Of a stretch of DNA of 64,000 nucleotides, positions 1-64,000 are shown piece after piece. How positions within the stretch are numbered: the first letter of the stretch is position 1; each line of letters opens with the position of its first letter. Source of the DNA: Candidatus Cloacimonetes bacterium HGW-Cloacimonetes-2. Lineage in GTDB: Bacteria > Cloacimonadota > Cloacimonadia > Cloacimonadales > Cloacimonadaceae. A program made the position numbers and the translations under genes. Where the stretch lies: NCBI GenBank assembly GCA_002842035.1, contig PHBP01000001.1:109198-173197 (forward strand), given 5' to 3'. The notes below the pieces were generated by a model that saw only the letters and a list, made by a program, of their open reading frames with translations, searched no databases and was not told the origin of the DNA.

Positions 1-399
1 GGGGGGGGGGGGGGGGTGGTAATTTGCTTTATTACAATCTGTTAAGTATAGTCTCTCCTCTCGTGCAGCTTTATGTCTGATGATAATGATACGCTCTCCG
101 ACCCGGTCATATTATGTAAGATCGCTGGTCTTGCCAAGAAGATCAGGAGTGATGTATTGGGGATCGTCCTGCATGATCTCCGAGATTTCTTGTTCAGTCT
201 CACCCTCAGGGCATCAGATTATACTGACTGCTTTCTAATGGCTTAGAAAGAGCCTTCCCCCCCCTTTGCAATTTTTGTTGATACGATTTGCAATTCTCGG
301 TGAGACTTTATAACTGGGTAATGAAAAGACTTCCACTAATCTCTTGACAGATATCTACGCCTTAGTTTGCTTTGTCACAATTGCTTAAAGGAGATTCTT
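1..399. other. Gene-free left edge with poly-G run
   Basis: Bases 1-16 are an unbroken G run, probably a sequencing or assembly artefact at a contig end. Bases 17-399 hold no convincing gene. A 57-codon plus-strand ORF at 73-246 has no Shine-Dalgarno and no recognisable protein, so it is not called. A TTGACA -35 box lies at 344-349, upstream of the first gene. Confidence 0.6.
344..349 (+). promoter_or_regulatory. Candidate -35 box (TTGACA)
   Basis: An exact TTGACA lies 51 bases before the ATG of the C5-epimerase-like lipoprotein, in the right orientation. No good -10 is seen at normal spacing. It belongs to a set of identical intergenic boxes in this window. Confidence 0.35.
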
Positions 400-1338
400 A
401 TGCAGAAGCTGTTGATTCTGATATGCCTTGTCGCCTTAGCCTTGGGCATAGCAAGTTGTGATAAGCTCGATGAAGAGATCGATCCTGTCCGGGATTACAA
501 CTTCAATATCCAGACTCTTTCATACGATGACTTGTATCATCAGTATTCCACTCTGACAAATGCCTATTGGGCTACACCTGCGGATAGCAATGGGGTTCAG
601 ATGTTCCTCTGGGAAAACACCTTGCATTATCACCCGGTGCAACTGGCACATCGGAGTCTTGATCTTTTAAGCGATTATCGCCTAACCAACAACCTTGTCT
701 ATATGCAGCGCGCTATTATCTCTTTGGAAACCCTTAGAAGCAGAGCCATTCGTCTGAAGAAAGGCATTTACTTTCCTTACACCTTTGATTATGAGATTCT
801 CAGCAAACCCGAACTGGCAGTTCAAGCGCCCTGGTTTTCGGGAATGGCACAAGGGATGCTACTCTCTTGCTACAGCAGGCTTTACAGCCTTACAAATAAT
901 GATCTTTACAAGGCTGTGGCTGATTCAATACTCTATACGATGACCGATTATGCTTCCCCCTATTCTCCCGTGATGATCAGCGAAGCAGACGGGGTGGGGC
1001 TGGATAAGGATTACTACTGGGTAGATGAATACCCCCACCCCACGCGGGTCTATGTGCTCAATGGCTCCATTATCGGAGCTATGGGGCTCTATGACCACTG
1101 GTGGGTATTTGGCGATAGAAAATCCAAGACTCTGCTCAGCCGTGAACTTACCACCCTCAAAGACCACGTGATGCTCTATCGCAATGAAGGAGATATCAGT
1201 TGTTACGACCTCAGATATCGGGGTAAAAACCGTCCCTACCACCAAATCCATATAGACCTCCTGCGTTTGTGCCACAAGATAAGTTCAGATAGCTATTTCC
1301 AGGAAGTTGCTGATCTCTTTGCCTCCGATTATCCCTGA
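400..1338 (+). CDS. Lipoprotein with D-glucuronyl C5-epimerase C-terminal-like domain
   Basis: The start is placed at the ATG at 400, not at the first in-frame start (367). An AAAGGAG Shine-Dalgarno precedes it, and the protein then begins with a classic lipoprotein signal (hydrophobic stretch, then GIAS-C at residues 16-20). The 312-residue product should be lipid-anchored. The C-terminal two thirds resemble the eukaryotic-type glucuronyl C5-epimerase C-terminal family: a WFSGMAQG segment near residue 145 matches the family's WYSAMAQG, and VLNGSIIGAMGLYD near residue 225 matches VLNGF..LxGLYD. Family members flip glucuronate to iduronate in polysaccharides or act on related uronic-acid glycans; the bacterial substrate is unknown. 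It stands alone, with a TTGACA box at 344-349. The family call rests on motif memory and the activity is inferred. Confidence 0.7.
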   Translation: MQKLLILICLVALALGIASCDKLDEEIDPVRDYNFNIQTLSYDDLYHQYSTLTNAYWATPADSNGVQMFLWENTLHYHPVQLAHRSLDLLSDYRLTNNLVYMQRAIISLETLRSRAIRLKKGIYFPYTFDYEILSKPELAVQAPWFSGMAQGMLLSCYSRLYSLTNNDLYKAVADSILYTMTDYASPYSPVMISEADGVGLDKDYYWVDEYPHPTRVYVLNGSIIGAMGLYDHWWVFGDRKSKTLLSRELTTLKDHVMLYRNEGDISCYDLRYRGKNRPYHQIHIDLLRLCHKISSDSYFQEVADLFASDYP

Positions 1339-1581
1339 TCACCAGGATTCCTGGGCTTAGGATACAAAGATCTGACAGGGCTCTGGATATTGGTGCTTCT
1401 GTCTCATATTCATAGACTTGCGGCTTTTTACCGCATATCCGGTCTATTCTTTTTAAGATCAATCAAACCTTGGATGCATAATTCCGGCACAAAGACGATA
1501 AAAAGCACTTGACCCAAAGACAAGGGATCAAAACAATTGCCATACAAAACAGGGAATGATCTTTAGCAAGGGAGGATAGTA

Positions 1582-2406
1582 ATGTTTGAAATATCAGAGC
1601 TTAGTGTGATAGCCGCACAAATGGAGACGAGCCTCAAAGGCAAGGTCATTGCTCAGGGCTCGCTGGGAAACAGCCCGCACAAGTTTGTTTGGTACAATCG
1701 CAGTCACGAGGAATTCGCAGAGCTTTGCCAGGGCAAGAGAATCGGTAATGCACGCTTGATGGGCAGGTGGCTTGGGCTGGATTTTGAGCCCAGATACCGG
1801 ATGATCTTTGGAGAAATGGGCGGTAAGATAATCCTGCATCCCAAAGGCGAAGCAATCCCCAAAAGGTATCATCTGCTGCTGCAATTTGAAGATGGAATGG
1901 CATTAACTGTCGTGATCGGGATGTGGGGCGCTTTGGAGCTGTACAAACAGGGAGACGAGCTTTCCCGGGCTTATATCAAAGGAATGGCAACCACTCCGCT
2001 TGACCCGGGCTTTAGCCAGGACTATTTCCTCGATCTGGTGGCAGGTATTACCGCCAAAGGCAAGCGCAGTGTAAAGAGCTTGCTTACCCAGGAACAAACC
2101 ATCCCTGGGCTGGGCAATGCCGTGGCGCAAGACATAATGTTTCGCAGCGGGCTTAATCCCAGGCGCAACCTGCAAGAGCTTGGAAAGCTTGAGCTTGAGA
2201 GATTGTACCATAGTATCCTTTCCGTAGTAAGAGAGATCAAAGACTTGGGCGGCAGATACGATGAAACAGATCTGTTTGGCAAGCCCGGAGGCTATATTCG
2301 CCTGATGGATTCCAAGCGAAAGGAGTGTCCCACTTGCAGTGCAGCCATCCAGACGATGCAGTATCTGGGTGGAGCGTGTTACTTTTGCCCTGTTTGTCAG
2401 AGCTGA
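1582..2406 (+). CDS. Fpg/Nei-like DNA glycosylase lacking the N-terminal catalytic proline
   Basis: The protein is 274 residues, the usual Fpg/Nei length. The helix-two-turn-helix region is clear (IPGLGNAVAQD near residue 176), and a C-terminal Cys4 zinc finger is present: CPTC, then 15 residues, then CPVC. GGRYDETDLFGKPGGY precedes the finger. Fpg and Nei normally begin Met-Pro-Glu, and the exposed proline is the Schiff-base nucleophile. Here the start reads MFEISEL, so the proline is replaced by Phe, while a Glu follows. The start is firm: a GGGAGG Shine-Dalgarno lies 8-14 bases upstream. Fpg-like proteins with this type of N-terminus occur in other phyla and are usually annotated as Fpg by homology. 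Real glycosylase/lyase activity is uncertain; it may bind damaged DNA or use another nucleophile. Confidence 0.8.
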   Translation: MFEISELSVIAAQMETSLKGKVIAQGSLGNSPHKFVWYNRSHEEFAELCQGKRIGNARLMGRWLGLDFEPRYRMIFGEMGGKIILHPKGEAIPKRYHLLLQFEDGMALTVVIGMWGALELYKQGDELSRAYIKGMATTPLDPGFSQDYFLDLVAGITAKGKRSVKSLLTQEQTIPGLGNAVAQDIMFRSGLNPRRNLQELGKLELERLYHSILSVVREIKDLGGRYDETDLFGKPGGYIRLMDSKRKECPTCSAAIQTMQYLGGACYFCPVCQS

Positions 2407-2498
2407 GCATCTGCATACGATACTATTAGTTAGCTTTATTTCATAAGAATCGAGTAATATTATCAACAGAGGTCATCACATAAAAGCCTGATCTGAGA

Positions 2499-2504
2499 TT
2501 GACA
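2499..2504 (+). promoter_or_regulatory. Candidate -35 box (TTGACA)
   Basis: An exact TTGACA lies about 105 bases before the ATG of the large beta-helix protein gene. No clear -10 is seen. Confidence 0.3.
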
Positions 2505-2608
2505 TTATCTTGCTTGGGAAAAGCTGTTTTCCAAAGCTGTTGGGCTAGCCTGGGCATAATGCTATAGGCCGGCAGCAAGCAGAGATTAATCTTGTAAAGG
2601 ATATATGT

Positions 2609-5600
2609 ATGAAACTGTACCTGTATTTGTTTTTGACCTTTTCGGTGAGCCTCCTGGCGGGTCTTTCGGGAAGCTTTAGCGTAGGTGGAGCCGGAGCTGA
2701 TTATAATACGCTCACAGAGGCATTGGCAGCTGTGAATAGCCAGGGATTGGATGGAGATCTGACTCTCACACTCAATCCCGGAACCTATAATGGAGCTTAT
2801 CAGCTTCAGCATCAGAGTAATGGCCACAGGCTTACTATCACCGGGGGGGCAGCCCCCAGCCAGCAGATCATCCTGATGAATAGCGCTGCTTCAGCCACCA
2901 ATAACTACATCCTGAAGCTGAATGCAGTTTCAAATGTTACTCTCAATGGGCTTTACTTTCAGCAAGCGGGCTCTTATTCGCGGGCTCTGCATATCGAGGG
3001 CAATTGCGATAACCTGGTGATCAGCAGCAATAGCTTTTCCGGAGTGTTAAACGCACCCACCAGCAATTCCGAGAGCATATATTTCCGTGCCTCCGGATCG
3101 GGCGATGCAGACAATGTCCATATCGCACTCAATAGCTTTTACAATGGATCTTACCATCTGATGGTTAATAGCGGCAGCTACAACGATAAATTTACAGATT
3201 GGACTATACTCAATAATGCCCACAGCAATGGCTACGTAGGGCTATACCTTATGCGAATGGAGGATTTGGCAATCGAAAGCGGTAGCTTTGGCTCAATGAC
3301 AAAGGCAATAGATCTCAACACTTCAGAGGGCGAGCTTGATGTTAGCCGCAACAAGATCGACGATTGTCAGAATGGCATCGTTATCAGTTATGCTACCGTT
3401 GATGATCCCACAGCTCCTCATGTCTATAACAACATTATCAGTGTGAGCAACGGCACCGGCTTGTCAGTAAATGGCAACAACCTCAATATCTTTCACAATA
3501 CCGTCCTCAATACGACTATCGAGAGCTATCAGAGATACGGAGTTCAAGTATCCGGCACAAGAATGAAATTCAAAAAGAACAATGTAGTCTGTTTGGGTGG
3601 TGCTACTCCCCTGTCTGCTTATTCCATCAATCCCACAGACTCTCAACGTAGTATCATCGAACATAACAATTTCTATTCAAACAACATAGCCATCGCTCAG
3701 GTATCAAACGATCGTTACAATCAGATAGAGGATTTTAACTTTATCGCAGGCGTGGAGAATAGCTGTCAATACCCTCACTTCTCGGGAATCAACCTCACAC
3801 CGGGCTCGCCCTGGCTGAACAACCTCTATCCTTCCACGGTAGTCACAGAGGATTTTACTGGTGCTCTACGCAATGTAAGTAGTAGCGATATCGGAGCAAT
3901 TGAATTTAGCCCTGATCCCGCTCTCACTCCTATGAGCGGCACCTATATGGTGGGGGGCAGTGAAGCCTTTACCAGCCTGACTGCCTTCCTGGATGCAGTC
4001 TCTCTAAGGGGTATCAGCGGCAATACCACAGCCTATTTGACTGATGCGCTATATACCAGTAGCTACGACCTCAATAAGATCCCGGGAGCCGGAGAAGCAG
4101 CGCTGCTTACGATCCGCTCTTACAATCAGGCAAATAGCATTATCCGCAACCTGAGCCAAAGCTCTGCCTTTATATTGAAGCTCAATCGCGTAAGCTATCT
4201 GAAGCTCTCAAATCTGAGCTTTGAAACTACCGGCAATGGAACACATATCCTGCTCAATGGCACAAACAGCGATATTTTTGTACAGTATTCTGAGCTTTTA
4301 GCACCGGCATCTTCCAGCGGCTATGGCATCAGAAGTCCCTATGGCTCTGAATCCAAGCGTATAGATATCTTTAGCTGTGAATTTGATAATCTGGGGACTG
4401 CAATAGAGGTCTATGGCAATGGATGGGATATCTATGGAGCTATCTTTACAAACTGTGGAACAGGCTGCTTTACACAAAGCTCAAATGACATCAGAATCGA
4501 GACCAGCCAGTTCATCGGATCAAGCTCTTATGCAATAAACATCAACCAGACCAATCTGGGCAGCATCCTTGGTAACAGGATTAGCGGCAGCGGTAATGGT
4601 ATCTACTTTGGAGCAGGAGCATATACCGGAGGAACTCGCAGCTTGATCGCTAACAATGCTATCAGTATCGATGGAAGCTCCCGTAATGGTATCGCCATCA
4701 GTGGCTCCGGAATCAATGTGATCAACAACAGCAGCAGAGTCTATGGCTACAATGGAAAAGGCTTGTACAGCTATGAACTGGGCACATATATCGATGTCGT
4801 AAACAATATCTTTGCGGTAGATCAGGGCTTGGCTATGGATTTTGGTTACTTCAGCCCAGCCTCCAGCAAAGTTGTGGATTACAATAGCTATTACTCTGAG
4901 GCAACCGGCTTTGTCAAGATGGGTACTGAGTACGGCGATCTGGCATCTCTGAAGGCAGCTTACCCGGATTACAACCAACATTCTCTATCACTACTGCCAC
5001 ATTTCACAGCTGATATGCACACGGGTAGTCCCTGGCTTAGAAACGCAGGCCTCGTACGCTCTGAGATCACTACCGATATGGATGGAGAACCCAGAGGAGA
5101 TAGCTTTGATATTGGAGCAGATCAACAGACAGGACCCCTTACTCTCAGCCCAATGGCAGGAGTATATACAGTGGGAACAATTGGCAACGACTACAGCAGT
5201 CTCGATACCTGTATCAACGATATAATGCTGCGTGGTATCTCCGCTAATGTAACAATCAATATCCTGCCCGGCACCTACACCGGATATTACACAATCCGAG
5301 ACTTCCCAAAGACTGCTCCTGGTCTGGCACTCAGCATAAACGCGATGGAGCAGAGCGACTTTGTAATCACTCCCACTCAGACCTACGGCTATGAAAACTT
5401 CTTCTTCAGGCTGGTCGGTGCCCGCAACGTAAGCTTCAATGGCATCAAGATGCGCAGCACGCAAAGCACCAGACAGAGCAATTACATTGTCCTGAACGGT
5501 AGATGCGTAAACATCAGCTTCACAAACTGTGATTTCGATTTCACCAATTCAAACTCTGGATACAGTACCGGAATCAATACACCGGATAGCCAAGGCGACC

Positions 5601-7927
5601 AGCTAAGCATCTCAGGTTGCAACTTCATTGGAGCAGGTTATGGACTCTATATCGCAGGTCCTTATTATGCTACAAAGAGTTACGACAACGTGAGTGTAGT
5701 CTCCTGCAGCTTCCAGGGCAGCTCCAGTGCCTTGGAGATCAGCAAAACTGTGAACCTCTCAATTATCGCAAATCAGTTCACAGGCGTAAACAAAGCGATG
5801 GCATTCAGTTACATCAGCGGCTCCAGCGCTATCCGGCGTAACCGCGTACTTACCGGATCTTTCACTGGATCATATAGTTCAGCCAATCCGATCAGCTTAT
5901 ACAGTTGCAACGGAGCATTGGAAAGTGCTTTCCAGATCATCGATAATATTGTACATCTGACAGACAATATCGTCCAAGCTGCCACCGGCATCATCATTGG
6001 CCAATCCAGCCATATCTATATGGCACACAATACTATCTCTGTAGAGAACTCGACTTATAATGAATACGGCAGTGCTATGGAGATTGGCAACGTGAGCCTC
6101 TCCAGCTTTTGGAACAACATCTTCTGCAGCCCGATTAATGGCTATGCCCTCAGGATCAATAACTGCACGGATTACTACTTCAGCCACAACGCCTATTACA
6201 ACAGCGCGATGAAGATGGCAAGCATCAATAATACCGGCTATGGCAGAGAGGATTTCCTCAGTTTGATGGATGCCGATGGCATCTTTGCCGATCCCCTGCT
6301 CAATTCCCAAGGCTATAGCCAGAGTGGCATACTAAGGGACAAAGCTGCCTCCAGCACTGTAACACTCGATATAGATAACAACAGCTTTGGCAGTCTTGCC
6401 GATATCGGTGCTGCCGTCATCGCAGATCAGGGAAGCCCTCTGAGCGGGTTCATTACAGTGGGATCAGGCGGAGATTTTGCTGATCTGGATACTGCGATTG
6501 CCGCTTTGATGAAGCGTGGACTGGGTGGAAACCTGGAACTGAGAGTCCTGCCCGGAAATCACACTGTAAGCACGATTCTGGGTTACGTCGGCAACAGCCA
6601 CCTCTATAGCCTCAGATTAACAGGCCAGTCCGGTGCAGCTCCCGTGATCCAAAAGAATGCCACCGGCAGTGATAACAACTTTATACTCAAGCTGAGGAAT
6701 ACCAATAACCTTAGCCTCGAGAACCTTGCCTTCCAAAGCCTTAATCCGGTGTATTCGAAGGGTCTTGATATCTCCAGATTCACCAAGGATCTAAAGATCA
6801 ATAACTGCAGTATCTATACAGGTGTAAATACGCAGTCAAGCCAATATAGCGCTGCTATTTACGCTTATGATGCCCTGATAAAGGATTGGGACATCGTAAA
6901 CAACCACATCATCAATAATCCTTATGGGATTTGTATTTGGGGCGTGAATCAGACAGACGTGCAAAACAGCGGTCTGGTAATAGACAACAATGAGATCCGC
7001 GGTAATTTCTCAAGCATTTACCTGGGATATGTTTATGCTCCGCAGGTCAGCAGGAATCAGATCCAGGAAGCCAGATACAATGGAATCAATCTTAGCTCCG
7101 GAATATCGGGTATGCGCATCTGGGCAAATCAGATTTCGACCGGTACCGGTATCCCCATGACAATCTCATATATTGGAACTAGTAGCACTGATAATATGAT
7201 CTACAACAACTACTTCCGTGGTGGCTCGGGCAGCACTGTGGCTGTCAATGTAAACAACGCTCCGAATTTGAAGTTCTACTACAACACTATCGTCTGCACC
7301 GGCAATTATGACTATGCGATGGGCTTTTATCACGGCTCATCCAGCACGGGGCTGGCTTTTGTAAACAACATCGTAAAAACTAGTCTGGGTTTGGCTGCTC
7401 AGTTTAATCAACTGGCAGATTTTGAGCCCCAAAGATGGGATCACAATCTCTATTACAGCGCTGGCAGCCAGAAAGTTAAGCTTGGATCGACCGTGATAAA
7501 CAGCTCATTCAATTGGAATCAGTCAACCGGCGATCAATTCTCAATCTTTGCGGATCCGCTCCTGGATGGAGAATCCTACAATCTCAGCGCTGGCTCGCCA
7601 GCCAGATTCGCGGCTACAATCGTAAATGGCATTGCCACAGATATCGAAGACAATCCCAGGATCAATATCGATCTCGGCTGCAAGGAGTTCCAGGGTACAC
7701 TGGGCACGCCTGAAAACCTGGCAATGGCAGTGGATAGCATCAACCAATGCGTAATCCTTAGCTGGGACAGCGTAGCCGGAGCAGGTCTGTACAAGGTGCA
7801 ATACTCCGTCGATCCCTACGCTGCTGTATGGCAGGATGCGCCCAATGGCAATACCGGACAAACCGAAATCAGCCTTCCGATCAACTCCGATGTGATCTTC
7901 TACAGAGTGATCGCAATCGGCAATTAA
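2609..7927 (+). CDS. Large secreted right-handed beta-helix protein with four repeated modules
   Basis: The product is 1772 residues with a signal peptide (about residues 1-20, MKLYLYLFLTFSVSLLAGLS). It consists of four copies of a roughly 410-430 residue module, beginning near residues 20, 447, 851 and 1280. Each opens with a G-(S/T/V/I)-(F/Y/I)-x-VG motif, an acidic DY/DF patch and a 'LPGTY'-type strand, and ends with a 'DIGA' motif. Between these are many short Asn/Ser-rich turns (NN, NNxF) typical of parallel beta-helix (pectin-lyase-fold) proteins. The last 80 residues (from about 1692) look like a fibronectin type III domain. No FlgD/Por-type sorting tail is present. An AAAGG Shine-Dalgarno lies 8 bases before the ATG, and a hairpin terminator follows. 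It is probably surface or extracellular and carbohydrate-binding; catalytic function cannot be assigned. Confidence 0.85.
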   Translation: MKLYLYLFLTFSVSLLAGLSGSFSVGGAGADYNTLTEALAAVNSQGLDGDLTLTLNPGTYNGAYQLQHQSNGHRLTITGGAAPSQQIILMNSAASATNNYILKLNAVSNVTLNGLYFQQAGSYSRALHIEGNCDNLVISSNSFSGVLNAPTSNSESIYFRASGSGDADNVHIALNSFYNGSYHLMVNSGSYNDKFTDWTILNNAHSNGYVGLYLMRMEDLAIESGSFGSMTKAIDLNTSEGELDVSRNKIDDCQNGIVISYATVDDPTAPHVYNNIISVSNGTGLSVNGNNLNIFHNTVLNTTIESYQRYGVQVSGTRMKFKKNNVVCLGGATPLSAYSINPTDSQRSIIEHNNFYSNNIAIAQVSNDRYNQIEDFNFIAGVENSCQYPHFSGINLTPGSPWLNNLYPSTVVTEDFTGALRNVSSSDIGAIEFSPDPALTPMSGTYMVGGSEAFTSLTAFLDAVSLRGISGNTTAYLTDALYTSSYDLNKIPGAGEAALLTIRSYNQANSIIRNLSQSSAFILKLNRVSYLKLSNLSFETTGNGTHILLNGTNSDIFVQYSELLAPASSSGYGIRSPYGSESKRIDIFSCEFDNLGTAIEVYGNGWDIYGAIFTNCGTGCFTQSSNDIRIETSQFIGSSSYAININQTNLGSILGNRISGSGNGIYFGAGAYTGGTRSLIANNAISIDGSSRNGIAISGSGINVINNSSRVYGYNGKGLYSYELGTYIDVVNNIFAVDQGLAMDFGYFSPASSKVVDYNSYYSEATGFVKMGTEYGDLASLKAAYPDYNQHSLSLLPHFTADMHTGSPWLRNAGLVRSEITTDMDGEPRGDSFDIGADQQTGPLTLSPMAGVYTVGTIGNDYSSLDTCINDIMLRGISANVTINILPGTYTGYYTIRDFPKTAPGLALSINAMEQSDFVITPTQTYGYENFFFRLVGARNVSFNGIKMRSTQSTRQSNYIVLNGRCVNISFTNCDFDFTNSNSGYSTGINTPDSQGDQLSISGCNFIGAGYGLYIAGPYYATKSYDNVSVVSCSFQGSSSALEISKTVNLSIIANQFTGVNKAMAFSYISGSSAIRRNRVLTGSFTGSYSSANPISLYSCNGALESAFQIIDNIVHLTDNIVQAATGIIIGQSSHIYMAHNTISVENSTYNEYGSAMEIGNVSLSSFWNNIFCSPINGYALRINNCTDYYFSHNAYYNSAMKMASINNTGYGREDFLSLMDADGIFADPLLNSQGYSQSGILRDKAASSTVTLDIDNNSFGSLADIGAAVIADQGSPLSGFITVGSGGDFADLDTAIAALMKRGLGGNLELRVLPGNHTVSTILGYVGNSHLYSLRLTGQSGAAPVIQKNATGSDNNFILKLRNTNNLSLENLAFQSLNPVYSKGLDISRFTKDLKINNCSIYTGVNTQSSQYSAAIYAYDALIKDWDIVNNHIINNPYGICIWGVNQTDVQNSGLVIDNNEIRGNFSSIYLGYVYAPQVSRNQIQEARYNGINLSSGISGMRIWANQISTGTGIPMTISYIGTSSTDNMIYNNYFRGGSGSTVAVNVNNAPNLKFYYNTIVCTGNYDYAMGFYHGSSSTGLAFVNNIVKTSLGLAAQFNQLADFEPQRWDHNLYYSAGSQKVKLGSTVINSSFNWNQSTGDQFSIFADPLLDGESYNLSAGSPARFAATIVNGIATDIEDNPRINIDLGCKEFQGTLGTPENLAMAVDSINQCVILSWDSVAGAGLYKVQYSVDPYAAVWQDAPNGNTGQTEISLPINSDVIFYRVIAIGN

Positions 7928-7949
7928 TACATTGTTCTAATAGCAGTTA

Positions 7950-7975
7950 AGGGCTGGTTCATCCAGCCCTTTCAA
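7950..7975 (+). terminator. Hairpin terminator after the beta-helix gene
   Basis: GGGCTGG pairs with CCAGCCC across a 5-base loop, followed by TTTCAATTT. It lies 23 bases after the stop codon. Confidence 0.6.
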
Positions 7976-8030
7976 TTTATCAAACCTACTTTACTCTCAT
8001 CCACCCCCACCATTTTCCCCAATGATCTAA

Positions 8031-8111
8031 AGCATATCACCAGCAGATCAAGAGCAAATCAAGTCGAACGCGGTTCGAGGTGAATTGCTCTTGATCTGCT
8101 GGTGATATGCT
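8031..8111. repeat. Long intergenic palindrome, family A copy 1
   Basis: This 81-bp element is almost its own reverse complement. The arms read AGCATATCACCAGCAGATC inward and the centre is TCGAAC-GCG-GTTCGA. The only asymmetry is AAATCAAG on one arm against AATTCACC on the other. It lies between two convergent genes. Four related copies occur at 19488, 31554, 57840 and 63708; copy 5 is nearly identical to this one. Confidence 0.9.
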
Positions 8112-8143
8112 CTTGACTAAGCAGAAAACTAGGAGGAGGATTA

Positions 8144-11100
8144 TCAGAGTCCGCGGAAACGGAAGGAGCGTTGTAACATAAGTCCGTGGCTCAGCGTATT
8201 CTCTGTAGCCTCATACTTCAAATTGTAAGAAAGCCGCAGACGATAGGGCAACATCAGCCGCAGGGAAGTGTCGTGCGAGATCAACATCACCGTATTCTTT
8301 TGCAGGTCAGTAGCTTCCTGCAGCTTAAGCTGGTAATCCAGGAAGAACTTTGAGCCCAGATACTTGCTCAAAGAAAGGGATAGATTGTTTAGCAAAATTG
8401 AAGAGCTAAACTGAACAATATCTGTGCTGAACTGCCTCATATCAGTGTAATTTGCGAGATTATCCGGATCGTTTGTAAACTCCGTAGCAAGGTTTTGGAT
8501 AAAGCCGACATTGATGCTGAAAGCATCGAGCTTGAAGAAGCGACGGATGCTGTTTTCCACCGGGTAAAGTATTGGCGAGATGAGAGATGCATTCAGGTTA
8601 CCGGAGATCAGGCTGATTGCTTCATCGGAGAGCAGGTTCTGCCGTTGAGTGCTGGATAACTCATCCACGGACTGGTTGTATCTGAGCCGCGACAGGATCT
8701 CTGTGGCAGAGCGATCCGAGGGATTATCGCTGGAAAGATTAAATTCCAATCGCTCCAGCAAGGACTTGGTGTTATCTCGATCTGTCGTGACATTGAGACT
8801 TACCAGAGTGCCATCCGGAGCGCGCTTGATAAACATACCCTCAATGGACATAAGCTCTTGTGATTCCAGGATATCGATATTCAGACGATCTACATTGAAG
8901 ACCGTGCCAAAGATATCGATGCTACCTTGCTCCGAGCTGAAAGAGGCATCCACCAAACGCCAGGTCAGACCGTCGTAAATAATATGCAGATAGCTGCCGG
9001 GCTCGATCTTCAGATTCGTAGGGTAAGTGACATAATTTATATTGTCTTGCAAGCTGATAAGCAGGTCCAGACTGAAAGGCAACGGAGCAGGATCAGGAGT
9101 GTTTTTCTTGAAAGCGGCATCCCTGAAAGTGTAGATCAAGCGCAGCAGGTTTTCTGTATTGGGCGGGTAAACCGCTGAGGCATTGGAAAGTACAGCTTGG
9201 GCAGTGATCTTCATATCGTCAAAAGGACCCATCACCGTGGCGTAAGGAGCGTTTTGCCCCCTCAGCACGACAGTGCTAAGTGAGCGTGGCGGAGTAAAAT
9301 AGGGTATATTACCCTGAATTCCGGGCTCGGCGATGCTGACTTCAAAGACACCCAAATCAAGCATACCGGCTTGGAAGCGATTGCCTTCGTCATCAGTAAA
9401 GCGGTTGTTGATCCTGAGTTGTCCCAGCCCCATATTGGCTGTAAAGTTCTGTATAATCAGCCGGTTATCCCTGATCACAGAATTCAGGGTAATCTGTTTG
9501 ATCTCTTCGGGCTGATCCACCAATTTGAGGCTGCCACCGGTAATCGTAAGATTGCCTTCTTCAAGGCTAAACTGATCCTCAGAAACTCCAACAACCAGAT
9601 CCAGGCGAGATCTTCCGCGGGCATCCAGTATGTAATCAACGTTATTATCCAGCCATGTAAATAGCTCGCCTTCAAGATTTAGCCTTAGCTTGGAGTCATT
9701 TTCGAAATAGCGGTTTGTTAAGAGATTGTATCCCAAGGCTCCAGATCCAGTCAAAGCCAAAAGATCTTGTTTTCTGGCTGAGACAGTGTCAATCTGGAGT
9801 AGCTCATCTTTTTGAGATGCAACGAGATCAACCTGATCCAGCTCCAGTCCAAAAGCACTGATTTGATTAGCCTGCAGATCAACAGTCAGTTCAGGTTGGG
9901 CAATCTGGTGGATCAAATCCTTGAAAGATGCTGTTATCAGACCATTTAAAGTTCCTGTAACAGGGCTTTCCGCCAGTACATCAACCGGGCTGAGATTCAT
10001 AATCCGCGCCGATGCCACAAGTCCGGCTACATCATCAATCGAGAGTTCACCGCTAAGGCTTACCAGTTCTCGCTTGGTATTGCTGATTGCTCCGTCCAAC
10101 TGCGCCAGAGCAGGTACTCCACTCAAGCTCAGTTCAGCGGAGAGGGGGTACAAGCCACTGATTATAAGTTCGTTTAGGCTTAGCTTGGCATCGATCAGAT
10201 CAGAGTGATGGTAATTGTAACTTGCTCTGAGATTAAGGCCGGAGAATTGAGGAAGAAACAGCTCTAATGCGGGGTAAAATTGGGCTAGATCAGCTCGTTC
10301 CAGATCGTTCAAAGCCAGATCAAAGCCAAAGTCTTTGATATTGTTTGTAAGCATTGAACCACTTAGCGATACGAGGTCGCTAATTCTTAAAGCGTACACA
10401 TTGAGCAGTTTATCTCGCAGATCTGCTGTAAGACTTAGATCAAGTGGTTCGCCATTGAATAGTCCGTTTTCACTATCCAGATTGAGCACAGCATCACCTG
10501 TTCTAAGGTTGTATGCGCCTATCAGCATAAGATCTGTGTTGTATTGGAAAGATCCTGATAAATCGACATTTAAAGTGCTGCGAGTAACTATCTGATCCCT
10601 ATCCAAGTATGCCCGGATTGCTCCACTAACGAGTGGAGAGAGATCCTGAAACAGCTTCAAGTCGTAGTGATCAGCTAAGTTAAACTCTGTAAAATCAGCA
10701 TCGAGTAATAGATCTCGCGAGAGCAGATCGCCTAGCACCGTGATGCTATAACCCTCTGTACTGTGGATAGTTGCATCAATGAAATAGGACTGCTGCAGAG
10801 AGGATGAACCCGGAATTAGCTTGATCAGACCGCTCAAATCACTGATGTGTAGTCCTTGATAATCAAAGGTGATCTCATCAATAAGCAGCTCTCCGAGTGG
10901 AAGGCCGGAGTTCAAATCAAGATCATAATGCACTGTTCCCGAAGCAATAAGATCAGTTCCATTAGTTCCCAGTGGATTAGTCGTGAGTGAACCCTTGGCA
11001 AGGCCGGTCTTTAGATTGTAAACTGCCTCGGCTTGGACGAGTTGGTTTTCCCATTGTGCACTTAGGAGATTGGCACTCAGTGTCTTATCTGCGTAAATGG

Positions 11101-12226
11101 CGCTCAGGCTGATGGCGGATAAGCTATATGCTTGATAGGCAAGGCTCTCAGAATATGCTCTCAACTCGGCTATTGGATCGCTGAGCGGACCTTGAGCAAC
11201 CAGTTCACCCTTGAAACTACCCCGCAGATTCGGATCAAGCGTGGATAGATCCAAGCTGGGGAAATCGAGCTTGGCATCCAGACTTGGAATGCCAAAGAGA
11301 TCAGTTATGGATGCGTAACCATTTAATGTGCTGTTATCTAGCTTGAGCCGAGAGATCTCTGCCCTTATATTATTTTCGTCACCTGAAGCAGCCAGATAGG
11401 GTATAGTGAGGCTGTATTTATCCAAGAGTAAAGCTTCTGTAGCCCAAAGGAAGGCCTTGGCCTGCAATTTAATCGGTGCATTTGCTGTGGTTTGGCTGGC
11501 AGTAACGGAAAGATTGAGGTCGGTTCTGAAGTCCTTTATGTCCTTGTGGTATGCGTAGGAAGGATTGAGATTGGTGATCTCGGCCTCGCCAAAAGCTAAC
11601 CTTCCTTTATCCAAACTCAGCTCTGCTTTGATACTACCTCCGCTGGAGGAACGCGCATTCAGATTAACATTGGTTTGCTTATCGTTAACTGCTTGTATTT
11701 CTAAATTGCTAAGCTGCTCTTGTAAAAGTAATACATCGCTATTGATAATGGTCAATTCGATGCCAATATCAGCGGAAATACTGCCGTCTGTGAGCTTGAG
11801 TTTATGGAAATATGGAGTCAGGTCGGGAATCTCAAACTTCTTGTGGGCTCGTGGCTCTCCGCCTGCTTTGGGCCTGATCCTTAGATTGACTATAGGTGAG
11901 CTTATCTCGACATCATCCAGAAGCTTACGCATTTTGAATCCGCTAAAGATCACCTTGAGGAGATTGTAGCGTACTCGTAGCTGCTGCACATTGAAAGCCA
12001 AGCTGCTGTCAGTGGCGGCAAATACGATGTCTTTGGCTATTAGTTGCCTCTCTCCGATGCTAAGCTCTCCAATCTGGGCCTTACCTCCGAGCGCCTTGGA
12101 TATCTCCTTGACTGCCAGATCCTTCACCCTGCCTTGCAGATCAAAGCCATACCAGGCTATGAAGAAGATGCTGTTTATCAAAAGCAGCACCAGGACAAGG
12201 GTTAGGAACCTTTTAGGCTTTCGCAT
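8144..12226 (-). CDS. tamB: TamB-like translocation and assembly module protein (DUF490)
   Basis: The product is 1360 residues, in the TamB size range, with one N-terminal membrane segment (residues about 7-28) as an inner-membrane anchor. A long, repetitive beta-strand-rich periplasmic part follows, then a C-terminal region in the style of DUF490: an 'IDIFGTVFNVDRLNIDI'-like segment, a 'SATEILSRLRYNQS' segment and a terminal amphipathic section. TamB and related AsmA-like proteins bridge the envelope and are linked to outer-membrane lipid transport and autotransporter assembly. It is the last gene of the eight-gene minus-strand envelope operon, starting 9 bases after lolD. No tamA/BamA-type partner lies in the window. 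Confidence 0.85.
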   Translation of the reverse strand: MRKPKRFLTLVLVLLLINSIFFIAWYGFDLQGRVKDLAVKEISKALGGKAQIGELSIGERQLIAKDIVFAATDSSLAFNVQQLRVRYNLLKVIFSGFKMRKLLDDVEISSPIVNLRIRPKAGGEPRAHKKFEIPDLTPYFHKLKLTDGSISADIGIELTIINSDVLLLQEQLSNLEIQAVNDKQTNVNLNARSSSGGSIKAELSLDKGRLAFGEAEITNLNPSYAYHKDIKDFRTDLNLSVTASQTTANAPIKLQAKAFLWATEALLLDKYSLTIPYLAASGDENNIRAEISRLKLDNSTLNGYASITDLFGIPSLDAKLDFPSLDLSTLDPNLRGSFKGELVAQGPLSDPIAELRAYSESLAYQAYSLSAISLSAIYADKTLSANLLSAQWENQLVQAEAVYNLKTGLAKGSLTTNPLGTNGTDLIASGTVHYDLDLNSGLPLGELLIDEITFDYQGLHISDLSGLIKLIPGSSSLQQSYFIDATIHSTEGYSITVLGDLLSRDLLLDADFTEFNLADHYDLKLFQDLSPLVSGAIRAYLDRDQIVTRSTLNVDLSGSFQYNTDLMLIGAYNLRTGDAVLNLDSENGLFNGEPLDLSLTADLRDKLLNVYALRISDLVSLSGSMLTNNIKDFGFDLALNDLERADLAQFYPALELFLPQFSGLNLRASYNYHHSDLIDAKLSLNELIISGLYPLSAELSLSGVPALAQLDGAISNTKRELVSLSGELSIDDVAGLVASARIMNLSPVDVLAESPVTGTLNGLITASFKDLIHQIAQPELTVDLQANQISAFGLELDQVDLVASQKDELLQIDTVSARKQDLLALTGSGALGYNLLTNRYFENDSKLRLNLEGELFTWLDNNVDYILDARGRSRLDLVVGVSEDQFSLEEGNLTITGGSLKLVDQPEEIKQITLNSVIRDNRLIIQNFTANMGLGQLRINNRFTDDEGNRFQAGMLDLGVFEVSIAEPGIQGNIPYFTPPRSLSTVVLRGQNAPYATVMGPFDDMKITAQAVLSNASAVYPPNTENLLRLIYTFRDAAFKKNTPDPAPLPFSLDLLISLQDNINYVTYPTNLKIEPGSYLHIIYDGLTWRLVDASFSSEQGSIDIFGTVFNVDRLNIDILESQELMSIEGMFIKRAPDGTLVSLNVTTDRDNTKSLLERLEFNLSSDNPSDRSATEILSRLRYNQSVDELSSTQRQNLLSDEAISLISGNLNASLISPILYPVENSIRRFFKLDAFSINVGFIQNLATEFTNDPDNLANYTDMRQFSTDIVQFSSSILLNNLSLSLSKYLGSKFFLDYQLKLQEATDLQKNTVMLISHDTSLRLMLPYRLRLSYNLKYEATENTLSHGLMLQRSFRFRGL

Positions 12227-12235
12227 AAGTCGTTC

Positions 12236-12907
12236 TTACTGCGGGACAAGTACCCCGTTTTGCAAGGAGTAGGAGCTTTTGGCAAGCCCGGCTGAATCTT
12301 TGTCATGTGTAATGATCACAAAGGCTTGCCCCTGTTCACGGTTCAGTTTTAAGATCGTCTGCCAGATTTCCTGGCTGTTTTCGGGATCGAGATTGCCTGT
12401 TGGCTCGTCCGCAAGGACCAATCTGGGATGGTTTGCCAGTGCTCTGGCGAGAGATACGCGTTGCTGTTCGCCACCACTTAGCTGGTTTAGATAGTGTTTC
12501 TGGCGGTCTTCCAAGCCAAAGCTCTTCAGCAGTTCACGCGCTCTCGATAAGCTCATGGCTTTGCTCTGCCCATCAATCATAAGCGGCAGTGCCACGTTTT
12601 CTTCTGCGCTTAGGTCATCTATTAGGTAGTGAAACTGGAAGACGAAACCCAGCTCTTTATTGCGCAACTGAGGGGCATTCTTTGAGCTCGATGATACGGG
12701 GGCACCAAGATAGAGCAGCTCTCCTTTATCCGGAGAATCCAGTAAGCCAAGTATATGCAAGAGAGTGCTTTTACCGCTACCGCTCTTTCCCGTGATACTG
12801 ATCAATGCTGCTTCATCAATAGTGATCGATGCACCTTTGAGTACCTCAATCTTCTGCAAGCTGTCTTGATAAGTCTTCACCAGGCTCCTAGCTTCGAGTA
12901 TATGCAT
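12236..12907 (-). CDS. lolD: Lipoprotein-release ABC transporter ATP-binding protein LolD
   Basis: This 223-residue ABC ATPase belongs to the LolD/MacB group. Walker A is GKSGSGKST (residues 40-48), the signature is LSGGEQQ (143-149), Walker B is [12 protein letters not shown] (163-174) and the H-loop is ITHD. It should power extraction of lipoproteins from the inner membrane for outer-membrane delivery. It is 9 bases downstream of a single LolC/E-type permease and 9 bases upstream of tamB, which supports the Lol rather than an efflux assignment. LolD-type and FtsE-type proteins look alike; the permease next door decides it. Confidence 0.88.
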
Positions 12908-12916
12908 TCATTCCTC

Positions 12917-14140
12917 TTATGGGTTTCTTAACAGATCCATTATCTGCATCCGGTCTATTCGTTTGAGTGGTATCAGAATACACGAGAAGATGATCAGGGA
13001 AGATACCCCCAGGATGATCAATTGATTAATTGGAGATACATAAATCGTTAGTTGATCAATGAAGTAAACCTCTCCCTTGAGGCTGTAAAAGTTCTGATTT
13101 ACAATGAAAAGCGAGAGGAGCCAACCGAGTAATTGTCCCAGCAGGACCGATGCTACTCCTACCATGGCTATCCTGTAGAACAATAGATGCTTGATACTGC
13201 GGGTAGCGGCGCCGATGGTCTTCAGTACAGCTATCTCGTTCTTTTTGTCATAGATGATGGTTATCACAGCGCTTACGACGTTTAACCCGGCTATCAGTAT
13301 CAGGAAGCTAAAGATGATGAAGATCAACCACTTCTCCATTCTGATCAGTCTAAACAAGCTTTCGCTGCTATAGTTCCATGGGATTGCCTCATAACGGGCA
13401 CCCAGTTCCTGCTTCATACTTTCGCCAAGACCGACTGCATTATCAATCTGAGCTGGCACCAGGCGCAGCTCCAGCTTGGAGTAGCTATCATCAATCAGGA
13501 GTAGCGCTTGTGCATCTTGAGGTGTCATTATCACGATCGATCTGTCTGACTCGTAGTAACCGGAACGGTATATCCCGGCAATTCTATAGCAATGCTCACT
13601 CGGAAATAAACCCAGCATACTTATTCTTTCCAATTGAGGATACACTACTTTGAGGCTGTCACCGGCCGTCTTTCCCAGCTCTTTTGCCATGTAATAACCC
13701 ACATAGACAGCACCGGGCTCAAGATCTGTATATCCTTTCTCAAGGTATCGCTTGTACGGCTCGATAGCACCCGTGGGCTGGTAATAAGCTCGGATCAGAG
13801 CACCCCGTATAGATTCACCGTCCTGCACCATAGCTGAGTACGATATATTCGCTGATATATTGGCTATCTCTTTGCGTTTTGAAAGCTTGGCAGCAGCTTC
13901 GTCAACCTGCTCCCGGCTAAGGTACTCATTGAGTTGACTCTGTAACGTAATATGGGAGAATGAATCCAGCAAAACCGTCTTGAGAGTGCGCTCATAGCCT
14001 TCGAACAGGTTTAACCCGGCACTCAGTATCGCCACTGACAGAATGATTCCCAAGACCATAAAAACAAAGCTAAAGCGCATCAGTGTGCGCTTTGGATGCT
14101 TTAAGTAGTTCTGTAGAAAGAAGTGCTCCAGCTTATTCAC
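12917..14140 (-). CDS. lolC: LolC/LolE-type ABC transporter permease
   Basis: The layout is that of the MacB/LolC/E family: an N-terminal membrane helix (FVFMVLGIILSVAILSAG), a large periplasmic domain, then three C-terminal helices from about residue 265 (numbering from the GTG). I chose the GTG at 14140 because the protein then begins VNKLEHFFLQNYLKHPKR, matching the usual LolC/E start (short N-terminus, then FxxxRYL). This GTG overlaps the stop of the glycosyltransferase gene by 8 bases. An ATG at 14182 would add 14 residues; neither has a strong Shine-Dalgarno. Only one permease gene is present, so the transporter is probably a homodimer (LolF-like) instead of LolC plus LolE. Confidence 0.82.
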   Translation of the reverse strand: MNKLEHFFLQNYLKHPKRTLMRFSFVFMVLGIILSVAILSAGLNLFEGYERTLKTVLLDSFSHITLQSQLNEYLSREQVDEAAAKLSKRKEIANISANISYSAMVQDGESIRGALIRAYYQPTGAIEPYKRYLEKGYTDLEPGAVYVGYYMAKELGKTAGDSLKVVYPQLERISMLGLFPSEHCYRIAGIYRSGYYESDRSIVIMTPQDAQALLLIDDSYSKLELRLVPAQIDNAVGLGESMKQELGARYEAIPWNYSSESLFRLIRMEKWLIFIIFSFLILIAGLNVVSAVITIIYDKKNEIAVLKTIGAATRSIKHLLFYRIAMVGVASVLLGQLLGWLLSLFIVNQNFYSLKGEVYFIDQLTIYVSPINQLIILGVSSLIIFSCILIPLKRIDRMQIMDLLRNP

Positions 14141-15098
14141 GATCCTGCTCTTCGTTTTTGTGCTCCAAAGCGATATTGACATACCGTTCGATCGACAAAG
14201 GCAGATTCCGGCCGGTATTTATCCTGTTTACGATCAGCTCAGAGATCAGGCCCAGAGAGATAAACTGAAGACCGGTAATAATCAGGAGCATCCCCAGAAA
14301 CAAAAGGGGACGGTTGCTGAGAGGATAACCGTAAAAGATCTTGAGTACTGCCAGGTAGAGGCTAAGGAACAAGCCAGCCATTGCCGAGACAAGCCCAATC
14401 CTGCCAAAAAGATAGAGCGGACTCTTGACATACTGAGTAACCATCTTGACCGTCATCAGATCAAAGAATCCTCGCAGATACCTCTCCCAACCATACTTGG
14501 ATTTGCCATACTTTCTGGCTCTGTGTTCCACGTCAATCTCACCGACCCGATATCCCAAGGAATTTGCCAAAGCCGGAATGTATCTGTGCATCTCTCCATA
14601 GAGATTCAGCTCTTTTACCAAGGGCTTTCTATAAGCCTTGAAGCCGCAATTGTAGTCCTTGAGTTTGAGATCGAAAGTCCTTGCAGTTACATAGTTGAAC
14701 AGCTTGGAAGGCAATGTCTTATGCAGGGGGTCGTGACGCTTTTTCTTCCATCCGGAGACCAGGTCATAACCTTCGTCCAGCTTTACCAGAAATCGCTGTA
14801 TCTCGATTGGATTGTCCTGCAGATCAGCATCCATAGTAAAGACGATCTCACCCTGAGCATAATTAAAGCCCTGTTGCAGCGCTGCCGCTTTGCCAAAATT
14901 ACGCCTGAACCTGATTATCCTGATGGCAGGGTTTGCCATAGCCAGTTCGTTCATAATCTCAAAGCTCTTGTCTCTGCTGCCATCATCGATAAAGATTATT
15001 TCATAGGTGTTATCGCCCACATTCGCAATTATTTCATCCACCAGGATGCGTATTGAATCCTCTTCATTAAGGGTCGGAATCACAAAACTTAAGAGCAT
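14133..15098 (-). CDS. Family 2 glycosyltransferase, DPM1/ArnC-like, with C-terminal membrane helices
   Basis: This 321-residue protein has a GT-A catalytic domain (residues 1-225): VIPTLNEEDSI at the N-terminus, IDDGSRDKS near residue 39 and MDADLQDNP near 93 (DxD-type metal site). Two membrane helices follow around residues 232-255 and 265-290. The family transfers sugars from nucleotide donors to polyprenyl phosphate. It lies 7 bases after a polyprenol/diacylglycerol kinase-like gene, so a polyprenyl-phosphate-sugar role is attractive. Acceptor and sugar cannot be read from the sequence. Confidence 0.85.
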   Translation of the reverse strand: MLLSFVIPTLNEEDSIRILVDEIIANVGDNTYEIIFIDDGSRDKSFEIMNELAMANPAIRIIRFRRNFGKAAALQQGFNYAQGEIVFTMDADLQDNPIEIQRFLVKLDEGYDLVSGWKKKRHDPLHKTLPSKLFNYVTARTFDLKLKDYNCGFKAYRKPLVKELNLYGEMHRYIPALANSLGYRVGEIDVEHRARKYGKSKYGWERYLRGFFDLMTVKMVTQYVKSPLYLFGRIGLVSAMAGLFLSLYLAVLKIFYGYPLSNRPLLFLGMLLIITGLQFISLGLISELIVNRINTGRNLPLSIERYVNIALEHKNEEQDRE

Positions 15099-15105
15099 CT
15101 AAACC

Positions 15106-15705
15106 TCATTTAATCACTATCGAAAAAAGTGTCATGACCAGCCCCGAGATTAGCGGAATCTTGACGTTATCATCCACCGGAACATCCCAAAGCTCAGCAA
15201 AAGTAGCAGCCAAAGCCCCAACCAGAGCCATAGCAGGTCGCTCCCAAAAGAATGCCAAGCCAAAGCTGAAAGTACTTACAAAACAAGCCAGACTACCTTC
15301 CAGAGACTTCTTGACTTTCAAGAACTTACGCTTGCCAAAATTGATCCCAATAATTGCCGCAAAGGTATCGCCTATGGATAGAAAAGCCATTGAGCAAAAC
15401 GCTATAGTGGGCTCAAAGAAAGCCACCGCTAACATACCGGAAAAGATCAGATAGGTTGCCCCGGTAAAATCCTTCCACTCGTGTTTGCGGAGTATCAAGC
15501 CAAAGAGCCTCATAAAGTTCTTGCGAAATGATTTCTGCCAAAAACGGCTGAATTCTATGATCAGAGAAACCAAGAACGCCACAAAGAGCAGAGTAAATCC
15601 CAGTAGTCTCTTGTTTCCAAGCAGATACCTGTATGTGAAGGGAATCACCAACGAACTGATATGAATTGACTTCCTGATGGTCTCGCTCTTGAAGAAAGCC
15701 ATCAA
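15106..15705 (-). CDS. Dolichol/polyprenol or diacylglycerol kinase-like membrane protein
   Basis: This 199-residue polytopic protein has about six membrane segments. It carries the SEC59/DGK1/VTE5-type CTP-dependent kinase and CDP-transferase pattern: an N-terminal RKSIH motif, a GDTFAAIIGINFGK motif (about residues 114-127), KSLEGS after it, and VDDNVKIPL near the C-terminus. These enzymes phosphorylate polyprenols or diacylglycerol, or transfer cytidylyl groups. It is often annotated as phosphatidate cytidylyltransferase. Position between recJ (10-base gap) and a polyprenyl-type glycosyltransferase (7-base gap) supports lipid carrier metabolism. The second Met is an alternative start. Confidence 0.75.
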   Translation of the reverse strand: MMAFFKSETIRKSIHISSLVIPFTYRYLLGNKRLLGFTLLFVAFLVSLIIEFSRFWQKSFRKNFMRLFGLILRKHEWKDFTGATYLIFSGMLAVAFFEPTIAFCSMAFLSIGDTFAAIIGINFGKRKFLKVKKSLEGSLACFVSTFSFGLAFFWERPAMALVGALAATFAELWDVPVDDNVKIPLISGLVMTLFSIVIK

Positions 15706-15715
15706 TCACCAACTT

Positions 15716-17269
15716 CTACGCTTCATAGTGATCCAAGATCTTGATTAGATTGGGACTTTTCCAGCTAATGATGAAACTATTGGCACGCTGATCTTTAACT
15801 GCTTGTCCCCCATTATCGAGCATAAATCTGGACTGCAAATCCTGCAAGCTGGTCTCATCAACCATAATAAGTGGCTCGGGATTTTTCATTCCCCAGGGCA
15901 ATAGAACTTCCAGCTTCTCCCAGTTTTCCGGACTAAGGTCTTTGGCTTTAATACGGGCATCAACCGCTATTTTTTGAGGCTCTTCCGCATTGGCCAGAGC
16001 TTCATTTAGAAACTCATTAAAGCATGCTAAGAAGGCATCATATTTTACCGGATCCATCGTAAAGCCGGCTGCCTTGGCATGGCCACCATACTGGATTAAA
16101 TGATCCCGGCAATGTGTAAACGCCGATACCATATTGAAACCATCGCTGCATCTGCCTTCACAGACCATTGCTCCATTGTGCATCTTCAGCATAATCGTGG
16201 GAATATCCAGATTGTTTACTACATAAGTCGCGGCAGTTCCCAGCAGGTTGTAGGGTATTACACCTTCATCGTCATAATAGACGAAAGCAGGACCCACAAA
16301 GTCTGTGACCAGACTGTCCATAAAGCCAAAGACCTTATTGAGTTCCTGTTCCCAGAGATTCTTCTGCTGCTCCAATTCCTGAAAGAGATCTGCTTTTTCG
16401 TCGGAGACCTGCAACATAAAGCGTATCGCTGTATGTTCACCTCCGGGCTCGCGTCCGTTGGCTATCAATCTTGCAGTATTCTGGATGAAGTTAAAGATCG
16501 TCGAGGGAGAATCTACCCGCATATAATTACGCAGGAGAAAGTCTATCGTATAATCCCGCACTTTGTCCCAATTCTCGATAACCTCTCGCACTATCAATCT
16601 GTTAACACCCGTCATCGGCACCTTGTCCGCAATTGATCCAACCGCTGCCCAAAAGTAACTGGCATGAGGCACTTCGTGCTCCAAAAGCCTGCTGAGATAT
16701 CTGATAAGAAGCAGCACAACTCCTACTCCTGCCAGTGATTTGTAAGGATATTGGCAATGAGGCAACTGCGGATTGAGAATGGCGTATGCCGGGGGTAAAT
16801 GATCCGGCTGTATCAAATGATGATCTGTTATTAAAACCTCACAGCCCAACTTATTGAGCTCTGTAACGCCTTCCCAGGCACTGATCCCATTATCGACCGT
16901 GATCAGCAGCTTGTAGCCACCCTGCCTCACAAAATCTATCACAGAGGCCTGGATCCCATGCGGCTCCAAGTTTCTATTTGGTATGTAGTAACGGTGTTTC
17001 TGATAACCGCAGGAATTGAGGAACTGATACAAGATATAGGTACTGGTTACTCCATCCGGGTCATCGTGACCAAAGATCACCAGAGCTTCATTCTTGTAGA
17101 GGGCTCGTCTCAAGCGCTCTGCAACTTCCTCAATACCAGCCAATAGCGACTCATCGGGCATATCCTTCAAGCTCAAGCCCAACTCGTCTGATTTCAGACC
17201 CCGATGCTTTAGTATCTGCCCCAATAGATCAGGACTAGCTTCTGCCGGTACCTTCCATCGGTTTACCAT
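15716..17269 (-). CDS. recJ: RecJ-family single-strand DNA exonuclease (DHH phosphoesterase)
   Basis: The product is 517 residues, slightly shorter than E. coli RecJ. The DHH superfamily motifs are visible in order: GHDDPDG (motif I, residues 67-73), ITVDNG, TDHHL (the DHH itself), GSIADKVP and, in the DHHA1 part, GGHAKAAGF. The protein degrades single-stranded DNA 5' to 3' in repair and recombination. It sits inside an envelope operon, overlapping the barrel gene by 7 bases, so it is probably co-transcribed. The divergent motif I (HDDPDG) and short C-terminus leave a small chance of a related DHH nuclease. Confidence 0.85.
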   Translation of the reverse strand: MVNRWKVPAEASPDLLGQILKHRGLKSDELGLSLKDMPDESLLAGIEEVAERLRRALYKNEALVIFGHDDPDGVTSTYILYQFLNSCGYQKHRYYIPNRNLEPHGIQASVIDFVRQGGYKLLITVDNGISAWEGVTELNKLGCEVLITDHHLIQPDHLPPAYAILNPQLPHCQYPYKSLAGVGVVLLLIRYLSRLLEHEVPHASYFWAAVGSIADKVPMTGVNRLIVREVIENWDKVRDYTIDFLLRNYMRVDSPSTIFNFIQNTARLIANGREPGGEHTAIRFMLQVSDEKADLFQELEQQKNLWEQELNKVFGFMDSLVTDFVGPAFVYYDDEGVIPYNLLGTAATYVVNNLDIPTIMLKMHNGAMVCEGRCSDGFNMVSAFTHCRDHLIQYGGHAKAAGFTMDPVKYDAFLACFNEFLNEALANAEEPQKIAVDARIKAKDLSPENWEKLEVLLPWGMKNPEPLIMVDETSLQDLQSRFMLDNGGQAVKDQRANSFIISWKSPNLIKILDHYEA

Positions 17270-18492
17270 CCCGTGATCTCCTCTGCTTCAGGAATTTCTC
17301 GTGGAGCCTTACGATCCGGAGCCTTGGAAAGGACGTCAAATCCGGTAAAGCCAAAGAGCATCATAAATGCTTGATCTTCCAATCCATTAGTCCCGAGTGA
17401 TCCCCGCTTTGTGTACTGAAATCCCAAATCAAAGCGATTGCCATTGTTCTTGAGGGGAATGGTCAAGCCTGCGCTAAGCCCCAGTTCATTTATCTCATTG
17501 CCATCGCTATCCTTAAAGGGAAGCTTACGATAGCTGATGCCTGCTCTATAAGGCAGTCTGCCCCAACCCGCGTCAAATTCTTCCTGGACAGGCTCATAAG
17601 CGATACCGAGACCAAGCTTGTAAGCCTCGCCGTAATTAGCCCCTGCCTTGCTCCAATCCTCATAGTTCAAGTCTGTGGAAAGCTTGATATGCCGGAGAGG
17701 CAAAGCCGTTAACGAGGCACAAAGTTGAGATGGCAGCTCAAAAGATGCATTCTCCGATGTCTCCGTCTCGTGGATCGAAGTCCTGGTCTGGTCTCCCCTG
17801 AGTGTAACAGGGAGCGTGTAATTTATTCCCAGAGAGAGCTTTTTAAAGCTCCGTATGATCCCAAATGTAGCTGTAGGATTCTTGTAGCTCTTGATCAGTT
17901 GCTCACGGGTATCAAAGTTGCCAGAACCGCTGTTTTGAACAAAGCTTCTGGTCTCGTGACCAAAGTAATAATTCCCACTTACGCCCATACTCCAGCCACC
18001 GTGACGAAAGCTGTAAACCAGATCACCGCGATAGAGGTAGCGATCCATACTCTGCTGCTCCGTAATTGTCGATGCCAGAGTGCTATCGTAGAAACTGGTT
18101 TGATTGGTTACCAGTCCGGAGGCGTAAGAATTGAACTGGAATCCAATCCTATGCTTCTTGAGCGGGACACTCATACTAAAATACGGCAAATCAAGTGAAT
18201 TATCCGTAAAGCTCCGCTTGCCCTGAGCCTCAGTTTCGGACTTGTATCTGGTGTATCCCAGGATCAGTCCGGTGGAAAAATAAGTCAGGTTGTTATCATT
18301 GTGCATAGCCGGATTGGCATAGCCGTTGTTTATACGAAACATATCGCTGGCACCGGTATCACCCATCCCCATACTGTAGATATCCCTGCCCCAAAACTGC
18401 ACCGGATAACCGTCGTATGAGAAGATAGAATTCCCTGCGAATAGACCACTTAGCGTTACTAACACGCCAAGGATTAGAAAGGTTTTTTTCAT
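17263..18492 (-). CDS. Outer-membrane beta-barrel protein (FadL/PorV-like)
   Basis: This 409-residue protein has a signal peptide (about residues 1-19, ending LSGLFAG). An N-terminal segment around residues 30-75 holds MGMGDTGASD and NGYANPAM, resembling FadL/OmpP1/PorV proteins (a G-A-GD-T-A and 'NPA' pattern). Many alternating beta strands follow. It does not end in a typical aromatic residue because the tail after about residue 385 is charged. Its ATG sits in the tatD stop (ATGA, 4-base overlap), with an AGGA Shine-Dalgarno. Possible roles are lipid/hydrophobic transport or shuttling of sorted secreted proteins; the three Por-type tails in this window make the latter worth testing. Confidence 0.65.
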   Translation of the reverse strand: MKKTFLILGVLVTLSGLFAGNSIFSYDGYPVQFWGRDIYSMGMGDTGASDMFRINNGYANPAMHNDNNLTYFSTGLILGYTRYKSETEAQGKRSFTDNSLDLPYFSMSVPLKKHRIGFQFNSYASGLVTNQTSFYDSTLASTITEQQSMDRYLYRGDLVYSFRHGGWSMGVSGNYYFGHETRSFVQNSGSGNFDTREQLIKSYKNPTATFGIIRSFKKLSLGINYTLPVTLRGDQTRTSIHETETSENASFELPSQLCASLTALPLRHIKLSTDLNYEDWSKAGANYGEAYKLGLGIAYEPVQEEFDAGWGRLPYRAGISYRKLPFKDSDGNEINELGLSAGLTIPLKNNGNRFDLGFQYTKRGSLGTNGLEDQAFMMLFGFTGFDVLSKAPDRKAPREIPEAEEITGW

Positions 18493-19286
18493 TTTTTATG
18501 TCCTGCTTTATGATGAGCCGGTTTCACCGGATCTGGAGGTATTCTAAAGAACTTGTGAGCATTGGCAAAAGCTGCCTCTGCCACTTCATTGGGACTGATT
18601 CCCTTGATCTCTGCGATCTTACTGGCAATCAGGTGTAAAAACAAGGGACTGTTACGTTTACCGCGATGGGGATGCGGAGGGAGATAGGGACAATCCGTCT
18701 CTATCATAAAGCGATCCATCGGCACGATCCGCACGACGTTTTCGAGCTGGGAATTATTGTAGGTTACCGATCCAGTGAAACTCATCATCCACCCGGCATC
18801 AAGCACTTGCTGAGCAAAGATGATATCACCGGAAAAGCAATGGAAGACAGCATCTTTGACGCCTTGATCCTTGAGGATTTTGTAGCATTCCTGGTGAGCC
18901 TCGCGATCATGCACTACCACCGGAAGCTCGTACTCCACAGCCAGATGTGCCTGATTGGCAAAGACTTCCCTTTGCACAGTGTAAGGCGACAAGTTCCGGA
19001 AGAAATCCAGCCCAATCTCGCCAATAGCCACCACTTTCTTTTCCCGAGCCAGCCGCTTGACCAATTCCGCATCAAAATCAGTTGCATCGTGCGGATGAAA
19101 GCCAACCGTGGCAAAAATATGCAGGTGTTTTTTCGCTAGTTCCAAGGAACTAATCGAGGTTTCTTTGTTGAAACCGATGTTGATGATGTATTCGATATCC
19201 TGGTTGAAGCATTTACTGATCAGCGATTCGCGGTCATCGTCAAAATCCGGCAGATCAAGGTGGGCATGAGTTTCAAAGAGTTTCAT
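18489..19286 (-). CDS. tatD: TatD-family metal-dependent hydrolase
   Basis: The start is set at the internal ATG at 19286, which gives MKLFETHAHLDLPDF, the usual TatD N-terminus with its HxH metal site; the upstream ATG at 19322 would add 12 unlikely residues. The product is 265 residues. Other family sites are GEIGLDF (Glu ligand), VVHDREA, VFHCFSGD and ETDCPYLPPHPHRGKRN. TatD proteins are 3'-5' DNA exonucleases or DNases. It heads the eight-gene minus operon, with a TTGACA box at 19345-19350. Confidence 0.92.
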   Translation of the reverse strand: MKLFETHAHLDLPDFDDDRESLISKCFNQDIEYIINIGFNKETSISSLELAKKHLHIFATVGFHPHDATDFDAELVKRLAREKKVVAIGEIGLDFFRNLSPYTVQREVFANQAHLAVEYELPVVVHDREAHQECYKILKDQGVKDAVFHCFSGDIIFAQQVLDAGWMMSFTGSVTYNNSQLENVVRIVPMDRFMIETDCPYLPPHPHRGKRNSPLFLHLIASKIAEIKGISPNEVAEAAFANAHKFFRIPPDPVKPAHHKAGHKK

Positions 19287-19344
19287 ATAACACGCTTCTT
19301 CCCTATTTTTAGTTTGGAGCAATTTATCTGCATAGCTCCATTCT

Positions 19345-19350
19345 TGTCAA
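19345..19350 (-). promoter_or_regulatory. Candidate -35 box of the tatD-tamB operon
   Basis: TTGACA on the minus strand is followed 18 bases later by TAAATT as a possible -10. It lies 59 bases before the tatD start. Confidence 0.5.
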
Positions 19351-19487
19351 AAGGAATTTTCAGGCTCTTTCCCAGTCTATGCTCAAAAAAGCAGTTTGAT
19401 AGCTGATTCAGGATCGTTAACTGATGCAGGAGAATATCTTAGATTCAGATAGGTATCCTCAGTACTTCTTTCCCTCCATAGGTCTAA

Positions 19488-19557
19488 AGCAGATCAAGAG
19501 CAAATCAAGAGCAAATCACCTCGAACCACGTTCGACTTGATTTGCTCTTGATCTGCT
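19488..19557. repeat. Long intergenic palindrome, family A copy 2
   Basis: The arms are AGCAGATCAAGAGCAAATCA and its complement around TCGAAC-CAC-GTTCGA. The left arm carries an extra AGCAAATCA unit compared with copy 1, so the palindrome is slightly lopsided. The outer ATATCACC arms of copy 1 are missing on the left side. Confidence 0.88.
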
Positions 19558-19574
19558 GGTGACCTGCAGGTGAT

Positions 19575-19612
19575 AAAAAGAACCCGGTGGGAGTGAAAGT
19601 AATGCCACCGGG
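19575..19612 (-). terminator. Rho-independent terminator of the Na/Pi gene
   Basis: On the minus strand CCCGGTGG pairs perfectly with CCACCGGG, then TTCTTTTT follows. It lies about 47 bases after the Na/Pi cotransporter stop codon. Confidence 0.75.
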
Positions 19613-19658
19613 ATCAAAGCCAGATGCAATCTGGTATTAGCTATTGCTGTTTAATTAC

Positions 19659-21356
19659 TTAGTTGTCATCTTCCTCAAACTCATCGGGAAGTCTGGGCTC
19701 TTCGACAGGATCGTAAACAAAACCATGCGAACCTGCCTTGACCAGATTCTTCATTTTATCCGCGATTATCTCCACCGTGTCGATATAATCAATTGTATTC
19801 AAGCCGTTGCTGGGGTCGCAATTGGCATCCTGTATACAAGTAAGAATTTCCTTACGCAAGGTATGATGTTGCTCGTTGATTCTACCTTCCAATTCGATGA
19901 TTTTGAAGATATAATCTGCTTTAAGTTCTGCTAGATAATCTATTGATAGATCGAGCATATACATCATCTTATCGTAGAGATCGTCCATCATCTTGCTAAA
20001 GCTATCGCTCATTGGGTTGCGTTGCGCCATAATCTGCACATTGAGGATGTTATTGAGCTCAACCGTGTAATCACCCAGCTTCTCGATATCGTTGACTGTA
20101 TGAAGGAGCGAGGGGATCTTGCGGATCACATTATCGGCATTACTGCGCTCGTTCAGGGACACTAAATAGAGGGTCACCTCTTTTTGGAGACTGTCTATGG
20201 CATTCTCGATCTTGGCAACTTTGTTTTGCTTTTTATAGTTGTGTTCCTTGTATGCCTCGTAAGAAAGCACCAACGCCCGACGAACCAGCCTCAGCATTTC
20301 ACGCATCTCTTTGAGGCTTTGATCAATCGCAAGATCGGCATCTCCCAAAAGATGATAATTCAAGTGTTTAGGCTCACCTAGTGAAAGTGTGTCTTCACCT
20401 GATTTTGGGATGACTTTGGTGGCTACTCTGGCAAGGAAACCGGTGAAGGGAAGGAAGACGATTGTATTGAGAACGTTGAAAAAGGTGTGCGAGTTTGCGA
20501 TGTGCCTTGCCATATTCTCGCCGGCATAGACGTTACCCGGTGTAATGTAATTGATAAAGTACTTGTACCACCCCAAGTGGGTCAGGGTAGCAAAGATGAC
20601 CGTGCCTATTACATTAAACAGCGTATGTACAAAGGCGACCCTTTTGGCTACGTGATTAGCGCCCAAACCAGCCAGCCAGGCGGTAATCGTAGTACCGATA
20701 TTATCTCCAAAGACCAGATAGAGTGCTCCTTCGTAGGTGATCAAGCCATTCACTGCCAAGACGATAACAATACCGATCGATGCAGATGAGCTCTGGATTA
20801 TCATAGTAAAGATGGTGCCGACTAAAATGCCCAGGAAGGGATTTCCTGCCACATTGGTCATAATATCACGAGCTACTTGTGAGTTCTTGAGAGGCTCTAC
20901 AGCACCGGACATTACATTTAATCCGATAAAGAGCAGACCAAAGCCCAGAATGATCGAGCTCCATTTCTCCATAGCACGGCTTTTCTTCAGAAAGAGGAAG
21001 AAGACGCCGATAATCACTATTGCCCAGGCGAATTTGCCGATGTTAAAAGCGATCAATTGAGCTGTTACTGTCGTACCGATATTGGCACCCATCACGACTC
21101 CCACTGCTTGGTTGAGAGTCATTATGCCCGCATTAACCAGCCCTATCAGCATCACAGTCGTAGCAGAACTGCTTTGAACGATACTTGTTACCCCCAAGCC
21201 GACCAAAACGCCTTTGAATGGTGTGTCTGTGATTTTCTTTAGGATGCGGCGCATTTCATTTCCGGCAACTGCCTGCAAGTTGTCGGACATCTTGTTCATT
21301 CCGAAGAGGAAGAGAGCAAGTCCGCCAAAGAAGTTAATGATCTGTAGAAAGTTCAA
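19659..21356 (-). CDS. Na+/phosphate cotransporter with C-terminal PhoU-like domain
   Basis: This 565-residue protein has two halves of about four membrane helices each. Each half carries the family's QSSSA signature (SIVQSSSATT near residue 60, MIIQSSSASI near 190) and an inverted GxNIGTT repeat (MGANIGTT, FGDNIGTT). A helical PhoU-like cytoplasmic domain fills residues from about 340 to 550. This is the NptA/YjbB type of sodium-dependent phosphate transporter. It is separated by 81 bases from the xdhC-like gene upstream and may have its own start or share the lptD transcript. A good terminator follows. Confidence 0.92.
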   Translation of the reverse strand: MNFLQIINFFGGLALFLFGMNKMSDNLQAVAGNEMRRILKKITDTPFKGVLVGLGVTSIVQSSSATTVMLIGLVNAGIMTLNQAVGVVMGANIGTTVTAQLIAFNIGKFAWAIVIIGVFFLFLKKSRAMEKWSSIILGFGLLFIGLNVMSGAVEPLKNSQVARDIMTNVAGNPFLGILVGTIFTMIIQSSSASIGIVIVLAVNGLITYEGALYLVFGDNIGTTITAWLAGLGANHVAKRVAFVHTLFNVIGTVIFATLTHLGWYKYFINYITPGNVYAGENMARHIANSHTFFNVLNTIVFLPFTGFLARVATKVIPKSGEDTLSLGEPKHLNYHLLGDADLAIDQSLKEMREMLRLVRRALVLSYEAYKEHNYKKQNKVAKIENAIDSLQKEVTLYLVSLNERSNADNVIRKIPSLLHTVNDIEKLGDYTVELNNILNVQIMAQRNPMSDSFSKMMDDLYDKMMYMLDLSIDYLAELKADYIFKIIELEGRINEQHHTLRKEILTCIQDANCDPSNGLNTIDYIDTVEIIADKMKNLVKAGSHGFVYDPVEEPRLPDEFEEDDN

Positions 21357-21437
21357 GTCGTTATCCCCTTTATTTCAGCTTATATGGTATATGTTTTTCT
21401 CTGTGGCTGGATGGTCAAGCAAAAAGCCACGAGGCGC

Positions 21438-22220
21438 CTAAATCCTGTTTCTGCGGATGCTGATCAGTTCAGCCATGATACTGATAGAGATTTCGTGTGG
21501 AGTTTGCGAACCTATGGGAAGCCCAATCGGCGCATGCACCTGATCCAGCAAGTATTGTTCAATCCCCTTATCCCGCAGTCGTTTAAATGTCTCTGCTACT
21601 TTGGTGGAAGATCCTATCATCCCCAGATACTTAAGCTGTAGTTCCAGGCATTGCTCCAGCACTTCTTTGTCGTGAAGATGCCCATGGGTCATAATCACTA
21701 CCCAGGCAGATTGCGGGTTTTTAATCAAGCCAGCGATATCCTCGTAGTTCGAGAGCTGCTTGTGGCTTCCCTGCACTTCCGGAAAGAGTTCCAATTGTTC
21801 CGGACGGTTATCTATCAAGTGTGTGAAATAGCCTGATTTGATCGCTTGCTCCGCCAAGGCTCGGCCACAATGTCCTGCTCCAAAAATATACAGCTCTTCT
21901 GCCAAATGCAGAGGCTCGATAAAGACCTTTGCGCTACCTCCGCAGATCATATTGGTTTGGACATCGGCATCAGCCAATGCTCCGGATAGGTTAAAGCTTT
22001 GCATTAGTGGCAGTGGAGGCTTCATCACTCGTACCATCGCGATGATGCCGTGCTCCAGTTCGCCTCCGCCCAGATTACCAAAGTACTCTCCGGTTATCCC
22101 AATACAGGCTTTCATACCTGCTTTGGCGGGACTGGATCCCGTTGTCTCTATGATAGTTGCCTGCCAGAGAGCTCTATTCTCTGCCAGTGCTTCTTCGATC
22201 CGATTGTAATAGCTAAGCAT
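21438..22220 (-). CDS. XdhC/CoxI-family protein
   Basis: The start is chosen at the ATG at 22220 (MLSYYNRIEEAL), which overlaps the upstream methyltransferase stop by 8 bases; the longer ATG at 22268 adds 16 basic residues unlike the family. The N-terminal XdhC domain shows TTGSSPAKAGM, GGGELEHG and a Cys (NMICGG). A Rossmann part follows (LYIFGAGHCGRAL) with MTHGHLHDKEVL and GMIGSSTK. XdhC proteins insert or sulfurate molybdenum cofactor for xanthine dehydrogenase-type enzymes. No molybdoenzyme gene lies in the window, so its client is unknown. Confidence 0.85.
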   Translation of the reverse strand: MLSYYNRIEEALAENRALWQATIIETTGSSPAKAGMKACIGITGEYFGNLGGGELEHGIIAMVRVMKPPLPLMQSFNLSGALADADVQTNMICGGSAKVFIEPLHLAEELYIFGAGHCGRALAEQAIKSGYFTHLIDNRPEQLELFPEVQGSHKQLSNYEDIAGLIKNPQSAWVVIMTHGHLHDKEVLEQCLELQLKYLGMIGSSTKVAETFKRLRDKGIEQYLLDQVHAPIGLPIGSQTPHEISISIMAELISIRRNRI

Positions 22221-23391
22221 TTTTACTCTCCTTGAGCAGTAACTTCGCCAAAGCAGTTTCCAAATCACCGTTCTTGAGCTTCTTTACCCATCTGTTGCGA
22301 AGCTTGAGTTCGCTGACCAGTTCCGCACTACCACACAGGACATAGGCTGTGCTGCCTGTGCAGTTCTCCCTCAGCCAAGCTCCCAGGTCATTGTAGAGCA
22401 GCTTGATGGATTCACTCTCACCTATCCTGATTCCATAAGGTGGATTAGTGACAATTGTCTGCACGGCTTGCTTTCCCAAGGCCTTGAAATCGCTCACTTT
22501 GAGCAGGATTTCTCCTCCCCAGGGAAGGCTCGTAAGGTTGGACATTGCTATTTCTATATTGGCTTGGCTGATATCTGATCCTCTGATCAGGCCCGGCTTG
22601 AGCTCTCTCATTCCGGCATTAGCTTCACGCTTTACCAAGAGCCATAGTTTTTCGTCGTAATCCGGCAGGTAGCGTAAGCCATTAGTCTTTCTGAGATAAC
22701 CTGCAGGTATCCGGCAATAGCTCATCAAAGCCTCTGCCAGGAGCGTTCCGGAGCCGCACATCGGGTCAAGCAGGGGTAATTCTCCATCCCAGCCTGTTAT
22801 CCTGATGATCGCTGCCGCAAGCGTCTCCTGCAAAGGAGCTGCTCCTGCCAGGGTCCTGTAACCCCTGCGATGCAAGCTGCCACCACCCAAATCCAGCGAG
22901 ATGTCCGCCTGATTGTTCTTGATATGCAGGTTAAAGATTATATCGGGCTCTTTGGCAGAGAAATCAGGCCTTTTGCCATTGACAGCGCGGAAGCTGTCGC
23001 AGATGGCATCTTTGAGGATTTGCCCGGCGTAGAGGGAGTGCTTGATGGCAGAGCCGGAGACATTAGCCTCTATGGAAAACTTGTCTTCAAGACCGAATAT
23101 AGCCGGCCAATCTATGTTCTTAACTGCTTGCTGATAGAGGTATTTCTCGCTGTGGCAGGGGAAGCTTTTGATGGGGAAAAGCAGTCTCTGCACGATCCTG
23201 CTTTCATAGACTATCCGATAGAGGACTTTCTTATCTGCCTTGATATAGAGTCCGCGGGGGATCTCCCTGATGACCTTTGCTCCCAGCTCTTCGAGCTCAT
23301 TTCGTGCCACCCATTCCAGGCTTCCTGCTACTTGGGCAAAGCAGAGTGGACTGTCGTCGCGCTGGTGATTCCTCTGTGTATCAGGTCTCAT
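22213..23391 (-). CDS. THUMP-domain class I RNA methyltransferase (RlmL N-terminal/Trm14 type)
   Basis: The product is 392 residues. An N-terminal THUMP-like RNA-binding region (about residues 15-165) is followed by a SAM-dependent methyltransferase domain with DPMCGSGTLLAEAL and the N2-guanine/N6-type motif IVTNPPYGIRIG. The family methylates guanine in 23S rRNA or tRNA (for example RlmL m2G2445). Overlaps of 4 bases with gmhB and 8 with the xdhC-like gene show it is co-transcribed in the lptD operon. Confidence 0.87.
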   Translation of the reverse strand: MRPDTQRNHQRDDSPLCFAQVAGSLEWVARNELEELGAKVIREIPRGLYIKADKKVLYRIVYESRIVQRLLFPIKSFPCHSEKYLYQQAVKNIDWPAIFGLEDKFSIEANVSGSAIKHSLYAGQILKDAICDSFRAVNGKRPDFSAKEPDIIFNLHIKNNQADISLDLGGGSLHRRGYRTLAGAAPLQETLAAAIIRITGWDGELPLLDPMCGSGTLLAEALMSYCRIPAGYLRKTNGLRYLPDYDEKLWLLVKREANAGMRELKPGLIRGSDISQANIEIAMSNLTSLPWGGEILLKVSDFKALGKQAVQTIVTNPPYGIRIGESESIKLLYNDLGAWLRENCTGSTAYVLCGSAELVSELKLRNRWVKKLKNGDLETALAKLLLKESKNA

Positions 23392-23996
23392 TTAGTAAAC
23401 CCGGGCAGCTTGGTGTGGCTCAGTTCGATCAGTTTGGCAGCAGTAAGCAGATTATCCGCTATGAAGTGAGGCTTGTATTCTCGCTCAAAAGCAGTATCCA
23501 GTTCTTCACGTCCGTTACCCGAGAGCAGCAATACGGTCTTGAGCCCTGCTTTCCTGCCAAAAGCCACATCCGTATAGCGATCTCCAATCATCCAGGATTG
23601 TGCGGTATTAAACCCAAAGTCCTGCTTTGCCGTTCTGTACATCCCGATCCCGGGTTTGCGGTCTTCGTGAGCCACGTTGTAAGGCTCTACAATGCCATCT
23701 TTCCAATAGGGAGAAAAATATACAGCATCCAGGAAAACACCCTCTGCCAAGAGCAATTCCTTCATCCTATCGTGCACTGTGTTGAGCTGCTCGATGGTAA
23801 AGTATGATCTGGCAATGCCTGATTGATTGGTTACAATAATAAGCAGATACCCCAGGCTTTGAATCAGCCTGAGTGCTTCTCCGGTGTAGGGATAAAGATG
23901 ATACTTATCCGGATCGCTGTTATAGCCCAGTTCGTCTGAACTGATAGTGCCATCCCGATCTAGAAAGACCGCTCTTTTAATTTCTTCCACTATCAC
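23388..23996 (-). CDS. gmhB: GmhB-like HAD phosphatase (heptose-bisphosphate phosphatase)
   Basis: This 202-residue HAD-IIIA protein has FLDRDGTI (nucleophile Asp, residues 11-18), VTNQSGIAR, KPGIGMY and MIGDRYTDVAFG. The order and size match D,D-heptose 1,7-bisphosphate phosphatase, a step in ADP-heptose synthesis for LPS core. The zinc-binding loop of GmhB (normally Cys-x-His...Cys-x-Cys before RKP) has no cysteine here: the loop reads PYWKDGIVEPYNVAHEDRKP and the whole protein lacks Cys. The activity is therefore likely but could differ in substrate. It overlaps lptD by 20 bases, which supports an LPS role. Confidence 0.78.
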   Translation of the reverse strand: MIVEEIKRAVFLDRDGTISSDELGYNSDPDKYHLYPYTGEALRLIQSLGYLLIIVTNQSGIARSYFTIEQLNTVHDRMKELLLAEGVFLDAVYFSPYWKDGIVEPYNVAHEDRKPGIGMYRTAKQDFGFNTAQSWMIGDRYTDVAFGRKAGLKTVLLLSGNGREELDTAFEREYKPHFIADNLLTAAKLIELSHTKLPGFTK

Positions 23997-26412
23997 GATT
24001 TTGAAATCTCAGGGCATCCGGTAGCACGCTGTTGAAGAGCGCTACCTTGTATTCCCAATAGTCGTTACGCCGAGTATAGGTGATCTCCAGCTTCCAGCAG
24101 TGCAGATTACGCATCAGCCCAAAGCTTTGAGAGATCAGATCACCCTCTTTGAGGTTTATATAGTTATTATAGGTCAAAGCCCAGTTATCAGAGAACTTAA
24201 AGGTCGTATTCATCCTTAGGTTATGACTGTCAGGATGCCAAGGCAGCTTAGCAGCATAGAGATCATGAGCCAGGCTGATATTCCAGTTGTCACTGCCTTC
24301 TTTTGTAGTCGTTTCAGGCTCCACCAGCGTAGTATCCTGCACCAGGTAAGCATCAAATAGATTATTCTTGGTGTGCGGGAAATAGTCGATATACGGGGCC
24401 GATGCTCCCAGGCTGATGCTCTGAGAGAAGTAGTGCCCTCTGAATGCTGCATCGCCCCAGCTTACTTTGTAAGGATCCTGGGCAAGGCTGTAGGATGCTG
24501 AATATGCCAGCTTCAAGCCTTGGAAGCTAAAATCAGGAGAGAGCTTCAGATTACCCAGATCAAATGATCCGGGACGCAGAGCCAGGGAGTGGCTGATAGT
24601 GCCCAGAGGCTTGTCTTCCTTGAGCAGATTAGCGCTAATCCGGCTGGACAGACTGAGGATATCATTGAGTTTCTTGAGATTTGCATTGTCACCGCGACCG
24701 TATTTGACCTGCCACTTCTGGTCTATCCCAAGGCTGAGATTGGCTGCTTCTTCTCCGCTGCTATTGGAGATACCGCCAAAACTGTAAAACCTGCTGTTAT
24801 CAGTAAAATCAGGAGTGTAGTTGATACCCAGAGTCGGAGTGACTATATGGCGGATGGAACGTATGTAGGACTCTGCATAGTTCCTTGTGCCATAAAGATT
24901 AAAGCTGGTGTTGAAGTAGGTATTGTAGTTCGCACCTCTCACCCACTTCTCTCCATTCTTGTCGCGATCGTACCAGCTTTCATTGTAATCTATGCCCTGG
25001 CGGAAGTTTAACCACCCTCTCAGCTTCCAGTTGTAGGACAAGCCGAGACGATGATTGATACCGGCGTGATGCTCGGTAATGACTCTGGTAGAATCATTTG
25101 GATCTAGTCTGTTTGACCATAGCAGATCCTCAAAACCAGGTGAAGGATCGTTGACATATCCGGTATGATCCAATCTCACTGCATAGTTCCAGCTAAAGTT
25201 TGACCACCAGGCATCAACAGCTCTTTCCGGCTTGTAGAAAAGTTCGTAGACCGGACGGCTGGGCATCGAGAATGAAGCACTGGGCAAGCTGAGATAGACA
25301 TTGTCATTGATCAGATCCTGCGTATAGGTCGCCCCAACATTCAGATAGCTGCTCAAGAGGGGCTTGCGGTAGGATAAGGACGAGGATAGTCTCTGCACCA
25401 GGCTTTCATTGATATCGCTGCTGCTTTCCCAAATCCTTTTGTTGGTGATAAAATCAATATTGGCATCCAGAGTCGATTTCTCGCCCAATTCGTGGTGATG
25501 ATTTGCCCTGATAGCCCAGTCGTTATTTACAACCTCATCGATAATGCTACGATTGTAAGAAGCCTTGAAATTTCCATTGAACTTGTATCTAAGGATATAA
25601 TCGCTATCCAGGCTCAGCTTCCATCCTGTCTTTTCCTTGAGATCCAGCGAGAGGGTCAGATCCGCATAGTCTTTGTAAGGGTAATACCAGGCGATATCCT
25701 TGATATATTTACCATCAAAGCTGTTGTAGCCCGGCTCCGGAATCAGAAAGCCTGGATGCCTGCCTCGCCTGATGGGAATAGTGAAGAAGGGAAAGTAAAA
25801 GACAGGAAAGTCGTTTACCCAGGCAATCACGGGCTTGCCTACGATCTTGTCTCCCCGATAGATCCTGAGCTGTGCCGCAGAGAAATGAAAGCAGGGATCG
25901 ATATCGTCACAAGTGGTAAAGCTACCCTGATCAACATCATAGATGTCATCGCCCACCTTACGGATCTCCTGCCCGGTATAAAAGGCTTTCTCAATCTGGC
26001 TGCTGCCATCTTCCAAAATACCTTCCTGGCTCTCGATATCAAAGCGGACATTGCGCCCCAGGAGCACCTGATCCAGATCCTGCATCACAGTAGGTCCAAA
26101 ACTATAAGCCCTTTCCGCATTGATATCCAGGAATAGTGAATCTGAAGATATATTGGAGCTAAGGTATCTAACGTTTGTGGAGCCAAAGAGATAAAGCCGC
26201 TCCAAAGCATTGTCGAAATAGATACTATCCGCGCTATAGAAAAGCGAATCCAGCCTTGCCTCACCGGTATCCAGCGAATCCAGAACAAGCCGAGCCAGGT
26301 CCAAGGTGTCTGCCGTTTGTGGTGAATTGACAAGCTCTGCTGTGGTCTGTGACCATAGCAGCAAGCCCGAAAGGCAGCAAGATAAGAGGACAAAAGCCAA
26401 TAGCTGTTTCAT
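23977..26412 (-). CDS. lptD: LPS-assembly outer-membrane protein LptD
   Basis: The product is 811 residues. It has a signal peptide (about residues 1-22), then an OstA-like periplasmic beta-jellyroll segment (about residues 58-170, with 'ADSIYFD', 'LFLDINAERAYSFG' and 'GRNVRFDI'). A large C-terminal barrel follows, containing the LptD-type 'FYFPFFTIPIRRGRHPGFLIP' region, of which IPIRRGRHPGFLIP is the key part. LptD inserts LPS into the outer leaflet. No lptE is seen nearby. It is the first gene of a minus-strand operon with gmhB, and a TTGACA box lies 44 bases upstream. Confidence 0.9.
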   Translation of the reverse strand: MKQLLAFVLLSCCLSGLLLWSQTTAELVNSPQTADTLDLARLVLDSLDTGEARLDSLFYSADSIYFDNALERLYLFGSTNVRYLSSNISSDSLFLDINAERAYSFGPTVMQDLDQVLLGRNVRFDIESQEGILEDGSSQIEKAFYTGQEIRKVGDDIYDVDQGSFTTCDDIDPCFHFSAAQLRIYRGDKIVGKPVIAWVNDFPVFYFPFFTIPIRRGRHPGFLIPEPGYNSFDGKYIKDIAWYYPYKDYADLTLSLDLKEKTGWKLSLDSDYILRYKFNGNFKASYNRSIIDEVVNNDWAIRANHHHELGEKSTLDANIDFITNKRIWESSSDINESLVQRLSSSLSYRKPLLSSYLNVGATYTQDLINDNVYLSLPSASFSMPSRPVYELFYKPERAVDAWWSNFSWNYAVRLDHTGYVNDPSPGFEDLLWSNRLDPNDSTRVITEHHAGINHRLGLSYNWKLRGWLNFRQGIDYNESWYDRDKNGEKWVRGANYNTYFNTSFNLYGTRNYAESYIRSIRHIVTPTLGINYTPDFTDNSRFYSFGGISNSSGEEAANLSLGIDQKWQVKYGRGDNANLKKLNDILSLSSRISANLLKEDKPLGTISHSLALRPGSFDLGNLKLSPDFSFQGLKLAYSASYSLAQDPYKVSWGDAAFRGHYFSQSISLGASAPYIDYFPHTKNNLFDAYLVQDTTLVEPETTTKEGSDNWNISLAHDLYAAKLPWHPDSHNLRMNTTFKFSDNWALTYNNYINLKEGDLISQSFGLMRNLHCWKLEITYTRRNDYWEYKVALFNSVLPDALRFQNRDSGRN

Positions 26413-26455
26413 TAGTTCTATTCCAGTATGGCAGTATTTTTCAATAGCCTCCTCT

Positions 26456-26461
26456 TGTCAA
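26456..26461 (-). promoter_or_regulatory. Candidate -35 box of the lptD operon
   Basis: TTGACA on the minus strand, 44 bases before the lptD ATG. A weak TACTGC lies 19 bases downstream; no good -10 is present. Confidence 0.4.
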
Positions 26462-26568
26462 GATAAATGCCCAAATCAACTACCTAAAAGCAATACAAGC
26501 TAAACTAAGAGGATATAATACCGGCACTACAATGATCCGTTATTGGTTTTGCCAGCAGACAGATCCCC

Positions 26569-26606
26569 AAAAAACACAAGCCCGGCGGGGGGTTGCCTGG
26601 GCTTGT
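26569..26606 (-). terminator. Rho-independent terminator, minus strand
   Basis: On the minus strand ACAAGCCCAGGC pairs with GCCGGGCTTGT (one bulge), followed by G and six T. It ends transcription coming from the small gene at 26757-27020 and shields the lptD promoter. Confidence 0.65.
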
Positions 26607-26675
26607 TTGGAGAGTGAGATCTTTTTGTGAGTGGCTGGTCAGTACATCAACACAACATTACGGGGGTTTGAGAAA

Positions 26676-26721
26676 CTACCGGCGGAGCAAACAAGATGCA
26701 AACTCCGCTCGGTAGCTTTTT
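26676..26721. terminator. GC-rich hairpin downstream of the small gene
   Basis: CTACCG-GCGGAG pairs with CTCCGC-TCGGTAG, then CTTTTT follows on the plus strand. No plus-strand gene leads into it. On the minus strand it lies 41 bases after a stop codon but has only a weak T stretch. Its role is unclear. Confidence 0.35.
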
Positions 26722-26756
26722 GGGTTTGGGCACATGGGATATATTTTGGTAAAAAA

Positions 26757-27020
26757 TCACAGATAGTGTCCGGCTGATCTGCAAATCGATTCTTCAGTAG
26801 CTTCATCTAGCATATCCAGCAGTTGCTCGCGCAATTGAATCAGTTCGGATAGCTTCTCCAGCCGGTTGTCGCTGTTGTAAAAACGGATATGATTCATAAA
26901 TGGTTGGGAGGGCACTTGCACAGTAAATCCTACCAGACCAATGCCTATATCGGATTGGCAGCGCTCGTATATCGGGCTGATCACTGTTTGTAAGCTTTGT
27001 TTTCTAATTGCGTATCTCAT
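26757..27020 (-). CDS. Small hypothetical protein
   Basis: I do not recognise this 87-residue protein. The start is set at the ATG at 27020 because a strong GGAGGG Shine-Dalgarno stands 3 bases before it; a longer reading to 27062 has no such site. The N-terminal half is basic and mixed (MRYAIRKQSLQTVISPIYER); the C-terminal half (about residues 48-75) is a Leu/Glu-rich helix, possibly coiled-coil (RLEKLSELIQLREQLLDMLD). Terminator hairpins follow on the same strand. No signal peptide or membrane helix is seen. Confidence 0.5.
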   Translation of the reverse strand: MRYAIRKQSLQTVISPIYERCQSDIGIGLVGFTVQVPSQPFMNHIRFYNSDNRLEKLSELIQLREQLLDMLDEATEESICRSAGHYL

Positions 27021-27224
27021 AACCCTCCATATACGCAATGTAAGAGCCAATTGCCAGCCCACTTGGCGCTTGTGCTTAAATACTGCCTATCATAGAGATA
27101 TGAGCTTGCAGGTTTCTAATAACCTCCAATATTTCATTATAGGCACGAAATAGCAGATATACTGAAATTTCTCTGTGAAATTACTGCTTTGCATAGCCAA
27201 AGCAGAGACTAGCTTTATTTCCCC

Positions 27225-27809
27225 TTACGTGTATAGATCTGCATCCTGAGCTTTAAGGAGCTGAGGCAGAGCTTTATCGTATTCTTCCCGGTGATAATGG
27301 ATAGTTCCCTCTGCCAGCTTGAGTTTTGCTTGTATCAGAGGTTGATCTTGCTCATCAATATGCCGCGCTACCTTGGCATAGGTTTCCAGAGCTTTGGCTG
27401 CATCACGCTTACGCTGATAATACGAGCCCAGATGCATCAAAGAGGTTACGATAATCAAGTCGTCTTTGGATTTGAGGGCAGCTTCATAAGCATTATCGAG
27501 GAAGGCTTTCTCCCTGAAGCGATCTTCACCTACCGAATAGCATCGGCTCAGGATCAGATTGCAGCGGGCAATTTGCAGATAATTGGCAGTGCCAAGAGCA
27601 GAGGAAAGCAATTCCAGAGCCAGCGTTTCAGCCTGTTCCAATTGGTTCATCGTGACCAATGCTATAGCCTGATAATAATCCAGTGTGTTCTGCTGGATAT
27701 GGTCGGCTTGATCACGCAAACTTTCATAGATATTGAGAAAGCCCGGAGGATCGGTTTCTGCCATTTGTTCCAGTCTATTCAGATCGATATTTTGCTCATT
27801 TTTCTTCAT
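27225..27809 (-). CDS. TPR-repeat protein
   Basis: This 194-residue cytoplasmic protein is almost all alpha-helical, with several tetratricopeptide-like units (for example around residues 40-75, 78-112, 118-150 and 155-190; LGSYYQRKRDAAKALETYAKV is the clearest). It is likely a protein-interaction scaffold. No partner is indicated by the neighbours. The start ATG follows a GGGGACTC-type weak Shine-Dalgarno. Confidence 0.7.
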   Translation of the reverse strand: MKKNEQNIDLNRLEQMAETDPPGFLNIYESLRDQADHIQQNTLDYYQAIALVTMNQLEQAETLALELLSSALGTANYLQIARCNLILSRCYSVGEDRFREKAFLDNAYEAALKSKDDLIIVTSLMHLGSYYQRKRDAAKALETYAKVARHIDEQDQPLIQAKLKLAEGTIHYHREEYDKALPQLLKAQDADLYT

Positions 27810-27979
27810 TGAGTCCCCTGTTTGGAGGTGCTGCCACTATCTCGTAATTGCACCACATATCTCTAAGGTAACATTTGGGAGATAGCTTTGCTTTAGTCAA
27901 GTGTATATTTTGAGCCTTGGCTTCCGGCACTGCGCTCCCCTTTGAACGAACATTGCTAAAACCTTGCAATACAATTCTT

Positions 27980-28066
27980 TGATGGATGTTCATCCAGGGT
28001 TCAAGCAGGATAGAAGCAGGATACAAGCATCCTATCAAGGAGAAGCCAGGCTCTATTGTCTCCTAA
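27980..28066. repeat. Intergenic repeat, family B copy 1
   Basis: About 85 bases align with 37326-37408 in the same orientation. The core is a run of near 12-bp units (CAAGCAGGATAGAAGCAGGA, then TACAAGCATCCT) followed by TCAAG and a less conserved tail ending CTCCTAAAG. The final unit can form an AGGAT...ATCCT hairpin. Confidence 0.8.
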
Positions 28067-28072
28067 AGAAAT

Positions 28073-28135
28073 GCCGGGAGATGGGCGGGAGATTCCCGGG
28101 CCTTCCCCGGGCATAGGCCTGTGAATCTCCCGGCC
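28073..28135. other. Long GC-rich hairpin upstream of rpsA
   Basis: CGGGAGATTC (28086-28095) pairs perfectly with GAATCTCCCG (28123-28132). Nested inside are CCCGGG repeats and GGCCT/AGGCC. It has no T tract, so it is not a simple terminator. Confidence 0.55.
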
Positions 28136-28216
28136 TGGAGCTCGTTTTGCCCCGGCAAAGCTTTCGGGGAAAGTGGAGTTTGACGGACTAGCTTGCTTCT
28201 TAAAGAAAAGTCGAAC

Positions 28217-28246
28217 CGGGGCTGATTCAAAGAAAAACAGTCCCCG
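28217..28246 (+). promoter_or_regulatory. Hairpin in the rpsA leader region
   Basis: CGGGGCTG pairs with CAGTCCCCG (one bulge) about 105 bases before the rpsA ATG. S1 genes are often self-regulated through leader structure, so an autoregulatory site is possible; this is only inference. Confidence 0.35.
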
Positions 28247-28351
28247 ATCTTCCCTGTGACTAAGAGCTAAATTAGAGATTGATAAAATAGTGCTTTACAA
28301 AATCGGGCTTACAGAAAGATTGGCGCTTTGAAAAGTCGTTAGGAGTTACTT

Positions 28352-29872
28352 ATGTCAGACAAGGTGCGTGAAAACAGCAGCAAAGCTGCAATGAAAGAAC
28401 TGAAAGAAGAATATCTTCGAATGCTCGAAGAATCCTTTCAAAACACAACAGAATTTAAAAAGGGCGATGTCGTCGAAGCTCCGATTGTAGCGATCAATGA
28501 GAACTACATTATCGTGAATCTTGGCGGTAAGTTTGATGCTTATGCCGAAATCGGAGAATACGCCGATGAAAAAGGTAATCTGAACCTCGCGGTTGGCGAT
28601 AACCTCAAGGGTTATATCGTTGACCAGAATGATCAGGGTTTCGTGATCGGAAAGAGCCTTACCAAACAGCATATGGACAAACAGTCCATCAGGGATGCCT
28701 TTGAAAAGAAAATCCCGACCCAAGGTAAAGTCTATTCCGTCACCAAGGGAGGATTCAATGTTGATATCCTCGGTGCCAGAGCATTTTGCCCAATCTCACA
28801 AATCTCCACACATTCAGTGGAAGATACTGGTGCTTACATCGGCAAGACCCTTGATTTTATGATCATTGAATGTTCAGAAAACTGCCGCCGCGTTGTGGTT
28901 TCCCACCGTCAACTGGCAGAACAACAGGATGCCGAGAAGCGTGAAGCTGCCCTCGCCAAGCTCACAATAGGCGAAATTGTGCCCGGTAAGGTCGTCCGTA
29001 TGACTTCCTTTGGCGCATTCGTCGATCTGGGTGGAGTCGAAGGCCTGATGCACGTCTCCGAGATTTCCTGGCTCCACGTGATCAAGCCTCAGGACAACCT
29101 CAAGGTCAATCAGGAAGTGGAAGTAAAGATCCTCGATATCAAGGGCGATAAGATCAGTCTTTCGATGAAAGCCCTGCAAGAGAATCCCTTTACCCAAGCT
29201 ATGAGCGAGATCAAAGAGGGTGATGTGGTAAATTGCCGCGTCCTTCGCTTGCACAATTTTGGTGCCTTCGCCGAGCTCAAGCCCGGTGTTGAAGGTCTGA
29301 TTCCCGTATCGGAAATGAGCCGAAACCGCAACGTTGCTCATCCCAGAGAAGTCCTCAAGGAAGGCGATTACGTACAGGTTCAGATCCTACGTATTGATCA
29401 AGATACCCAAAAGATCAGCCTCTCGCTCAAAGCGCTGCAGGAAGATCCTTGGGACAAGATAAATGAGATCGTCCAGCTCGAGACTCCCTTTGAAGGCGTA
29501 GTCGAAAGCTCTACCAATTTTGGCGTCTTTGTCTCTATCGCCGAAGGTGTCACAGGGCTGCTTCCCCGCTCCAGAGTTCGTAAAACCGATAACTTCAAGA
29601 GTGGTGACAAAGTGACCCTGATGGTCACTGCTATAGATAGCGATAGCCACCGCATTACCTTGGATTACATTGATCGTGGTCCGGATGAAGTGGTCGAAAC
29701 CCGCCAGTTCTCCGAGCCCCGCGAACCCAGAAACTATGGTGACTCCCGCGGTGGCAGAGGTGATCAGGGTGGACAGCGCAGAGGCGGTGGTCGTGGACGT
29801 GGTGACGATGAATGGCGCAAATATGCCAATCAAAAGCCCAGTTCAGACGATAATCCTTTCAGAGATTTATAA
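28352..29872 (+). CDS. rpsA: 30S ribosomal protein S1
   Basis: The product is 506 residues with five S1 RNA-binding domains. Domains start near residues 36 (GDVVEAPIVAINENYIIVNL), 124, 208 (GEIVPGKVVRMTSFGAFVDL), 293 (GDVVNCRVLRLHNFGAFAEL) and 381 (FEGVVESSTNFGVFVSI). Domains 3 and 4 are the best conserved. The last 40 residues are an Arg/Gly-rich tail with RGG and GRGRG motifs plus acidic residues, not typical of E. coli S1. An AGGAG Shine-Dalgarno precedes the ATG. lysS follows after 8 bases, so the two are co-transcribed. Confidence 0.93.
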   Translation: MSDKVRENSSKAAMKELKEEYLRMLEESFQNTTEFKKGDVVEAPIVAINENYIIVNLGGKFDAYAEIGEYADEKGNLNLAVGDNLKGYIVDQNDQGFVIGKSLTKQHMDKQSIRDAFEKKIPTQGKVYSVTKGGFNVDILGARAFCPISQISTHSVEDTGAYIGKTLDFMIIECSENCRRVVVSHRQLAEQQDAEKREAALAKLTIGEIVPGKVVRMTSFGAFVDLGGVEGLMHVSEISWLHVIKPQDNLKVNQEVEVKILDIKGDKISLSMKALQENPFTQAMSEIKEGDVVNCRVLRLHNFGAFAELKPGVEGLIPVSEMSRNRNVAHPREVLKEGDYVQVQILRIDQDTQKISLSLKALQEDPWDKINEIVQLETPFEGVVESSTNFGVFVSIAEGVTGLLPRSRVRKTDNFKSGDKVTLMVTAIDSDSHRITLDYIDRGPDEVVETRQFSEPREPRNYGDSRGGRGDQGGQRRGGGRGRGDDEWRKYANQKPSSDDNPFRDL

Positions 29873-29880
29873 AGAGTCCA

Positions 29881-31383
29881 ATGCAACAAAACCTGAACCA
29901 ATTGGTCAAGCTTCGCCGTGAGAAGCTTGAGAAGATCAAAGCGCTCGGTATTCAGCCTTATCCCATCGCATCCTACCGCAGCCATAAAATCGGTGAAGTC
30001 CTGGTCGATAAAGACCGCTGGATAGCCGATGAAACAGTCGTGACCCTCGTGGGCAGGCTGGTGGCAATGAGACGGCAGGGCAAGCTGGGCTTTGGTAATA
30101 TCGAAGACGATAGCGGCAAGATTCAGATCTACGTGCAGCAAGATGTCACCGGAGAAGAAAATTATGAAGTTTTCAAGCTCTGTGATATGGGTGATTTCGT
30201 GCAAACCGAAGGGACGCTGTTTTACACTCAGGCAGGTGAATACTCGATTAAAGTGAGTAAAATCACTCTGCTGAGCAAGAACCTCCGCCCCCTTCCGGCT
30301 GTCAAAGAGAAGATCGAAGACGGCAAAACGGTGCGTTACGACGAGTTTACCGATATCGAGCTGCGTTATCGCAAGCGCTATCTTGATCTCTTGCTCAATC
30401 CCGAGCATCGCAAGACCTTTGAGAAACGCTCCCGCATTATCTCTGCCATCCGTAAGTTTATGGATGCCAATGGATACCTGGAAGTCGATACTCCGATCTT
30501 GCAACCGCTGTATGGCGGAGCAAATGCCAGACCTTTTACTACTCATCACAATACCCTCGATGTGGATCTGTTCCTCAGAATCGCTACAGAGCTCTATCTA
30601 AAGCGTCTGATCGTGGGTGGTTTTGAGCGGGTTTATGAGATTGGCAAAAACTTCCGCAACGAAGGGATGGATCGTACGCACAATCCGGAATTTACGGTAA
30701 TGGAGTTTTACGAAGCATATTCAGACCTACAAGGAATGATGGATATCTGCGAAAGGCTTTTTAAGCACCTGGCCAAGGATATTATAGGTAAGGATATCTA
30801 TCATTATCACGGTCACGATGTAAACATTGCCGGCACCTGGACGCGTGCCTCGATGACAGAGCTGGTCAATCGCCATACAGGTGAAGATTTCTCAGATTGG
30901 GATTTTGACAGGCTCAGTGCCTTTGCCAAAGCTCACAAGCTGGAGATACCGGCAGGAGCAGGCTCAGGCAGGCTGATCGCTCTGCTCTTTGAGCACTTTG
31001 TGGAAGCCAAGCTGATCCAGCCGACCTTTGTCTGTGATTTCCCCAAAGAGATCTCGCCTCTGGCAAAAGCCAAGCCGGATAACCCTGAAATTGCGGATAG
31101 ATTTGAGCTCTTTATCGCTGGGGGAGAGTTCTCCAATGCCTTTAGCGAGCTTAATGACCCCCTCGATCAGCGTGAACGCCTGGAAGCCCAGGCAAAGCTC
31201 AGAGATCTCGGCGATGACGAAGCCAATGTCGTGGACGAAGACTTCCTCGAAGCCCTCGAATACGGTATGCCGCCTATGGGTGGACAGGGCATCGGAATCG
31301 ATCGTCTGGTGATGCTGCTTACAGAAAACGATTCTATCAAGGAAGTGATCCTCTTCCCGCAAATGAAGCCGGATCAAGCCTGA
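29881..31383 (+). CDS. lysS: Lysyl-tRNA synthetase, class II
   Basis: This 500-residue enzyme charges tRNA-Lys. An N-terminal OB-fold anticodon-binding domain (about residues 50-150) precedes the class II core. Motif 2 is FRNEGMDRTHNPEFT (about residues 257-271) and motif 3 is GIGIDRLVMLL (about 475-485). Length and order are normal. It follows rpsA by 8 bases and is closed by a strong terminator. Confidence 0.96.
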   Translation: MQQNLNQLVKLRREKLEKIKALGIQPYPIASYRSHKIGEVLVDKDRWIADETVVTLVGRLVAMRRQGKLGFGNIEDDSGKIQIYVQQDVTGEENYEVFKLCDMGDFVQTEGTLFYTQAGEYSIKVSKITLLSKNLRPLPAVKEKIEDGKTVRYDEFTDIELRYRKRYLDLLLNPEHRKTFEKRSRIISAIRKFMDANGYLEVDTPILQPLYGGANARPFTTHHNTLDVDLFLRIATELYLKRLIVGGFERVYEIGKNFRNEGMDRTHNPEFTVMEFYEAYSDLQGMMDICERLFKHLAKDIIGKDIYHYHGHDVNIAGTWTRASMTELVNRHTGEDFSDWDFDRLSAFAKAHKLEIPAGAGSGRLIALLFEHFVEAKLIQPTFVCDFPKEISPLAKAKPDNPEIADRFELFIAGGEFSNAFSELNDPLDQRERLEAQAKLRDLGDDEANVVDEDFLEALEYGMPPMGGQGIGIDRLVMLLTENDSIKEVILFPQMKPDQA

Positions 31384-31403
31384 TTTAACAGACTTAATGC
31401 AAT

Positions 31404-31435
31404 AAGGATTCTCCCAGGTGGAGAATCCTTTTTTT
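31404..31435 (+). terminator. Rho-independent terminator of rpsA-lysS
   Basis: AAGGATTCTCC pairs perfectly with GGAGAATCCTT around a 5-base loop, and the T tract follows at once. Confidence 0.92.
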
Positions 31436-31553
31436 GTGCAGTCAGAAAACAGTGGTCATCAGTGGTAGATCTGTGTATCTGTTCTGCCATTCATACCGAC
31501 CATATCGTCCAAATCCTACCAGGCAGTTTCCCCCATCCTTCCCTTTAGTCAAA

Positions 31554-31623
31554 AGCAGATCAAGAGCAATTCAAGCCGAAATCACCTCGAACCCGGTTCG
31601 ACTTGATTTGCTCTTGATCTGCT
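31554..31623. repeat. Long intergenic palindrome, family A copy 3
   Basis: AGCAGATCAAGAGC and its complement form the outer arms, with a TCGAAC-CC-GGTTCGA-type centre. The left arm holds an extra GAAATCACC unit, as copy 2 does with a different sequence. The right side continues with another CTCTTGAT unit. Confidence 0.85.
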
Positions 31624-31782
31624 CTTGATATCGGGATGACCAATAGGCGGAATAGAGTGCAAAGCGATTTTTGGTATGATAATCCCTCTGCTCAGGCAAA
31701 TGGCAGCGGTATCAGCAAAAAAGTCCTTGACCAATTCGTGCATATCCTAATGTAGTTATTAACTAGTTTTTGTGGAGTATAT

Positions 31783-32094
31783 ATGAAAATACATTTCAGA
31801 GATGTTCAGGCAGGCAGTGTTGAAGCCAGAGCGATCATAGAGATCGCAGAGGGTGTTTTTCTAAATGAAGTGACCCTGCTGAATATAGAGGGCGAGCTGG
31901 TGGTGGAATTTCCCCGCAAGAGCTTTCAAGGCAAGACCAAAAAGACCATTTATATAGATATTGTCACCTTTGAAGATACGGATAAGCGCCTGGTCTGGGA
32001 AATCGAGATCAAAGAAGCTTACCGCGAATGGCGCAAAGCCAACAAGAAAGTCCTGGTATATGATAAAAATAAGATAGATGGAGGATCACAATGA
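31783..32094 (+). CDS. Small protein coupled to the aminotransferase; weak SpoVG-like resemblance
   Basis: The product is 103 residues and I do not recognise it firmly. The first half (about residues 18-55: ARAIIEIAEGVFLNEVTLLN, then ELVVEFPRKS) recalls the SpoVG fold, which has a DIKVIEG...LFIAMPSRK pattern. The last third is highly charged with many Lys and Glu, and resembles a helical nucleic-acid-binding tail. A GTGGAG Shine-Dalgarno precedes the ATG. Its stop overlaps the aminotransferase start (ATGA), so the two are translationally coupled. If truly SpoVG-like it would be an RNA/DNA-binding regulator; this is tentative. Confidence 0.6.
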   Translation: MKIHFRDVQAGSVEARAIIEIAEGVFLNEVTLLNIEGELVVEFPRKSFQGKTKKTIYIDIVTFEDTDKRLVWEIEIKEAYREWRKANKKVLVYDKNKIDGGSQ

Positions 32095-33305
32095 TCACCA
32101 ATTTGAATGAAGCCCTCTCGACCAATATCAAGGGTATGAAGCGTTCAGCCATCCGTGAGCTTTTGAAGTATCTCGGACAACCCGGTTTGATCTCCTTTTC
32201 AGGAGGTTTTCCCTCTCCTGCTTCCTTCCCGATCGCGGATCTCAAGACCATCACCCAAGAGGTCTTGGATACTGAAGGTGCTTATGCTCTGCAATATGGG
32301 GCAACCGAAGGCGATATCCTGCTGAGAACCCTCTTGGTGGAGCGCTATAAGAGAGACGGTATCGATTGTTCCGTCGAGAATATGATCATCACCACAGCTT
32401 CGCAGCAAGCCCTGGATCTGATTGCCAAGATGTTTATCGATCGTGGCGACTATGTGATCGTGGGTCTGCCTTCCTATTTGGGTGGTCTTTCCGCTTTCAA
32501 TTCCTATGGTGCCCAGATGATAGGCATCCCAATGGATGAGGAAGGCGAAGACGTCCAGATCATGGAAGATGAGCTCAAGAAGCTCGCTGCTATGGGCAAG
32601 AAGCCAAAGTTTATCTATCTGATTCCGGACTTCCAGAATCCTGCCGGTGTAACCATGAGCGAGAAACGCCGCAAAGAGATCCTTGCTCTGGCACACAAGT
32701 ATGACGTTCTGATTATCGAAGACAGCCCTTACCGCGAGCTCCGATATGAAGGCGAGCATCAGAAGACTATCTATGAACTGGATGGCACAGGGCACGTCGT
32801 GCTGCTGGGTACATTCTCCAAGATCTTCTGCCCCGGCTTCCGGATAGGTTGGGTCTTGGGTCATCCCGACGTATTGGACAAGATCGTTGTCGGCAAGCAA
32901 GCCACAGATCTTTGCACGCCTCCCTTTACCCAGAGGATTGCTGCCCGCTACATCGAGAAAGGCCTGCTCGATCCCAAGATTGCCGAGATCTCCAAGATGT
33001 ATCAATCCAAGCAAAAGGTGATGCTGGAATCTCTCAAAGAGTTTATGCCCGAAGAATTTAGCTGGACTCATCCAGAGGGCGGTCTCTTCTTGATGGCACA
33101 AGGTCCCAAGTCCATAGATACCAATGCCTTGCTGCTTGATTGCATCAAGACAGAAAACGTCGCTTACGTGGCAGGAACCTCATTCTTCTGCGATGGTGGC
33201 GGACAGAATACAATGCGCCTCAATTTCTCCTATGAATCCGAGGAAAACAACCGTGAAGGCTGCCAGAGACTTGGCCGCTTTATGAAGAAAGCCATTAGCA
33301 AGTAA
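32091..33305 (+). CDS. PLP-dependent class I/II aminotransferase (AadAT/LysN-like)
   Basis: This 404-residue aminotransferase has the fold type I pattern of the 2-aminoadipate/kynurenine and MocR-related group: SFSGGFPSPASFP at the N-terminus, YGATEGDILLR, PDFQNPAGVTMSE, EDSPYRELRYEG and the Schiff-base Lys in GTFSKIFCPGFRIGW (near residue 246). It would transfer the amino group of an amino acid to 2-oxoglutarate. The kor genes downstream would then oxidise the 2-oxoacid product, consistent with amino acid fermentation. Substrate is not readable. Confidence 0.9.
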   Translation: MITNLNEALSTNIKGMKRSAIRELLKYLGQPGLISFSGGFPSPASFPIADLKTITQEVLDTEGAYALQYGATEGDILLRTLLVERYKRDGIDCSVENMIITTASQQALDLIAKMFIDRGDYVIVGLPSYLGGLSAFNSYGAQMIGIPMDEEGEDVQIMEDELKKLAAMGKKPKFIYLIPDFQNPAGVTMSEKRRKEILALAHKYDVLIIEDSPYRELRYEGEHQKTIYELDGTGHVVLLGTFSKIFCPGFRIGWVLGHPDVLDKIVVGKQATDLCTPPFTQRIAARYIEKGLLDPKIAEISKMYQSKQKVMLESLKEFMPEEFSWTHPEGGLFLMAQGPKSIDTNALLLDCIKTENVAYVAGTSFFCDGGGQNTMRLNFSYESEENNREGCQRLGRFMKKAISK

Positions 33306-33345
33306 TACTGATATTTATAAACAAACAAAATACATAAGTGGAGGA

Positions 33346-33648
33346 ATGATGTCCAAAAAAGTCGAAAAAGACAAAGTGGGCATGATCATTCGCGAGGAAG
33401 ACAGTCTCGAGAAGATGGAGGTGGAGATCACCGAAGTCAAAGCTCCCGGGGATGACGACTCGCCAGTGCTGATCTATTACGAATGGTGCAAGAAGTGCGG
33501 TATCTGCGTTGCTTTTTGTCCCACGGGCTGCCTTGGAAGAAAGGCAGATGGCTCGCCCTATGTGGCAGCTCCCGAAAAGTGTATTCACTGCGAAACCTGC
33601 GACAGGCTCTGCCCGGATTTCGCCATAACCGGTGCCAAGGACAGATAG
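33346..33648 (+). CDS. korD: 2-oxoacid:ferredoxin oxidoreductase delta subunit (2x4Fe-4S)
   Basis: The product is 100 residues with two 4Fe-4S motifs: CKKCGICVAFCP (residues 47-58) and CIHCETCDRLCP (about 78-89). It has an acidic N-terminal extension. The position directly before the alpha subunit gene gives the D-A-B-C order seen in archaeal-type and Bacteroidetes-type Kor/Vor enzymes. It passes electrons from the TPP-bound intermediate to ferredoxin. A GGAGG Shine-Dalgarno precedes the ATG. Confidence 0.9.
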   Translation: MMSKKVEKDKVGMIIREEDSLEKMEVEITEVKAPGDDDSPVLIYYEWCKKCGICVAFCPTGCLGRKADGSPYVAAPEKCIHCETCDRLCPDFAITGAKDR

Positions 33649-33657
33649 GGAGACGAG

Positions 33658-34872
33658 ATGCCAAAAACAAAAACTGAAAAGACCAAAGTGGCTGCGGTCA
33701 AAGAAGCTCCGATCAAGGAAAGCCCCAAGAAAGACAACCGCAAAGTAGTGCTGATGCAAGGCAACGAAGCGGTGGCTCTGGGTGCTCTGGATGCAGGAGT
33801 CAATTTCTTTGCCGGATATCCCATCACTCCGAGTACCGAAATTGCAGAAATTCTGGCTGCGGAATTGCCAAAACGTAATGGTGTATTTGTGCAAATGGAA
33901 GACGAAATTGCCTCTATCTGTGCCATTACCGGCGCTTCCCTGGCAGGAGCAAAGACTCTCACCGCCACCAGCGGCCCGGGATTCTCTCTGATGCAGGAAG
34001 GCATCGGGTTTGCAAAGATAACCGAAACACCCTGCGTCGTCGTCAATGTACAGCGCTCCGGCCCCAGCACAGGTATGCCGACTTCACCTGCACAGGGTGA
34101 TATAATGCAAGCCAAATGGGGTACTCACGGAGACGCACCTGCCATCGTGCTTTATCCTGATTCTGTAAAAGAAAGCTACGAGCTCACTATCAGAGCGGTA
34201 AACCTATCCGAGAAATACCGCACCTGCGTGATCCTGCTTTTGGATGAAGTGATCGGCCATATGCGCGAAGCTGTCACCCTCCCCGATATCGAAAACGTCC
34301 GTGTGATCAGCCGGATCAAACCGACCGTTCCACCACAATGGTATAAACACTACGACGAAAACCAGAAGTACCTCTCCCCTCTCGCCAGCTATGGCGAAGG
34401 CTACAGGTTCCACGTCACCGGGCTCACCCACGATTCTCACGGCTTCCCGACCAATAAAGCCAGCGAAGCTGCCGATATGATGGAGCGTCTTCGCAAGAAG
34501 ATCAGCCATAATATCAGAGATCTCGTCCAAATTGAGAGCCACAAGATGGAAGACGCCACGATCGCTATCTTTGCCGCAGGAATCACATCCCGCGCTGCCA
34601 AGAGTGCCGTCGCTGCCGCCCGTGCCGAAGGCATCAAGGTAGGTCTCTTGCGTCCCCTCACCATCTGGCCTTTCCCGGATGATGCTGTCCGCAGGATGCT
34701 TCGCAATGTAGAGACAGTGATAGTTCCCGAGCTCAATCAGGGGCAGCTGATCCACGAGATCCAGCGCCTTACCAAGGACAAGAGCGATAGCAACCTGATA
34801 GCCATCCAGAGAGTCAACGGGAGATTGATTACTCCCAATGACATCCTGCGCAAGATCAAGGAGGTGTGCTAA
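33658..34872 (+). CDS. korA: 2-oxoacid:ferredoxin oxidoreductase alpha subunit
   Basis: This 404-residue subunit has the pyrimidine-binding and domain II features of the family: GNEAVALGALDAG, GYPITPSTEIAE, TATSGPGFSLMQEGIG and a C-terminal 'LRPLTIWPFPDD' segment. An unusual Lys-rich N-terminal extension of about 30 residues precedes the conserved part. With beta, gamma and delta it oxidatively decarboxylates a 2-oxoacid to acyl-CoA. 2-oxoglutarate or branched-chain 2-oxoacids are the likeliest substrates; the sequence does not decide. Confidence 0.9.
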   Translation: MPKTKTEKTKVAAVKEAPIKESPKKDNRKVVLMQGNEAVALGALDAGVNFFAGYPITPSTEIAEILAAELPKRNGVFVQMEDEIASICAITGASLAGAKTLTATSGPGFSLMQEGIGFAKITETPCVVVNVQRSGPSTGMPTSPAQGDIMQAKWGTHGDAPAIVLYPDSVKESYELTIRAVNLSEKYRTCVILLLDEVIGHMREAVTLPDIENVRVISRIKPTVPPQWYKHYDENQKYLSPLASYGEGYRFHVTGLTHDSHGFPTNKASEAADMMERLRKKISHNIRDLVQIESHKMEDATIAIFAAGITSRAAKSAVAAARAEGIKVGLLRPLTIWPFPDDAVRRMLRNVETVIVPELNQGQLIHEIQRLTKDKSDSNLIAIQRVNGRLITPNDILRKIKEVC

Positions 34873-35711
34873 TGGCTAACATCCCTCAAAAGATTATCCA
34901 CGAATACCTGCGCCACGATAAGAAATTCCCGCACGTCTGGTGCTCCGGATGCTCAAATGGTATCGTCCTGGGCGGTATTATCCGCGCTATTGCCGATATG
35001 CAGCTCGATAGAGATGACATTATGATGGTCTCCGGAATCGGTTGTTCTTCACGTATGCCGGTTTATGTAGATTTCAATACTCTGCATACCCTGCACGGCA
35101 GATCAATCGCTTATGCGACAGGAATCAAGCTGCACAAGCCTCATATGAAGGTGATAGTGGTGACCGGTGATGGCGATTGCACTGCAATTGGCGGAAACCA
35201 CCTGATCCACGCAGCCCGTCGTAATATCGACCTGACAGTCGTACTGATCAACAACAACATCTACGGTATGACCGGTGGTCAGTGCTCCCCCACAACTCCG
35301 CACGAAGCCATCGCAACCACTGCTCCTTATGGCAATATCGAGCCGGACTTTAATATCTGCAATCTCGCAATGGGTGCAGGAGCCAGCTTTGTAGGCAGGA
35401 CTACCGCTTTCCACGCAATAGAGATGCAGAATATGATCAAGGACGCTATCATCCACCCCGGTTTCTCGATGGTGGAAGTGATCAGCGCCTGCCCCGTTAT
35501 CTTTGGCCGCTTAAACAAGAAAGGCGGAGCTCCTGATATGATGAAAGCTATGCGTGATAATTCCATCCCGCTTGCCGCAGTCGAAAAGCTCCCTCCCGAA
35601 AAGGTGGAAGGCAAGATCATCCGTGGCATCCTGCGCAGAGATGAACGTCCCGAGTACTGCGATGAATATGCCAAATTGGTCAAGCGTGTCCAGGCTAAGG
35701 AGGCGAAATAA
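34872..35711 (+). CDS. korB: 2-oxoacid:ferredoxin oxidoreductase beta (TPP-binding) subunit
   Basis: The start is placed at the ATG at 34872, overlapping the korA stop by one base, because AAGGAGG lies 7-13 bases before it; the in-frame GTG at 34866 is too close to that site. The 279-residue product binds thiamine diphosphate: GDGDCTAIGGNH (Mg/TPP motif), INNNIYGMTGGQ, and CSGC in HVWCSGCSNG near residue 25. It is tightly coupled to korA and korC. Confidence 0.92.
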   Translation: MANIPQKIIHEYLRHDKKFPHVWCSGCSNGIVLGGIIRAIADMQLDRDDIMMVSGIGCSSRMPVYVDFNTLHTLHGRSIAYATGIKLHKPHMKVIVVTGDGDCTAIGGNHLIHAARRNIDLTVVLINNNIYGMTGGQCSPTTPHEAIATTAPYGNIEPDFNICNLAMGAGASFVGRTTAFHAIEMQNMIKDAIIHPGFSMVEVISACPVIFGRLNKKGGAPDMMKAMRDNSIPLAAVEKLPPEKVEGKIIRGILRRDERPEYCDEYAKLVKRVQAKEAK

Positions 35712-36256
35712 TGGCAAAGAACTATGAAATCCGTCTCTCCGGCTCCGGTGGACAAGGCCTCATCCTTGCAGGCATCATCCTCGCCAGAGCAGCCGTGCAC
35801 GATAAACGCCGCACCACCCAGACCCAGAGCTATGGTCCAGAATCCCGTGGTGGATACTCCCGCGCAGATGTCATCATCAGCGATAGCGAGATCTACTTTC
35901 CGGAAGCCACTTCCTTTGACTGCCTGCTTTCTCTCACTCAGGAAGCTTGCGACAAGTATATCTTTGATATCAAGGAACAAGGCGTCCTGATCGTAGATAC
36001 CACCTTCGTGAAAAACCTCTCCCTGGTATCGGACAATACATACGAAGTACCATTCACCGATATAGCCCAGGAGAAGCTCGGCAGCCCCATCACCACCAAT
36101 ATCATCTCCCTCTCCTTCCTCGTGAAGATCACGGGAGTGGTGAAACCCGAATCACTCAAAAAAGCGATCGAAGAATCCGTCAAACCAGCCTTTGTGAGCC
36201 TCAATCTCAAAGCAATGGAACTAGGTTTCGAGCTCGCTCAGCAGTATAAAAAGTAA
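35711..36256 (+). CDS. korC: 2-oxoacid:ferredoxin oxidoreductase gamma subunit
   Basis: This 181-residue subunit shows the family N-terminus IRLSGSGGQGLILAG, QSYGPESRGG and a conserved DTTFV. It completes the four-subunit enzyme. Its ATG overlaps the korB stop by one base. A short imperfect hairpin follows. Confidence 0.92.
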   Translation: MAKNYEIRLSGSGGQGLILAGIILARAAVHDKRRTTQTQSYGPESRGGYSRADVIISDSEIYFPEATSFDCLLSLTQEACDKYIFDIKEQGVLIVDTTFVKNLSLVSDNTYEVPFTDIAQEKLGSPITTNIISLSFLVKITGVVKPESLKKAIEESVKPAFVSLNLKAMELGFELAQQYKK

Positions 36257-36264
36257 AGCCTGTT

Positions 36265-36307
36265 TAGGGACGGGACGCTCCACACGGGCTCTCGTCCCTA
36301 TTTCTTT
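36265..36307 (+). terminator. Possible partial terminator or attenuator after korC
   Basis: TAGGGACG pairs with CGTCCCTA over a 20-base loop, then TTTCTTT. The large loop and the close mce gene suggest attenuation or a processing site instead of full termination. Confidence 0.4.
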
Positions 36308-36316
36308 GGAGTAAAT

Positions 36317-36718
36317 ATGATCAAACACATAAGCCACATAGGTATCGCAGTAAGCAATCTCGAAGAGGGTATCGCTTTCTACGAGAAACTTGGACTCACT
36401 CTGGAAGCCATCGAAGAAGTCCCTTCCCAAAAGGTGAAGGTCGCTTTCTTCCCCTGTGGAGACACCCGCATCGAAGTACTCGCTCCGACCGATCCTGAAA
36501 GCCCCATCGCAAAGTTCATCGAAAAGAAAGGCGAAGGCATCCAGCATATCGCTTTTGCAGTGGATGAACTCCCCGCAGCCCTCAAGGAAATGGAAGACAA
36601 AGATATCAGATTGATCGACAAAGAGCCCCGCCCCGGTGCCCACGGTGCTGACATCGCTTTTCTACACCCCAAATCAACCAATGGCGTCCTGATCGAGCTC
36701 TGCAAAGAGAAGCACTAA
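36317..36718 (+). CDS. mce: Methylmalonyl-CoA epimerase
   Basis: This 133-residue vicinal oxygen chelate protein matches methylmalonyl-CoA epimerase in length and sequence: HISHIGIAVSNLEEGIAFYE at the start, IEVLAP, GIQHIAFAVD (metal His), RPGAHGADIAFLHPKSTNG and IELC (metal Glu). It interconverts (R)- and (S)-methylmalonyl-CoA in the succinate-propionate route. Position after korDABC ties 2-oxoacid oxidation to propionyl/methylmalonyl-CoA metabolism; the mutase is not in the window. Confidence 0.95.
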   Translation: MIKHISHIGIAVSNLEEGIAFYEKLGLTLEAIEEVPSQKVKVAFFPCGDTRIEVLAPTDPESPIAKFIEKKGEGIQHIAFAVDELPAALKEMEDKDIRLIDKEPRPGAHGADIAFLHPKSTNGVLIELCKEKH

Positions 36719-37225
36719 GTGAAAAGATACTATCTCATCATCCTGCTGCTCCTGGCAAGTCTCGCCATATTTGCCCAAACAGGGCTCTATTATCTCTCCT
36801 ATGACGCTCCAATGGCTGAGGCGGATTCTCTCCTCATCGAGCAGGGATTTATGCCCTATGAAGCGATTAGCCCCACTATGTTTTCCTATGCACCCCAAAA
36901 CAATGATAAGGTGGAGCTGATTACGATCGTGGTCGAGCCCGTCAATCATACTCTGGTGGGCTGGTTGATCCGCTATAACCCAAACAACACCGAAGAGGAA
37001 GACAATCTCGTCTTTGAAAACCTCAATCAAGCCCACAGCAATTGGTTCAAGCAGTATGAAGAAACCGGACAGATCGTGTGGTTTCTCACGCCGGAGCGCT
37101 TTGCCTCGATGGTCTATCTGGATGGCGGACAGCTTACAGTCTTGTATTATGATTCAAACTACGATTCGCTATTCCATCCCTTTGGAGCGCCGGATTCCAC
37201 AGAGAATCCACCCGAAGCTGAATAA
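36719..37225 (+). CDS. Secreted hypothetical protein
   Basis: This 168-residue product starts with GTG directly after the mce stop codon, so it is translationally coupled. A signal peptide is clear (KRYYLIILLLLASLAIFAQ, residues 2-20). The rest is acidic and Tyr-rich with no domain I recognise; the tail is Pro/Glu-rich. It is probably periplasmic. Confidence 0.75.
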   Translation: MKRYYLIILLLLASLAIFAQTGLYYLSYDAPMAEADSLLIEQGFMPYEAISPTMFSYAPQNNDKVELITIVVEPVNHTLVGWLIRYNPNNTEEEDNLVFENLNQAHSNWFKQYEETGQIVWFLTPERFASMVYLDGGQLTVLYYDSNYDSLFHPFGAPDSTENPPEAE

Positions 37226-37527
37226 GGGATTACTGATCCGTTTCTTGCTCAGGATGATCTATCCTGAGCTTTTTCTTGCCCTTTCAATTGACATTTCATA
37301 AAAGCATACAGAACAGCTCTTTGCTGCTTGTCCATGCAGGATACAAGCAGGATAGAAGCAGGATACAAGCATCCTGTCAAGCAGGGAGCAAGATCCATTC
37401 TCTCTTAAAGCAGCCACCTGTATAGCGCCTGTAGAGCAGCAGTGTATCTGCTGTCCCACAGGGGATGCACAGGGGATGCACCCCACCTTGCTTCGAGAGA
37501 GCTTTATAGAAAAGGAGTAGATGAAGG
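37226..37527. other. Gene-free stretch between convergent genes
   Basis: It contains the second family B repeat (37326-37408) and a short direct duplication (CACAGGGGATG, twice near 37456-37480). No ORF is called. Confidence 0.6.
37326..37408. repeat. Intergenic repeat, family B copy 2
   Basis: Same orientation as copy 1. It has three tandem units of the AAGCAGGATA type and a perfect CAGGAT-ACAAGC-ATCCTG hairpin (37359-37376). The conserved block ends CTCTTAAAG. Confidence 0.8.
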
Positions 37528-37857
37528 CTATTTCTTTTGTGGCTTCTTTTTGGGAATAGGAAGCTCCGGCAAGCTGGTTCTGATCAGCTCCGTAAGCCAT
37601 TCTTCATCGTCCCATTTCTCCTCAGAGATCAGAAACCAATCCTTGGCCCCGGGATAGGGTGGCGCACCTTCAGGCTGCCCGATTAAGGCTCGTCCGGCAT
37701 CGGTAGGCTTGATAAATAGCTGGTCATCACAGACAAAGGCGACCACCTTCTCTTCGCAGTAAATAGCGTATTCGCCGAACATCTTCTTTGATCGCACCGT
37801 ACCCGGCAGATGGATTTGCTCCACCAGAAAGTCCACTGTTGCTTGCTTTGATGCCAT
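37528..37857 (-). CDS. TfoX/Sxy N-terminal-domain protein
   Basis: The product is 109 residues with only the TfoX N-terminal domain: RSKKMFGEYAIYCEEKVVAF and FIKPTDAGRAL are the family hallmarks. The tail is Lys/Pro-rich (IPKKKPQKK). Full-length Sxy/TfoX regulates competence with CRP; single-domain versions are of unknown role. The ATG overlaps the stop of the DUF3795-like gene by one base. Confidence 0.85.
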   Translation of the reverse strand: MASKQATVDFLVEQIHLPGTVRSKKMFGEYAIYCEEKVVAFVCDDQLFIKPTDAGRALIGQPEGAPPYPGAKDWFLISEEKWDDEEWLTELIRTSLPELPIPKKKPQKK

Positions 37858-38150
37858 TACTGCTCCTTATTTACTTTGTTCAAATTGTTCAATCGGTTAT
37901 TTAGGTCAGCGGTAAATTCCTCATCTGAGGCGTCCGGATTACGCGTGTCATACCATAGTTTACAAGGAGCTTCACCACAATGGGCGCAGGAGGAGATGCC
38001 TTTGGCGATAGAACAGGCATAGATCGGGCAATCATCCCGCTCGTAAAACACTGCCCAGGATACCTTTCCCTCCAGTTCGTTGCAACCCTCGCATTCGCTT
38101 TTGTAAGCCCTGCAATCTGTAGCGCAGATCACTCCGCAACGCGACATCAT
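37857..38150 (-). CDS. Small cysteine-rich DUF3795-like protein
   Basis: This 97-residue protein has about ten cysteines in pairs (RCGVICATDC at the start, then CEGCNEL, CPIYAC, CAHCGEAPC), the pattern of DUF3795. It probably binds metal or an FeS cluster. Its function is unknown. The start overlaps the amidotransferase stop by 4 bases. Confidence 0.75.
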   Translation of the reverse strand: MMSRCGVICATDCRAYKSECEGCNELEGKVSWAVFYERDDCPIYACSIAKGISSCAHCGEAPCKLWYDTRNPDASDEEFTADLNNRLNNLNKVNKEQ

Positions 38151-38842
38151 TTGCCTCTCCCGGCAAGCTCTGCCATATATTCAAAGACTCTTAGGCCAAT
38201 CTTCGGGTCGGCAATGCGCTCCGGATGCCACTGGATGCCAAGCAGCATTTGGGGACAATCAGCTTCGACCGCTTCTATGATGCCATCCTCTGCCATAGCC
38301 ACAATCCTGAGACCCTTGCCCAGAGCCTTGGGATCGACTGCCTGATGATGGTTTGAGTTTACGGTCACTGCCTTATCCTGATAGATCTGGGCTAAGAACC
38401 TTCCGCCCAGGATCTCGATCTCGTGGTACTTTTCGCCCAGATGATTGTCAAGCTGATCGATATGCTGGATCAGGCTGCCGCCAAAGTAGATATTGATCAA
38501 TTGCATACCGGCACAAATGCCCAGAATAGGCAGTTTCATTTCGATAGCCAGCTTTAGTAAGAGCAGATCGGATTCGGCTCTGCGAGGATGCGCCAAATCT
38601 GCCAATGGATGTGGCTCCTGACCATATAGATCGGGCGGATAGTCCAAACCGCCAATGATTATCAAAGCTCCGGTTAGCGCCAGGTATTGCCTTATTTCTG
38701 CAGCATCAGATGTGCAGGGAATCACCAGCGGCATTGCACCGGCAGCCCTCACTGCATCTATGTATTTGTCACGGATGTGAAACTGGTGATACTGTCCCAG
38801 TTGCATATAGTTCATACTAAGCCCGATAACAGGTCTGTCCAT
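38147..38842 (-). CDS. Class I glutamine amidotransferase-like gamma-glutamyl hydrolase (PuuD type, C26)
   Basis: The product is 231 residues. It holds the nucleophile elbow GICAGMQ (Cys near residue 120) and the catalytic HxE in QWHPER near the C-terminus. IGLSMNYMQ at the start and GGLDYPPDLYG match gamma-glutamyl-GABA hydrolases. These free an amine or glutamine from a gamma-glutamyl conjugate. It heads a three-gene minus operon and faces a divergent plus operon. The puu pathway genes are absent, so the natural substrate is open. Confidence 0.85.
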   Translation of the reverse strand: MDRPVIGLSMNYMQLGQYHQFHIRDKYIDAVRAAGAMPLVIPCTSDAAEIRQYLALTGALIIIGGLDYPPDLYGQEPHPLADLAHPRRAESDLLLLKLAIEMKLPILGICAGMQLINIYFGGSLIQHIDQLDNHLGEKYHEIEILGGRFLAQIYQDKAVTVNSNHHQAVDPKALGKGLRIVAMAEDGIIEAVEADCPQMLLGIQWHPERIADPKIGLRVFEYMAELAGRGK

Positions 38843-38907
38843 CGTTTTCCTATTTCCTTGATCAGCTATATTTATCTTTGGTTATAGCCGATGGGGATAG
38901 CTCCCTC

Positions 38908-38947
38908 TGTCAAGAAGATTGTGGCTGCTGCCTTTTGGGGCTTGACA
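38908..38947. promoter_or_regulatory. Divergent promoter region (two TTGACA boxes)
   Basis: A minus-strand TTGACA (38908-38913) and a plus-strand TTGACA (38942-38947) lie back to back. The first points toward the amidotransferase gene, with a TATAAC 21 bases downstream. The second points to the deacetylase gene and lies 37 bases before its ATG. Confidence 0.5.
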
Positions 38948-38983
38948 TCAAAGCGCGTCTTTTGTTTGTGGTGAATTGAGATT

Positions 38984-39844
38984 ATGGATAAGCATAGCAA
39001 GGATATAGAGCGACAACCCGGCTTTTTCACGATAGATGTGGAGGATTACTACCACATCATCGGTGTAAGCGGTACGCCACCCGTCAAGAGCTGGGACAAT
39101 ATCCCCTCCCGGGTGGATAAGGGGCTGCGTGCCTTGTTTGAGCTCTTGGACAGGCATCAGACCAAAGCTACTCTCTTCTTCCTGGGCTATGTCGCCCGAA
39201 GACATCCGGAGCTTGTAAGGGAAGCACTGTCTTTAGGGCACGAGCTTGCCTCGCACGGGATGTATCACCGGGAAGTAAGATTACAAGAACAGGACGAGTT
39301 TTACCTCGATGCCACAGAATCCAAGAAGCTATTGGAAGATATTGGCGGCGTGGAAGTTATAGGCTGGCGTAGTGCAGGCTTTTCTATCAACCGATCCACT
39401 CCCTGGTTCTTTGAGAAACTGATCGAGGCTGGCTATAAATACGATTCCTCGATTGTGCCAAACCGTATGAGCCACAACAGCCTGCTCAATGCCGAGCCAA
39501 CGCCCTTTCCCATCCATACCGATAACGGCAAAATACTGGAATTCCCTATCGGAGTCGCAGATCTTCCCGGAAGCAAGATCAGTATGTTTGGCGGTGGTTA
39601 TCTACGCTTCTTCCCCAAAGGACTAATAAAGCAAATGGCAGAAGCGACCCTTGCCAAACGTCCCTTATTGATCTACATCCACCCCCGGGAACTCGATCCG
39701 AGGCATCCCAGGATTGAGATGAATGCATTACGTAAGCTTAAGAGCTATATAAATATGAGCAGTGTTCCGGATAAACTGGATACTCTCTTGAATCTCACTG
39801 ATTATACCACACTTGGAGCATATTATGCCAGATACGGCAACTGA
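38984..39844 (+). CDS. Polysaccharide deacetylase (NodB fold, DUF3473 type)
   Basis: This 286-residue cytoplasmic-looking protein has FFTIDVEDYYH (catalytic Asp and metal Asp), ATLFFLGYVARRHPELV, LASHGMYH (metal HxxxH-type) and a C-terminal RPLLIYIHPRELDP. This is the deacetylase group with a DUF3473 tail common next to exopolysaccharide and exosortase genes. It would remove acetyl groups from a glycan. It has no signal peptide. The methyltransferase gene starts inside its 3' end. Confidence 0.87.
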   Translation: MDKHSKDIERQPGFFTIDVEDYYHIIGVSGTPPVKSWDNIPSRVDKGLRALFELLDRHQTKATLFFLGYVARRHPELVREALSLGHELASHGMYHREVRLQEQDEFYLDATESKKLLEDIGGVEVIGWRSAGFSINRSTPWFFEKLIEAGYKYDSSIVPNRMSHNSLLNAEPTPFPIHTDNGKILEFPIGVADLPGSKISMFGGGYLRFFPKGLIKQMAEATLAKRPLLIYIHPRELDPRHPRIEMNALRKLKSYINMSSVPDKLDTLLNLTDYTTLGAYYARYGN

Positions 39845-40502
39845 CCTGGATAAGAACCTTACATCCGATTTCTTTCACCGTTATGCAGCGGATTTCAACG
39901 ATATCTACGGTACTCGCAAAGGACTGATCCAAGATATGATCAATTGCATCTTTCGCAGAAGTATGCGCCTGCGCTATGAGTACAGCCTTGCTGCCTGCCA
40001 GCCAGCCCAGGGTAAGACAATTCTGGATGTGGGCTGCGGTCCCGGTCACTACTCGGTTGCCTTGGCTCAGGATGGCGCCAGCCGCGTGCTTGGAATAGAC
40101 TTTGCCCCGGCTATGATCGAGATTGCCAAAGCCAAAGCGGAAGCTTTTGCAGTCATAGACAAATGTGAGTTTTCCCTTGCCGACTTTATGGATATGGAAG
40201 AAAGAGAGCAATTTGACCACGTTATCCTGATGGGCTTTATGGATTACATAGCCGAGCCTCGGGCTGTGGTAGAAAAGGCTATCCGCCTCTGTAAGAACAG
40301 CGTTTTGCTCAGTTTCCCGTCCTCTGCGGGCCTCTTGGCAAAACAAAGAAAGCTGCGTTATCGCAAGCGCTGCCCGCTCTACCTCTATAGCTACCGCGAA
40401 TTGCAGCATCTATTGGGCAGCATACCAGGTATTCTCTTTAAAATCAGGAAGATAGATCGTGATTACTGGGTACAGATCAGAGTCCTGGAACTCAGTCAAT
40501 AG
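39825..40502 (+). CDS. Class I SAM-dependent methyltransferase
   Basis: The start is taken as the ATG at 39825 (GGAG 6 bases before), overlapping the deacetylase by 20 bases; the upstream TTG at 39813 is weaker. The 225-residue product has the SAM motif ILDVGCGPGHYSVAL (about residues 62-76), LGIDFAPAM and a DHVILMGFMDYI post-motif region. The substrate is unknown; translational overlap with a polysaccharide deacetylase suggests glycan or lipid modification. Confidence 0.8.
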   Translation: MPDTATDLDKNLTSDFFHRYAADFNDIYGTRKGLIQDMINCIFRRSMRLRYEYSLAACQPAQGKTILDVGCGPGHYSVALAQDGASRVLGIDFAPAMIEIAKAKAEAFAVIDKCEFSLADFMDMEEREQFDHVILMGFMDYIAEPRAVVEKAIRLCKNSVLLSFPSSAGLLAKQRKLRYRKRCPLYLYSYRELQHLLGSIPGILFKIRKIDRDYWVQIRVLELSQ

Positions 40503-40556
40503 CCCAAGATCAATGCCCTGAAGACATCAGAGGGCAATTGACCATTTTCATCCACA

Positions 40557-40582
40557 AAGCCTTGCTACTGCGAGGCTTTTTT
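40557..40582 (+). terminator. Rho-independent terminator
   Basis: AAGCCTTGC pairs with GCGAGGCTT around TACT, with a long T run after it. A weaker GCCCT/AGGGC hairpin lies just upstream (40515-40535). Confidence 0.88.
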
Positions 40583-40594
40583 CTTCATTCTGTC

Positions 40595-40600
40595 TTGACA
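40595..40600 (+). promoter_or_regulatory. Candidate -35 box for the SBBP-repeat gene
   Basis: TTGACA stands 207 bases before the ATG at 40802. TAGTATAAA lies about 25 bases downstream, longer than normal spacing. A leader with an upstream ORF would follow. Confidence 0.4.
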
Positions 40601-40672
40601 AGTGCCTCCCGGTAGCTAGCTTTATTAGTATAAACACTTTAGCCTCTGACAGCAGGGGAAAAAGGAGAGAAT

Positions 40673-40792
40673 ATGTCCTTTTCCTGCTTCGTATCAATTC
40701 ACGGTTTTATCCGCTTAGGGGGAACACGGCTCTTGTGTCTTAGCCCCCACTCTCTTAACCAAAAAAGCATCGATCACCATGGTTTTAACTAA
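40673..40792 (+). CDS. Possible 39-codon leader peptide (upstream ORF)
   Basis: ATG at 40673 has a very good Shine-Dalgarno (AAAAAGGAGAG). The frame runs 39 codons to a TAA at 40790-40792, which touches the GGAGG of the next gene. The coding strand overlaps two hairpins: one around the start (40652-40690, GCAGG...CCTGC with an AAAAGGA/TCCTTTT stem that includes the Shine-Dalgarno) and one in the middle (GGGGG at 40718-40722 with CCCCC at 40744-40748). The peptide itself has no recognised features. It may be a true small protein, a regulatory leader or chance. Confidence 0.4.
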   Translation: MSFSCFVSIHGFIRLGGTRLLCLSPHSLNQKSIDHHGFN

Positions 40793-40801
40793 GGAGGAAT
40801 C

Positions 40802-43510
40802 ATGTTCAGTATCAGAAGTTTTCTTATCATCTTTATCTTTTGTTTATTGTGTGTAAGTGCCAATGCCCAAGCTAATTGGCTTTGGGCAGGTAAAGGCAGT
40901 TCGGGAGGACAGGATGCTGCCAATGCAGTCGTAGTCGATCCTGCCGGAAATAGCTATTATACCGGCTATTTCACTGCCCAGCTCCAGTTCACCGGCTTTA
41001 GTATGAATTCGGCAGGAGGGACAGATGTCTTTGTCGTAAAAGTAGATCCCTTTGGTGTAGTAATGTGGGCAGCCCGTGCCGGTGGGAGCTACAATGACAT
41101 TGCCCGGGATATCTGCATCGATCAGAATGGAGATGTCTGGATCACTGGTGAGTACTTGAATGGAGCTTACTTTGGCTCTACTTATCTCTCCGGTAGCGGT
41201 GGAATGGATCTCTTCGTTGCCAAGATCAGTCCAAATGGCTCATGGCTTACTGCTTATAGAGCCACGTGCAACAACTATGCCTACAGCTACGGCATAGCAG
41301 TCAATACAGCCAATGATATCGTTATCGTGGGAGCTTTTATGGGGCAGATTACTTTCGGCTCCAGTTCATATACTGCTTCAGGCGGTACCGATATCTTCAT
41401 CGCAATCTTCGCTCAGTCAGGAGGATGGAGCGCTTCATGGAAGTACGGCTCCAGCGGTATGGACTATGCTTATGATGTGGTCACCGCTGCAAATTACGAG
41501 CAGTATATTTGCGGTGCCTTTAGCGGAAACATAAATTATGGCTCTGGTACACTATACCTGAGTGGTTCGAGGGATGCTTTCGTGATGAGACATTCTCCAG
41601 GCAGTGGTGTAATCTGGGCTCGGGGAGCAGGAGCTACAGGCACTACAGAGGCTACAGCCCTATGCAAAGATAGCAATACCAATATCTTTTTCACCGGACA
41701 TTTCAATAGCACTGCCGGCTTTGGAAGCACATTCCTCAGCACTGTAGGCAATGATGATGTATTTCTCTCCGGACTCAATAGCAGCGGTAACTGGCTGGGA
41801 GCTCTCCGAGCAGGCGGCACGGGCTATGACTTTGCCACTGATATAGCCTTTGGAGCGGATAGCTTTTGCCATCTTTGCGGCTACTACACAGGAACTCCTG
41901 CCTTTGGAGCTACAAGCCTGCCCAATAGCTCAAACTACCAGATCTTTTATGCCAGGAGCTTTGCCACCAGCGGTTGGGCAGATGCCAGAGCTGCGGGAGG
42001 TAGCAACTCAGACTATGCCTATGCTCTTACTACCGATGCATTGGGCTATGTTTATATGGGAGGCAGCTTCTACGGCTCAGCCACCTTCGGCTCGATCTCA
42101 CTTACAGGCACAAGTAGCGACGATGTCTGGTTTGGCAAATTCGATAGTCTTGTCCCTCCTGCCAATCCCACTACTCTTTATCCCGGATATCAAGCTAGCA
42201 ACCTTCCTCCCAATCTCACTCTGGTCTGGGATTTTGATACCGGTAATTACCCGCCTCCCAGCCAGTTTCTGATCTATATCAATGGCTCTTTGCATTCCAC
42301 TGCCCAGTACATTGGGGATCAAATCTACGCAAAGCACATATCCCTGAACTATGGACAAACCTGTACCTGGCAGATCATTGCCCAGAGCAGAGCCGGAGTC
42401 AATTGCCAGAATCCTCCCCTGCGCAGCCTGGGGATAATGGCGCAACCTGCCTCAGGACAAGCAGGCCTTGTGCCAAGCCAGGTAGTTTACGACGAATATA
42501 CGCAGAACGGCACCTCATCCTACTATATCGGGATGCCATCGATCAATCTCCTGAGCTCTACCGTGTATCCCGCCTTTGTCTTTATCCCGGGCTCCAGCCT
42601 TACAAATTACACCACCACTGTCGAGCTAATGGATAAATCATTCAATACCATGCCAAATCCGGCTGCATGCTTGTGCGCCTTCACGATCAAACTGCCCCAG
42701 AACATCCAGATGCAGATTTCTCTCAATCATCAGGTTGCGACTACTTCCAGTGAATTGCTCCACTGGAACGGCAGCTCTTGGGATGATCTGAGCAGTACTG
42801 CCACCTTTGGAGCAGGAACGGTCTCGTTTACATATACTTCCACCAGCAGAGGAACGGAGGAATTTGCTATCAACGACGGCAACGGCTCTACCCTACCCGT
42901 CCAGCTCTCATCCTTTGCTGCAATTGCCAGTGCAAACAACCTCGCACAGCTAAACTGGATCACAGCCTCGGAGACAGCTCTTTTGGGCTTTAATCTCTAC
43001 CGCAATCAAAGCGAGCAATTGGATAATGCCCTCAGGGTAAACGGCACTATCATCGAGGCAACAAATAGCTCCACCACCCAGCATTACAGCTATATCGATT
43101 CTGATGCTCTGCCAAACACCAGCTATTACTACTGGCTGGAGTGTCTGGAAATAGATGGTGAGCAGAGCTACTATGGACCTGTCTCGATCTGTCTCGCTCC
43201 CAATCTGGAGCCCCCAACGCCCCCGATCAACCGCTATGGCATCCAGAGTATATACCCCAATCCCTTCAATCCCAGCACACGCCTGGATTTCTGCCTCAAA
43301 ACTGGCGGCAGTACCAGAGTCTTGATCTACAACAGCCGCGCTCAGATAGTCCGCGAGCTTGATCTGGGCTATATCCCGGCTGATACCCAGGAGAGGCTGG
43401 TCATCGACGGTCTTGATTCCCGTGGCAATCCCCTGGCATCAGGGATCTATATCATCAAGCTGATCAGTGGTGATTACATCGCCTCCAGGAGGATTATACT
43501 GGCAAAGTAA
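40802..43510 (+). CDS. Secreted SBBP-type beta-propeller repeat protein with FlgD/Por-type C-terminal domain
   Basis: The product is 902 residues with a signal peptide (about residues 1-22). From residue 25 to 450 it has about eight repeats with GGxDVFVVKxDxxG, 'DIAxDxxGxxYVxGxF' and FGSxSL-type blocks, the SBBP (beta-propeller) pattern. A linker with an Ig-like 'PANPTTLYPGYQASNLPPNL' domain and a longer beta-rich region follow. The last 85 residues carry YPNPFNPST (near residue 819) and end with ASGIYIIKLISGD, then RRIILAK. This is the FlgD-like/Por secretion sorting domain, so it is probably exported and attached by a type IX-like system. AAGGAGG precedes the ATG. Confidence 0.9.
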   Translation: MFSIRSFLIIFIFCLLCVSANAQANWLWAGKGSSGGQDAANAVVVDPAGNSYYTGYFTAQLQFTGFSMNSAGGTDVFVVKVDPFGVVMWAARAGGSYNDIARDICIDQNGDVWITGEYLNGAYFGSTYLSGSGGMDLFVAKISPNGSWLTAYRATCNNYAYSYGIAVNTANDIVIVGAFMGQITFGSSSYTASGGTDIFIAIFAQSGGWSASWKYGSSGMDYAYDVVTAANYEQYICGAFSGNINYGSGTLYLSGSRDAFVMRHSPGSGVIWARGAGATGTTEATALCKDSNTNIFFTGHFNSTAGFGSTFLSTVGNDDVFLSGLNSSGNWLGALRAGGTGYDFATDIAFGADSFCHLCGYYTGTPAFGATSLPNSSNYQIFYARSFATSGWADARAAGGSNSDYAYALTTDALGYVYMGGSFYGSATFGSISLTGTSSDDVWFGKFDSLVPPANPTTLYPGYQASNLPPNLTLVWDFDTGNYPPPSQFLIYINGSLHSTAQYIGDQIYAKHISLNYGQTCTWQIIAQSRAGVNCQNPPLRSLGIMAQPASGQAGLVPSQVVYDEYTQNGTSSYYIGMPSINLLSSTVYPAFVFIPGSSLTNYTTTVELMDKSFNTMPNPAACLCAFTIKLPQNIQMQISLNHQVATTSSELLHWNGSSWDDLSSTATFGAGTVSFTYTSTSRGTEEFAINDGNGSTLPVQLSSFAAIASANNLAQLNWITASETALLGFNLYRNQSEQLDNALRVNGTIIEATNSSTTQHYSYIDSDALPNTSYYYWLECLEIDGEQSYYGPVSICLAPNLEPPTPPINRYGIQSIYPNPFNPSTRLDFCLKTGGSTRVLIYNSRAQIVRELDLGYIPADTQERLVIDGLDSRGNPLASGIYIIKLISGDYIASRRIILAK

Positions 43511-43623
43511 GATCGCCGACACCTCCGGGACTCTGTAGCTTTGGCTGAATGCCTACAGATTTTGTGTGCTTTGTGCCACAGCCTTGCTTAGTATATCTAT
43601 AAAAAGCTAAGAAGGAAGCTCTT

Positions 43624-43968
43624 ATGCCCAACTACATCAAAAACATCGTTGCAGAAAAAGCTCTCGATCTTGCTGCGTTGGTTTCTTACAATCCCGGCCA
43701 GATCGTAAGTATGACTCTGGCGCAAAACAAAGCTATCAGCATCACTATCTTTGCCTTTGCTGCCGGAGAAGAGATCAGCACGCACGAATCTCACGGCGAT
43801 GCTTTGATCACAGCTCTTGATGGCTCTGCTGAAATCACCATTGGCTCTGGTATTCACACCCTGAAGAAAGGCGAATCCATCCTGATGCCAGCCGCTATCC
43901 CCCACGCTGTCAAAGCCACTGAGGACTACAAGATGCTGTTGGTAGTAGTATTCCCCTCAAACTCATGA
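43624..43968 (+). CDS. Cupin-domain protein
   Basis: This 114-residue single-domain cupin has GEEISTHESHGDALITALDG (cupin motif 1, metal His pair) and PAAIPHAVKATEDYK (motif 2 His). Its length is typical of small conserved-barrel cupins with unknown ligands. The upstream region has a CTGTAG/CTACAG hairpin at 43533-43558. AAGGAAG is its Shine-Dalgarno. Confidence 0.85.
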   Translation: MPNYIKNIVAEKALDLAALVSYNPGQIVSMTLAQNKAISITIFAFAAGEEISTHESHGDALITALDGSAEITIGSGIHTLKKGESILMPAAIPHAVKATEDYKMLLVVVFPSNS

Positions 43969-44004
43969 GCAGCAAGATCAGCAAGTAACTACTGCAAATA
44001 AAGC

Positions 44005-44010
44005 TTGACA
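44005..44010 (+). promoter_or_regulatory. Candidate -35 box for the FGE-domain lipoprotein
   Basis: TTGACA lies 73 bases before the chosen ATG at 44083. TAAAAT follows after 8 bases only, so it is not a normal -10. Confidence 0.3.
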
Positions 44011-44082
44011 ATTTCCCGTAAAATAGCCAGACAGCAGATGCGACATTTGATTCACGCAAACAATCTAACAATTGGAGAATCA

Positions 44083-45105
44083 ATGATTAGGAAGCTGTTC
44101 TCATTTGCATTGCTACTGCTACTTTTTTTATCTGGATGCAAGAGCACCACAGGCCCGGATGACAGAGTACAAAAGCCTGATTTTAGTCCCGGTGAGGGGA
44201 CATTCACTACTCCTCAAAGCGTGATAATCACAACTGCTACTCCAGGTGCTACTATTTATTATACAACCGATGGCAGTACCCCAAACTCAGATTCAATGGA
44301 ATACTCAAATCCCATCCTGATCAATTGTGATTTGACGCTCAAAGCCATTTGTATGAAAGAGGGAATGGCGGACAGCCCCATCAGAAGCGGAACTTACCGG
44401 TTTCACTTTCAAGCTCCTGAGGGATTTGTAACCGTTATGGGGGGATATGTATCAGGTATATCTGTAAATAGCTTTTATATGGCTAAATATGAAGTCACCC
44501 AGACGCCATATACTGAGGTTATGGGTAAGAATCCGTCATATTTCCAGTCTGTTGAAAACGCACCAGTGGAAAGAGTATCGTGGTTGAAAGCCATCGAATA
44601 CTGCAATAGACGTAGCATTCTTGAAGGATTGAATCCATGTTATACCTACGGTAGCATGGGCAGTAATCCTGACGATTGGCCAGAAAAGTGGTTCCTATAC
44701 GCAGCAAACCATACCAATATTCATTGCTCCAGCCAAAACACTGGATATCGCTTGCCTACAGAAGCAGAATGGGTTTATGCTGCCCGTGGCGGACTCCTCA
44801 CAAATGGCTATGTTTTCAGCGGTGGTAACAACTTAAATGAGCTTGGATGGTATTGGGACAACTGGGGACAAGAACATCTCAGTACCCATTCTGTTGGAGC
44901 ATTGATACCCAATGAGCTGGGTATATTTGATATGAGCGGAAACGTTTGGGAGTGGTGCTGGGATATCCATAGTGGCACAAACCGCGTTCACCTGGGTGGC
45001 AGTTGGGTGCACAGCGACAGCACATGCGCAATATCATTCAGGTGCTTCAACGCTGCAAACTATGCCAGCCACTACATAGGCATCAGATTAGTGAGATCTG
45101 TATAG
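44083..45105 (+). CDS. Lipoprotein with chitobiase-C-like and formylglycine-generating-enzyme-like domains
   Basis: The start is set at the ATG at 44083 because TTGGAG lies before it and the protein then begins with a lipoprotein signal (LLLLFLSGCKS, Cys at about residue 18). Residues 30-105 match the chitobiase/beta-hexosaminidase C-terminal-like domain (FSPGEGTFTTPQSV, ATIYYTTDGSTPN). Residues 115-340 match the SUMF1/FGE family: YMAKYEVTQTPYTEVMG, YRLPTEAEWVYAARGG, GIFDMSGNVWEWCWD, LGGSW and RLVRS at the end. FGE-type domains often serve as carbohydrate-binding or structural modules; true sulfatase activation is doubtful because the family's active-site Cys pair is not obvious. Confidence 0.87.
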   Translation: MIRKLFSFALLLLLFLSGCKSTTGPDDRVQKPDFSPGEGTFTTPQSVIITTATPGATIYYTTDGSTPNSDSMEYSNPILINCDLTLKAICMKEGMADSPIRSGTYRFHFQAPEGFVTVMGGYVSGISVNSFYMAKYEVTQTPYTEVMGKNPSYFQSVENAPVERVSWLKAIEYCNRRSILEGLNPCYTYGSMGSNPDDWPEKWFLYAANHTNIHCSSQNTGYRLPTEAEWVYAARGGLLTNGYVFSGGNNLNELGWYWDNWGQEHLSTHSVGALIPNELGIFDMSGNVWEWCWDIHSGTNRVHLGGSWVHSDSTCAISFRCFNAANYASHYIGIRLVRSV

Positions 45106-45140
45106 CCCTTCCAAAGATAAGCATCCCGCTTATTGATGGC

Positions 45141-45146
45141 TTGACA
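45141..45146 (+). promoter_or_regulatory. Candidate -35 box for pruA
   Basis: TTGACA, with TATATG at 16 bases spacing as a weak -10. It would start a leader of about 180 bases that contains the switch-like structure. Confidence 0.5.
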
Positions 45147-45228
45147 GGAAAGAGCCATTTTATATGCTAGTAATATCGCCGAGTAAGTAGTCCTACAGCT
45201 TTTCTGAGCCACGGCTGCTTGCCGACAG

Positions 45229-45346
45229 GGTATTGCCGGAAACAGCAATGCCTTCCAGTGTGAAAAGGTGATTTGGCACGCATCGAGGATTCAGCGTCCC
45301 GATTTTTCTATGCGTCCCTCCTTTTCACGCACAATATGAAAAGGAG
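45229..45346 (+). promoter_or_regulatory. Candidate riboswitch-like leader controlling pruA translation
   Basis: Hairpin 1: GGTATTGC (45229-45236) with GCAATGCC (45245-45252, one G-T pair). Hairpin 2 has three stacked stems: GTGAAAAGG (45260-45268) with CCTTTTCAC (45320-45328), ACGCAT (45278-45283) with ATGCGT (45310-45315), and ATCGAGG with CCCGAT inside. The same 3' strand also fits the Shine-Dalgarno: CTCCTTTTC (45318-45326) is the exact complement of GAAAAGGAG (45338-45346), seven bases before the ATG. The two pairings exclude each other, so hairpin 2 would free the Shine-Dalgarno and its opening would hide it. No known riboswitch class was recognised. The ligand, if any, is unknown. Confidence 0.55.
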
Positions 45347-45352
45347 AAATAT

Positions 45353-46975
45353 ATGTTTTTCGAAGTTCCAGTCCCAAAGAACGAGCCGGTACTCAGCTAT
45401 CGACCCGGTTCAGAGGAAAGAGAATCGCTCAAAAAAGCTCTCAACGATCTCTACACCCAGGAGATAGAAATCCCCGCCATCATAGGCGGAAAAGAGGTCT
45501 TCACAGGTGATACCGATTATTGCATCAGCCCACACGAACACCGCCATCACCTTGCCAAATACCACAAAGTAAGGCAACCCGAGATACAGGAAGCCATCAG
45601 AACCGCCACGCAAGCCCACCGGGATTGGGAAGAGATGCCCTTTTATCATCGCAGCGCCATCTTCCTCAAAGCTGCTGAATTGCTCTCCACCAAATACCGT
45701 TTTCTGCTCAATGCCGCCACAATGCTTGCTCAGAGCAAAAACGTCCATCAGGCAGAGATTGATTCAGCCTGCGAATTGATAGATTTCTGGCGCTTCAACG
45801 CCTACTTCGCCCAAAAGATCTATGAACAGCAGCCTCTGATCTCGCCCAAAGGCGAATGGAACTTCACCGAATACCGTCCCCTCGAGGGTTTTGTCTTTGC
45901 GGTTACCCCCTTCAATTTCACTGCGATTGCCGGTAATCTGCCCACTGCTCCTGCCTTGATGGGCAATTCTGTAATCTGGAAACCTGCCGGCACAGCCGTC
46001 TATAGCGGATATTACATTATGAAAATTCTCCAGGAAGCCGGGCTGCCCGATGGCGTGATCAATTTCATCCCCGGCGCAGGCTCTCAGATTGGCAATCTGG
46101 TGTTGGATTCTCCAGAGCTGGCGGGCGTCCACTTCACAGGCAGCACAGGCGTCTTCAACCAAATATGGCAACGCACTGCAAACAATATCCACCTTTACAA
46201 ATCCTACCCCAGGCTGGTAGGAGAAACCGGAGGCAAGGACTTTATCTTCGCGCACAGCTCCGCTGATCCACGCACCCTGGCAGTCGCCTCCCTGCGCGGT
46301 GCATTTGAGTATCAGGGACAAAAGTGCAGCGCCGCCTCCAGACTCTATATCCCTCAATCCTTGTATGCACAGTGGCACGATGAAATGGCAGAGATGCTTG
46401 GCACACTTCAGATGGGCGATGTACGCGATTTCTCCAATTTCGTAAACGCTGTGATCGATAAAAAGAGCTTTGATACCATCCGAGCTTACATCGATTTTGC
46501 TGCAGAGTCTTCCGATGCAGGGATTATCTTTGGCGGCAAATGCGACGATTCCATCGGATATTACATTGAGCCCACCGTGATCAAGACCAGCGATCCTTTC
46601 TTCAAAACGATGCAAGAAGAGATCTTTGGACCCGTATTGACGGTTTATGTCTATCCGGATGATCAATTCGCAGAGACTCTTTCTATCTGCGACAAGACCT
46701 CACCCTATGGGCTTACAGGCTCGATCTTTGCCCAGGATCGCAATGCAATCTGTATGGCTTACAACATCTTGCGCTATAGCGCGGGCAATTTCTATATCAA
46801 TGACAAACCCACAGGAGCAGTGGTCGGACAACAGCCCTTTGGCGGTGGCAGATCATCCGGCACGAACGACAAAGCCGGCTCAGCACTCAATTTGCAGCGC
46901 TGGATCTCAGCCCGCTCCATCAAAGAGAATTTCGTGCCCGCCACCAACTACGAATACCCCTATATGTTACCCTGA
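45353..46975 (+). CDS. pruA: L-glutamate gamma-semialdehyde (1-pyrroline-5-carboxylate) dehydrogenase
   Basis: This 540-residue aldehyde dehydrogenase matches the stand-alone P5C dehydrogenase of the Bacteroidetes/animal type in length. It has ITPFNFTAIAGNLPTAP-like sequence (FAVTPFNFTAIAGNLPTAP), FTGSTGVFNQIW, GETGGKDF (catalytic Glu near 291), GQKCSAASR (catalytic Cys at residue 325), and QEEIFGPVLTVYVYPD. It oxidises glutamate semialdehyde to glutamate, the second step of proline (and arginine/ornithine) breakdown. No proline dehydrogenase is nearby. A strong GGAG Shine-Dalgarno is embedded in the switch-like leader; a good terminator follows. Confidence 0.95.
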   Translation: MFFEVPVPKNEPVLSYRPGSEERESLKKALNDLYTQEIEIPAIIGGKEVFTGDTDYCISPHEHRHHLAKYHKVRQPEIQEAIRTATQAHRDWEEMPFYHRSAIFLKAAELLSTKYRFLLNAATMLAQSKNVHQAEIDSACELIDFWRFNAYFAQKIYEQQPLISPKGEWNFTEYRPLEGFVFAVTPFNFTAIAGNLPTAPALMGNSVIWKPAGTAVYSGYYIMKILQEAGLPDGVINFIPGAGSQIGNLVLDSPELAGVHFTGSTGVFNQIWQRTANNIHLYKSYPRLVGETGGKDFIFAHSSADPRTLAVASLRGAFEYQGQKCSAASRLYIPQSLYAQWHDEMAEMLGTLQMGDVRDFSNFVNAVIDKKSFDTIRAYIDFAAESSDAGIIFGGKCDDSIGYYIEPTVIKTSDPFFKTMQEEIFGPVLTVYVYPDDQFAETLSICDKTSPYGLTGSIFAQDRNAICMAYNILRYSAGNFYINDKPTGAVVGQQPFGGGRSSGTNDKAGSALNLQRWISARSIKENFVPATNYEYPYMLP

Positions 46976-46988
46976 ACTTCACCAGCCT

Positions 46989-47022
46989 CAAGGTGAGTAA
47001 TATTGGTACTCACCTTGTTTTC
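46989..47022 (+). terminator. Rho-independent terminator of pruA
   Basis: CAAGGTGAGTA pairs perfectly with TACTCACCTTG around a 7-base loop, then TTTTCTT. Confidence 0.88.
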
Positions 47023-47140
47023 TTATCCTCCTGCAGCCAAACTACATAGATATACCACTGGCACTGCATGATCATCATTTACCGGGGCCTAGCGCTATCA
47101 CTTTATTCTGACACTTCGCCTGCAAATTCAGTATAAGCCC

Positions 47141-47270
47141 CCTTTAGCCCCCTCAAGAGATTCTATAGTGATTCTTTAATGACTCTCTAATGATTCTCTA
47201 ATCGGATTAAAGAATCATTAGAGATTTATACTAGCATTATTAGATATTCCTTGCAGTGCGCTTATACCGG
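47141..47270. repeat. Intergenic repeat, family C copy 1
   Basis: About 130 bases align with 52131-52260 in the same orientation (roughly 80 percent identity by eye). It holds a perfect 13-bp stem, TCTCTAATGATTC with GAATCATTAGAGA, around TCTAATCGGATTAAA, plus an alternative ATTCTTTAAT/ATTAAAGAAT pairing. Confidence 0.8.
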
Positions 47271-47374
47271 ACTATCTTGTCTAGAGCAGGATTGGTGCTT
47301 TGCCCATTGAGGCTTCTCGTGCGGCATAAGCTCTTATCCGGCAGAGAGATAGGAATATAGGAGAAATAAAAAAT

Positions 47375-47821
47375 ATGAAGGTCAGTTTTGGCTATGGAGT
47401 CGGAGCCTATTCCGGCAAACTGAAGGACGTGGTCTTTTGCCATCATAAACGCAGCGGCACGGTCTATATGCGAGAGCGGGTCTATCCTACGCTCCGGGAA
47501 CATCATCACGAGCTCGGCTCTGTGACAGCAAATCTGCATTCCATAAGACCATCCGAAGATTATAAAGAAGATATGCGGATCTATATATTCCGTTACAACA
47601 AGCTCAAGGGATACGAAAACAAACAGATACGATCCTGGGTAAATCTCTATCTGAAGTTGATGCGCCAGATGGCAAAAGAAAGCCCCGGCATCGATCTCAG
47701 GACGCTAAGCCGTGAAGATATCTACACGGCAGATCTGCCCTGCATCAGCGTAAAAAGTGCGATCGAAGCCGGCTTGCTGCCCCAGGTATATGATTGGCAG
47801 AGATTGGACAGGCAAATCTAG
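47375..47821 (+). CDS. Hypothetical basic protein
   Basis: The product is 148 residues. I do not recognise it firmly. The first 45 residues have the layout of DUF6266-like proteins (GAYSGKLKDVVFCHHKRSGT, then VYMRERVYP), small basic proteins found in Bacteroidetes. The rest is basic and Tyr/Arg-rich with a C-terminal helix. TAGGAG lies 14 bases before the ATG. No signal peptide is seen. It lies alone between the family C repeat and the broken C25-like gene. Confidence 0.65.
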   Translation: MKVSFGYGVGAYSGKLKDVVFCHHKRSGTVYMRERVYPTLREHHHELGSVTANLHSIRPSEDYKEDMRIYIFRYNKLKGYENKQIRSWVNLYLKLMRQMAKESPGIDLRTLSREDIYTADLPCISVKSAIEAGLLPQVYDWQRLDRQI

Positions 47822-48030
47822 AGAGCAAAGCAGCAACTTATTCCGTGGGGTTTTTCCAGAAATGCGTTGCTCCTTGCTCTCCCCTTGTGAATAATTTATA
47901 CAGACAGCTACCGCAAGAGCGATAATACTACTTGACTGTAATGAGCATTGACCTGTTTACATGAGTATCTGCGGTACAGGCGACCGGGGAAATCGGATCG
48001 CACTGCCTGTCGCAAAAAAAATCAGGATGT

Positions 48031-48447
48031 ATGAACAAACTAGCCTGTATAGCTGTTATCCTTGCTTTTGTAAGCTTTTTGCCCGCTATAATAGTTCCAA
48101 TAAAGCCCGGTGACAGCTACGCCCGGATCATTCGAAATGACTCCTCAGCTATAGAATTACAGATAAATCTAAGTGCTATCTCGATTGACACCCGGGGCAG
48201 GATAATGCTGCCGGGTGACTTGGATTCGTTTGTCAGACAAGGTATTGTGCCCACTATGGTGTTTCATCTTGCTCTGCCTCCTACCGGGGACTATTTGGTC
48301 AATGTAACAGAGCAGCATAAACTCCTCGATGTACCGATTCCGCAAGGATACATTTCCCCTTCTGAAACGGTGAGGTTTAGCGAGCCTTATTGGCTGAGGG
48401 ACGTCCGGGGTGTGGCTGAGCATCAGCTTTTACTCTCGCAGTTTTAG
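48031..48447 (+). pseudogene. N-terminal remnant of a C25 (gingipain)-like peptidase
   Basis: This 138-residue ORF has a signal peptide (about residues 1-18) and then the pattern of a C25 propeptide: IMLPGDLDSFV, FHLALPPTGDYLVNV and VRFSEPYWLRDVRGV. In intact relatives the last segment is followed by more propeptide and the catalytic domain. Here the frame stops just after it. The next ORF, in another frame, continues with C-terminal domain sequence only. The catalytic domain seems lost. The C25 call rests on pattern memory. Confidence 0.6.
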
Positions 48448-49708
48448 CAATATAAAGTACAGATACGATGTTGAGCGTGAGGCAAACTGCCTTGATGAAT
48501 GGAACCTGTTAGTGGATGGTAGCATTGTGACAGATCATGAATACAACGACTACTGGCGTTTCATATCAATCCCTCTGGAAAGGGGGTATCATACCTTACG
48601 CTGGGTTGGTACTCGTGACCCCTCCCGGGATAGCTTTGGGAGCATCTTCCGACTTGATAATCTGATTTTTTCACCTGGTGTACTGTTTTCCAATGCCATC
48701 CTGGTGCCCGAATATGAACAGCTTGAGATCAGCCTTGCTCCCGGAGAGATACGTGATTTATCCTTGGATCTGCATTCTCAGGATGGCAAGAGTATCGAGT
48801 ATATTGCGGTTTTACGCCAGTCGAACAGCCTCAAACAAGCAACTGAGAGTATCAGCTTGGTATGCAATCAGGATACCTTCCAGGCAGGCAGCGAAGATCT
48901 GTACCTGATCTCGCTCTACAACAGCGATCAGACACTTAACGTGTATCAGATCAATATTGAACTGCCGGACGATGTAATCGCCAGCAGCGTTGGCAGTTTT
49001 AATCTGCCGGGAGAAACGCCATTGCTGTTCACCGGAGACATTGGCAGCCTTACCAGGCTCAGTTGGTTCAACGAAGAAGGCTGCAATGCGGATAGTCTGC
49101 GCTGTGGCTTCAGGCTGATCATAGATGCCAATCTTAGCCACCTGGTGATGCCCTATGAGGTGCATACTCGCGATACGGAGGGATTAGAGCGGTGCTTTGA
49201 AGGATCAATCGAGCTTTCCAGAGGTGATGAACAGATGGAGAGCTTATACTTGCTACAGAATGAAGGCAGGGTGAGTCATACAAGGACATCTGCAATCACT
49301 ATGAGGGCAAACCAAAACTTACTCATCCCAGACAGTGCTGCATACGACCTGGAAATCTACTACAATGGCAACAATATGCTTACTATTCCCATAAATATTA
49401 GTTATGATAGCAATCCGGCAGGATTTTACGATACGGCACATTTAAAGGTTTACCCCAATCCCTGCATGGCAAGTACGAAGGTGGCATATTCCATACCCGC
49501 TACAGGACGCGCACTACTCGAAGTATTTAACATACGTGGTCAAAAAGTGCGAACCCAGGTGGACTATACACTTGCCAAGGGCTATTACAGGACAATCTGG
49601 GATACCTGCGACGACCGGGGAAACCCAGTGGGCAGCGGAGTATATTTTTGCCGGCTAAAAGCATCAAAAGACCAGGAGGCAGTCATCCGCTTTGTAGTAC
49701 TGAGGTAA
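48410..49708 (+). pseudogene. C-terminal remnant with adhesin-like and Por-type sorting domains
   Basis: This 432-codon frame begins at a GTG inside the previous ORF, one frame away, and has no Shine-Dalgarno of its own. Its first residues read as the inside of a domain (SISFYSRSFSNIKYRYDVER, LLVDGS, GYHTLRWVGTRDPS, FRLDNLIFSPG), the pattern of cleaved-adhesin/MAM-like modules. A long beta-rich stretch follows. The last 90 residues hold YPNPCMASTKVAYSIP and GNPVGSGVYFCRLKA, a FlgD/Por-type sorting domain. It is best read as the 3' half of one broken gene with the ORF at 48031. Confidence 0.6.
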
Positions 49709-49731
49709 CCTGTTACTATGTATCCAGAGCT

Positions 49732-51993
49732 TTACAAGTTAGCATTTAGTATCTCCAGCGCTTTATTCAGCTCTGGGTCCTTGCCTTCTACGTAGTCAGC
49801 AAGAACGCGTTGAATCAGGATGTCAGGCTGTACTCCATTGGTAAAGAAACGGCTACCATCCGGATTGCGAACCAGCATACCAGTCCAGTAAGCATTGATC
49901 CTACCCGGCAGGCGGGTCATGACTACATTTCCATTAGCTCCGGCAGTAGGTTGACCAACCAATGTAGCCAGTTTGTTATGCTGTAACGCCGCCAGGAAAG
50001 ACTCGCAGTAACTTTGGCTTTGGCGGCTGCAGAGAGCAATCACCTTAGCAGAGATGTGCGGTTCTGCCGGTTGTAAACCCCAAGTAGGTGTATCTTCATA
50101 GAGTCTGGTCAGTTCTTCGTTGGGTCGGATATAGCGCTTGATATAGGTATTTGCCAGTGAGTCTGGCTTCGTGAGTAACTGGCTGATGATATCGTACGAG
50201 ACCGAAGGATAATAGCGCAAGTCCAGGATCAGCCCCTTGGCTGCAAGGATTTGGGGCATCGCTGCTGCGAGTTCATCGTCCGAAAGCAGACAAAGATTGA
50301 GGTAGAGGATTCCGTTGCGATGATCCACTACTCTCTGGTTTGGTACAGTCCATTCCCAGCCTTCGTATCTGGCGAATGGTAAGCTGAGCTCGAGACGCCT
50401 TCTATCAGGCGTACGAAAGGTAAAGGTCGCCACAGAATCCGGATAGGGGCTCAGTTGGCTCTGAAAGAGGCGCAGTGCTGTTGTTTCACGATTGGATGAA
50501 TAGTAATAAGGCAATGCTTCACGCATCAGCCGGGCAAATGGCTTACCATTCATTTTGAGCACTTCTGAGCCGGGAGGTACTGCGGGGGGATCACTCACAT
50601 CTTTTGAGACAATCCATTTACCATCGAGCAATATGGCGTTGAAGGGCGGTCTGTCACCATTGTTTGATCTATCGGTCAGAAAGGCATGGCCGTCTTCAGT
50701 CTTGCACATCAGTCTGCGAAGGACCAGCTTGTAATCCTGCCAGTCTGTCGCGCGAATGCAAGCCTTTAAGGTCTTTGGCAGTTCCGCCTCCCAATCGAGA
50801 TAGTCATACTCGAATAAGGGGAAAAAGAACTGGAGTTCGTTCCAATACTTTATGATCCCAGCCAGCCATACAAAGCGGTTACCACGGTCATCAATATCGA
50901 TATTCGTCATCTTGGTACTAAGATCGCTGAGGGCGGTGGGATCGCATATTGGGTATGTACGTTTATCATCACATTGCAGAACCAGCGGGAAGCTGCAGTT
51001 GAGACCGCGAACCAGAGGTTTATCCAGTAACTCGCCCCAGGGGATCTCTTCCTCAAATATCCTGTCAATGAGTCCAAGAGTGAATTCTTGATCCGGAGGG
51101 GATTTGTGGATGGAGAGCAGCTTGCCTTCCGGGCTGTCTTCCACTGCTATATCCACCCTATGACCCCGAACACCGCGATTGGGCAAATAGTTCAGATTGA
51201 AACCACGGGGCAAGCAACTCGGTGATTCATCCTCAAAACCAGTCTCAAACAGGCTTTGCCAGGTATCTTCCGCCCATTGCTCAATCTTGATATCGTCGAG
51301 CTGGAGACAGTTGAAATAGGACATACCAAACCACAGTGGCTCTTGATTATCGCCCTGAGAGACAAGTTCGTAGCTTTTGACATTCCAGCCCTCTGAAGAG
51401 AGAGAGTCCTCTACAACATTTCCGGCAAATCCAGCATATAGATAAGTAGTAAGGCTGTCTGCTGCAAGCTTTCGTACTCTGAAGGTGATCCTAAGCTTAG
51501 GCTCGTTGCCTGTAATTGGGGCTAATTTGGGCATCAAAGTTGTCCAGGCAAGATCGTAGTCTTCATAGTTACGAATTTTAATAGGGCGATTGGTCCTGAT
51601 ACTCATATATACTGAGGGGTTGCCGGTATTCTCATATCCGGAGTACTGCCAGAATGCCTTTACACGACCGGGCACTGGATCACTGGGCACGGGCTCCGGG
51701 ACATTATTACTATATAGTTGCAACTGAGGCACTAGCGGCCTAAACAGATCATACAATTTGACTTTGAGTTCACGGTCATTGCGTGCTGTTGATACTTCTT
51801 TGGCACCGTAGATGGCAAAGCGATCCCAATCGAAATTTTGTGCCTCATCGGAGGGATACCAGTGGCGGACATATCCCCAAAGGCGGGTAAAGGCCGTGAG
51901 ATTACGAACCCTGGTATTTTCAGATATAGATCTTGCAAAGCAGATACCGGATAGCAGCACTAACAGCACTAAACACCACAGTTGTTTAAACAT
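49732..51993 (-). CDS. Secreted S41-family (tail-specific protease-like) peptidase
   Basis: This 753-residue protein has a signal peptide (about residues 1-20). The first half (to about residue 370) is a 'TRVRNLTAFTRLWGYVRHWYPSDEA' region of a sort known from Bacteroidetes S41 proteins, with a beta-rich insert. The second half is the S41 core: a PDZ-like segment (PPAVPPGSEVLKMNGKPF), LILDLRYYPS and the catalytic Ser region ALCSRQSQSYCESFLAAL with PTAGANG after it. It probably degrades proteins outside the inner membrane. It is the only minus-strand gene in this accessory block; TTGACA with TATTAT lies upstream. Confidence 0.85.
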   Translation of the reverse strand: MFKQLWCLVLLVLLSGICFARSISENTRVRNLTAFTRLWGYVRHWYPSDEAQNFDWDRFAIYGAKEVSTARNDRELKVKLYDLFRPLVPQLQLYSNNVPEPVPSDPVPGRVKAFWQYSGYENTGNPSVYMSIRTNRPIKIRNYEDYDLAWTTLMPKLAPITGNEPKLRITFRVRKLAADSLTTYLYAGFAGNVVEDSLSSEGWNVKSYELVSQGDNQEPLWFGMSYFNCLQLDDIKIEQWAEDTWQSLFETGFEDESPSCLPRGFNLNYLPNRGVRGHRVDIAVEDSPEGKLLSIHKSPPDQEFTLGLIDRIFEEEIPWGELLDKPLVRGLNCSFPLVLQCDDKRTYPICDPTALSDLSTKMTNIDIDDRGNRFVWLAGIIKYWNELQFFFPLFEYDYLDWEAELPKTLKACIRATDWQDYKLVLRRLMCKTEDGHAFLTDRSNNGDRPPFNAILLDGKWIVSKDVSDPPAVPPGSEVLKMNGKPFARLMREALPYYYSSNRETTALRLFQSQLSPYPDSVATFTFRTPDRRRLELSLPFARYEGWEWTVPNQRVVDHRNGILYLNLCLLSDDELAAAMPQILAAKGLILDLRYYPSVSYDIISQLLTKPDSLANTYIKRYIRPNEELTRLYEDTPTWGLQPAEPHISAKVIALCSRQSQSYCESFLAALQHNKLATLVGQPTAGANGNVVMTRLPGRINAYWTGMLVRNPDGSRFFTNGVQPDILIQRVLADYVEGKDPELNKALEILNANL

Positions 51994-52045
51994 ATCATCT
52001 CCTCAGTCCAAGGATTGGCCTACCCACAGGTAAACCTCAACGGAT

Positions 52046-52075
52046 ATAATAGAATTCTGTTCTTTTTATTGTCAA
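52046..52075 (-). promoter_or_regulatory. Sigma70-type promoter of the S41 peptidase gene
   Basis: On the minus strand TTGACA (52070-52075) is followed by an 18-base spacer and TATTAT (52046-52051). This is the best complete promoter in the window. Confidence 0.65.
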
Positions 52076-52130
52076 GTGTTTGTTGTAATTCAATACTTAA
52101 GATTTAATCTTTGCAGTTCCTTAGTGATTA

Positions 52131-52260
52131 CCTTTAGCTCTCTTACTAGATTCTGGAGTGAATCTTTAATGACTCTGAAATGATTCTCTAATCGGATTAA
52201 AGAATTGTTAGAGAACTGTACTAGCTTTATTAGATATTCCGTACAGCGAGCATAAGCCAG
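52131..52260. repeat. Intergenic repeat, family C copy 2
   Basis: Same orientation as copy 1. AATGATTCTCTAATCGGATT (52179-52198), continuing AAAGAAT, is identical to copy 1. The 13-bp stem of copy 1 has decayed here (TCTGAAATG), while the TCTTTAAT/ATTAAAGA pairing is kept. TTTATTAGATATTCC near the end is also shared. Confidence 0.8.
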
Positions 52261-52460
52261 ATCCTCATTTAATACGCGGCATCCGGTGGGCTGGGGATAG
52301 TATCAATAGCGGATATATATATTACCTACAGAAATGAAGAATAGATGAAGCCAGTCTCATAGCACTTATAGCATGGAGGCAGGGATTGGCTTCGTATTTA
52401 ACCCTAAAGTATGGAACGATTCTTGTTTATTTTTCTCTTGATATAATCAAGGGAGGAACC

Positions 52461-54749
52461 ATGAGCGTTCTGACTATCCGTAAAATGTTTAAACTGCAGA
52501 CATTGTGTATGCTGCTAAGTCTATTTGCCCTGCCGTTGACAGCAGCCTTTATCCAGCCTGATATGGCGGTGCAGGTCGCCAATACCTGGCAAAGATACAA
52601 TCCATCCGGCGCATCTGCCACAACCACAGGATTCAAGGTCGAGCGCTTCACCGGAACGTCCTTTGTGCCTTGCAACCCATCATACGACAAGACCGCAGCT
52701 GACCTCCCAAACATCTATCTGGTAAAGTACAATGATGGCAGCTTCGTCTTGCTTTCTGCGGATGACAACGCTCTTCCGGTGCTGGGATATTCAGTCGCTC
52801 CGGCAGGGGAATTCCGCTCATATTCTCCCGAGTTTATAACCTGGGTAGCCAATTACGACAGACAGATCGACGCTATAAAAGAGTACCGGATTGAACTACC
52901 TGATTACACCCGACAATGGAATGAGATGCTTCGCGGAGAAATCAGGCTTGACACCAGGACAGACCGTGCGGTACAACCCCTTTTATCTCTGACCTGGGAT
53001 CAGGGCTGGCCTTACAATGAGCTATGTCCGGCAGATGCCGCAGGACCAGGCGGACACGTTTATGCCGGCTGCGTTGCCACTGCCATGGGGATGGTGATGA
53101 AGTACTGGAACCATCCTACCACGGGAGTAGGCAGTAAAAGTTACTACGCCTATGGTTATGGCTATCAGAATGCCAATTTTGGCGCGACAACCTACCTTTG
53201 GGATCAGATGCCCAATTCTGTAGGTTCTTCAAATATCCCGGTCGCTACCTTGCTTTATCACTGTGGAGTCGCAGTAGAAATGGGTTACGCAGCGGATGGC
53301 TCAGGAGCGCAGAGCTCTGACGCAGCAGATGCAATGAATGATTATTTCCGCTATCCCAATGCCCAGATCCTGAACAAGATGGGCTACACCGACTCCGCCT
53401 GGACCACTCTCCTGCAGGCTCAGGTGGACAATGGTAGCCCAATGTATTACAGCGGATCAGGCTCAGGCGGTGGTCATGCCTTTGTGATAGACGGTTATGA
53501 TACGGCAGGTTACTTTCACTTCAACTTTGGTTGGAGCGGTTACAACAACGGCTATTTCTACACCAGCAATATCAATCCCGGAGGTTCTGACTTTAACCAA
53601 TGGCAGTCCGCAATCGTCAACAGCATTCCAGAAAACTATTCTATCGCCAATACCAGGATTAAGATGCGTTCAGATATAGCTAGTGTGGGTGACAACATGG
53701 CCCTCACCGTCAGCACCAATCCCATCCTTGGTTCTTGGAACATCAATCACTACGAATTCCAGCTGCTTTATGATCATCAGTTCCTGAGCTATAGCGGTGC
53801 AAACCTCGGCGGTACAATCGCATCAGGCGGAAATGTCACTGTCTTGGAATCCGAGCCCGGAATTCTCTCCATCGTTTGGAACAGCACAGGCAAGCTCATA
53901 GGCGCTGGTGACCTGATAAACCTTAATTTTATACCCAACGATGCTGGCGAGTTTCTCTTTGATATCGGTGGAATGATGCTAAACAGCAGCCCAGTAACCA
54001 ATGTTAATTATCTGATGGCAAATGTGATAGCCCCCGTCGCCAGCCTAGGTGAGAGCCATATCAGCTTGCAGAACGTGATGCATCTGGGATATCAGCAAGT
54101 GGGAACCACTGAGATACGCACCACCTATCTGCTGCCATCCTGGAACGTGACGCACTATCAGTTTAACCTCGGTTATGATCCCGCCAAGCTGGAATTTGTT
54201 GGGATGGACGAAACCGGTACTTTGAGTGAGGGCTGTGAACCGATAGTCACCCTCGTGAGTCCCGGGACAGTCTCTGTATCCTGCGATAGCGACGTTGAGT
54301 TCGTTGGTGTCGGTGCCATTATCAAAGCTCAATTCCGGGCTATCGGCAACGGTCCTTCCCTTGCGGTCACGCAGGTCGTGCCTTCTGTCTTTTTCTTCAA
54401 TACAATGCCGATCACTTCAGTGGGCTCGGCGAACTTTATCCTCTCAGCATCTTCTGAGACGGAGGATGTGGTCGCCGCGATCCGGCCAAACCTGAGCATC
54501 TCTCCTAATCCTGTGCGGGACATTGCCAGAATAAGCTTTTCCGAGAAAGCTATCGAGGATACAGATCTACTGGTCTATAACCTGAGAGGACAGTTGGTTC
54601 GCAAGCTGACCCTGGAAAGGACTGAGGCAGAGATCCTCTGGGATGGCAAAGATACTTTTGGTAGATCACTAAGCTCCGGAGTCTATTTTGTCCACTGGGA
54701 ACAGGGAAGCGTTAGCGGTGAGTCAAAGATAATTATGCTAAAACAATAA
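52461..54749 (+). CDS. Secreted C10 (streptopain/PrtT-like) cysteine peptidase with cohesin-like and sorting domains
   Basis: The start is set at the ATG at 52461 (GGGAGGAAC before it), giving a 762-residue product with a signal peptide; the upstream frame start at 52386 adds 25 residues. A Spi-like propeptide (about residues 30-155, FVLLSADDNALPVLGYS) is followed by the C10 catalytic domain: LLSLTWDQGWPYNE, YAGCVATAMGMVMKYW (Cys about 204) and GGHAFVIDGY (His about 339), then FNFGWSGYNNGYF. Two cohesin-like domains follow (about residues 395-520 and 530-660). The end is a FlgD/Por-type domain (ISPNPVRDIARISF, SSGVYFVHWE). It likely digests protein outside the cell. Confidence 0.88.
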   Translation: MSVLTIRKMFKLQTLCMLLSLFALPLTAAFIQPDMAVQVANTWQRYNPSGASATTTGFKVERFTGTSFVPCNPSYDKTAADLPNIYLVKYNDGSFVLLSADDNALPVLGYSVAPAGEFRSYSPEFITWVANYDRQIDAIKEYRIELPDYTRQWNEMLRGEIRLDTRTDRAVQPLLSLTWDQGWPYNELCPADAAGPGGHVYAGCVATAMGMVMKYWNHPTTGVGSKSYYAYGYGYQNANFGATTYLWDQMPNSVGSSNIPVATLLYHCGVAVEMGYAADGSGAQSSDAADAMNDYFRYPNAQILNKMGYTDSAWTTLLQAQVDNGSPMYYSGSGSGGGHAFVIDGYDTAGYFHFNFGWSGYNNGYFYTSNINPGGSDFNQWQSAIVNSIPENYSIANTRIKMRSDIASVGDNMALTVSTNPILGSWNINHYEFQLLYDHQFLSYSGANLGGTIASGGNVTVLESEPGILSIVWNSTGKLIGAGDLINLNFIPNDAGEFLFDIGGMMLNSSPVTNVNYLMANVIAPVASLGESHISLQNVMHLGYQQVGTTEIRTTYLLPSWNVTHYQFNLGYDPAKLEFVGMDETGTLSEGCEPIVTLVSPGTVSVSCDSDVEFVGVGAIIKAQFRAIGNGPSLAVTQVVPSVFFFNTMPITSVGSANFILSASSETEDVVAAIRPNLSISPNPVRDIARISFSEKAIEDTDLLVYNLRGQLVRKLTLERTEAEILWDGKDTFGRSLSSGVYFVHWEQGSVSGESKIIMLKQ

Positions 54750-54770
54750 GCCCATAATTCTATCTTGTTG

Positions 54771-54798
54771 GGACGGTCGTTGAACCGTCCTTTTTTTT
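54771..54798 (+). terminator. Rho-independent terminator of the C10 peptidase gene
   Basis: GGACGGT pairs with ACCGTCC, followed by eight T. Confidence 0.9.
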
Positions 54799-54878
54799 GG
54801 GGTAGATCAGGTCTGAGTTGCATATTCGCTATAAACCCTATAACGCTCCCTTGAGTAGAAGGGTTGTTTCGAAAGAGC

Positions 54879-54884
54879 TTGACA
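54879..54884 (+). promoter_or_regulatory. Candidate -35 box of fur-feoB
   Basis: TTGACA lies 55 bases before the fur ATG, and the Fur-type operator begins 20 bases after it, over the expected -10/start region. Confidence 0.5.
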
Positions 54885-54904
54885 AATTAGCCCTGTTCAG
54901 ACTT

Positions 54905-54923
54905 TTTGAGAACAATTCTCAAA
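54905..54923 (+). promoter_or_regulatory. Fur-type operator
   Basis: TTTGAGAA and TTCTCAAA form a perfect 8-bp inverted repeat around CAA. It resembles the GAGAAT/ATTCTC core of Fur boxes. It lies over the presumed transcription start and runs into the AAAGGAG Shine-Dalgarno of fur. A bound Fur dimer would block both fur and the feo genes. Confidence 0.75.
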
Positions 54924-54933
54924 GGAGTGTTTA

Positions 54934-55380
54934 ATGCAAGAGTATGAAAAGATCTTCAGAGACTTCCTGAAAAGGCGGGGTCTGAAGCTTACAGAGCCCA
55001 GAAAGCTTATCCTGGATGCAGCTTTCAGTGTGCATCATCACTTTACGGTGGAGCAGCTATTCCGCCTCGTGAAGGCAGAATCGTCGCTGGTCTCGCTGGC
55101 TACTGTTTACCGTACATTGCCGCTCTTGATAGAGGCGGGATTGCTGCAACAATCAATGCGGAGCAGTTCCAGAGATAGCTTTGAGCATATTCTGGGGCAT
55201 CCCAGGCATATCCACTGGATCTGCGAGACTTGTGGTGCTGTGATCGAGAGTGATCTGGATGAAGTAAAACCAATCGTGGAGAGTGATGCCGAGCGCTTTA
55301 AGTTTGAGCTGAGAGAGATCAAGCTGAATGTAATTGGGTTATGCTGGAAATGCAAGCAAAGTGAGAATAATTTGCAATGA
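54934..55380 (+). CDS. fur: Fur-family metalloregulator
   Basis: This 148-residue repressor has the winged-helix DNA-binding part (RGLKLTEPRKLILDAAFSVH, VSLATVYRTLPLLIEAGLL) and the dimerisation part with HPRHIHWICETC and CWKC. The two CxxC pairs (about residues 97-100 and 137-140) form the structural zinc site. Fur, PerR and Zur share this layout. The feoB gene that starts inside its stop codon (ATGA) and the upstream operator favour Fur, sensing Fe(II). Confidence 0.88.
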   Translation: MQEYEKIFRDFLKRRGLKLTEPRKLILDAAFSVHHHFTVEQLFRLVKAESSLVSLATVYRTLPLLIEAGLLQQSMRSSSRDSFEHILGHPRHIHWICETCGAVIESDLDEVKPIVESDAERFKFELREIKLNVIGLCWKCKQSENNLQ

Positions 55381-57500
55381 GCAAGCAACACGTAATCGCA
55401 TTGGTAGGCAATCCCAATGTAGGTAAGACCACCCTTTTTAACGCTCTTACTGGAGCCAGACAGACAGTCGGAAACTGGCCTGGAGTTACGGTTGAGCACA
55501 AATCCGGTTACTACATCCACAATGGACAAAAGCTGGAGGTAATAGACCTTCCGGGGATATATTCACTATCGGCCAGCTCTCCTGATGAGCAAGTTTCCCG
55601 TGATTTCATTCTCAAACAAGCACCCGATCTGATAGTAAACATCGTTGATGCATCCAATCTGGAGCGCAATCTCTATCTCACTACTCAGCTTTTGGAGATG
55701 AAGGTAAAGATGCTGATTGTGCTCTCGATGATTGATATCGCTCAGCAGAATGATATCGAGATCGAGCTGGAGCATCTCAAAGGGCATATGGGCTGCGAGG
55801 TCTTACCACTGCAGCTTACACGCAAGCAGGATTACGACAAACTCTTGGATACGATCGAGCTCAGCTTGCATCAAAGCCAAAAGCAGATTGAGATTAAATA
55901 CGACGAAGTGGTGGAAAAGCATCTCGCTTTGGTAGAACAATGCCTGATCCAATGTGGACAGCAGGCAAGCGGTAATCTACGCTGGACGGCTCTGAAACTG
56001 ATAGAAGAAGATTCACTGGTGCAAAAAGAGATTGATCCAGCCTGCCTGGAAAAGATCCAGGAGCACATCAAAGCAATCAGCAAGCATCGCGGACAGCCGA
56101 CCAGAGCAGTGATCGCGGATGATCGATATGGCTTTGTACGTGGCTTGATCAAGGACGTAATGCACCGTAGAAGACGCAGCCCCTACACTTTTTCGGATCG
56201 TATAGACCAGGTGGTCTTGAATAGCTTTCTGGGGATGCCAATCTTTTTCTTTGTGATGTATCTGGTCTTTCTGATCGCGGTCAGGTTTAGCCAGCCGTTG
56301 GTGGACTTGATGGATATGGGTTTGGGCTGGCTCTTTGTGGAGCAGGCAGGCAATCTGTATCAGATGCTGGGGTTTCCGCAGTGGCTGCATTTCATCCTGA
56401 GCGAAGGAATCGGAGGCGGTATCGCCACGATCGGAACCTTTATCCCGCCTATTTTCTTCATCTATGTAAGCCTCTCGATCCTTGAGGATAGCGGTTATAT
56501 GGCGCGAGCAGCCTTTTTGTCGGACAAGTTTATGCGCAAGATCGGACTGCCCGGAAAAGCTTTTATCCCACTCCTGGTTGGTTTTGGGTGTACCGTTCCA
56601 GCGATTATGGCGACCCGTACTCTGGAAAGCAAGCGTGATCGCATATTTGCCTCTCTATTGGCTCCCTTTATGTCCTGCGGTGCAAAGCTACCGGTCTATA
56701 CCTTCTTGGGGATGATGTTCTTTGCCAAAAGAGCTGATCTGCTAATCTTTGGGCTTTACTTTGGAGGAGTGGTGATGGCTTTGCTTACAGGGCTGCTGCT
56801 CAAGAAGACGATTTTTAAGACAGAGCCGGGTAATTTCGTGATGGAGCTCCCACCCTATCATCTGCCTACCTTCAATGGAATCTTCCTGCATACCTGGCAC
56901 AGGCTCAAGGACTTTGTCCTGAGAGCCGGAAAGACTATCCTGATGGTGACCATCTTCATCAATATCCTGCAATTGATCTATGTGCCCAGTCCTTTTGCCT
57001 CCGAACCGGATGAGAAGGAAACAGTCCTGCAGGTAGCCGGAAAGGCTGTTACCCCGCTCCTAGCTCCGATGGGAATAGATCGCGATAACTGGCAGGCATC
57101 GGTCTCCCTGATCTCAGGGCTTTTTGCCAAGGAGGCGATTGTGGGCTCGATGCAGAGTCTGTACCAGGATAATGGCAATCAAGAAGAGCTGGCAAATACG
57201 ATCAGGACCAGATTTGGCTCTCTACCGGCCATCCTGGCGTATCTGTTCTTTGTAATGCTCTATTCACCCTGTGCGGCTGCCTTGGCGATGCTCTGGAAGG
57301 AGCATGGCTTCAAGTGGACTCTCTTTAGTTTTGGCTATCTTACGGCATTGGCATGGATGATAGCGACTCTGATCTATCAGATTGCCAGTCCCAATCCCCA
57401 GACTCCCCTGTGGATAGGACTTGTGGTGGCTATGGGGCTAGGATTTTATCTGTTTTTGAAGTATTTAGGAAAGAAGGATAAATATGTTGAATCAGCGTAA
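55377..57500 (+). CDS. feoB: Ferrous iron transporter FeoB
   Basis: The product is 707 residues. The cytoplasmic GTPase domain has G1 GNPNVGKTT (11-19), GNWPGVTVE, G3 DLPGIYSL and a G4 region reading SMID (117-120) where FeoB normally has NMxD, so the guanine-binding Asn is replaced by Ser. A helical linker leads to the membrane domain with two Gate motifs (GYMARAAFLSDKFMRKIGLPGKAFIPLLVGFGCTVPAIMATR-type region; key pieces GFGCTVPAIMATR and SCGAKLPVY). It moves Fe(II) across the inner membrane. Confidence 0.94.
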   Translation: MSKQHVIALVGNPNVGKTTLFNALTGARQTVGNWPGVTVEHKSGYYIHNGQKLEVIDLPGIYSLSASSPDEQVSRDFILKQAPDLIVNIVDASNLERNLYLTTQLLEMKVKMLIVLSMIDIAQQNDIEIELEHLKGHMGCEVLPLQLTRKQDYDKLLDTIELSLHQSQKQIEIKYDEVVEKHLALVEQCLIQCGQQASGNLRWTALKLIEEDSLVQKEIDPACLEKIQEHIKAISKHRGQPTRAVIADDRYGFVRGLIKDVMHRRRRSPYTFSDRIDQVVLNSFLGMPIFFFVMYLVFLIAVRFSQPLVDLMDMGLGWLFVEQAGNLYQMLGFPQWLHFILSEGIGGGIATIGTFIPPIFFIYVSLSILEDSGYMARAAFLSDKFMRKIGLPGKAFIPLLVGFGCTVPAIMATRTLESKRDRIFASLLAPFMSCGAKLPVYTFLGMMFFAKRADLLIFGLYFGGVVMALLTGLLLKKTIFKTEPGNFVMELPPYHLPTFNGIFLHTWHRLKDFVLRAGKTILMVTIFINILQLIYVPSPFASEPDEKETVLQVAGKAVTPLLAPMGIDRDNWQASVSLISGLFAKEAIVGSMQSLYQDNGNQEELANTIRTRFGSLPAILAYLFFVMLYSPCAAALAMLWKEHGFKWTLFSFGYLTALAWMIATLIYQIASPNPQTPLWIGLVVAMGLGFYLFLKYLGKKDKYVESA

Positions 57501-57798
57501 TCGGGTACGCTTGCGTCAGTTTGGGCGCAGGATGATGGGAAAGAGGCAAGGCTGCAGTGTTTGCAATGGAGATTGTATGCCGCTTTCTGAGCTTCCTTCC
57601 GGCTCCAATGCCATAGTGCTGCGCAATCATGATACCAGAACCATCGAACGCGGTCTCTATGACGGTGCAAGCCTGGAGGTTTACCGCAATGAACTTACCG
57701 AGCCAAACCTGATTGTGGCAGTGCAGGACAGCCGTTATGTCCTCGATCGGCGTATAGCCAGAATGATCCGGGTTAGGGTCGAGCACAAAGCAAGCTGA
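57484..57798 (+). CDS. feoA: FeoA-like protein with N-terminal Cys motif
   Basis: This 104-residue protein overlaps feoB by 17 bases. The C-terminal 75 residues form a FeoA/SH3-like domain (MPLSELPSGSNAIVLRN, ERGLYDGASLEVYRNE, YVLDRRIARMIRV). In front is a basic arm and a CSVCNGDC motif (Cys 24, 27, 31), which could bind a metal or FeS cluster. Typical FeoA proteins lack such an arm. It may sense iron or redox state and adjust FeoB. Start ATG with AAGGA upstream inside feoB. Confidence 0.75.
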   Translation: MLNQRNRVRLRQFGRRMMGKRQGCSVCNGDCMPLSELPSGSNAIVLRNHDTRTIERGLYDGASLEVYRNELTEPNLIVAVQDSRYVLDRRIARMIRVRVEHKAS

Positions 57799-57839
57799 TA
57801 TTTCGCTTTTGATCCTCCTTGCTTTCTGCACGTCAATTG

Positions 57840-57916
57840 GAGATCAAAAGCAAATCAAGAGCAATTCACCTCGAACCACGTTCGGCTTGATTTCCACTTG
57901 ATTTGCTTGTGATCTC
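57840..57916. repeat. Long intergenic palindrome, family A copy 4
   Basis: It is the most diverged copy. GAGATCAAAAGCAAATCAAG-type arms face TTGATTTGCTTGTGATCTC, with a TCGAAC-CAC-GTTCG centre. The end arms GAGATC/GATCTC differ from other copies but remain complementary to each other. Confidence 0.85.
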
Positions 57917-57994
57917 AGGATGACTATGGGGATGCAAAGAGCAAGGCTTTGGTGAGCGTAGTTTAAACATTGGATTTCTATTGTTAAATCAAGC

Positions 57995-58000
57995 TTGACA
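57995..58000 (+). promoter_or_regulatory. Candidate -35 box of the lysine operon
   Basis: TTGACA lies 84 bases before the kdd ATG. No good -10 is present at 16-18 bases. Confidence 0.4.
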
Positions 58001-58083
58001 AAGCTCTGCCGCCAAAAAAACTGGGAAGATCAGAGATTATAGACTAATATCTTGTAAAATATAGTAATTACTGGAGGATCCGA

Positions 58084-59142
58084 ATGAAAACTGGTGGATG
58101 CCGATATGGAACGCATCGCGTGATTGAACCCAAGGGAGTGCTCCCACAGCCTGCCCGTGTGTTAGACAATGATATGTCCGAGATTTGGGACAACGAGCTT
58201 TTACTCGATGTTATCCGTCTCAACGTGGATTCAGCTTCCTTTCATCAAATCAAAAATAAGCTGATAGCCCAGGGTCACAGCGATCTTGAAAAAGCTTTTG
58301 CGGATCATGCAATTGATCTTACCACAAGAACCGGAAAGCACAAGAATGAAGATACAGGCAGCGGTGGAATGCTGATCGGCAGAGTTGCCGCCATCGGACC
58401 AAATTTTGAAATGAAAGACAAGATCAAGGTAGGTGACACAGTCGCTTCCCTGGTCTCCCTCTCCCTCACTCCGCTCAAGATCAATAGCGTAAAGCGTGTG
58501 CTTTTGGACAAAGACCAAGTCGAGATCGATGGTCAAGCCATCCTCTTCAGCAGCGGTATCTATGCCAAGTTGCCGGATGATATGGACGAGAATCTTGCTC
58601 TCAGCGTGCTCGATGTAGCTGGTGCCCCCGCTCAGGCAGAACGCCTGTGCAAACCCGGAGATACTGTTGTGATCATCGGTGCCAACGGCAAGAGTGGCGT
58701 TCTCTGCAATGCAGTAGCCCGCGAGCGTGTCGGTGTTTCCGGCAAAGTGATCGGGATCGTGCGTAAAGAGTCCTACATCCCCACCTGCCTGGAGACCGGT
58801 TGCCACGAAGTAATCATCGCCGATGCTACAGACGCAATCACGATCCAGAGAGAAGTTGCCCGGCTTACTGATGGAAAAATGGCAGATGTCGTGATCAACG
58901 TCGTAAACGTTGAAGACACAGAGCTTCCTAGCGTGATGGCGTGTCGTGACAGAGGGATCGTCTATTACTTCAGTATGGCTACTTCCTTTACCCGTGCAGC
59001 TTTGGGTGCTGAAGGCATCGGAGCTGATGTCGATATGATCCTGGGTAATGGCTATGCACACAATCATGCAGCTATCTCGATAGACCTGCTGCGTCGCAAT
59101 CCGGTTCTTATGAAGCTCTTCCAGGAACGCTACACGGATTAA
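58084..59142 (+). CDS. kdd: L-erythro-3,5-diaminohexanoate dehydrogenase
   Basis: This 352-residue NAD-dependent enzyme belongs to the lysine fermentation pathway and deaminates 3,5-diaminohexanoate to 5-amino-3-oxohexanoate. The family start GxHRVIEPKGVLPQPA is present, followed by LNVDSASF, a GGMLIGRV segment and a Rossmann motif VVIIGANGKSGVLC near residue 196. Length is normal. It leads the operon kdd-kamA-kamB-like, as in other lysine fermenters. GGAGG precedes the ATG. Confidence 0.95.
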   Translation: MKTGGCRYGTHRVIEPKGVLPQPARVLDNDMSEIWDNELLLDVIRLNVDSASFHQIKNKLIAQGHSDLEKAFADHAIDLTTRTGKHKNEDTGSGGMLIGRVAAIGPNFEMKDKIKVGDTVASLVSLSLTPLKINSVKRVLLDKDQVEIDGQAILFSSGIYAKLPDDMDENLALSVLDVAGAPAQAERLCKPGDTVVIIGANGKSGVLCNAVARERVGVSGKVIGIVRKESYIPTCLETGCHEVIIADATDAITIQREVARLTDGKMADVVINVVNVEDTELPSVMACRDRGIVYYFSMATSFTRAALGAEGIGADVDMILGNGYAHNHAAISIDLLRRNPVLMKLFQERYTD

Positions 59143-59157
59143 TCTCCGGGAGGATAA

Positions 59158-60399
59158 ATGATTACTGATATCAAAACAATCGCCAGTCCTCAGGAATGGG
59201 CAGATTGGCATTGGCAACTGCGAAACCGCATCACGACTGTTGATGAGCTTCGCAAGTATATCGAGCTGCTTCCAGAAGAAGAGGCGGTATTTGCGGATAA
59301 TGCCTTCTCGTTTAGAATGGCAATCACTCCTTATTATCTCTCTTTGATCGACCACAGCAATCCCAATGATCCAGTGCGTATGCAGGCTATCCCCCGTGTA
59401 GCAGAGTCATTTGTCAATCCCAGCGATATGGCAGATCCGCTTCACGAGGATGCAGATGCACCGGTTCCGGGGATGACGCATCGATATCCTGATCGCGTAT
59501 TGCTGCTGCTTACGGATCAATGCGCGATGTATTGCCGTCATTGCACACGTCGTCGCAAAGCAGGTGAGCACGATGCCCCGATGCCTCAGGATAACGTCAA
59601 TAGAGCTATTGAATACATCCGCGAGCACAAGGAAATCCGCGATGTTATACTCTCCGGTGGTGATCCCCTTACATTGGGCGATGCACGCCTCGATGAGATC
59701 CTCGGCAAGCTTGCAAAGATAGATCACGTCGATATCGTCAGAATCGGCACTCGTACCCCTGTAGTGCTGCCTCAACGCATTACCCCCGAGCTTCTGCAAG
59801 TGATCAAGAAATACAAGTTTGTCTGGCTCAACACCCATTACAACCACCCCCAGGAGATGACCGAAGAAGCCCGCAATGCCCTTGCTATGCTCTCTGAAAG
59901 CGGTGTCGTATTGGGTAATCAGTCGGTGCTGCTCAAAGGCATCAACGACAATGTCGATGTGATGAAGCAGCTAGTGCATTGCTTGGTGAGAAACCGGGTT
60001 CGCCCTTATTACATATATCAATGCGACCTCTCTGAAGGCATTGGGCACTTCCGTACACCCGTCTCCAAAGGTATCGAGATTATCGAATCCCTGAGGGGAC
60101 ACACCTCCGGACTCTGCATTCCTACCTTTGTGGTAGATGCCCCAGGCGGCGGCGGTAAGATCCCTGTAATGCCAAATTATATCATCTCTCAGATGCCCGG
60201 ACGCACCATCCTACGCAATTATGAAGGCTTTATCACAGCTTATACCGAGCCTGAATATATCCCAATGGATGACAGCAAGTATCGCGATCTCTGCCTCGAG
60301 GAACGTAAGAGCACAGAGGGGATAATGTCCCTGCTCAGGGGTAAAAAGGTCTCGATCGGTCCGGCTGAAACCAGACGTAACCAGCGTCGCAATCATTAA
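59158..60399 (+). CDS. kamA: Lysine 2,3-aminomutase
   Basis: This 413-residue radical SAM, PLP-dependent enzyme converts L-lysine to L-beta-lysine. It has the cluster motif CAMYCRHC (Cys 122, 126, 129), RRRKAG after it, SGGDPL, and the PLP-Lys/Asp region (PTFVVDAPGGGGKIP). Length and order match KamA. It follows kdd by 15 bases with a GGGAGG Shine-Dalgarno. It commits lysine to fermentation. Confidence 0.96.
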   Translation: MITDIKTIASPQEWADWHWQLRNRITTVDELRKYIELLPEEEAVFADNAFSFRMAITPYYLSLIDHSNPNDPVRMQAIPRVAESFVNPSDMADPLHEDADAPVPGMTHRYPDRVLLLLTDQCAMYCRHCTRRRKAGEHDAPMPQDNVNRAIEYIREHKEIRDVILSGGDPLTLGDARLDEILGKLAKIDHVDIVRIGTRTPVVLPQRITPELLQVIKKYKFVWLNTHYNHPQEMTEEARNALAMLSESGVVLGNQSVLLKGINDNVDVMKQLVHCLVRNRVRPYYIYQCDLSEGIGHFRTPVSKGIEIIESLRGHTSGLCIPTFVVDAPGGGGKIPVMPNYIISQMPGRTILRNYEGFITAYTEPEYIPMDDSKYRDLCLEERKSTEGIMSLLRGKKVSIGPAETRRNQRRNH

Positions 60400-60404
60400 G
60401 CTTT

Positions 60405-61409
60405 ATGCCAGTAAAGGAGTGGATCTCCAGCTTTCAGATCGCCGCAATCGTTGGTATCTGCAAGAATGCCGGAAAAACCACACTCCTGAACCACATAATC
60501 AAATCTGATCCTCACCATCGCTACGGCGTAATGAGTACTGGTATCGATGGTGAGGATACAGATACTGTCTTCAAACACTCCAAGCCCAAGCTTATTCTCC
60601 CAGCAGGCTCAGTCTATATCTCGGATAAGATAGGATTGGATGAACAAAGCGGAAACCTGGAGATACTGGGCTATGCGCCGGGAAGCCATGCTAACCGCAA
60701 GCTCTGGCTGGTGAAAGCAATCATTCCTGTTCAGACCCGTATAACAGGCCCTTCCAGCGTAAAGTTACAGGTATCTTGCTGTAAAGCACTCAAGAAAGCC
60801 GGAGCTGAGAGAATCCTGATCGATGGTTCGCTGGATCGCAAATCCATCGCTTTGAGTAGCAAAGTCGATGCTCTCTTTTTGGCAATCGGGGCAGGCTATG
60901 GCAATCTAGAAGCACTAAAGACTGAGCTACGCCGTATCCTGTTTTTAAAGGGTATCCCCCAGAGCACGGACCTGAGTCACTACCAGCAATCCAGGCTGAT
61001 CGAGCTCGACTCAGTAGCTCTAAAAATAGGTAACCGCTGGCGCAGTACCGGGATCAGCAGCATTATTGGCTCCGAAGCTGCCCTCAGAAAGCTAGTCCAA
61101 GATAGCCCCAAAGCAGCAATCTATATCCCCGGAGCAATCACCGATAATGGCTATAGCAAGCTGCAAAGTCTATTCAATGGCCGCAGCCTGATCATACGTC
61201 ACCCGGAGAATATAAAGCTAAGCCTTCCCAAACTGGAGAGCTTGCTGAACGCCTCTGATATTCAAACCCTTATCCCTCACCGTATCAAGGGAATCGCACT
61301 CAATTCCTGGGCTCCGGGTATGCATCAAAAAGATGCAGAGCTGTTTCGCGCTGAAGTTCGCTCCAGCTTCCCGGGTTTAAACCTGATTGATACAATGGAA
61401 CTGATATGA
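60405..61409 (+). CDS. kamB: P-loop protein, probable lysine 5,6-aminomutase reactivase subunit KamB
   Basis: The product is 334 residues and begins with a P-loop NTPase domain: GICKNAGKTT (residues 17-26), then STGIDGEDTD with a KPKLILPAG segment. A second part (from about residue 105) has GAERILIDGSLDRKSIAL. Its place directly after kdd and kamA fits KamB, the partner of MutS-like KamC that restores B12-dependent lysine 5,6-aminomutase. KamC and the mutase (KamD/E) are not in this window. The assignment rests on context and motif memory. Confidence 0.65.
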   Translation: MPVKEWISSFQIAAIVGICKNAGKTTLLNHIIKSDPHHRYGVMSTGIDGEDTDTVFKHSKPKLILPAGSVYISDKIGLDEQSGNLEILGYAPGSHANRKLWLVKAIIPVQTRITGPSSVKLQVSCCKALKKAGAERILIDGSLDRKSIALSSKVDALFLAIGAGYGNLEALKTELRRILFLKGIPQSTDLSHYQQSRLIELDSVALKIGNRWRSTGISSIIGSEAALRKLVQDSPKAAIYIPGAITDNGYSKLQSLFNGRSLIIRHPENIKLSLPKLESLLNASDIQTLIPHRIKGIALNSWAPGMHQKDAELFRAEVRSSFPGLNLIDTMELI

Positions 61410-62311
61410 ACGAGCGCGATAGACGCACCTCCCTGACCGTCAATCTCGGTCTAATATCCAATATCATCCTCTCCATCCTGAAGACCACCATAGGTATTTT
61501 CGGACACAGTCCTGCCCTCTTAGCCGATGGCATAAACTCCAGCTCTGATGTAGTTTACTACGTTGCTGTGAAGATATTTATGCGCCATGCCCGCAAGCCG
61601 GCAGACGAAGAACATCCCTACGGTCATCGCCAGCTGGAATCCATCTCGGCAATAGTAGTGGGTGCTTTCATCCTCACTACCGGTATCGCCATCTTTTGGG
61701 AATCGATAAATACTGTCTATGAGCTCGCCTCCGGCACTGCTATCGGCCGTGCTGCTTCCTATTGGGCTCTGCTAATCGCTGTGTGCACATTTGCACTCAA
61801 GATATTCCTCTATACTTATACTCGCACTAATACCCGTAAGACAGGCAATCCTACTTTAAAAGCTCTTGCCAACGACCATTTCAATGATATTATGGCTTCT
61901 CTTGCTGTGATCATTGGTATCGTCCTGGGCAAATTTGGCTGGCACTGGATGGATCCTGCCGCGGGAGCAATCGTAGCAATCTTCATCATCAAGACTGGTA
62001 TCGAGATCATTCTCGAGAATTCCGGCGACTTGATGGATAGCTTTCCGGATGAAGATTTCCGAGCTCAGATCAGCGATGTCACCCTCAAAATCGAGGGTGT
62101 CCGCGATATTGAAGAGCTGGGAATTCATCGATTTGGTCCACATTACATTGTCAATATGACGATTGGAGTGGAAGGCACGATATCTGTATCTGCCGGACAT
62201 AAGATCGCCGATGAGGTTGAAGCCAAGCTCTTTGATCACTTCGGCTCAGGCCTCTCCAAAGTAAACATCCACTACCATCCGTCGATAAAAGCCACAGGAG
62301 ACAACATTTGA
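61406..62311 (+). CDS. Cation diffusion facilitator family transporter
   Basis: This 301-residue protein has six membrane helices (within residues 10-210) and a C-terminal ferredoxin-like cytoplasmic domain. Metal-site regions are visible: ALLADGINSSSDVV (Asp in helix 2), DEEHPYGHRQLE, and ANDHFNDIMASL (helix 5, His/Asp). HRFGPHYIVNMTIGVEG and the C-terminal IHYHPS match CDF tails. It exports Zn, Mn or Fe ions by proton antiport. Four-base overlaps link it with kamB and the M23 gene. Confidence 0.92.
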   Translation: MNERDRRTSLTVNLGLISNIILSILKTTIGIFGHSPALLADGINSSSDVVYYVAVKIFMRHARKPADEEHPYGHRQLESISAIVVGAFILTTGIAIFWESINTVYELASGTAIGRAASYWALLIAVCTFALKIFLYTYTRTNTRKTGNPTLKALANDHFNDIMASLAVIIGIVLGKFGWHWMDPAAGAIVAIFIIKTGIEIILENSGDLMDSFPDEDFRAQISDVTLKIEGVRDIEELGIHRFGPHYIVNMTIGVEGTISVSAGHKIADEVEAKLFDHFGSGLSKVNIHYHPSIKATGDNI

Positions 62312-63543
62312 ATTACGGAAAACACATATTACTATCACTCGTCATCCTCGTCCTGATCAGTTTCTCACTACTCTGTATAATCCCCTTAAATGCCTCACGC
62401 AAACCGATTGAAAAGATCAGCATCATTCCTCCCGAACCAGAATGGATCGTCGGTATTATCCCGAACGGAGGCAGTCTTTACAGCGTTTTGGGAGAGCAAG
62501 GTCTCCCCGGAATCCACGTTGCCCTGGTCTCGTATCGTATGGGCGAGTATATCGACGTCACTACCATCCAACCCGGTGACACTCTCAAGATCAAGCTTAG
62601 CGAAGACAAGCAAAGCATCACCAAGATGCAATTTGTCCAAGAGCCCACCACGAGGCATAACTTCACTGTTGTCCCTGATTCACTGATATACTCGATGGAA
62701 TCCCTGCCTGTTACCGAGCAGTATCGCGTAGTGGAAGGCGAGGTCAATGGCACTCTGGATGCATCGCTTTTGGCTGCCGGTCTCCCCCCCACCTCAAAAC
62801 AGCAGATCAACAACGGACTCGAAGCAGAGATCAACTTCTCCCGGGATGCCCGCTCCGGTGATCGCTTTACTGTCTTGGTGAAAGAGCGTATCTTCGAGAA
62901 CAAGCCTCTGCCCGGAAGCACTGTCTATTATGTAAAGTATGAGGGAGAACGCACCGGAGCCAAGGAACTGTGGCGTTTTGAGGAGAGCGATCCCAAATCT
63001 GTTTTGAATGGTCTTTACAACAAGGATGGCAAGGCCAATAGCACCAGCGGAGTGGGCTTCCCTCTCGCCAGTATCCACGTAGTATCCAAATTTGGCCGTC
63101 GTGCTGATCCCTTTAGCGGACGCGGAGCCAATCACCAAGGTGTGGATTACAGGGCTCGTGGCGGCACGCCTGTCTATGCGGTTGCCAATGGAGTGGTTAC
63201 GGAAGCCCGTTATCACGGTGGCTGGGGAAACAACGTCCAGATCAAGCATTCCAGCGGGATGGAATCTCAATATGCCCACCTGAGCTCGATGAGCGTAAGG
63301 AAGGGTCAGAGAGTGGTAAAGGGACAAGTAATCGGCAGAGTAGGCAGCACAGGACGCTCTACCGGCGCTCACCTTCATTTCGGCTTGATCAGCGGAGGTA
63401 AATTCATCAATCCTACCAATCTCAAGATGGTCGGAGCTGAGAAACTGAATGCCCAGCAATTGAATGAATTCAACCGACAAAAACAAGTTATTATGAACCG
63501 CTTGCAGAGCCTGCGTCAACCGACTCGTCCTGCCATCAGCTAA
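62308..63543 (+). CDS. Membrane-anchored M23 metallopeptidase
   Basis: The start is a TTG at 62308 with AGGAG before it, overlapping the CDF gene by four bases. The 411-residue protein has an N-terminal membrane segment (about residues 6-28), an OapA/LysM-like mid-region (LPGIHVALVSYRMGEYIDVTTI-type; key piece TTIQPGDTLKI) and a C-terminal LytM domain: GRRADPFSG, NHQGVDYRARGGTPVYA (His/Asp metal), and GAHLHFGL (HxH). It cuts peptidoglycan cross-links. It is the last gene of the lysine operon; a terminator follows. Confidence 0.92.
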   Translation: MNYGKHILLSLVILVLISFSLLCIIPLNASRKPIEKISIIPPEPEWIVGIIPNGGSLYSVLGEQGLPGIHVALVSYRMGEYIDVTTIQPGDTLKIKLSEDKQSITKMQFVQEPTTRHNFTVVPDSLIYSMESLPVTEQYRVVEGEVNGTLDASLLAAGLPPTSKQQINNGLEAEINFSRDARSGDRFTVLVKERIFENKPLPGSTVYYVKYEGERTGAKELWRFEESDPKSVLNGLYNKDGKANSTSGVGFPLASIHVVSKFGRRADPFSGRGANHQGVDYRARGGTPVYAVANGVVTEARYHGGWGNNVQIKHSSGMESQYAHLSSMSVRKGQRVVKGQVIGRVGSTGRSTGAHLHFGLISGGKFINPTNLKMVGAEKLNAQQLNEFNRQKQVIMNRLQSLRQPTRPAIS

Positions 63544-63564
63544 AGATAATTAAGCTATCTTTGT

Positions 63565-63591
63565 GGGGATTCACCCGAATCCCCTTTTTTT
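63565..63591 (+). terminator. Rho-independent terminator after the M23 gene
   Basis: GGGGATTC pairs perfectly with GAATCCCC around ACCC, then seven T. Confidence 0.92.
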
Positions 63592-63707
63592 GCCTCTGTT
63601 TGATGGATACTACCAACCCGGATTCTTCCTCTTCAAATCAGCATTATCTACTAAACCATTGGATGAGAGTTTATTAGCTATTGTCACCCCCATTCGCTCC
63701 GGATGAT

Positions 63708-63796
63708 CTACAGCATATCACCAGCAGATCAAGAGCAAATCAAGTCGAACCGGGTTCGAGGTGAATTGCTCTTGATCTGCTGGTGATATGCTGTAG
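63708..63796. repeat. Long intergenic palindrome, family A copy 5
   Basis: This 89-bp element extends the copy 1 arms to CTACAGCATATCACCAGC and its complement, with the centre TCGAAC-CGG-GTTCGA. It differs from copy 1 in only a few core and end bases. Flanks also recall copy 1: a CACCCCCA(C/T) block and ATGATCTA precede both. Confidence 0.9.
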
Positions 63797-63872
63797 TCAA
63801 AAGCCAGTCAAAGAGAAAAGCCGGGTGAACAATATCACGCCGGCTAATGATAATCTATTGTATGAGGCTCGT

Positions 63873-64000
63873 TCAGAGAGCTTTACGATATATTCGGAAG
63901 CGTTTGTAGATACGCCCCCCTGCTCGCTCCATCTCGGCACGGATTTGTTTGTTGTCCTCGAGCTCGTGGTGGCTATCCATTAGCTCTATGCCGGCTTCTT
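63873..64000 (-). CDS. GNAT-type acetyltransferase, C-terminal part (5' end beyond window)
   Basis: On the minus strand an open frame enters from beyond the window and stops at TCA (63873-63875). The 42 visible residues include AGIELMDSHHELEDN, RAEMERAGGRIYKRF and the final RIYRKAL. This is the usual end of a GNAT-like group whose members read ELSW-LEDN...GG..YK.YR.YEK.L. The catalytic core is not in the window. The gene converges with the M23 operon, and the family A palindrome and terminator lie between them. Confidence 0.7.
   Translation of the reverse strand, partial: EAGIELMDSHHELEDNKQIRAEMERAGGRIYKRFRIYRKAL

Follow-up and report, generated by a model that had tools for sequence, protein, structure and literature searches.

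The RF01055 (Moco/Tuco) riboswitch of Escherichia coli moaABCDE (Regulski 2008, PMC2408646) belongs to the same aptamer family as the RNA described here upstream of pruA in a Cloacimonadota genome, and it likewise controls translation with the ligand as repressor, as we predict for pruA. Unlike the E. coli RNA, the pruA leader lacks the P3 stem, and its target is neither a gene of cofactor synthesis or transport nor a gene for a Mo/W enzyme. Furthermore, the predicted switch of pruA uses a separate anti-Shine-Dalgarno (anti-SD) segment, whereas the ribosome binding site of the E. coli RNA apparently lies within P1 (PMC2408646). The P3-less form was assigned to the tungsten cofactor (Tuco) by Regulski 2008, while direct ligand binding by an RF01055 RNA was not demonstrated in that study. 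Such RNAs from Syntrophomonas wolfei, Moorella, and others (PMC2408646) resemble the pruA leader in missing P3 and in occurring in tungsten-using anaerobes, but differ in that their genes are mostly those of cofactor synthesis, transport, or tungsten enzymes. The same authors speculated that some enzymes might be repressed where a Tuco-using alternative exists, and described no case of a metal-free enzyme (PMC2408646).

The cobalamin riboswitch of metE, which encodes the B12-independent methionine synthase, is a further close parallel (PMC9600662). At metE, a cofactor sensor represses a cofactor-independent stand-in, and does so in genomes also holding the cofactor-dependent enzyme. Aptamer, cofactor, and enzymes all differ from those at pruA, and the two enzymes are known to catalyze the same reaction in the metE case, whereas this is putative for PruA and the tungsten-type aldehyde:ferredoxin oxidoreductase (AOR). 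The aptamer class of the pruA leader is already known, and its mode of action would follow the one described for cobalamin and metE (PMC9600662). Open-licence PMC papers yielded neither pruA as a target, nor a wiring to a cofactor-free enzyme, nor the pruA-type P5 change described below; judging from the listed titles and abstracts, no riboswitch has been tied to the regulation of P5C dehydrogenase in that literature. Cloacimonadota together with tungsten were not found there either, and "riboswitch" and "Cloacimonetes" were mentioned together only in one paper, which deals with another phylum.

The aptamer in the pruA leader

The pruA (rocA) gene (45353-46975, + strand, start ATG at 45353) lies in the window, i.e., the whole stretch of 64,000 nt that was analyzed. 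Its product of 540 aa is an L-glutamate gamma-semialdehyde (P5C) dehydrogenase of the NAD-type ALDH family, which scored 808 bits against the equivalog model TIGR01236 (cut-off, 613.6). As a member of a metal-free family, PruA is expected to carry no Mo/W cofactor. The upstream neighbor (44005-45105) encodes a lipoprotein-like protein with weak GldK/PvdO-type (formylglycine-enzyme-like) matches, and is probably unrelated.

A cmscan search of the whole window returned a single RNA family match, RF01055, on the + strand at 45165-45286. The score was 65.7 bits (gathering score, 36; E = 1.5e-13 for 64,000 nt), and the alignment covered the full model (1-135). No other Rfam class was found in the pruA leader, even at E ≤ 1. 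We therefore assign the leader to the Moco/Tuco class with hardly any doubt, and the view that it matches no known class, advanced in a preliminary description of this DNA, falls by that description's own criterion. The structured RNA also starts at 45165, well before the 45229 given there. The P1 strands are AUCGCC (45175-45180) and GGUGAU (45267-45272). The P4 hairpin (45228-45253) carries the GNRA tetraloop of the family, GAAA at 45239-45242; it had been taken for a hairpin standing apart at 45229-45252, and the hairpin is real while its separateness is not. It is followed by the P5 mini-hairpin (UC...GA, 45254-45263), which has a U-A pair in place of the canonical C-G. In the alignment, P3 is missing (deleted columns), as in the Tuco subtype. 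Judging from spacing, 86 of 95 RF01055 copies lack P3, including all 15 that precede pruA; at least one of the remaining nine (that of G064) has an insert at this position. The Mo/W pterin cofactor is the likely ligand, given the class of the aptamer. The rule that the downstream gene makes, moves, or uses this cofactor does not hold for pruA, but this is an association of RF01055 and no structural criterion. A promoter-like site (TTGACA-16-TATGCT, 45141-45168, + strand; 10/12 matches in a consensus scan only) lies just 5' of P1, and a search for an intrinsic terminator between the aptamer and pruA found none.

Among the 98 Cloacimonadota genomes searched, RF01055 is present in 66 and pruA is over the cut-off in 38, in 15 of which RF01055 lies directly upstream of pruA. 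It was not found at the other 23 pruA loci, nor at 11 homologous loci from other phyla. The 15 pairs are spread over several genera and two or more PruA lineages, and the expression platform recurs in most of them. The PruA proteins of G037 and G051 are 58-59% identical to that of the window, and the others 75-88%. Because the 15 proteins do not form a single clade on the PruA tree, either the riboswitch came to lie before pruA on at least two occasions, or different pruA genes moved in downstream of it.

Expression platform and predicted switching

The preliminary description had proposed a translational riboswitch with anti-SD logic, and this part is supported, the anti-SD switch being the expression platform of the aptamer. 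All the segments it quoted were found in place (GTGAAAAGG, 45260-45268; CCTTTTCAC, 45320-45328; CTCCTTTTC, 45318-45326; GAAAAGGAG, 45338-45346), and the two mutually exclusive pairings are longer than first noted. The switching segment GUGUGAAAAGG (45258-45268, + strand), which would form the P5/P1 core in the bound state, pairs over 11 bp with CCUUUUCACGC in the anti-SD region CUCCUUUUCACGC (45318-45330, + strand). The anti-SD also pairs over 10 bp, as CUCCUUUUCA, with the Shine-Dalgarno (SD) region of pruA, UGAAAAGGAG (45337-45346, + strand), and 8 nt are common to both pairings. None of 500 shuffles of the platform reproduced either pairing, and the fold z-score was -3.8 for 45220-45370. 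The linker hairpin between aptamer and anti-SD (ACGCAU...AUGCGU, 45278-45315, + strand) is present in both predicted folds. It was correctly named as an inner stem (ACGCAT/ATGCGT), while the second inner stem named with it (ATCGAGG/CCCGAT) pairs only with a bulge.

In the predicted free fold, GUGUGAAAAGG is paired to CCUUUUCACGC, with the SD partly exposed; when P1 is enforced, the anti-SD is paired to the SD, whose unpaired fraction falls from 0.40 to 0.00. Because the SD becomes less accessible with P1 enforced, the cofactor-bound state is predicted to be OFF. The mean drop in SD accessibility on "binding" in 14 pruA leaders was 0.288, compared with 0.013 when the platform alone was shuffled, and 10 of the 14 leaders were at or below 0.03 in this control. 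The leaders of G007, G049, and G016 folded no differently from their shuffles, and that of G037 was marginal. The overlapping core/anti-SD/SD pairing is strong in eight pruA leaders and weaker in three further ones. The core:anti-SD helix shows a single clear two-sided change among pruA leaders (G004); covariation here is too small to argue from, since the aptamer fixes the core, and for this reason we relied on the shuffle control.

Judging from these folds, the pruA leader is likely a translational OFF switch, with exclusive pairings that hide the SD when the cofactor is bound. While no tungsten (or molybdenum) pterin cofactor is available in free form, the core GUGUGAAAAGG would pair with the anti-SD CCUUUUCACGC, leaving the SD open and pruA ON. 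With the cofactor, P1 and P5 would hold the core, and the freed anti-SD would pair with the SD, turning pruA OFF.

The opposite sign is predicted for four leaders preceding AOR genes (L039, L062, L075, and L037 of G080, G067, G056, and G084, respectively), where the mean SD accessibility rises from 0.14 in the free to 0.76 in the bound state (predicted folds, n = 4), i.e., an ON switch. In the free RNA of G080, G067, and G056, the SD is predicted to pair with the CCUCC of the aptamer itself. Among 46 leaders of lipoprotein/TonB operons, 27 are predicted to be OFF and one to be ON. The switching signs of all three groups of leaders are thermodynamic predictions.

PruA, AOR, and alternative explanations

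A tungsten-type AOR (PF02730) is encoded by 68 of the 98 genomes. As in the metE case, the cofactor-dependent enzyme occurs in the same genome as the riboswitch (AOR in G000, with AFOR_N and AFOR_C domains and 1aor as the closest solved relative). Of the two genes of the AOR family in the window genome, one is of the classical tungsten AOR type, with a polyferredoxin gene upstream, and the other is nearer to GAPOR. In G053 (L050:854-6109), AOR is apparently split into AFOR_N, joined to a NuoE-like domain, and AFOR_C, joined to a 2Fe-2S/4Fe-4S domain; the halves flank a NuoF-like gene, though an assembly fault is possible.

When only the 64 genomes of 90% or higher completeness were considered, pruA was found in all 19 without AOR, compared with 13 of the 45 with AOR (p = 8e-8, Fisher test ignoring kinship), and no genome lacked both. 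The riboswitch precedes pruA in 12 of the 13 genomes with both genes, compared with one of the 19 with pruA alone (p = 7e-7, Fisher test ignoring kinship), so that, as expected from metE, it is absent from 18 of 19 near-complete genomes holding the cofactor-free enzyme alone. This absence is partly trivial, because most AOR-less genomes have no RF01055 at all. Independent matched pairs on the PruA tree gave about three to five concordant and no discordant cases, and a phylogeny-aware sign test fell short of 0.05. The exceptions are G020 and G049, which have the riboswitch with no AOR found, and G054, G063, and G086, which have AOR and a pruA without the riboswitch.

From this complementary distribution, PruA is probably a metal-free stand-in for AOR. 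It could instead belong to a general response to the state of the cofactor (e.g., the NADH/ferredoxin balance) by ordinary feedback, with no such role, and the NuoE/NuoF-like genes that follow pruA on the same strand in G051 would suit this explanation. We consider it unlikely, because no AOR-less genome that is at least 90% complete lacks pruA, which points to replacement.

A second alternative concerns the ligand. In 13 of the 15 copies before pruA, both sides of the P5 pair differ from the canonical form (U-A for C-G), and the core GGAAAGG thereby becomes GAAAAGG, a string identical to the SD. The canonical pair is kept in nearly all other RF01055 copies, including the second copy of the same genome; the lipoprotein/TonB copy of G031, from the same family, is an exception outside pruA leaders. 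That this clade senses another ligand (another cofactor form, or a metabolite connected with glutamate semialdehyde) would fit a change nearly confined to pruA copies, in a stretch shown as highly conserved by the Rfam consensus. However, the pair itself is preserved, the rest of the core scores 44-75 bits in these copies, and the pruA leaders of G037 and G051 retain the canonical pair and core. There is also a simpler reason for the change: it makes the core SD-like and removes the CCUCC that is the partner of the SD in AOR leaders. A variant aptamer is thus improbable, and we read the P5 change as a putative tuning of the switch.

It is very improbable that the riboswitch is a functionless relic from another gene. 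The weakest pruA copy (43.9 bits) does occur in G020, which has no AOR, but the arrangement recurs at 15 loci, the platform is matched to the SD of pruA, and the riboswitch was recruited onto different PruA lineages. A new riboswitch for an amino acid or related metabolite (proline, glutamate, or P5C), proposed in the preliminary description since the gene handles glutamate semialdehyde, is almost certainly wrong and was rejected, given the strong RF01055 match, the same aptamer before transporters and AOR in this phylum, and the lack of any proline dehydrogenase (Pro_dh) over the cut-off among the 98 genomes.

The best overall explanation, which we hold to be probable judging from gene content and sequence, is that a Tuco-type RF01055 RNA controls the translation of pruA, whose product backs up the tungsten AOR. 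PruA would be the NAD-linked, metal-free enzyme of aldehyde disposal, made only while the cofactor, probably scavenged, is short. The aldehyde would most likely be glutamate semialdehyde made from ornithine, its use by AOR being putative; ornithine aminotransferase, a source of this aldehyde, is over the cut-off in 85 of the 98 genomes.

Cofactor supply and its consequences

The Mo/W cofactor is unstable outside proteins. No genome of the 98 had a MoaA C-terminal domain over the cut-off; MoaC and MoeA passed theirs in two and ModA in three, whereas most control genomes were positive. The other RF01055 copies mostly precede a lipoprotein and a TonB receptor, or an ECF-type transporter operon, and some precede AOR. 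Because moaA, moaC, moeA, and modA are almost absent and RF01055 lies on TonB receptor and ECF-type transporter genes, the cofactor of Cloacimonadota is probably scavenged, and a switchable backup would pay where such a supply is unreliable.

The ECF operon encodes an ECF-like S protein, two ABC ATPases, a CbiQ-type T protein, and, in some of the genomes, a phosphodiesterase/nucleotide-pyrophosphatase-like protein. A further protein of this operon, for which 19 of 21 members match a molybdopterin-binding oxidoreductase domain, has a predicted structure matching that of PruR, a pterin-binding protein, in the PDB, as well as sulfite oxidases (SUOX fold). Operons of this type behind RF01055 (L090:4054-8657, L066:7427-8365 on the - strand, and others) are candidate Mo/W-cofactor importers. 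On contig C3 of the window genome (L034:7810-10514), RF01055 is followed by a lipoprotein of ~272 aa and a TonB receptor of ~628 aa, as in many relatives. The lipoprotein gave a confident predicted model (pLDDT 93), for which a structure search of the PDB returned no significant match. On contig C3 of G006 (L066), two RF01055 copies stand back to back, one at 48954-49078 (- strand) toward the ECF operon and one at 49391-49509 (+ strand) toward the lipoprotein/TonB genes.

We tentatively propose that most Cloacimonadota are unable to make the cofactor and that one riboswitch family would turn uptake OFF when it is plentiful, the tungsten AOR ON, and PruA OFF. If true, this would be a one-family cofactor economy with a candidate uptake route for the Mo/W cofactor, including a bacterial import system; no earlier description of a bacterial Moco importer was found among the open-licence PMC papers listed. 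If PruA does back up AOR, the Moco/Tuco riboswitch would decide between a metal-cofactor enzyme and its metal-free substitute, extending the principle known for B12 and metE to molybdenum and tungsten, and control of amino-acid fermentation by the tungsten supply would become testable in the anaerobic Cloacimonadota.
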